The notes beneath the pieces were generated by a model, which worked only from the letters and a program-made list of their open reading frames with translations, was not told the origin of the DNA and did not search any database. Shown piece by piece: positions 1 to 21,691 of a DNA stretch of 21,691 nt (positions are counted from its first letter, which is position 1; each line of letters starts with the position of its first letter). Position numbers and translations under genes: made by a program. The DNA is taken from IMG/VR virus record IMGVR_UViG_3300037502_001699, positions 1-21,691 of that record. One strand, 5' to 3'. The stretch comes from a virus.

Positions 1-59
1 CCAAGCGTTGCGCGCTCAGTCAGGTGGGCGAGATAGCGGCGCGGCCGTGTGTCGCTCAT
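1..59 (-). CDS. Start of an unidentified early gene (5' end only)
   Basis: The ATG shares an ATGA overlap with the stop of the RecT-like gene, so the two are almost certainly translationally coupled. Only 19 residues are visible, beginning MSDTRPRRYLAHL, before the window ends. In phages the gene beside a RecT-type annealing protein is often its partner exonuclease or another replication gene, but nothing in these residues identifies it. Confidence 0.55.
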   Translation of the reverse strand, partial: MSDTRPRRYLAHLTERATL

Positions 60-862
60 GCCGTCACCTCGCTCTCGGCCTCGAGGAACTCGACCCTGGC
101 GTGGATCTGGTCCAGCAGCTCGTCGGCTTGGAACGGCGTGAACGTCTTGTCCTTAAGGCGTTTGTCGATGTGAGCCCGCATGCGGTCGAGCTTGGCAATG
201 TCACGCTCAGCGTCGATGGCGGCCTTAGCCACTTCGTACGGGTTGGCACGCTCCTCGGACGGTTGCGTCGGCGTATCAAACTTGGGCCGCACCAAGACGG
301 GCTCGGGCGTGGCCGGCATCGTGGGGTAGTCCTGGGCTTCCTCGGCCGTCACCATGCCACGCAAGGCGTCAGGGAACGCATCACGCAGGGCGAAGCCACG
401 GGCACGCATCTGCAGCATCCGCTTGGGGTACTGCGTCCACGGGCCAGACTTGCCCCACAATCCGGCTTTCTTGGCGTCGGCCACGGTGAACTTGACCACG
501 GTGGGCGTTGGGTAGCCACGCCGCTTGGCGGTGCAGGTGGCCACCATCTGCTCACCGTCACCGTCAACAGACTCGGTGACGTACTCGCAGACCGGGCTTG
601 CCTTGACCACCGCCAGGGCGGCGTCACCGAAGATGCTCGGGCGGCCGTTCACCACGGCGATGGACTGCAGCGCCTGCATCGGACTGAGTCCGATCTCGGC
701 CCCAGCCTGGATTGCCAGCACGCAGCTGGCCGGCTTGCCTCGGAAATCCTTCGGTGCGAAGTCGCTCGCCGCGACGATCTCTCCAAACTTCATGGCGTCG
801 GCCATGGTCTGCAATGCGAGCCCCTTGGCCGGCGTTGTGTTGATGCTGAGCTCTGTGCTCAT
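56..862 (-). CDS. RecT-like phage single-strand annealing protein
   Basis: Probable recombinase that would anneal complementary single strands during phage replication or recombination. The 268-residue protein carries the pattern I associate with a phage RecT-like family: GKPASCVLAIQAGAEIGLSP at about 42-61, a NGRPSIFGDAAL segment at 72-83, GLWGKSGPW at 134-142, and QMRARGFALRDAFPDALRG at 151-169. I chose the ATG at 862 because AAAGGA lies 8 nt upstream and the conserved part begins soon after it. A GTG at 952 behind AGGAG would add 30 residues, unlike the family start as I recall it. It lies in the leftward early block downstream of a promoter near 1250 and overlaps the next gene by ATGA. 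The C-terminal ~70 residues are charged and helical. Family assignment is from recalled motifs, not a search. Confidence 0.75.
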   Translation of the reverse strand: MSTELSINTTPAKGLALQTMADAMKFGEIVAASDFAPKDFRGKPASCVLAIQAGAEIGLSPMQALQSIAVVNGRPSIFGDAALAVVKASPVCEYVTESVDGDGEQMVATCTAKRRGYPTPTVVKFTVADAKKAGLWGKSGPWTQYPKRMLQMRARGFALRDAFPDALRGMVTAEEAQDYPTMPATPEPVLVRPKFDTPTQPSEERANPYEVAKAAIDAERDIAKLDRMRAHIDKRLKDKTFTPFQADELLDQIHARVEFLEAESEVTA

Positions 863-966
863 AGGTCGTGTCCTTTCGTATGGCGTCCTGTTGAAAGCCG
901 CTTCCCCGTCCTGGCTCGGCGGCACGGTGCGTCCTTGCGTCCCCGGTTCCACCGGGTCTCCTGTGG

Positions 967-1197
967 TCAGCGAATCCGCTCGAGCTCCTCGGTGTAGAGG
1001 TGCAGCCGTCCCTCGGCTGTGTCGACGAGGTAGCCGTCACGATCCGGGCCGACGACGGTGCCGTCTTGGTAGCCGCCGCCAAACGCCTTGGGGCAGCGAA
1101 CCCGGTCGCCGGGCTTGGGCTTCCACACGCTGCCGTAGAACTCGGCCATAGCGGCCTGGGCGGCACAGGCTTCGCGGTAGTGGGGGTCGGTGGTCAT
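967..1197 (-). CDS. Small hypothetical protein, first gene of the leftward early transcript
   Basis: A 76-residue protein. The ATG is set by AGGAGG about 8 nt upstream; the longer in-frame extension crosses the promoter and is unlikely to be coding. The second half (KPGDRVRCPKAFGGGYQDG and a following VVGPDRDGYLVDT) looks like a small beta-barrel with SH3/KOW-like character, which is structural inference only. It is the first gene after the TTGACT/TACAGT promoter and precedes the RecT-like gene by about 105 nt. No family was recognised. Confidence 0.6.
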   Translation of the reverse strand: MTTDPHYREACAAQAAMAEFYGSVWKPKPGDRVRCPKAFGGGYQDGTVVGPDRDGYLVDTAEGRLHLYTEELERIR

Positions 1198-1224
1198 CTC
1201 GGGGGCCTCCTGCGTGATTGGGTT

Positions 1225-1256
1225 GCGTACTGTACGCCCGTCCATTGAAGAGTCAA
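1225..1256 (-). promoter_or_regulatory. Leftward early promoter with overlapping palindromic operator
   Basis: On the minus strand TTGACT (1256..1251) is separated by 16 nt from TACAGT (1234..1229), a good sigma-70-type pair placed to transcribe the 76-residue gene and the RecT-like gene. The -10 box lies inside a near-perfect palindrome, GCGTACAGTACGC (1237..1225), so a repressor bound there would block transcription. The GTACAG core recurs near the HTH gene and the integrase. A 6-bp perfect hairpin, CGGCCG-AAAA-CGGCCG (1258..1273), sits directly upstream of the -35 box. Confidence 0.55.
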
Positions 1257-1336
1257 GCGGCCGAAAACGGCCGGAAAACAGCAAGTTGGGGAGTCGTACT
1301 CCTGTCCACGATTCCGTATCGCTAGCGTTAGTTCTC

Positions 1337-1408
1337 TCAGCCAAGCTGGCCTGCGGCCAAGATCCGCAGCACCACCAGCAGCAGTTCAATCAGCACCTGT
1401 GTGTTCAT
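1337..1408 (-). CDS. Possible 23-residue hydrophobic peptide
   Basis: An ATG-initiated frame encodes 23 residues with a continuous hydrophobic core, LIELLLVVLRILAAG, flanked by polar ends. It lies in the gap between the HTH gene and the leftward promoter. I see no convincing ribosome binding site, and at this length the frame could be chance. Single-helix membrane peptides of this size do occur in phages and type I toxin systems, but there is no evidence for such a role here. Confidence 0.2.
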   Translation of the reverse strand: MNTQVLIELLLVVLRILAAGQLG

Positions 1409-1521
1409 CGCACCACCGTGTTTAGGCCGTGCCTGCCATCACCGTGATGACGAGCGGCACACTAGCGGTATCGTTAGTTGGCCGTCAAGAGCAGCCAGCA
1501 AAGATTTTTTGGCGGCACAAA

Positions 1522-1884
1522 CTACCGAGACTTCCGGCGTTTGCTGGCTGGCTTTTTGGCCTCGCGCTGGCCCACGCTGCGGGCGGACAGCGAGCCACGC
1601 AGGGCTCGAGCTGCGGCAGCGTCGACGAGCCAGGCACGCTCGCCTGCCTTCCAGCCGGCCAAGTCGCCACGCCCGAGCAGCAGCCTGATCCAGCCTTCGG
1701 TGCAGCCGGCTGCCTCTGCTGCCTCCGAGACTGTCAGCCACTCTTTGTCAGGCGATGCCACGACCATGCCCCAGAATGTATCGGCAGCGTTAGATGCGTC
1801 AAACCGCCGCCGAGCCAAGTATTCGCAAGCTGCATGCAGCCCGTCCGAAACGACGCCGCCGGCCGCTTGCCTTGCCTCTGGCAC
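1522..1884 (-). CDS. Helix-turn-helix DNA-binding protein, candidate excisionase or regulator
   Basis: A 120-residue protein whose central part, WLTVSEAAEAAGCTEGWIRL followed by LLGRGDLAGWKAGERAWLVD, matches the winged-helix/MerR-like 'excisionase-type' DNA-binding fold: first helix, turn helix, then a beta-wing with tryptophan. It is followed by a basic tail ending KKPASKRRKSR. It is encoded divergently from the integrase with about 125 bp between them, the usual place for a directionality factor or lysogeny regulator. The GTG at 1884 has a poor ribosome binding site; an ATG at 1770, just before the HTH, is an alternative start. Its likely targets are the GTACAG-type palindromes in this region (inference). 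Confidence 0.65.
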   Translation of the reverse strand: MPEARQAAGGVVSDGLHAACEYLARRRFDASNAADTFWGMVVASPDKEWLTVSEAAEAAGCTEGWIRLLLGRGDLAGWKAGERAWLVDAAAARALRGSLSARSVGQREAKKPASKRRKSR

Positions 1885-1891
1885 TCGAAAG

Positions 1892-1979
1892 TCTGTACAG
1901 TATGAAACAGCCCGCCAAGGTCAGATTGTTCAAGCGGACGGGGTGTAGATTAAACATCTGTACACGTCGGCTAGACTGT
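1892..1979. promoter_or_regulatory. Divergent control region between HTH gene and integrase
   Basis: The region holds two copies of TCTGTACA (1892..1899 and 1957..1964). The first is part of the palindrome-like ACTGTACAGA, and the second forms an imperfect inverted repeat with GTGTAGAT just before it. For rightward transcription, TAGACT (1972..1977) could be a -10 box, but the matching -35 is weak. For leftward transcription, CTGACC and TACTGT with a 16-nt spacer are possible. Shared words with the promoter at 1225..1256 suggest a common DNA-binding protein. Confidence 0.4.
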
Positions 1980-2006
1980 CCTCCCTTGGCATCAAAAAAG
2001 GGAGGG
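1980..2006 (+). promoter_or_regulatory. Integrase leader hairpin hiding the ribosome binding site
   Basis: CCTCCCTT (1980..1987) is perfectly complementary to AAGGAGGG-like AAGGGAGG (1998..2005) across a 10-nt loop, giving an 8-bp stem. The 3' arm is the Shine-Dalgarno sequence GGGAGGG (2000..2006) that lies 4 nt before the integrase ATG at 2011. In mRNA this stem would mask the ribosome binding site. There is no U-tract after it, so it is not a simple terminator. Confidence 0.5.
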
Positions 2007-2010
2007 TTCC

Positions 2011-2937
2011 ATGACTCTGAGAGAGCTTCTGCGGGATCGGATCGCGCCACTCAAAAACCTGAGCGATCGGTCGGTTGTCATGTACGAGGCCACGCTAGAC
2101 AGGCTCAGGGACTACCTCGGCCACGAGCCAACGGTTGACGACCTGGACGACCTAACGGCGGCAAAGTTTCTGCGGTGGCGGCAGACCACACAGCACAGCC
2201 GCTACAAGATGATTTCACCGGCCAGCCTGGCCAAAGACTCCGCCCACCTTCGCAGCCTGTGGACGTGGCTGGCCAAGAAGCGGTGGAAGAAGTCCAACGG
2301 CGAGCTGCTCGAGTTCCCAGACTACGCCCGCCCCCGCGTCCCAAAGCCCCGCCCTGTGGCCTATACGGCCGAGGAACTTAGCGCCATGGTCCGAGCCGCC
2401 CGGCACCGCAAAGGGCTTGTAGCCGGCAAGCCAGCCGCTTGGTACTGGCTGACGAAGCTGCAGGCCATGTTCCAGACCGGCGAGCGGATCGGGGCCGTGC
2501 TGGCTCTCCGGTGGCGTGAGGTTGACCTAGAGCGATGCACGCTCACCTTCCTGGCTGCCACGCGCAAGGGCCGCCAGGAGACGATTACACGGGCGATCAC
2601 GCCAGAGCTGGCCCGCCTGATGGCCACGCAGAAAGGCCCACCAGACGCCCTCGTATGGCCTTGGCTGGAGGACCGGAAGATCCTGAGCTGCTACGCCTCG
2701 CTCAAGGTGCTGTGCCGCACGGCCGGTGTGCCGTACCACCCGTTTCACAGCATCAGAAAGGCGACGGCCTCTTACCTCAAGAAGGCGGGCAAGTCGGCCA
2801 AGAAGCAGCTGGGCCACAGCAGCGAGGAGATGGCCGAAACCCACTACTATGACGAACGCATCACGGGCGTTGAGTCGGCACTAGATTTCCTGCCGCCGCT
2901 CGACCTGAGCGCGCCACCAGAAAAGCCTAGTGCGTAA
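2011..2937 (+). CDS. int: Tyrosine-type site-specific recombinase (phage integrase)
   Basis: Would catalyse integration and, with an excisionase, excision of the phage genome. The 308-residue protein has an N-terminal SAM-like core-binding domain (about 1-105) and a C-terminal catalytic domain. The full catalytic set is visible: Arg159 in TGERIGAVLALRW, Lys186 in ATRKGRQ, His246 and Arg249 in HSIRKATASYLKKAG, His269 in LGHSSEEM, and Tyr279 or Tyr280 in THYYDE. Length is normal for the family. The ATG follows GGGAGGG, which is held in a leader hairpin. It is the first of two rightward genes, opposite to the rest of the phage, and faces away from an HTH gene that may be its directionality partner. 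No att core could be identified by eye. Confidence 0.93.
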   Translation: MTLRELLRDRIAPLKNLSDRSVVMYEATLDRLRDYLGHEPTVDDLDDLTAAKFLRWRQTTQHSRYKMISPASLAKDSAHLRSLWTWLAKKRWKKSNGELLEFPDYARPRVPKPRPVAYTAEELSAMVRAARHRKGLVAGKPAAWYWLTKLQAMFQTGERIGAVLALRWREVDLERCTLTFLAATRKGRQETITRAITPELARLMATQKGPPDALVWPWLEDRKILSCYASLKVLCRTAGVPYHPFHSIRKATASYLKKAGKSAKKQLGHSSEEMAETHYYDERITGVESALDFLPPLDLSAPPEKPSA

Positions 2938-3003
2938 CAGGCGTTCAGTTTCCTGTGTCACCACACGGACGTAGGTTTGCCCTACCCAGTTGGAGGATTC
3001 GTC

Positions 3004-3381
3004 ATGGCAAATCAAAAGCCACCGGAACTGAGCATGACGGCAAGTGTGGTCATCCTTCTAATCGGCGCTGTGTGCCTTCTTGGAATGATCGCCTACAAGA
3101 AAAACACTGCCAAGCCGGCTGTCGTCAACAAAGAGCTTCGAAATGCGATGCAGCAGCTAAAAGCAAAGCAAAACGATCCAAGAGTTAAGGCGTGCTCTGA
3201 TGCAGCATGGTCTATGGGCAAAACATTTAGACAGCAAGGACGAATCAAGCCTTCAGATGCCGAGTTGCATGCCATGGCCTTGGCTGCATGCGACCACATG
3301 AAGGTTCCAGTTGACATGCGTGGCGTCGCTGTTGAAAAGTTCAAAAGCTCTTTTGGCTGGGGATGGTCTTCTGCACCATAA
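3004..3381 (+). CDS. Small single-pass membrane protein, moron-like
   Basis: A 125-residue protein with one membrane segment (about residues 13-31, VVILLIGAVCLLGMIAY), a short polar N-terminus, and a charged, helical C-terminal domain (KELRNAMQQLKAKQ...) containing two cysteines. The ATG at 3004 is set by GGAGG 7 nt upstream; an upstream in-frame ATG at 2977 lacks such a site. It stands alone downstream of the integrase in the same direction. Its DNA is visibly more AT-rich and uses different codons (AAA, GTT, ATG-rich) from its neighbours, as expected of a recently acquired cargo gene expressed in the lysogen. No family was recognised; holin is not excluded but the position and long soluble domain argue against it. 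Confidence 0.65.
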   Translation: MANQKPPELSMTASVVILLIGAVCLLGMIAYKKNTAKPAVVNKELRNAMQQLKAKQNDPRVKACSDAAWSMGKTFRQQGRIKPSDAELHAMALAACDHMKVPVDMRGVAVEKFKSSFGWGWSSAP

Positions 3382-3453
3382 GCCGAGCAAGCGGGGAGGC
3401 CACGGTGGGGAAAAGGACGTAAACCCTGCCGCAGCCTCAACCCGCCGCCCGGC

Positions 3454-3657
3454 TCAATCGTGTGGTTGCCGCCAGTACGGCTCTTGGGCCTCTTGGCGTC
3501 TGGCGATCTCGACCAGCAAACGGTTCCGCTCGGCTAGCAGCCGCATGACGTCAGACGCCAGCGTGCCGCTTGTGCCGGTCCAGCAGTTGGCCGCACCAGA
3601 CCGGCGAGCCCGCCGCTCGATCTGCACTAGGTCGTCATCCGTGAGCGGCTTAGACAC
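3454..3657 (-). CDS. Small hypothetical protein with coiled-coil tendency
   Basis: A 67-residue protein starting with GTG inside GTGTCTAA, so its start overlaps the upstream stop by 8 nt and it is probably translationally coupled. The second half, SDVMRLLAERNRLLVEIARR, is a good amphipathic helix likely to dimerise. It is the last gene of the leftward non-structural block; a 72-nt gap holding no recognisable hairpin separates it from the convergent membrane-protein gene. No function can be assigned. Confidence 0.55.
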   Translation of the reverse strand: MSKPLTDDDLVQIERRARRSGAANCWTGTSGTLASDVMRLLAERNRLLVEIARRQEAQEPYWRQPHD

Positions 3658-4189
3658 CGTGTTCTTCCTGGTGAAGCAGCAAGGCCAGCAGGCTGTAGCT
3701 CGCCAGGTCCAGAAGGTTGTCGGCTACTGATTCGTTCTCTAGCCGGCCGGTGGCGTTGTAGCTGGCTAGTCTCGTGACCTTGTCAGACAGCCTGACCATC
3801 GCGCCTTTCCACGATGGGATGCCGACGAACGCCGCACCGTTGCGGATGTTGGCAAGTGGGTCTGTGCCGGACGGGCAACCGTAGTCTCGTGACTTGCTGG
3901 CGTGCATCGCCTTTAAGGCGTCGCAGAGATCGTAGAACCGCTGGCTTGTTGGGTGGACGCCAGAGGCCGCAACCAGCGAATCGCCACGCAGACGCTGCCC
4001 TTCGCAACACGACTCGCGTTGCCACGCCTGGTTCAGCAACTCAGACGCACACGCCTGGGCAGGCTCGCAGCCAGCCAGCGGTGGCGGCTTGTAGCCGATG
4101 AGCTTTTCGTCGTTAGGGTCGGTGTTGTCCAGCCGCTCTTTCACGGCGGCACGCATCTTCCGGTTGGCTTCTTCCAGCGTGGTGGTCAT
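3650..4189 (-). CDS. DUF1599-like nucleotide-modification-associated protein
   Basis: A 179-residue protein. The C-terminal half carries a characteristic array: KSRDYG (99-104), DPLANIRNGAAFVGIPSWKG (110-129), RLSDKVTRL (133-141) and NESVADNLLDLASYSLLAL (152-170). This matches the phage DUF1599 / nucleotide-modification-associated group, helical proteins thought to act on nucleotides, with acidic residues for metal binding. The N-terminal ~85 residues have four cysteines and no recognised domain. The gene shares an ATGA overlap with the phosphoesterase upstream and an 8-nt overlap with the next small gene. A nucleotide-metabolism role follows from the family; the exact substrate is unknown. 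Confidence 0.7.
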   Translation of the reverse strand: MTTTLEEANRKMRAAVKERLDNTDPNDEKLIGYKPPPLAGCEPAQACASELLNQAWQRESCCEGQRLRGDSLVAASGVHPTSQRFYDLCDALKAMHASKSRDYGCPSGTDPLANIRNGAAFVGIPSWKGAMVRLSDKVTRLASYNATGRLENESVADNLLDLASYSLLALLLHQEEHGV

Positions 4190-5265
4190 TCCTTGGCCTT
4201 TCTTAGGTCTCTATCGCAAAACAGCGGGTACGCTCGCGTGACCTCGTTGCGCCCGTGATCAACGATCGCCATGCCCTGGCACGGTCTTTCCGGTGAAGCG
4301 ACACGCTCAGCGTATGGCGAATGTCCAATCACGCTGCCGTTGGCGACGTACCGAGCGCCACGCAGCCAGCCCCAAGTGTGATAGTGGCCGAAGATCGTCA
4401 GGTCGGCTTTGCGGCCTGCGTCCCACCTGGCAATCGCCTTGCTGGCTGGCAAGGCCAGGCCATAGACGCCGCCGGCGTACCGGATGCTGTGACCGTGCGT
4501 CGTGCGAAGCAGGAACCCGTCTAGGTCGACGTAGCCCAGGTGGCCCTCAGCGATCTGCCAGCGTACGTTTTTGTTCTGCTCCTCGCGGGCCAGCGTGAAG
4601 TACATCAGCTGTTCCCAGCTGTGGTCGAGCTCGGTTGCAATGCGATTCTTCTCGGTGCTTCGTCCGTGGTTCCCCGCGTTGGTACAGACGATGACTTCGT
4701 CAGCGTGCTGGGCCACGCTGTTGATGAGCGACCGCAACCGCTCCGCTACCCACCGAGTAGCGTTCATTGGCGACAGCTGTGCTACCTCGACGCAGTCAGG
4801 GTGAATGTGGCCTGTGATAAAGTCGCCGCCCAGCCACACGACGACGCGCCGCACATCGGCCTGGTTCCGCTCGTGCTCAAGGCAGTCGAGGAATCGTTCC
4901 TCAAGCTCGGCCAGCCGCAACTGGCACACGTCAAGGCTGTAATCGTTTTCGCCATTGACGGTCTCAGGCAAAACCCGCTCTTCGGCATGGACGTCGGACA
5001 GCATCAGGATGGCCGTGGCGTCGTGCTTGGTCCGTTTCTTTGGCCTGCCGTTTTTGGGTAGGGCAACGGGCGTAACGCCCTGTAACGCTGTGAAACGGTC
5101 GGCCCGCTCACGCTCTGCGTCAATCTGCGACAGCGCTGCCTTGTACTTCGTCCGCAGCCCGGCGGCCTCGGCACGCAACCGGGCAAGCTCAGCGTCGGCC
5201 TGCAGCTGCTGCTGCGTAGACGCAGCCGCCGCAATCTCGTCTGCTAGTCGTTTTGGTGTAGCCAT
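4186..5265 (-). CDS. Calcineurin-like metallophosphoesterase
   Basis: A 359-residue enzyme of the calcineurin-like fold. The metal-binding motifs appear in order: DVH (91-93), GGD (146-148), GNHG (198-201, in place of the usual GNHD), THGH (256-259) and GHYH (293-296). The first ~60 residues are Ala/Glu/Arg-rich and predicted coiled coil, so it may oligomerise or bind a partner. Phage members of this group are usually annotated as DNA-repair exonuclease-like or simply phosphoesterase; the substrate is not evident here. It overlaps the upstream 80-residue gene by 22 nt and the DUF1599-like gene by ATGA, marking one operon. Confidence 0.82.
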   Translation of the reverse strand: MATPKRLADEIAAAASTQQQLQADAELARLRAEAAGLRTKYKAALSQIDAERERADRFTALQGVTPVALPKNGRPKKRTKHDATAILMLSDVHAEERVLPETVNGENDYSLDVCQLRLAELEERFLDCLEHERNQADVRRVVVWLGGDFITGHIHPDCVEVAQLSPMNATRWVAERLRSLINSVAQHADEVIVCTNAGNHGRSTEKNRIATELDHSWEQLMYFTLAREEQNKNVRWQIAEGHLGYVDLDGFLLRTTHGHSIRYAGGVYGLALPASKAIARWDAGRKADLTIFGHYHTWGWLRGARYVANGSVIGHSPYAERVASPERPCQGMAIVDHGRNEVTRAYPLFCDRDLRKAKE

Positions 5266-5486
5266 TGAGCGAGCCTCGTAGCGTCACAGGTTTTCCACCC
5301 CTTGGCCTGGCATTTCGCGTACAGCAGCCTGGCGATCTGCAGCGGCTTGAGCTCGTAGCCACCGGCCTGGAACCGCTGCCGAACCGCAAGCAGTTCCTCT
5401 GATGCCTCAGCAGGCAGGTTGTCGAACCACGTTCGTCGCCGGAACGCGTTTGGGTCCGCGGCGGCTATCTCGTCAGCCAGGCCCAT
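5244..5486 (-). CDS. Small hypothetical protein, possible DNA-binding
   Basis: An 80-residue, mostly helical protein: an N-terminal MGLADEIAAADP segment, then WFDNLPAEASEELLAVRQRF and a C-terminal LQIARLLYAKCQAKGWKTCD region. The start ATG at 5486 lies inside the end of the metallopeptidase-like gene (14-nt overlap); the longer frame is shadow sequence. The LADEIAAA stretch is also found at the N-terminus of the neighbouring phosphoesterase. The second half looks like a small helix-turn-helix-type fold and the overall pattern recalls short regulatory proteins in planctomycete prophages, but this is inference and no function is assigned. Confidence 0.6.
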   Translation of the reverse strand: MGLADEIAAADPNAFRRRTWFDNLPAEASEELLAVRQRFQAGGYELKPLQIARLLYAKCQAKGWKTCDATRLAQWLHQND

Positions 5487-5763
5487 TGTCGCCCTCCCTG
5501 TACCCAAGCATCTTGAGCACACGCCGCTGCACCCGTGCCAGCTCGGTGATGCTCTCCTCTGAAATCGACGGCCCCAGCACAGCGTGGGCCAGCTCGTGCA
5601 GGATCGTCTCAAGCCGCTGGCCGCCTCTCAGCTTTTCGTCAATCAGAATCCTGGGCCGCTTGGCGTTGTCAAAGAACGTCCAACCGGCCGCGTCGCCCTT
5701 CAGGCGAGTGAACCGCAGAAGCCACCGCTTCCCGTCGATGGTGACATCGTGGTCCTCGGGCAT
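5473..5763 (-). CDS. HExxH metallopeptidase-like protein
   Basis: A 96-residue protein with the zinc-protease signature HELAHAVLG (His56, Glu57, His60) in the ETILHELAHAVLG context, as in SprT-like or ImmA/IrrE-like zincins. A third zinc ligand would have to come from the following acidic helix (GPSISEESITELARVQRR). The protein is short, with an N-terminal beta region (VTIDGKRWLLRFTRL) before the active-site helix. The ATG at 5763 is set by AAAGGA 8 nt upstream. It opens the leftward non-structural block just after the glycosyltransferase. Proteolysis is the expected activity; an adaptor or inactive relative cannot be excluded. Confidence 0.68.
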   Translation of the reverse strand: MPEDHDVTIDGKRWLLRFTRLKGDAAGWTFFDNAKRPRILIDEKLRGGQRLETILHELAHAVLGPSISEESITELARVQRRVLKMLGYREGDNGPG

Positions 5764-5797
5764 CGGCCGTCCTTTCGCCCGCACTATGGCGAGGCTG

Positions 5798-6511
5798 TCA
5801 ACCGATGCCGATGCGGCGGCCCAGGTCGTTAAGCTGCTGCTGTCGCTTCTTGCACCCGCAGTCCTTCACACCGAGAGTCTTGCTGACACGCTCGGGCGTG
5901 ATGCCGATAGCAGAGAGGCCAGCGGCGACCATGTCGCCTAGACCTCTTGAATATGGCGAGCATCCACACCGCAGCAATAGGGCTTCGGCAGTTACATCGC
6001 TCTGGCGGCAAGGGTACAGACGGCCGTCACTCAAGACAGTAACTGGAGCACCGCGACGAAAAGCCCAAAGGATCATATCGTGAGCAAACGCCAAATGAGA
6101 CAGTCGCTGGCCTGTGTCTACGCTGGCAATGTATTCGTCAACGAGATTCCACCCGATCCAGTCTGGTTGCGCGTAGATCACATCAGTGGCCGCCCACGGA
6201 GACGCAGGCGTAAGACTGAGGACGGTGTAGCCACTCCACCCGCAAACAAGGTGCTGCGGGCTGACAGCCAGTTTTACGTCGAGGTCTAGCCACAGCCCGC
6301 CGAATCGCCTCAACAGCGAGTGCCGCAGGATGTCCGACTGCATCCGAGGATTATTCGACAACGACTCAAAAGCGTTGCGCCATTCCGGCCAAACAAATCC
6401 GCCGTCTGTGTAAAACCGTATGTCACATTCTGGCCAGGACTTACGCAGCGATACCAATGATGCAGAAGCAGACGTTGGTGGTGTGCCCAGCCATGCAGTG
6501 TGGACAATCAT
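5798..6511 (-). CDS. DXD-type glycosyltransferase (GT32-like) with Cys-containing C-terminal module
   Basis: A 237-residue protein. Residues 1-~160 look like a GT-A sugar transferase of the Gly_transf_sug/GT32 kind: IVHTAWLG at the start, then SDILRHSLLRRFGGLWLDLD (59-78) with the nucleotide-sugar/metal-binding DLD at 76-78. The last ~48 residues (GLGDMVAAGLSAIGITPERV, then a LGVKDCGCKKRQQQLN stretch) look like a separate module that I associate with short stand-alone phage proteins, so this may be a fusion. The ATG at 6511 is 1 nt after the preceding stop. It closes the tail block. The likely role is glycosylating a phage tail protein or host surface polysaccharide (inference). Confidence 0.75.
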   Translation of the reverse strand: MIVHTAWLGTPPTSASASLVSLRKSWPECDIRFYTDGGFVWPEWRNAFESLSNNPRMQSDILRHSLLRRFGGLWLDLDVKLAVSPQHLVCGWSGYTVLSLTPASPWAATDVIYAQPDWIGWNLVDEYIASVDTGQRLSHLAFAHDMILWAFRRGAPVTVLSDGRLYPCRQSDVTAEALLLRCGCSPYSRGLGDMVAAGLSAIGITPERVSKTLGVKDCGCKKRQQQLNDLGRRIGIG

Positions 6512-6512
6512 T

Positions 6513-6983
6513 TCAAGGCCCAAATGTGACTGTTGCAGTGCACTGCAGATTGTCAAATAAATCAAACAAAGGCACTTGGGCCGTGCCCACAATATTCCCG
6601 TTTAGGTCTACCTCGAGCAACGCTGCGAGTGCGGAACCTTGCAGCGATTGAAATGGGTACTGGTAGGTTGCGACGGTGACCACGCAACTGCTGGAAACAG
6701 AAATGGTCATTGGCGCGTCAGATGGCAGCCCGGTGAAATCGCATGTAGTCGTTCCGGTCCATGCCAAGTTGCTATCAAAATCTGTGCCAATATACGGATA
6801 GTTGCCGTCTAGCGTTCCGGCGTTGCACTGGCAATCAGTGGAGACAGTAACGTTAGGCTGCGAGTCGCTATCTGCAGAACTCAAGTCGCATTCGTCGTCT
6901 TGCTCGCAACAACACTCCTGCCCAGTGCCAACTGTGCCGTCGCGAAAGACGATCTTCCCGTCTTGCGTCGTAATCGTGGTCAT
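6513..6983 (-). CDS. Cys-rich tail-region protein
   Basis: A 156-residue protein starting with a short beta motif (GKIVFRDGTVGTGQ) followed by a Cys cluster, ECCCEQDDECD, then CQCNAG and single cysteines in a Ser/Thr-rich beta domain. The cysteines could bind metal or form disulfides in an extracellular particle. It overlaps the upstream 369-residue protein by ATGA and is followed after 1 nt by the glycosyltransferase, so it belongs to the tail-tip operon. Similar CCC-bearing small proteins seem common near tail genes of planctomycete prophages (recollection, not searched). Possible tip or fibre component. Confidence 0.6.
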   Translation of the reverse strand: MTTITTQDGKIVFRDGTVGTGQECCCEQDDECDLSSADSDSQPNVTVSTDCQCNAGTLDGNYPYIGTDFDSNLAWTGTTTCDFTGLPSDAPMTISVSSSCVVTVATYQYPFQSLQGSALAALLEVDLNGNIVGTAQVPLFDLFDNLQCTATVTFGP

Positions 6984-8089
6984 GGGCTAGCCGTGGCCGT
7001 AGCACAGGTCGTGAGCGAGAACCATTTGAGGCACGCGCCTTCGTGCCCCAGCACTTGTGCCTCGTATGACTTGAATCCTGCAATCAAGCCAAGGTCTAAG
7101 CTGCCAAACGGCACGGAGCCGTTCCAAGCCCAGGCTTGGTAGTCGGTTCCACCGTTGTCGATCGTGATACCGGTGACCCTGCCAAACGTTAGGCTAGTCG
7201 GGTCTGTGTCGACGGTTGGCGTAAACGCCGCACCACTGCCATTGCTTGGCGACGCCTGCTCAATATTGACCGTCAGCGTGTGGGTGATGGGCGGCAGCGC
7301 CGTGGACTCTGCGTAGTAATGACCGCCGGAAACGACAGACGCACCAGCAGTGCCAAGGGCCAGAACTGCAGGCGTCACTTCTACGGCCGAGTTAAGCGAA
7401 GCAACGGCAAGCGTCTGTGGCGTCCAGAACACAGTGCTGCCGCCGGCGGTAATGCCGCTTACGGTCCAGTACGGAATGTTGCACGTTCCGGTGTTCTCTT
7501 GATACGCCAGCGTAAACGTGACGTTGGTGGAAGCTGCAGAAACTGCCAACGCCGGCTGCTGGCGTCCTAGTTGTGCGTAATCCGAGCCACCATTAAGCAG
7601 GTCAATGTCTGTGATCGGACCAACGCCACTGCCGGAGTCCGTGTCGCCGTCTGACCCAACTTGCCGCACCAAGGCTCTGGCACCACTGCCACGGCATCCA
7701 TCGACTGTGAGCGTTACGAGGTATTCCTTCCAGGAGCCACACTGTCCGCCGGTCTCAAGCTCAACCGAGTGATACTCGCCAGCAACGCGCGTAAAGATGA
7801 CGCTTCGGTTGGCAGTGTTAGGCGACTGCGGGTGCATCTCGAGCGGCACGCACACATTGCGAACACTGTACGTTTCTGTGCTGCCAGACAGCGTTACGGT
7901 CTTGACCGTGTCGATCTGCCAGCCACCCGTAAACTCTGCGAGCCGCAGGGGCGTGCCTTGGCCTATGCCAGATCCGGCACGTACATCAACCGTCCACGGA
8001 GTGGCCGTGCGATCGCCAGCCTCGACGAGGCGAACAACCTTGCCGATCCGCTCAGCTGCCGGCTTGGTGAACGTGACACGGTCAGCCAC
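6980..8089 (-). CDS. Beta-rich virion protein, probable tail tip or fibre component
   Basis: A 369-residue protein starting with GTG. It is rich in Thr, Ser, Val and Gly, and contains two related segments, ITDIDLLNGGSDYA and VTGITIDNGGTDYQ, each of the 'IxNGGxxY' type seen in beta-structured tail fibres and spikes. The N-terminus (TFTKPAAERIGKVVRLVEAG) is helical. Several cysteines occur in the middle and C-terminal parts. It starts 4 nt after the preceding stop and overlaps the Cys-rich gene by ATGA. Position after the tape measure and composition point to receptor binding or the tail tip; no named family was recognised. Confidence 0.6.
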   Translation of the reverse strand: MADRVTFTKPAAERIGKVVRLVEAGDRTATPWTVDVRAGSGIGQGTPLRLAEFTGGWQIDTVKTVTLSGSTETYSVRNVCVPLEMHPQSPNTANRSVIFTRVAGEYHSVELETGGQCGSWKEYLVTLTVDGCRGSGARALVRQVGSDGDTDSGSGVGPITDIDLLNGGSDYAQLGRQQPALAVSAASTNVTFTLAYQENTGTCNIPYWTVSGITAGGSTVFWTPQTLAVASLNSAVEVTPAVLALGTAGASVVSGGHYYAESTALPPITHTLTVNIEQASPSNGSGAAFTPTVDTDPTSLTFGRVTGITIDNGGTDYQAWAWNGSVPFGSLDLGLIAGFKSYEAQVLGHEGACLKWFSLTTCATATASP

Positions 8090-8092
8090 GGA

Positions 8093-8461
8093 TCAGCCCT
8101 CAAGGATCTGCAGCACCAGGCGGGAGCCTTCGACGGCGGACTTGGCCGCATAGTTTCCGGCCGCCAACCGAAGCACGGCAGCCTCGCCGCCACGCAGGCT
8201 TACAGTTTCATGCAGAGTCGTGCCGCTGAGCCGGCCGAACGACACAGTGTGCGTGGCCTCCGTGGCCAAGCTCTGGGCAAAACACAGGCCCAAGGCACCA
8301 AGCGTGGTTGTCGTAATCTGCGTGCTAGTCGTTCCCAGCTGCAGCGTTACCGCCATTACGCCTGCAGTGCTCATGCTGGCCGTGACACCGCTGGCAACGA
8401 AAGACTGGGAAAAGCGGCCTTTGCTCGCGCTTGCATTAATCGAGTATGAAACGTCAGCCAT
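8093..8461 (-). CDS. Hypothetical tail-module protein
   Basis: A 122-residue protein, start MADVSYSINASASKG, set 8 nt after the previous stop. It is Ser/Thr/Ala-rich with alternating hydrophobic residues, implying a beta-sandwich. The C-terminal part, RLAAGNYAAKSAVEGSRLVL, resembles the end of small phage decoration or tip proteins. It lies between the 301-residue post-tape-measure protein and the 369-residue fibre-like protein. Function unknown; a virion component is likely from position. Confidence 0.55.
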   Translation of the reverse strand: MADVSYSINASASKGRFSQSFVASGVTASMSTAGVMAVTLQLGTTSTQITTTTLGALGLCFAQSLATEATHTVSFGRLSGTTLHETVSLRGGEAAVLRLAAGNYAAKSAVEGSRLVLQILEG

Positions 8462-8469
8462 GGGTGCTC

Positions 8470-9375
8470 CTAGTTGAAACGGACAGTGGCTGGCGGCAGG
8501 CCAAACCACACCGAAAACGTTTCCTCTGGGTAGATCCGAAACGGGAGAATGTCTGGCGGGTAAGGGCCGGCACCAATCTGTTTCAGGTCGCCGTTGTCGG
8601 CCAGAGCCATAGGGCCAGCACTCGCCACCTTGTCGCCGTCTTCGGTTACAACCCAGCAGCGACGCTTTTTGCCGGCAACGCCACCTTCGAGGTAGTTGAG
8701 CCCGGCGTTTGGCAGCAACAGGTTGTGAGTGGACTGGCGATAGATCAGCTCAACAGTGATCTGCCAATACTCCACCATTTGCCCGCCAATCACTTGCCGC
8801 TCTGGAGTGCCGCTGATACCGGCGCACTGCCACGTATTCCTGGCACCACCAGCATAAATGTCGTCGTTGATTGCACCCGTTAGCCGTGTCGCGTCAGTTG
8901 CCGGGAACAGTTGCCGATATCCAGAAATCGTCGCTTTTAGCTCCGGCTCTGATTTGGTGATGCCCTCATAGGCATCATTGGCCCTGTTCATCAACGGTGC
9001 CGTCAGCACGTTGTTTTTAGCCGTGGGGTAATGCGTCGTGCATGCCGCCTGCCCAGAGCCAGTCGAGAAAGTCCACACGTCTGGCAATGCCCACGGCACG
9101 GACCCGGACTCACCAGACTCAAGCGGCCGCACAAAAAATGACAGCGACACCTCTGCGTGCCACTTGTCAGTCTCTGTCACCTCAATGCCGCTGCACTCAA
9201 GGAACGAGAACTCTGGGTGCGTTGTTCCTAGCTGGTAGCCAACGGCATTCAAAACTTCTTGCTGCGGGGTCGTGCCGTCTAGCGTCACGACAAACACCAT
9301 GGACGCAGTTGGGCTGCCACCAAACTGGTGCGAGTAGCCGCGAGGCAGAACTTCGTTTATTGCGAGTACGGCCAT
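8470..9375 (-). CDS. Tail protein following the tape measure (distal-tail-like position)
   Basis: A 301-residue protein beginning MAVLAINEVLPRG, 1 nt after the tape measure stop. The sequence is beta-rich and does not show an enzyme motif. In siphoviruses the gene immediately after the tape measure normally encodes the distal tail protein at the tail tip, so that role is the best guess by synteny. The Trp/Tyr-rich middle and the late VGKKRRCWVV-like basic patch (AGKKRRCWVVTEDGDK) are unassigned. Homology could not be established by eye. Confidence 0.6.
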   Translation of the reverse strand: MAVLAINEVLPRGYSHQFGGSPTASMVFVVTLDGTTPQQEVLNAVGYQLGTTHPEFSFLECSGIEVTETDKWHAEVSLSFFVRPLESGESGSVPWALPDVWTFSTGSGQAACTTHYPTAKNNVLTAPLMNRANDAYEGITKSEPELKATISGYRQLFPATDATRLTGAINDDIYAGGARNTWQCAGISGTPERQVIGGQMVEYWQITVELIYRQSTHNLLLPNAGLNYLEGGVAGKKRRCWVVTEDGDKVASAGPMALADNGDLKQIGAGPYPPDILPFRIYPEETFSVWFGLPPATVRFN

Positions 9376-9376
9376 G

Positions 9377-11164
9377 CTAGTTGCCCACAATGTCCACAGG
9401 TGCAGTTTCTAGGGCAGAAAGCTTTTCCCGAATCTTGCGTAGCTCAGCTGTCTGCTTGACTGCCTCGGCAACGGCCGGATCTTCCCGATTGAAAGCCTCA
9501 AGCTGTGAGGCACCAGAGCTCGTGCGGATGTCGTCAAACCGCAGCGGTCCAGTGTCGGCCCGGCTCAGCGTCCGCAGCCTTTCCTCGTCAATGGCACGTT
9601 CTTGCTCGGCAAGCTGCTGCTGCAGTTGCTGCCTCTCCTTCAGAGCGTTAATCGTTTGGTCAAAAGCCCGCTTGGCACCTTCGCCGGCACGCTCGGCAGA
9701 GGTCTCGTTGAGAATCCCACGCTCGACTTGCTGCTGTATTTCCCGAATCGCCTCTTGGTAGGCCACGGCGGCGGTAAAGCCCTCGTCCCCAAACTCCAAT
9801 GCGACGTTGACCGCCAGATTGGATTGGCCCTGCAGGCGGCTGAGGATCTGCTGTACCGCCTGCTCTTCGGCTTCGAGTTCCTTGGTGGCTTCTTCCAAAG
9901 CCTTTGCGGCAGTGTCGCCGGAAGAGGCCACACGAGCCTGGGCCGCAGCGAAACTTTCCGCAAAGGCGTCGGCCTGTGCTCCGACATCACCAAGAGAATC
10001 GCTTTGACTTTGCGCCGCCTGATTTGAGGCGTCCGCGTAGTTAAAAGCAGCTTCAGCCAGAAACCCTAGACCAGCGACAACTGCCCCGATGCCAGTGCCT
10101 ACTAAGAATCCGCGAACGGCAACTTTTAAAATCTGCGTCGCACCAGCGGCTATGCCTGCCGAGAGAGAGAATGTGCCTGACGCTGCTGCAGCCTTCGTAA
10201 ACGATGAGGCCAAAGTTGCGATGCCTGTGGAAATAGCTTGAGCGTTGATGAACCCCAGGGCAAAGCCGATGGCCGGCAGCAGGTTGTTTGCAATGGGCTC
10301 GATGACCTGGACAAGAACGCTGAACACATTGCCAAGAGTTTCGATAGCCCCTGCCGCAGTGTTAGCAACGCGGGAAACGTCGATCTTTGAAATAAAATCA
10401 ACAAATCCCTCGGCGGCCTCAACCAGCACCGGACTCAACTCAGCAAGCACCTGGCCGGCGACCTGCTGAATGGATTTGCCAACAAGCGTAAAGGCGTCGT
10501 TTACCGCCTCGACCTTGCGGGCTTGCTCGTCGGTGATGCCGCCATTGAACTGGGCAAGAAACCTTCCGGCGGTCTCTAGGTTTCCGCCGAGCTCCGCAAA
10601 GACCGGCAGTAGCTCGGCACCGGACCTACCAAACACGGCGACTGCCGCGGCGGCTCGCTCAGTGGGGTCGGCAATCTGTGCAATGGCATTGGCCAGAGCC
10701 TGAAACTGCACATCGCTTGTACGGCCCTCTAGGTCAGTGACAGAAAGCCCGAGCCGGCCAAGGGCCTCCTGCGCCGACTTACTACCGCGGCCAGCTTCGC
10801 TGATCGTGACCTGAGCTTTGGTGAACGCACGGGCCAGAGTGTCACTCGAAGCGCCAGCCAAGTCGGCCGCAATCTGTAGCTGCTCAAGCTCTTGGTATGA
10901 CAGTCCCAGTGAGCGGGCTAACTTGGCTGTCTCGTCAATCGCATTTGCCGCACCGCTTGTGAAGCTGTTAAACGTATTGGCAACGGCCTGCACCGAGTTG
11001 ACGAACACCCGGCCAATCTCAATGCCTTTCAGCGTGGCAACGTCTGTGGCCGTACGCTTGGCGGCATACCCAAGCTTCTGCAGTTCCACGGCAGCCGTGT
11101 TGATGCCGCTGGACATCTGCGTGGCCGATGCGGAAATCTGAAAGCCGAGTGCTACGGTTGCCAT
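9377..11164 (-). CDS. Tail tape measure protein
   Basis: A 595-residue protein that would set tail length and sit inside the tail tube. It is helical and Ala/Gln-rich, with an N-terminal domain typical of tape measures (ETAKLARSLGLSYQELEQLQ at about 78-97), a long hydrophobic region at about 295-375 that could span a membrane on DNA entry, and a Gln/Glu/Arg coiled-coil region at about 400-560. It starts 2 nt after the T-like chaperone. At roughly 1.5 angstrom per residue, the length implies a tail of about 90 nm, short for a siphovirus. Position directly after the G/T chaperone pair is the usual one. Confidence 0.88.
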   Translation of the reverse strand: MATVALGFQISASATQMSSGINTAAVELQKLGYAAKRTATDVATLKGIEIGRVFVNSVQAVANTFNSFTSGAANAIDETAKLARSLGLSYQELEQLQIAADLAGASSDTLARAFTKAQVTISEAGRGSKSAQEALGRLGLSVTDLEGRTSDVQFQALANAIAQIADPTERAAAAVAVFGRSGAELLPVFAELGGNLETAGRFLAQFNGGITDEQARKVEAVNDAFTLVGKSIQQVAGQVLAELSPVLVEAAEGFVDFISKIDVSRVANTAAGAIETLGNVFSVLVQVIEPIANNLLPAIGFALGFINAQAISTGIATLASSFTKAAAASGTFSLSAGIAAGATQILKVAVRGFLVGTGIGAVVAGLGFLAEAAFNYADASNQAAQSQSDSLGDVGAQADAFAESFAAAQARVASSGDTAAKALEEATKELEAEEQAVQQILSRLQGQSNLAVNVALEFGDEGFTAAVAYQEAIREIQQQVERGILNETSAERAGEGAKRAFDQTINALKERQQLQQQLAEQERAIDEERLRTLSRADTGPLRFDDIRTSSGASQLEAFNREDPAVAEAVKQTAELRKIREKLSALETAPVDIVGN

Positions 11165-11166
11165 AG

Positions 11167-11481
11167 TTACTGCTGCCCGAGATCGCGTGCCATTTGTTTC
11201 AGCACGTCTGCAATCTGTGTCTCGTGTTGCGGTGCTTTCTTGTGCTTCGGGATGAAGTCTTCTGGCTCAATCTTTCTGCCTCGAGGCGTGTACGGTGCAA
11301 GCATGGCGGCGGCCAGCGTGCCGGTCTGCTCCCAGTGCCCACCGATCGGCTCGTAGTACAGGTGGTAGGCCAGCCACTGCGTGAACTCCCTGCTATCCAT
11401 CCGCTGGAACAACTCGCCCAACGTCATGCCCAGGTGCCCGGCCAGCCGCATGGCGAACTGCAGCGACGGCCGGGCGTTCAT
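11167..11481 (-). CDS. Tail assembly chaperone, T-like (DUF4035-type)
   Basis: A 104-residue protein with MRLAGHLGMTLGELFQRMDS and REFTQWLAYHLYYEPIGG, the pattern of the T-type partner of tail chaperones in lambda-like phages (DUF4035). It would coat the tape measure before tube assembly. The ATG overlaps the stop of the G-like gene as ATGA and lies in the -1 frame relative to it, next to a run of five G residues, so it might also be made as a G-T fusion by frameshift. Directly followed by the tape measure. Confidence 0.72.
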   Translation of the reverse strand: MNARPSLQFAMRLAGHLGMTLGELFQRMDSREFTQWLAYHLYYEPIGGHWEQTGTLAAAMLAPYTPRGRKIEPEDFIPKHKKAPQHETQIADVLKQMARDLGQQ

Positions 11482-11840
11482 TCCCCCGCCAGTTCCTCCA
11501 CGTCTGCCATGCTCATCGCGTTGTGCTGCATCGCCTTCTTGAACAGCCGGTCCACCACGGCCACGCTCTTGGCGGCCAACTGCTCGACCTGGGCGTCAGT
11601 GAAGATCCGGTTGCCGTCCTTGTCGCACAGGCACCGTGCCAGGAACTTGCTGCGGAAGTTGGTAACGCCTTTCTCCTTGTTGGCGAGCCACTCGCACTCG
11701 TAGGCGTCACGCTCACCAACGGTCATCAGTCGCAGGTAGACGGTGCCTGGCTCGCCATCCTTCTTCCACTCTGGCACCTTCACGGTGAGGATGTTCAGGT
11801 CATCGGCACCGATGATGTCTGCAATGGTCAGATCAGCCAT
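11478..11840 (-). CDS. Tail assembly chaperone, G-like
   Basis: A 120-residue protein starting MADLTIADIIGADDLN; the longer frame upstream is shadow sequence over the tail gene. It contains VYLRLMTVGERDAYECEWLA and a C-terminal acidic/Ala-rich end (MSMADVEELAGE), as in G-type tail chaperones lying between tail tube and tape measure. Codons GCG GGG GAA TGA at the end overlap the T-like gene and give a G-run where ribosomes could slip by -1. Assignment rests on synteny and sequence character. Confidence 0.7.
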   Translation of the reverse strand: MADLTIADIIGADDLNILTVKVPEWKKDGEPGTVYLRLMTVGERDAYECEWLANKEKGVTNFRSKFLARCLCDKDGNRIFTDAQVEQLAAKSVAVVDRLFKKAMQHNAMSMADVEELAGE

Positions 11841-11848
11841 GACGGCTC

Positions 11849-12169
11849 CTAGTTGTCGAGAATGCGGAACGTGACGGTGTACTGTGTCACGCCGTTGAGT
11901 TGCGGCGCGACGGCAACTCCTTGGTACACGGCCTTGCAAGTCAGGGCGGCACCGCCACCGGCTATCGCAAGGTCATCACGCTTGCCGTAGTTGACGATTG
12001 ACGTGTTGTGCGTCCCAAGGCATGTAACGCTTACCTCACCAGGCTCGTCGGTGAAGTTGTTGGCACGACCACGGGGCAGACTGCCGCCGTAGTTCCACGC
12101 CAACGACTGCACCTCCGTAAATGCCACGCCGTCAAACGTGACCGAGATGCCGGTGCTGTAAGTCGCCAC
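11849..12169 (-). CDS. Small beta-rich tail protein, possible tail tube subunit
   Basis: A 106-residue protein starting with GTG behind a GGGGG ribosome-binding stretch, 18 nt after the preceding gene. It is beta-rich (ISVTFDGVAFTEVQSLAWNY, ending with TQYTVTFRILDN) with a tail-tube-like character. It sits directly before the G-like chaperone. It and the preceding 124-residue protein are similar in size and fold type; one of the two is probably the tube protein. Confidence 0.6.
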   Translation of the reverse strand: MATYSTGISVTFDGVAFTEVQSLAWNYGGSLPRGRANNFTDEPGEVSVTCLGTHNTSIVNYGKRDDLAIAGGGAALTCKAVYQGVAVAPQLNGVTQYTVTFRILDN

Positions 12170-12187
12170 GGGCGGCCCCCTTGGCGA

Positions 12188-12562
12188 TTAGGCGAGCTGG
12201 AACTCAGCGGACCCACGGATAGCGTCGTTCACGGTCAGCGTGACGCTCGAGCTGTTGCACGTGGCGTTGCCGCTGACGCTGATGCCGCCAGAAATCGTGA
12301 GCGTACCGGTCGTGTTCTGGGCAATCACGTTTGTGCCGATGTATTCGATCGACACCGTCTTGCCGCTGTCGCCAGCCGAGCCAACGAGCGGCCGAGCCAG
12401 GGTGGCAACGCTTTCGCCGGTTGTCTGCCCGAGGTGGGAAACGTCGATCTGGTCGGCGGCCCCGGTGGCACCGATGGTGTAGGTGATGCTCGTGACGGTG
12501 AACGTGGTGCCACCAAAAGCGAACGTCGTACCCGAACCGGCATGAGGCGTGGTGCCCGGCAT
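12188..12562 (-). CDS. Major tail protein candidate
   Basis: A 124-residue protein beginning MPGTTPHAGSGTTFAF, coupled by TAATG to the tail terminator. It is Thr/Ser/Gly-rich and beta-structured. The segment IDVSHLGQTTGESVATLARP has the 'DVShlgd' look common to tail tube proteins of small siphoviruses, so this is the better candidate for the major tail (tube) protein. It would polymerise around the tape measure. No search was possible. Confidence 0.68.
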   Translation of the reverse strand: MPGTTPHAGSGTTFAFGGTTFTVTSITYTIGATGAADQIDVSHLGQTTGESVATLARPLVGSAGDSGKTVSIEYIGTNVIAQNTTGTLTISGGISVSGNATCNSSSVTLTVNDAIRGSAEFQLA

Positions 12563-12978
12563 TAGTTAGTCTCCTGCCACCAAACGTCGTAGGTCTGAGT
12601 GATCTGGTACACCGGCGGCAGCTCGCTGCCGTCTAGCTGCACAAAGCCGTCCCGCTCGTTCTCGAGCGAGGTTTGGCTGATAACTACACCGTACGCAGAA
12701 CCAGTCCACCCATCCAGATTTTCCCGCATGGCGTCGGCCAGTTGCCGGGCCTCTTCGTAGGTGGCGGCATACAAGTCAAACTGCACCGAAACCCGTGGCA
12801 GCCCGAGCGGCGTGGCCAGCGTCTGGCTTCGCTCGATCTGGGCTCGCTGGTAAACGACAAACGGCAGGCTGGCCGAAACCGGGGCCAGCACCGGGAACAC
12901 CCTCAGTCCGACGAGCCGGGCCGTCTCTGGGTGCTGCGTCAGCTGCCGCATCAACACTTGCTCGGGGCTTTTCATCAT
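12562..12978 (-). CDS. Tail terminator / tail completion protein (DUF3168-like)
   Basis: A 138-residue protein with RVFPVLAPVSASLPFVVYQR near residues 26-45 and a later RVSVQFDLYAATYEEARQLA, followed by a C-terminal QITQTYDVWWQ strand. This is the pattern of the DUF3168 / gp17-type tail completion family, which caps the head-proximal end of the tail tube. It overlaps the gp10-like gene by ATGA and the next gene by TAATG. Position between gp10 and major tail protein is canonical. Confidence 0.78.
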   Translation of the reverse strand: MMKSPEQVLMRQLTQHPETARLVGLRVFPVLAPVSASLPFVVYQRAQIERSQTLATPLGLPRVSVQFDLYAATYEEARQLADAMRENLDGWTGSAYGVVISQTSLENERDGFVQLDGSELPPVYQITQTYDVWWQETN

Positions 12979-13775
12979 GGGCGGAAATCCCCCAAGTCAT
13001 TGAACCGTTTCTGATGGGCCCGCAGGGCCTGCGATAGTGCGTTTTTCATCTGGGCGTCGAGGACGCTCCGCATCTGCGAACGTGACGCTGCCAGAGCCTT
13101 AGAAAGCGGGCGACGGGCGGGCGATGGGCCAACGGTTCCGGTCGCTATGAAATCCTTGGGGTACTGGCCACGACCGCCACCAGTAAATGAACCGCGATCC
13201 TTGAACGACGACAGCCGGCCGCGAGCATTAGCTGGAGGCTGCTGGACCCGGTCGGCAATAGTGCGAATGCGGCCGCCAAGCACGACCCGCCTTCTGTTCA
13301 CTCGCCTAGTTTTCCCAGGACTCCGACGCTGAGTGCCGTACTCAACCAGATGTGAGTGAAATGCCCTGTTTGGGCCTTTGAGAACTTGCCCGCCCTCAAA
13401 TGCAGGAGTCGCCATTTTTCCGGGACGAGATCCAGTCGGCTTACGAAATCCGACTACCACTAGGCCGATTGGAAGCCTTTGCCTGTTTTGCCTGTACTTT
13501 GCTTCCTTGCTGCGGTCGACGAGCGTGACGCTGGCCAGCAAGTTGCCAGTGACCTGACCAAGCTGGGATACTTGATTTCGCAACGCCTGAATGCCAGGCT
13601 GCGCCGCCTTACGCAATGCCCGAGATTGGTACTTAATGCTGATGTCGGCCGGCAGCTGCTTAAGCGCCGCCACAACACTGTCTAGCGGCTGACGCGAAAA
13701 CTCGGCACGGGCCGCCTTTCCCTTGCCAAGGGCTAGCGTGATCAGCGGGCCGGCGATGCCGAACACCTGTGCCAT
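12975..13775 (-). CDS. HK97 gp10-like head-tail joining protein, enlarged
   Basis: A 266-residue protein starting MAQVFGIAGP in a TGATG overlap; the longer upstream frame is shadow. The HSHLVEYGT motif at 140-148 and a late GPSPARRPLSKAL (about 230-242) match the two conserved parts of the HK97 gp10 family ('vEfGT' and 'ARPfL'). Family members are often 130-160 residues, so this one is long: it has an ~80-residue basic stretch between the motifs, rich in Arg and Gly. It probably joins head and tail or helps tail completion. Confidence 0.75.
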   Translation of the reverse strand: MAQVFGIAGPLITLALGKGKAARAEFSRQPLDSVVAALKQLPADISIKYQSRALRKAAQPGIQALRNQVSQLGQVTGNLLASVTLVDRSKEAKYRQNRQRLPIGLVVVGFRKPTGSRPGKMATPAFEGGQVLKGPNRAFHSHLVEYGTQRRSPGKTRRVNRRRVVLGGRIRTIADRVQQPPANARGRLSSFKDRGSFTGGGRGQYPKDFIATGTVGPSPARRPLSKALAASRSQMRSVLDAQMKNALSQALRAHQKRFNDLGDFRP

Positions 13776-14095
13776 CAGGGCGTCTCCTGGCAAATCAACT
13801 CGTGCTCGCTGCGGTTGTTGTGCTCGAGCAGGCTCACGATCTCCAGCGTGCGGCCACGCCACAGCAGCCGCATTTGCTGCGTCAGCCCGGCCACATAGCG
13901 CAGCCGCACCCGGTGCGTAATGCTGACCTCGAGCTGCCCGGCCCCGAGGGCCTCGCGGGCCGTCACGCCTTCCACGCTCGCCCAACGTTCCGTAAACGTG
14001 GACCAGGCCAGCGTGGTCTCGCCTAGAGCGTTGCGGTTCTCGGTGGCCTGCTGGATGGTCACACGCTCACGGAGTTTGCCGGCGTCAAGTGCCAT
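13775..14095 (-). CDS. Head-tail adaptor (head closure) protein
   Basis: A 106-residue protein starting MALDAGKLRERVTIQQATEN; this N-terminus ('lreRvtiq') with WSTFTERWASVEGVTAREAL and the later RVRLRYVAGLTQQMRLLW is the signature of the SPP1 gp16 / phage head-tail adaptor family. It would sit below the portal and gp6-like connector. I chose the ATG at 14095 over the longer frame because it gives the family N-terminus and an 11-nt overlap with the preceding gene. Confidence 0.82.
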   Translation of the reverse strand: MALDAGKLRERVTIQQATENRNALGETTLAWSTFTERWASVEGVTAREALGAGQLEVSITHRVRLRYVAGLTQQMRLLWRGRTLEIVSLLEHNNRSEHELICQETP

Positions 14096-14486
14096 ACAGC
14101 ACCAGCGTGAACGAGGCTGTGCCGGAAGTAAACTTTGGCTCGATGTCGATGGAAGAGCCAACAGGGTTCCAGTCGCAAAGCGCCACGTTTCCAATGGAGC
14201 GGCAGCGGTTGTCTACGCTGTCGCCGTCAGTGGCCGTGCAGTCTCGGCTGCTTTGGAACGCTACGCGAGAGTATTCGCTGAATGTCACCAACTGGCCGGC
14301 TGCGTTGCGGTACAGCAAACCGCCGCCGCTGATGGTCACTGCCGTGGTTCCGCATGTTCCGGTGACAACTGCCACCTTTCCGGCCGTGTACTGATTAGAG
14401 CCCTCAAGGCTCACAACCTTGAGCGACGTGGTGCCGTCCGTGTCGTGGAACAGCACGTCAACGTTGATCCTGCCGTCGAGTCCCAT
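14085..14486 (-). CDS. Hypothetical protein between the connector genes
   Basis: A 133-residue protein beginning MGLDGRINVDVLFHD, coupled by TAATG to the gp6-like gene. It is Thr/Ser-rich and beta-structured with three cysteines, and ends TSGTASFTLVLYGT. No match to a family I know. Unusual position: between the gp6-like connector and the head-tail adaptor. A decoration or minor virion protein is plausible by context and composition. Confidence 0.6.
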   Translation of the reverse strand: MGLDGRINVDVLFHDTDGTTSLKVVSLEGSNQYTAGKVAVVTGTCGTTAVTISGGGLLYRNAAGQLVTFSEYSRVAFQSSRDCTATDGDSVDNRCRSIGNVALCDWNPVGSSIDIEPKFTSGTASFTLVLYGT

Positions 14487-15097
14487 TAGCGGTAGCTCCC
14501 CCAGCGGTGCGTGTCGAGCAGGGCCTTCACGCCAAACTCGATTTCTTTGGAGATCGTCCCAGTCAGCACAGCGCTGCGGTGCTCATAAAGGCTGCCGACG
14601 ATCATGAGAATCGCTGACCGGATCGCCGCCGGCACGCTAGTTCCATCGGCACCGTAGCCGCCCCACCACGTCACGCTGATGCTGTTGTCGTCGATCAAGT
14701 GAGCGGGCCACGTCTGGCCATACAGCGTCTTTACGGCACCCGGCGTGGCGTGCCGATCCACCCGGTAGTTGGCCGTGCTGTAGGTGGCCGTGGCACCGCT
14801 CTCGAGCGTGTAGGTCAGGACCACAGCAGTGGTCGTTCCGGCTGTCGCCATCGGCGGCCGCGGCAGCTCGACGTCCTGCGTACCGCTCGGCGGGAACGAG
14901 TCGGCCCGCATGGTCCACTGGGTGTGCACTAGGGTGCGGTCTAGGTATTCCTCGCAGAACTCGCGGGCCGCCTTCACGATGGCACCGATCAGGGCATCAT
15001 CGTCGGACACGTCTACACGCAGGTGGGCCTTGGCCTCCGCAAGCGTGACAGGCTCAACGGCCGGCGGCGTCTGGCGTGTCAGGCTTCGGTACTGCAC
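14486..15097 (-). CDS. gp6-like head-tail connector protein
   Basis: A 203-residue protein. LAEAKAHLRVDVSDDDALIG, then AREFCEEYLDRTLV and a closing AILMIVGSLYEHRSAVLTGT are the marks of the phage gp6-like connector family, which forms a ring below the portal. The GTG at 15097 with GAGG just upstream is the likely start; it lies 44 nt inside the preceding gene. The longer frame up to 15163 would add an Arg/Pro-rich segment that looks non-native. Ends in TAATG overlap with the following gene. Confidence 0.82.
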   Translation of the reverse strand: MQYRSLTRQTPPAVEPVTLAEAKAHLRVDVSDDDALIGAIVKAAREFCEEYLDRTLVHTQWTMRADSFPPSGTQDVELPRPPMATAGTTTAVVLTYTLESGATATYSTANYRVDRHATPGAVKTLYGQTWPAHLIDDNSISVTWWGGYGADGTSVPAAIRSAILMIVGSLYEHRSAVLTGTISKEIEFGVKALLDTHRWGSYR

Positions 15098-15293
15098 GGC
15101 GTCCTCGTTTGCGTGGGGTGGCGTCGGCCGTCTCGGCCTGGTGCTCAATGGCGGCCGTCTCAATCAGCGTGGCCTGGTTGTCTTCCACAGCAAGCCGCTG
15201 GGCGACCAGCTGTGTGGCGAGCCCGCCAGGGATCTCCACAACCTGCCCGGTGCGGTAGCCACGCCATGAACGGACAAACCTCAGTTTCTTCAT
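15054..15293 (-). CDS. Small head-region protein
   Basis: A 79-residue protein starting MKKLRFVRSWRGYRTGQVVE, coupled by ATGA to the glycosyltransferase. The 'F-x-R-x-W-R-G-Y-R-x-G-x-V' N-terminus is common in small proteins located between the capsid and gp6-like genes of siphophages. The C-terminal third is Pro/Arg/Lys-rich and probably disordered. Function unknown; a minor head component is likely by position. Confidence 0.65.
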   Translation of the reverse strand: MKKLRFVRSWRGYRTGQVVEIPGGLATQLVAQRLAVEDNQATLIETAAIEHQAETADATPRKRGRRAVPKPDTPDAAGR

Positions 15294-16024
15294 TCCGGGG
15301 CACTCCATGCAGACTCTGGCGGCTTTTGCGTTTGCGTGTACTGGTTGGCCCACTGAAAGACAGGCTTGCTCAGATCCTTGCCTGGCCACGTCACGACGTA
15401 CTCGCCGTGGCCGATGCAGACCCGTGGCGTGACGTACACCTTGTTGCCGCTTTCACACCAGTTGGACCAGAACCAGATATCTGGGTCGCGCCGGCCGTCG
15501 TTCCATGAGCCATCCGGGCTTGGCTTGCTCCAGAACCACGGCTTCTTGGCTCGCTTCAGCGCCGCCGTGCTCAGGATCGTGCAGCCAAAATGTGCGGTAT
15601 CTACCTCCTGCACAGGAGCCTGGAACCACTCCTTTGGCACGGACGTGGTGCCACCCTCTGGCGGATTGTCCAGGCATCCCTTTAGTGTGAGCATCGGGCG
15701 GCCGTCTTCCCGCTTCGTCTGCAGCGGAGCCAAGGCGTCGCATTGGAACGTTAGAGCCAGGGCAAAGAGGTGCTCGATGTCGGCCTGCGAAAAGAACGAG
15801 TCGTAGTCGATCAGCAGCAGGTACTCACACTTGTCGATGAACTGCTCAAAAACTCGCGTGTTTACTTGGTCCCAGAACACGCCGGTGCCCATCGTCGGCC
15901 GGATGCCCAGCGGCATCAGGGCCTGAGCCCACGCGAAGTGGTTGGCCGTGAAGCTCAGCCGAGGCATCGACAGGCACGCCTCGACCCGAATATCCACCTC
16001 GCTGCTGCCCACCCGAACGATCAT
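15290..16024 (-). CDS. GT-A-like glycosyltransferase inserted in the head module
   Basis: A 244-residue protein with a GT-A-type feature: a hydrophobic strand ending in a DXD motif, YLLLIDYDSFFSQADIEHLF (Asp73 and Asp75), preceded by a helix-rich N-terminal half (RLSFTANHFAWAQALMPLGI). The C-terminal half contains Trp/Pro-rich substrate-side elements (WFWSKPSPDGSWNDGRRDPD and following Cys/Tyr/His). The nucleotide-sugar transferase role is inferred from the DXD motif. The ATG at 16024 follows GAGG located in the terminator tail of the capsid gene. It is an accessory gene in a normally conserved gene order and is coupled by ATGA to a structural gene. Substrate may be the capsid, another virion protein, or host surface sugar. 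Confidence 0.65.
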   Translation of the reverse strand: MIVRVGSSEVDIRVEACLSMPRLSFTANHFAWAQALMPLGIRPTMGTGVFWDQVNTRVFEQFIDKCEYLLLIDYDSFFSQADIEHLFALALTFQCDALAPLQTKREDGRPMLTLKGCLDNPPEGGTTSVPKEWFQAPVQEVDTAHFGCTILSTAALKRAKKPWFWSKPSPDGSWNDGRRDPDIWFWSNWCESGNKVYVTPRVCIGHGEYVVTWPGKDLSKPVFQWANQYTQTQKPPESAWSAPE

Positions 16025-16035
16025 GCGTGCCTCGC

Positions 16036-16074
16036 AAAAAAAGAGCGGGCGGCCCTTATCCAGAGCCGCTCGCT
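16036..16074 (-). terminator. Intrinsic terminator after the capsid gene
   Basis: On the minus strand the arms AGCGAGCGGC and GCCGCCCGCT pair with one mismatch around an 11-nt loop, followed directly by CTTTTTTT. This is a typical rho-independent terminator, 30 nt past the capsid stop. Some read-through must occur, since the tail genes follow with no obvious new promoter. It would raise capsid mRNA relative to downstream genes. Confidence 0.8.
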
Positions 16075-16104
16075 CAGCGTTGCACAGGTGTCAAGCCGTC
16101 AGGC

Positions 16105-17424
16105 TCACGCACCCTTGAGGGCGATGACCGGGCCGGCAGCCGTGTCGCTGCCCAGCGTGTGCCACGAGATCGCCACGCGGGCGGTCGCACGCAGCACGGT
16201 CTGGTCGCTCAGGAACGCGACCTGATCGCTCGAGGCGAGCTCGATGCCCTGGCGGATGCCGAAGATCGCCGCGTTGGCGAGGTTGGCATACAGGGCCATC
16301 ACGTTGCCCGTCTGGTCGCCGGCACCAGGCATCTCGTCCGTCAGAACCACGGGCTTGCCCATAAAGGTCAGGCCCAGGCCCTGCGTCAGGCCGACCGAGC
16401 CGCCCTGGGCGGCGTCAAGGGCCTGCATGCAGTCCGCGAAGAAGTACGGCGAAACGTACCACTTGGCACCGTTCTGGCTGTGGGACGGCATGAGGGCCAT
16501 CATCCGCAGCAGGTTGGCCTTGGTCACTTCGTCGGGCGTATCGCCGGCAGCGGTCACGAGGCTGGCGGCGTAGGTGGCCGACGTGCCCGCGAGGATGCCG
16601 TTCGCCGTCAGGATGCCAGCCACGCTCGGAGCCGAGCCGCTGTTGCCGTTGAACGCGATGTTTTCGATCGCGTTGGTCAGCGTCAGCGAGAGCTCGGCCG
16701 CAATCCAGTCGGAGTACCCGGCGGGGTTGGCAGCGTCGCTCAGCAGCTCGTTGGAAACACGAGTGGCCGCCGTGACCTTCTTCGCCGTCAGCGTGACCTG
16801 GGCGCTGGTCGGATCGCTGTCGGTGATTGCCACGTTCTCGTTGATCCAGTACGCCGTGGCACCGGCCGTCCGCTTGGGGACCAGGACCACGTCGCTGGGC
16901 ATCGGGATGTTCAAGGCGTTCGACGCGAAAGCCGAGTTCTCCGTGACCAGCCGCAGCACGGTGTCCGACAGGATGTCGGGCACGAAGGCCGCACCGGTGG
17001 TGGAACCGGTCGAACCCTGAGCACGGGTCTCGATCCCGGCGTCGTCGCACCACCGCTTGGCCTCGGAGTCACGCAGAAGCGACGCACGCAGCCACATGCC
17101 GGCCTTGTACGCCTCCTCGTGCGACCGGAATGCCTTGAGCTTGCCGGTGTACGGCATGGGCCGGATCACGGCCTTCGGCTCATCGGCACGCACCTCTGGG
17201 GCCGGGGTGCAACGGTCCACGACCGACCGCAGGCTCTTGGCCGACTCCACGACCGACTTCTCGAAGTCGATCTTCTTGGCGAGCTTGGCCGCATCAGCGG
17301 TCAGCGTCTCGAGCTCGAGGTCACGGGCAGCGACCGCGTCGGCATCGCCTTCAACGGCACGCACGGCGTCGATCCGGTTGGCGAGGGCAGCCGCCTCGTC
17401 CTGAAGCTTCTTGAGGTTGTCCAA
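16105..17424 (-). CDS. Major capsid protein (HK97 fold)
   Basis: A 439-residue capsid subunit. Residues ~1-75 form a heptad-rich coiled coil (NLKKLQDEAAALANRIDAVR), as in HK97 scaffolding delta domains, and would be removed by the neighbouring protease. The shell domain has typical elements: FVPDILSDTVLRLVTENSAF, VTAATRVSNELLSDAANPAG, the 'GtG' strand region, and the C-terminal DQVAFLSDQTVLRATARVAI. The start is TTG at 17424 with AGGAG 10 nt upstream; no ATG or GTG fits. Codon use is strongly biased, consistent with high expression, and a strong terminator follows. Confidence 0.92.
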   Translation of the reverse strand: MDNLKKLQDEAAALANRIDAVRAVEGDADAVAARDLELETLTADAAKLAKKIDFEKSVVESAKSLRSVVDRCTPAPEVRADEPKAVIRPMPYTGKLKAFRSHEEAYKAGMWLRASLLRDSEAKRWCDDAGIETRAQGSTGSTTGAAFVPDILSDTVLRLVTENSAFASNALNIPMPSDVVLVPKRTAGATAYWINENVAITDSDPTSAQVTLTAKKVTAATRVSNELLSDAANPAGYSDWIAAELSLTLTNAIENIAFNGNSGSAPSVAGILTANGILAGTSATYAASLVTAAGDTPDEVTKANLLRMMALMPSHSQNGAKWYVSPYFFADCMQALDAAQGGSVGLTQGLGLTFMGKPVVLTDEMPGAGDQTGNVMALYANLANAAIFGIRQGIELASSDQVAFLSDQTVLRATARVAISWHTLGSDTAAGPVIALKGA

Positions 17425-17465
17425 GGTGCGAATCTCCTGCGGCGGTATTGCCGATGGAGTTCACG

Positions 17466-17642
17466 CTAGGACTTGGGGCCGGGTGTCTTGCAGAACCGCA
17501 CTTCGGAAAGTGTTGTTTTCACAAACGCCACAGCACGAGCACCGCACCTTGGGCAACGCAGATACCGCTGCCGCTCGTCACCGCATGGGCGGCTCGACCG
17601 GCAACGCAGGCGCTCGCCGCAGGTGCAGCGTGGTTCAGACAC
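17466..17642 (-). CDS. 58-residue Cys-rich protein between protease and capsid
   Basis: A small gene whose GTG start lies in GTGTCTGA, overlapping the protease stop by 8 nt. The 58-residue product has seven cysteines: Cys6, Cys8, Cys14, Cys20, Cys30, Cys33 and Cys51, with CTCGE, then RYLRCPRCGARAV, giving a C-x2-C-G zinc-ribbon knuckle, and a final VRFCKTPGPKS. Start, coupling, basic charge and Cys pattern make it convincing despite its size. It fills the otherwise unexplained 210-nt gap before the capsid gene. It might bind zinc and nucleic acid, or act in capsid assembly; neither is shown. Confidence 0.72.
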   Translation of the reverse strand: MSEPRCTCGERLRCRSSRPCGDERQRYLRCPRCGARAVAFVKTTLSEVRFCKTPGPKS

Positions 17643-18306
17643 GGCGAAGCCTCAACGATGCGGCGGCAGCAGCGTCACGAGCCAGTGACCGCACCGCCTT
17701 CTTAAGTTCCGGCTCGGCGTCGGCGTCAGCCTGGATCGCCGCGGCCTGAGACGCCAGCCAAGCCTCGTAGGACCGCTGAGCGACGACGGCCGACGTGGCG
17801 CTGCCGTACGCCGGCACGTTCACCGGGCCGACCTCGTATAGCCCAGATGCCTCGACGATCTCACGGATCGCCTTGCCGCCTTCGTCAGTCGTGAACCGCT
17901 CGCCCTTCTGGGACACGGTGAACGCGAACGAGCTGCCACGAAGATTCCGAGAACGCACCAGGGCCAGGACGTCACGGCCGGCAGACGTGTCAGGCGGCTC
18001 GACCACGTAGGAAATCCCGCGATCATCGGCGATGATCTCAAGCGTGCCGGCCGACTCTCGCCCCAGCAGCATGTCGCTGTTGTGGTTGTAGTAGCTGAGA
18101 ATCTCGCCCTTGCCGCGCTGGCGGTTTAGCACCTTGTCAAAGGCTCCCGGCAGGATTCGCTCGCGGAAGCCGCCAAGATCAAGAGACAGCCGGTTGTACG
18201 GCACCGCCAGGCCACGGATCGCCTCTCGCCCACTGGCACGGGTCTCAATGACAAGCTCACACTCGGGTGCCTCGTCAACGGTGAGGCAGCGGCGTTCAAG
18301 TTCCAT
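17635..18306 (-). CDS. Prohead maturation protease (HK97 family)
   Basis: A 223-residue serine protease of the HK97 prohead (herpesvirus-assemblin-like) fold that would cleave the capsid delta domain. RGLAVPYNRLS near the N-terminus, GGFRERILPGAF (45-56), SYYNHNSDMLLGR with catalytic His75, and RNLRGSSFAF with catalytic Ser at 125/126 are all present. The ATG at 18306 follows AGGAGG at ideal spacing, while the in-frame ATG at 18345 lacks one. The start overlaps the portal stop by 11 nt and the end overlaps the Cys-rich gene by 8 nt. Confidence 0.9.
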   Translation of the reverse strand: MELERRCLTVDEAPECELVIETRASGREAIRGLAVPYNRLSLDLGGFRERILPGAFDKVLNRQRGKGEILSYYNHNSDMLLGRESAGTLEIIADDRGISYVVEPPDTSAGRDVLALVRSRNLRGSSFAFTVSQKGERFTTDEGGKAIREIVEASGLYEVGPVNVPAYGSATSAVVAQRSYEAWLASQAAAIQADADAEPELKKAVRSLARDAAAAASLRLRRV

Positions 18307-19585
18307 CGGCGGTGTCCTCCTCTTCGGCCTGGTCTTCGGCGTCATCGGCCGGGCTGTCTTCCACCTCGGCGGCGGGCTCTGGTGCTGGCGGCTCTTGCCC
18401 CATCTTGTCCAGCGTTGTCATGTTCAACTGCACGAAGTGCTTGTCACCTTCCGGCCCAATCGGGTTGAGGTTCTCGGCCTCGCGGATCTCGTTAATCGTC
18501 ATCCAGCCGTTCTGAAGCGCCGACACATAGAACGCAGCCCGGCTTGTGTGGTCGCCACGCAGAAGACCGTTGACGTTGTGCTCGGCAAAGTACCGCTCGT
18601 CGTCCACGATTAGGTCGCGGCTGATGGCGGCTTCCCATCGCTTTAGGTGCGGCAGCAGGCAATGCTGCACAAACTCTGTGCCCTGCACTTCGATGTTGTT
18701 GTATGTGCTGCGGTCCAGTTGTTGAATCAAATGAGGAGGAACGCGGAATATCCTGCAGCACTCGATCGCGCTAAAGACCCGGCTTTCCAACATCTGCGCA
18801 GACTCATTGCTGCCGCTGAGCTCTTTGGCAGAAACGCCCGCAGGGAGCACGGCTGTTCTAAAAGCTTTGTCGCTGCCTCTGTGCATCCGCTCCCAGTTTT
18901 CACGAAGCCTTTCTGCGGCCTCCACAGGAATCGGATTGCTGCTCTCAAGAATGACGCCTGGCCTCGCGTTGTTGCCAAAATACGTCGACGCATGCGACTC
19001 AAGCGCCTGCGCCAACCCAATCACATTCTGGAACAGCCGGTACGTCGGGATCGGCTTCACGCCGTCCTCGGTCGTGAATCGCAGGGCGAAGATCTGCTCC
19101 TGCGAGTAGGTCGTGACCTTGCCGCTGGGCTCTCGGTACTTGTACCGCAGGCGGCCGTCTTCCAGCCGCTCGGCTTCCATGCGGCTGCTGTGCAGCGGCC
19201 ACAGTTCAGAGACCGCACCTCGAGCACCTGGCCGGATCTCGGCGTAGCTGGCACCGTAGTGCAGGTACATGCCGGTCATCCAGTCTCGAAACTCTTGGGC
19301 CGTCTGCCACGGGTTGGGCTGCATGTGCAGCAGGCGGTAAACCGGATGCGTCGGAGCCTTGGCCTTTCCGCCGTTGGCAAGCCGTTCGTAGACGTGGAGC
19401 GGCAGAGCCGAGACAGCGTCCGAGATCACCCGAATGCAGGCCGTGTAGGCCGAGCACGCCATGCTGTTGTCAGCCGTCACCCGCACGCCGGCTAGCGTCC
19501 TGCTTCCGTTGCTGGCGTCGGCCCAGTCGATGCCGCGCAGGTCGAACATCTTGAAGTCGGCAACGGAAAGCTCGGTGTCGCTCAT
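18296..19585 (-). CDS. Phage portal protein (HK97 type)
   Basis: A 429-residue protein forming the dodecameric portal for DNA entry and exit. Family features run in order: AYTACIRVISDAVSALPLHV, PNPWQTAQEFRDWMTGMYLH, GASYAEIRPG, ELWPLHSSRM, then IFRVPPHLIQQLDRSTYNNI, QHCLLPHLKRWEAAI and WMTINEIREAENLNPIGPEG. Residues after about 385 are acidic and disordered (Glu/Asp/Pro/Ala). Length is normal. It overlaps the terminase by ATGA. Confidence 0.92.
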   Translation of the reverse strand: MSDTELSVADFKMFDLRGIDWADASNGSRTLAGVRVTADNSMACSAYTACIRVISDAVSALPLHVYERLANGGKAKAPTHPVYRLLHMQPNPWQTAQEFRDWMTGMYLHYGASYAEIRPGARGAVSELWPLHSSRMEAERLEDGRLRYKYREPSGKVTTYSQEQIFALRFTTEDGVKPIPTYRLFQNVIGLAQALESHASTYFGNNARPGVILESSNPIPVEAAERLRENWERMHRGSDKAFRTAVLPAGVSAKELSGSNESAQMLESRVFSAIECCRIFRVPPHLIQQLDRSTYNNIEVQGTEFVQHCLLPHLKRWEAAISRDLIVDDERYFAEHNVNGLLRGDHTSRAAFYVSALQNGWMTINEIREAENLNPIGPEGDKHFVQLNMTTLDKMGQEPPAPEPAAEVEDSPADDAEDQAEEEDTADGT

Positions 19586-20556
19586 ATGACTGTGATGTCC
19601 CAGGACTGCTCGGGCGGCGGTGCGGTGGCCGTGGCGTGTAGGCCGAGGCCCATAATCAGGGAAACGATGCCGTCAATCCGCTCCGTGCTCTTGGCCTTGC
19701 TGGGCTTAATGTTGCCTTGATGGTCGCTCTGAATCGCCACGTTCGCCGCCATCCACGACAGCACCGGGTGGCTGGCGTGACGCAGCCGCTCCGACAGCAC
19801 GGCGTTCTCAAGCTGGCGGCTAGGGCTCGACATGCTGCCGTATCCCTGTCCAAAACCTACGACGTTTATGCCCTCTCCTTGCAGTTGCGTCGCCAGCTGC
19901 GTGGCGTTCCAGCGGTCAATGCCGATCTGCCGGATGTTGTATTTCTTGGATAACTCAACGATGTCACGCCGGATCACGTCGTAGTCGGTGACGTTGCCAT
20001 CGGTGGCCCTGATGTACCCGTCACGAATCCAGCCGACGTAATCCACTTTGTCACGCAGCGTCCGCTCGGCGGCGTTCTGCTCAGGCACCCAAAAGAACGG
20101 AACCACGTCAAAGGTGCCGTCAGCGTCCTGGCTCACCAGCACTAAGGCCGACAGGTCGGTCGTGCTGGCCAAGTCGAGCCCGGCGTACCACTCGCGCTTC
20201 TCCAGGTCGGCACGCAGCGGGCCGCCGCACTTTGCCCAAGCATCGGGCGACAGCCACCGCACGTCCTGCGTGGTCCAGACGTTGAGCCTGTACCGCAGGA
20301 AGGCGTTGAGCTTGCTGGGGCTCTGGTCCGCCTCGCGGGCATCGGCGGCAAACGACTCCACCGTGATGGTCTCGCCCAGCGACGGGTTGGCCTTGCGCCA
20401 GGTCGCCGGGTCTTTCCAATCGTCTTCTGGCGACGCGGCGTAAATGCACCCAAAAAACGCCGGGTCTACAGTCGGGTCTGCAATGCACCGCTCGGCATAG
20501 GCGTGCTGCTCCCAGCAGATGCTCTTGCGGTCAAAGCCGGCCGTGGTGATCGACAA
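19582..20556 (-). CDS. Large terminase, C-terminal (nuclease) part
   Basis: This is the second half of an interrupted large terminase. From 20601 the frame reads RDALRYGGAARRSPLLLSIT then TAGFDRKS, the stretch following Walker B in Terminase_1-type proteins (ITTAG being the coupling motif). The RNase H-like nuclease follows, with acidic residues in YAGLDLASTTDLSALVLV, QIGIDRWNATQLATQLQ and KSTERIDGIVSLIMG. The frame is open from 20634; the only conventional start before the ITTAG motif is TTG at 20556, with no good ribosome binding site, so separate translation is doubtful. It is in the same frame as the N-terminal part, separated by a single TGA within a 51-nt insert. It overlaps the portal by ATGA. 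Confidence 0.85.
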   Translation of the reverse strand: MSITTAGFDRKSICWEQHAYAERCIADPTVDPAFFGCIYAASPEDDWKDPATWRKANPSLGETITVESFAADAREADQSPSKLNAFLRYRLNVWTTQDVRWLSPDAWAKCGGPLRADLEKREWYAGLDLASTTDLSALVLVSQDADGTFDVVPFFWVPEQNAAERTLRDKVDYVGWIRDGYIRATDGNVTDYDVIRRDIVELSKKYNIRQIGIDRWNATQLATQLQGEGINVVGFGQGYGSMSSPSRQLENAVLSERLRHASHPVLSWMAANVAIQSDHQGNIKPSKAKSTERIDGIVSLIMGLGLHATATAPPPEQSWDITVI

Positions 20557-20601
20557 CAGAAGTGGCGATCGTCTGGCTGCTCCACCGTACCTAAGTGCGT
20601 C

Positions 20602-20652
20602 GCGTGTTTTACCCCGGCCTCCGCCCCCGGCCTCTCAGCCAGGGGCGGAAGC
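20602..20652 (-). repeat. 51-nt in-frame hairpin insert with TGA inside the terminase gene
   Basis: Seventeen extra codons lie between RRLW and DALRYGG of the terminase. The first 36 nt fold as a 15-bp stem with two G-T wobbles (arm GCTTCCGCCCCTGGC at 20652..20638, arm GCCGGGGGCGGAGGC at 20631..20617) and the loop TGAGAG, whose TGA is the in-frame stop. A 15-nt tail, CGGGGTAAAACACGC, completes the insert. Its removal restores an uninterrupted family-like sequence with normal spacing. It resembles a REP/MITE-type palindrome or a translational bypass element; which one is not shown. Confidence 0.75.
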
Positions 20653-21234
20653 CCAGAGGCGGCGGTCCCTTTGTGCGTGGAGTTCATCGAATAGCAGCGC
20701 GTGGATATTCAGGCCCTCGGCCCGAAACGCGTCTGCACTGAGAACCCGGTAAAACGAGTTGCTAGCCTTGTGCACGATGGTCTTCCGGCTGTCGATCACC
20801 TCGAGGTGCTTGGACAACCCCGGCGAAGCCCGCACCATTGACGCCGCCTCGCGGTAGATGATCCCCGCTTGCTCGCGGTCGCAGGCCGCACCGTAGACTT
20901 CCGCCCCCGGCTCCGAGTCGAAAGCCGTCATGTACAGGGCGATTCCGGCCAGCGTCGTGGACTTGCCCTGCTTCTTGGGCAACTCAATGTAGCCGACGCG
21001 GTGCTGCCGCGTGCCGTCTGGGTTCAGCCGGCCGAACAACTCACGCATCACGTGGTGCTGCCACGGCAGGAGGTTGAACGGCTTGCCAGCGTTCTGCCCC
21101 TTGCTGTGCCGCAGGATGTTCTCAAAGAAATGCACGACACGGCGATACCGCCGCTCGCCTTCTTCGCAGAGATCAGGCACCGTGAAGCTTGAAGAACTCT
21201 TCGACTTCGTCGGTTGGCTTTTCTTCCTTGGCAC
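20635..21234 (-). CDS. Large terminase, N-terminal (ATPase) part
   Basis: The packaging motor ATPase half, 199 residues to an in-frame TGA. It shows the adenine-binding region (FNLLPWQHHVMRELFG), Walker A in ELPKKQGKST (Lys91), and Walker B in ALLFDE (Asp183, Glu184) followed by LHAQRDRRLW. It then runs into four insert-coded residues (ASAP), Gly and the stop. Without the nuclease part and coupling motif it should not package DNA alone. The ATG at 21234 overlaps the small terminase by 62 nt. Total length of the two parts without the 17 inserted codons would be 533 codons, normal for Terminase_1-type proteins. Confidence 0.88.
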   Translation of the reverse strand: MPRKKSQPTKSKSSSSFTVPDLCEEGERRYRRVVHFFENILRHSKGQNAGKPFNLLPWQHHVMRELFGRLNPDGTRQHRVGYIELPKKQGKSTTLAGIALYMTAFDSEPGAEVYGAACDREQAGIIYREAASMVRASPGLSKHLEVIDSRKTIVHKASNSFYRVLSADAFRAEGLNIHALLFDELHAQRDRRLWASAPG

Positions 21235-21643
21235 CGAGCCGCGTCCTGCTGGTTGGTGTCAGGCCAAACTCGCCCATTAGCGACGCCTGCAGGCTCACTA
21301 ATCCGCGATACAAGGGACCGGCCGGGTTGGGTTTGACGCCGCCTAAGTCCGTGTGCATCACCGGGCCGCCGGCTCGCAGCTCGAGCAGGCACGCCTGCGT
21401 TGCAGCGTACACCTCGCATAAAGTGGCCAGGGCCTCGCCATCAGCGGTCGTGAGCGTGCCAAGGCCCAGCAGGATCGGCACCAACTCCTCCCACTTCTCA
21501 ACAGCCAGCGGCTCAACCAACAACCGCTTCGGCATCGGCGGCGCTCCGGCCGGCGCGGGCAGGTCGGGCCGGATCTTCCGCTTGCCTGGGTTGCCGGCCA
21601 GCCGCTTGGCGGCCTCGGGAATCGGCTTTCGGCCTCTGGTCAT
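21173..21643 (-). CDS. Small terminase subunit (P27 family)
   Basis: A 156-residue DNA-recognition subunit of the packaging machine. MTRGRKPIPEAAKRLAGNPG is the family's N-terminus (RGRKP...L.GNPGKR), followed by the helical core LTTADGEALATLCEVYAATQ, and GEFGLTPTSRTRLG near the end, matching the 'fGLtPssRsrl' P27 motif. It directly precedes the large terminase. The ATG lies in an ATGA context with a possible upstream gene. Confidence 0.88.
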   Translation of the reverse strand: MTRGRKPIPEAAKRLAGNPGKRKIRPDLPAPAGAPPMPKRLLVEPLAVEKWEELVPILLGLGTLTTADGEALATLCEVYAATQACLLELRAGGPVMHTDLGGVKPNPAGPLYRGLVSLQASLMGEFGLTPTSRTRLGAKEEKPTDEVEEFFKLHGA

Positions 21644-21691
21644 GGCTCAGCCCAAAAACGCCGCCGGATTTTGCGGCCGCGCACGCGAGAG
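21640..21691 (-). CDS. Possible end of an upstream gene (3' end only)
   Basis: A frame entering from the right edge ends in a TGA that overlaps the small-terminase ATG as ATGA, the coupling style used throughout this operon. It encodes a basic tail, SRVRGRKIRRRFWAEP. A second open frame, ending at a TGA 3 nt before that ATG (ARPQNPAAFLG), is equally possible. In similar phages an HNH endonuclease often lies here, but these few residues do not show it. Confidence 0.28.
   Translation of the reverse strand, partial: SRVRGRKIRRRFWAEP

Follow-up and report, generated by a model that had tools for sequence, protein, structure and literature searches.

Split terminase gene in the window

The window, i.e. 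the whole 21,691-nt stretch of viral DNA analyzed here (an IMG/VR virus record of a tailed phage), carries genes for small terminase, portal, protease, head and tape measure proteins, a RecT-like protein, an exonuclease and an integrase. The integrase gene (positions 2011-2937, plus strand) is on the strand opposite to the structural genes; its presence indicates that the phage is temperate. No similar DNA was found in sequenced phage isolates, and the closest cellular terminase, from a Phycisphaerales MAG, was 46% identical.

The large terminase gene (TerL), on the minus strand, is split by a hairpin of 51 nt that contains UGA in frame; we designate this insert E1 (Table 1). The TerL parts on its two sides, with E1 removed, add up to 194 + 339 = 533 codons, exactly the length of uninterrupted TerL relatives. 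An earlier reading of the window from sequence only had proposed that removal of the extra codons restores the family spacing, and this was borne out; its coordinates of the insert, of the GGC, TGA and GGT triplets and the 24-nt spacing were all correct. The insert had also been described as hairpin-forming, and indeed the predicted RNA fold of 111 nt around E1 had energy -57.4 kcal/mol (z = -3.06), with none of 200 shuffled sequences equally stable. The stem is 17 bp long in the window and 20-21 bp long in relatives, since it reaches into the preceding CTC TGG; GGC-TGA of the window's E1 is placed in the upper part of the stem. The frame preceding UGA reads ...AFAPG (ASAPG in the window, 20638-20652, minus strand), reminiscent of the RAPG-type ribosome arrest motif.

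Table 1. Features of the window, and elements related to E1 at other sites (^, boundary of insert)
Feature	Coordinates in window	Strand	Length	Description
TerL upstream part, ATPase domain	20653..21234	-	194 codons	GTG to TGG; Pfam TerL_ATPase 1.1e-16
TGG (W194), candidate E1 take-off codon	20653..20655	-		By analogy with E2-E7 take-off positions; paired at stem base
E1 insert	20602..20652	-	51 nt	Between W194 and D195 of TerL; intact 533-aa relatives lack it, ~40 other contigs have it
E1 main hairpin	20616..20653	-	17 bp in window	20653-20637 pairs with 20632-20616; loop 20636-20633
GGC, candidate Gly take-off codon in E1	20638..20640	-		TGA (20637-20635) next; GGC in 17/18 variants, AGC in L278
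GGT, candidate Gly landing codon in E1	20611..20613	-		9 nt before GAC; 24 nt separate GGC and GGT
TerL downstream part, nuclease domain	19582..20601	-	339 codons	First codons GAC GCA CTT AGG; Pfam TerL_nuclease 3e-45
Second target gene, function unknown	15290..16024	-		Uninterrupted in window; directly after major head gene; in >330 viral contigs
E2			50 nt	TerL AEGL^NIH; GAG GGA CTG^...CTG^AAC; 13 contigs
E3			50 nt	Second gene GAFW^SQV(N); TTC TGG^...TGG^AGC; L080, L132, L134
E3'			51 nt	Second gene, place of E3, ..GAFW^DQCM..; ends TGC^GAC; L069
E4			47 nt	TerL RYR^LNV; TAC CGG^...CGG (one CGA)^CTC; 5 contigs
E5			50 nt	TerL FDEL^HAQ, at Walker B; GAA CTG^...CTG^CAC; 5 contigs
E6			49 nt	TerL IEL^PKK, directly before P-loop; GAA CTG^...CTG^CCA
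E7			51 nt with stop	TerL IEVP^KKN; GTG CCG^...CCG^AAA; few codons before intein

E1 in related terminases

Some of 80 close TerL relatives carry homologues of E1 exactly between W194 and D195, while most are uninterrupted; in pattern scans all of the ~40 insert-bearing contigs other than the window had E1 at this same junction. Presence of homologous inserts at one codon in so many contigs means that E1 of the window did not arise by chance; a sequencing slip and a dead gene can both be dismissed. The comparison of relatives suggested in the sequence-only reading produced both the homologous inserts and the intact 533-aa proteins.

The 18 distinct E1 inserts fall into three length classes: 50 nt (six), 51 nt (ten) and 52 nt (two). 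All three frame relations are therefore present among the variants; the triplet at the stop position is either TGA or CGA, and no variant loses the downstream frame. In a codon alignment of the insert-bearing relatives dN/dS was 0.075 upstream and 0.159 downstream of E1 (dS ~0.8), and the downstream part was open over 300 codons in all 27 insert-bearing relatives. Judging from these codon patterns, both flanks of E1 are evidently translated and under purifying selection. The D, A and L codons directly 3' of E1 vary only synonymously. The final codon of the insert is CGC, CGA, AGA or TGA, and 17 of the 18 variants have Arg (CGC, CGA or AGA) at this place; none of the 18 has a TGG landing codon. 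Pairs of Arg or Asp codons across E1 were considered as well and rejected: their use would remove residues that are conserved, with synonymous variation alone.

Related hairpins at other sites

An all-against-all comparison of loci, along with targeted patterns, revealed related hairpins of 47-51 nt at five other TerL sites and at one site in a second gene (E2-E7 in Table 1). Two of these sites adjoin Walker A and one is at Walker B. With E1 included, the family amounts to at least 35 distinct natural elements, distributed over seven sites in two genes, and relatives with empty sites exist. Three contigs carry two elements each: L098 (E1 and E2), L080 (E2 and E3) and L069 (E1 and E3'). In L220 an intein-like insert is seen in the TerL P-loop (KKNGK^ALAIDTPIP...THN^STLL; reverse strand, ~2528 onward), a few codons after E7.

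At six out of six E2-E7 sites we saw a form of the element that ends with an in-phase copy of the codon preceding the insert (CTG in E2, E5 and E6, TGG in E3, CGG in E4, CCG in E7); for each of them, joining at the repeated codon yields the protein of uninterrupted relatives. For a phase-blind 3-nt repeat the probability of six in-phase hits is (1/3)^6. Changes of the landing codon within E2 and E4 were synonymous only (CTG to CTA in L237 and CGG to CGA in L226), with the preceding spacer being variable. In E3' of L069 the match is imperfect: TGG versus TGC, two of three bases. Before the take-off site of E2 and E4, synonymous positions hardly vary over some 10-15 codons, unlike those after landing; this one-sided fixation is consistent with an upstream signal in the mRNA or the nascent peptide, or with one-sided co-conversion.

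The position of the stop codon in the insert differs among the elements: codon 2 in E3 and E5; codon 6 in part of E1 and in E7; codon 9, codon 2 or no stop in E2; no stop in E4 and E6. In none of E1-E7 was a stop found directly 3' of the take-off codon.

Conserved stem

The 14 distinct sequences of E2-E7 share a common 20-bp stem, which takes in the take-off positions; 95% of the cells are paired, and eight pairs are changed on both sides. None of 500 shuffles matched any of these measures, and controls with slid alignments collapsed. Many pairs of the E2-E7 stem are G-U in the mRNA sense and would be A-C mismatches if formed by the other strand, which argues that the structure acts as mRNA. 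A model built from the family without E1 (R1) matched E1 of the window with E = 2.3e-4 and E1 of other records with E-values of about 1e-4 to 1e-9; E1 is therefore a divergent member of the same family. Comparison of the elements with Rfam produced nothing near gathering score.

A stem-loop 5' of the insert, of the kind known in T4, looked convincing by eye as a general feature. It failed against synonymous recodings except in E2 and E7 (z about -2) and E6 (z = -1.4); no such signal was seen for E1, E3, E4 and E5, and the region upstream of E1 was less structured than expected.

Distribution and mobility

A search with R1 in 97 whole virus records found no intergenic copies; the matches were at the known in-gene sites, with the sole exception of a weak 18-bit match within the open portal frame of L098. 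Among 392 Planctomycetota genomes there was one weak match, apparently intergenic and outside any obvious long frame. The many intergenic copies by which, in the sequence-only reading, a palindromic repeat would be recognized did not turn up in these records and genomes. An exact 16-mer search of viral contigs returned 13 matches, about the number expected by chance.

On a tree of TerL nuclease domains (102 sequences, 29 of them with E1) the distribution of E1 requires 22 changes, which is close to random; well-supported branches make at least 12 of them unavoidable. The tips carrying E4 are mutually separate on the TerL tree, and so are those carrying E5. The window's nearest relatives are 98% identical (with E1) and about 96% identical (without E1). 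Such patchy presence, together with near relatives both with and without the insert, indicates frequent horizontal gain or loss. We infer that the elements are mobile, with homing-like recombination as the route.

Many relatives (L035:5707, L042:9504, L074:6459 and others) have a different hairpin, strong and with a T-run (GAGCGGGCGGC...GCCGCCCGCTC), after the head gene and before the gene that follows; it looks like an ordinary terminator.

How the interrupted genes may be expressed

From the sequence data we consider it probable that E1-E7 are a family of ~50-nt mobile hairpins which interrupt, within conserved codons, essential genes of a group of temperate tailed phages, and which the ribosome passes over by programmed bypassing. 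The ribosome would arrive at the codon forming the 5' base of the hairpin, release the mRNA while holding the peptidyl-tRNA, slide across 47-52 nt, which would stay untranslated, and restart translation at a codon readable by the same tRNA, thereby restoring the uninterrupted protein. Landing codons that change only synonymously next to a variable spacer, as in E2 and E4, are what re-pairing of the peptidyl-tRNA predicts. The in-phase repeats at all six sites also favor bypassing, since a target-site duplication would be in phase one time in three by chance and exact RNA excision is indifferent to phase; still, a 3-bp target-site duplication would also be able to produce matched codons. Several observations count against bypassing: E1 has no TGG landing codon, its Gly codon pair fails in 4 of the 18 variants, E3' would have to land from TGG onto TGC, no stop directly follows the take-off codon as it does in T4, and a 5' stem-loop like that of T4 stands out in E2, E6 and E7 only. 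By position, and by analogy with its siblings, E1 should take off at TGG, with the exact protein restored. The sequence-only reading had preferred recoding similar to that of T4 gene 60 over a dead gene, and this preference is well supported by the insert lengths, selection, the codon pairs of the sibling elements and the lack of dispersed copies.

The same reading had proposed a specific hop within E1, a sub-case of bypassing rather than an addition to our estimate for the family in general: from GGC before UGA to GGT or GGC 23-25 nt further on, leaving eight extra residues (of AFAPG-KTR type). An in-frame Gly codon (GGN) 9 nt before GAC is indeed present in 16 of the 18 variants, whatever their length class (50, 51 or 52 nt), and the insert ends with a nearly invariant Arg; however, the frame of this Gly is partly automatic because the stem base is G-rich. 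Take-off and landing codons do not agree in L291 (GGC to GAG), L278 (AGC to AGA) and L069 (GGC to GGA), and in L108 an in-frame TGA follows the landing position. Initially 23 of 25 sequences agreed with the hop, but five further contigs lowered its support. Also, the extra residues would fall within a predicted helix, 191-200 (low confidence, mean pLDDT 58), whereas the sibling elements leave no residues and take off from the codon directly before the insert. The Gly hop is thus not established, and we regard it as doubtful. In L278 the GGC of the upper stem has become AGC and, at the same time, the triplet 12 nt before GAC has become AGA, which may reflect covariation or chance.

The main rival to bypassing is RNA excision: the elements could be tiny mobile introns, in which case the hairpin would be cut out and the mRNA rejoined by unknown or host machinery, and the codon matches would be no more than target-site duplications. 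Under this scenario it would be natural that genes with E1 and E3' stay under selection though no matched landing codon exists, that exact removal of E1 gives the 533-aa protein, and that, at the base of the hairpin, the codon preceding the insert is paired with the 3' arm. The want of a consistently matched codon pair in E1 is the best reason for keeping excision open. On the other hand, the elements bear no resemblance to Rfam families, ~50 nt is below the size of known self-splicing introns, and neither in-phase repeats at six of six sites nor purely synonymous landing changes would be expected from a phase-blind cut. We therefore infer that skipping is done by the ribosome and consider excision unlikely, less so than any of the accounts that follow.

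Three accounts that the sequence-only reading had listed as competitors are ruled out as general explanations. The ATPase and the nuclease of TerL could be synthesized as proteins of their own: the domains are separable, with Walker B on one side of E1 and the coupling motif on the other; but the first in-frame start after E1 is usually at least 45 codons in and mostly has no SD, while E2, E4, E5, E6 and E7 cut the gene elsewhere, two of them beside the P-loop, which makes this account very improbable. Just as improbable is a REP/MITE-like palindrome that destroyed the gene; E1 is palindromic, GC-rich and mobile, as such repeats are, but the near confinement to in-gene sites in the virus records, the single weak match in Planctomycetota and the purifying selection 3' of the insert speak against it. 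Read-through of UGA, considered here along with a single frameshift, suits the 51-nt form, which is in frame, and is the least credible of all, since forms of 50 and 52 nt at the same codon, and siblings of 47, 49 and 50 nt, put the downstream part in another frame, so that it could not be the common solution.

Whichever way the inserts are removed, one could speculate, quite tentatively, that there is a class of mobile elements of ~50 nt which encode no protein, lack catalytic RNA and owe their invasion of conserved codons in essential genes of phages to being removed by the expression machinery.

Relation to known systems

In the open-access literature that we searched, no comparable family of elements in phages was found; T4 gene 60, the yeast mitochondrial inserts and the candidate in Hau3 were the cases described. 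For decades, knowledge of efficient bypassing in phages has come from a single well-studied case, T4 gene 60, and a review on bypassing gives few cases outside yeast mitochondria. The family makes it possible to ask what determines the choice of take-off and landing codons, whether the hairpin alone is sufficient, and how such elements originate and spread. It also bears on the extent to which genes with broken frames are mistaken for dead ones in metagenomes; terminases of this kind will be split or overlooked by gene callers. Should removal occur at the RNA level, no mobile introns smaller than these elements would be known; should E1 instead be bypassed with an unmatched landing, this would be a new mode of ribosome landing.

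Mobile introns and inteins of phage terminases likewise target conserved TerL codons, and in L220 a few codons lie between E7 and an intein; unlike them, the elements described here are of ~50 nt and have neither a catalytic RNA core nor an encoded protein. The terminase of Streptomyces phage Hau3 is a candidate for bypassing, linked to UUA decoding (PMC5009743). A suspected bypass in a phage terminase is thus common to Hau3 and the E1 family, though Hau3 is set apart by its description, which includes no family of hairpin inserts.

In mitochondria of Magnusiomyces capitatus 81 inserts are bypassed (PMC5009743). As in that system, the inserts seen here are short, numerous, located in coding genes and tolerated by translation, and the match of the landing codon is imperfect in some of them (PMC5009743); the difference is that here phage genes would be read by ordinary bacterial ribosomes, the hairpins are long, GC-rich and covarying, and sites per genome are few.

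In T4 gene 60 the gap is 50 nt, bypassing is processive below 56 nt (PMC11194080), and the take-off codon is at the base of the take-off hairpin (PMC5009743). The present elements resemble it in having a gap of ~50 nt, not a multiple of 3, in a phage gene (PMC5009743, PMC11194080), a take-off codon paired at the hairpin base (E2-E7) and a constrained upstream sequence (E2 and E4); their gap lengths fall within the processive range of T4 gene 60. The repeated codons of E2-E7 correspond to the take-off/landing pairing of T4 gene 60, from which E1 and E3' depart. Unlike T4 gene 60, where take-off is at Gly, the take-off codons of E2-E7 are those of Leu, Trp, Arg and Pro; a 5' stem-loop stands out in E2, E6 and E7 only, the stop does not directly follow the take-off codon, the stem is much longer, and instead of one case there is a multi-site family in two genes.
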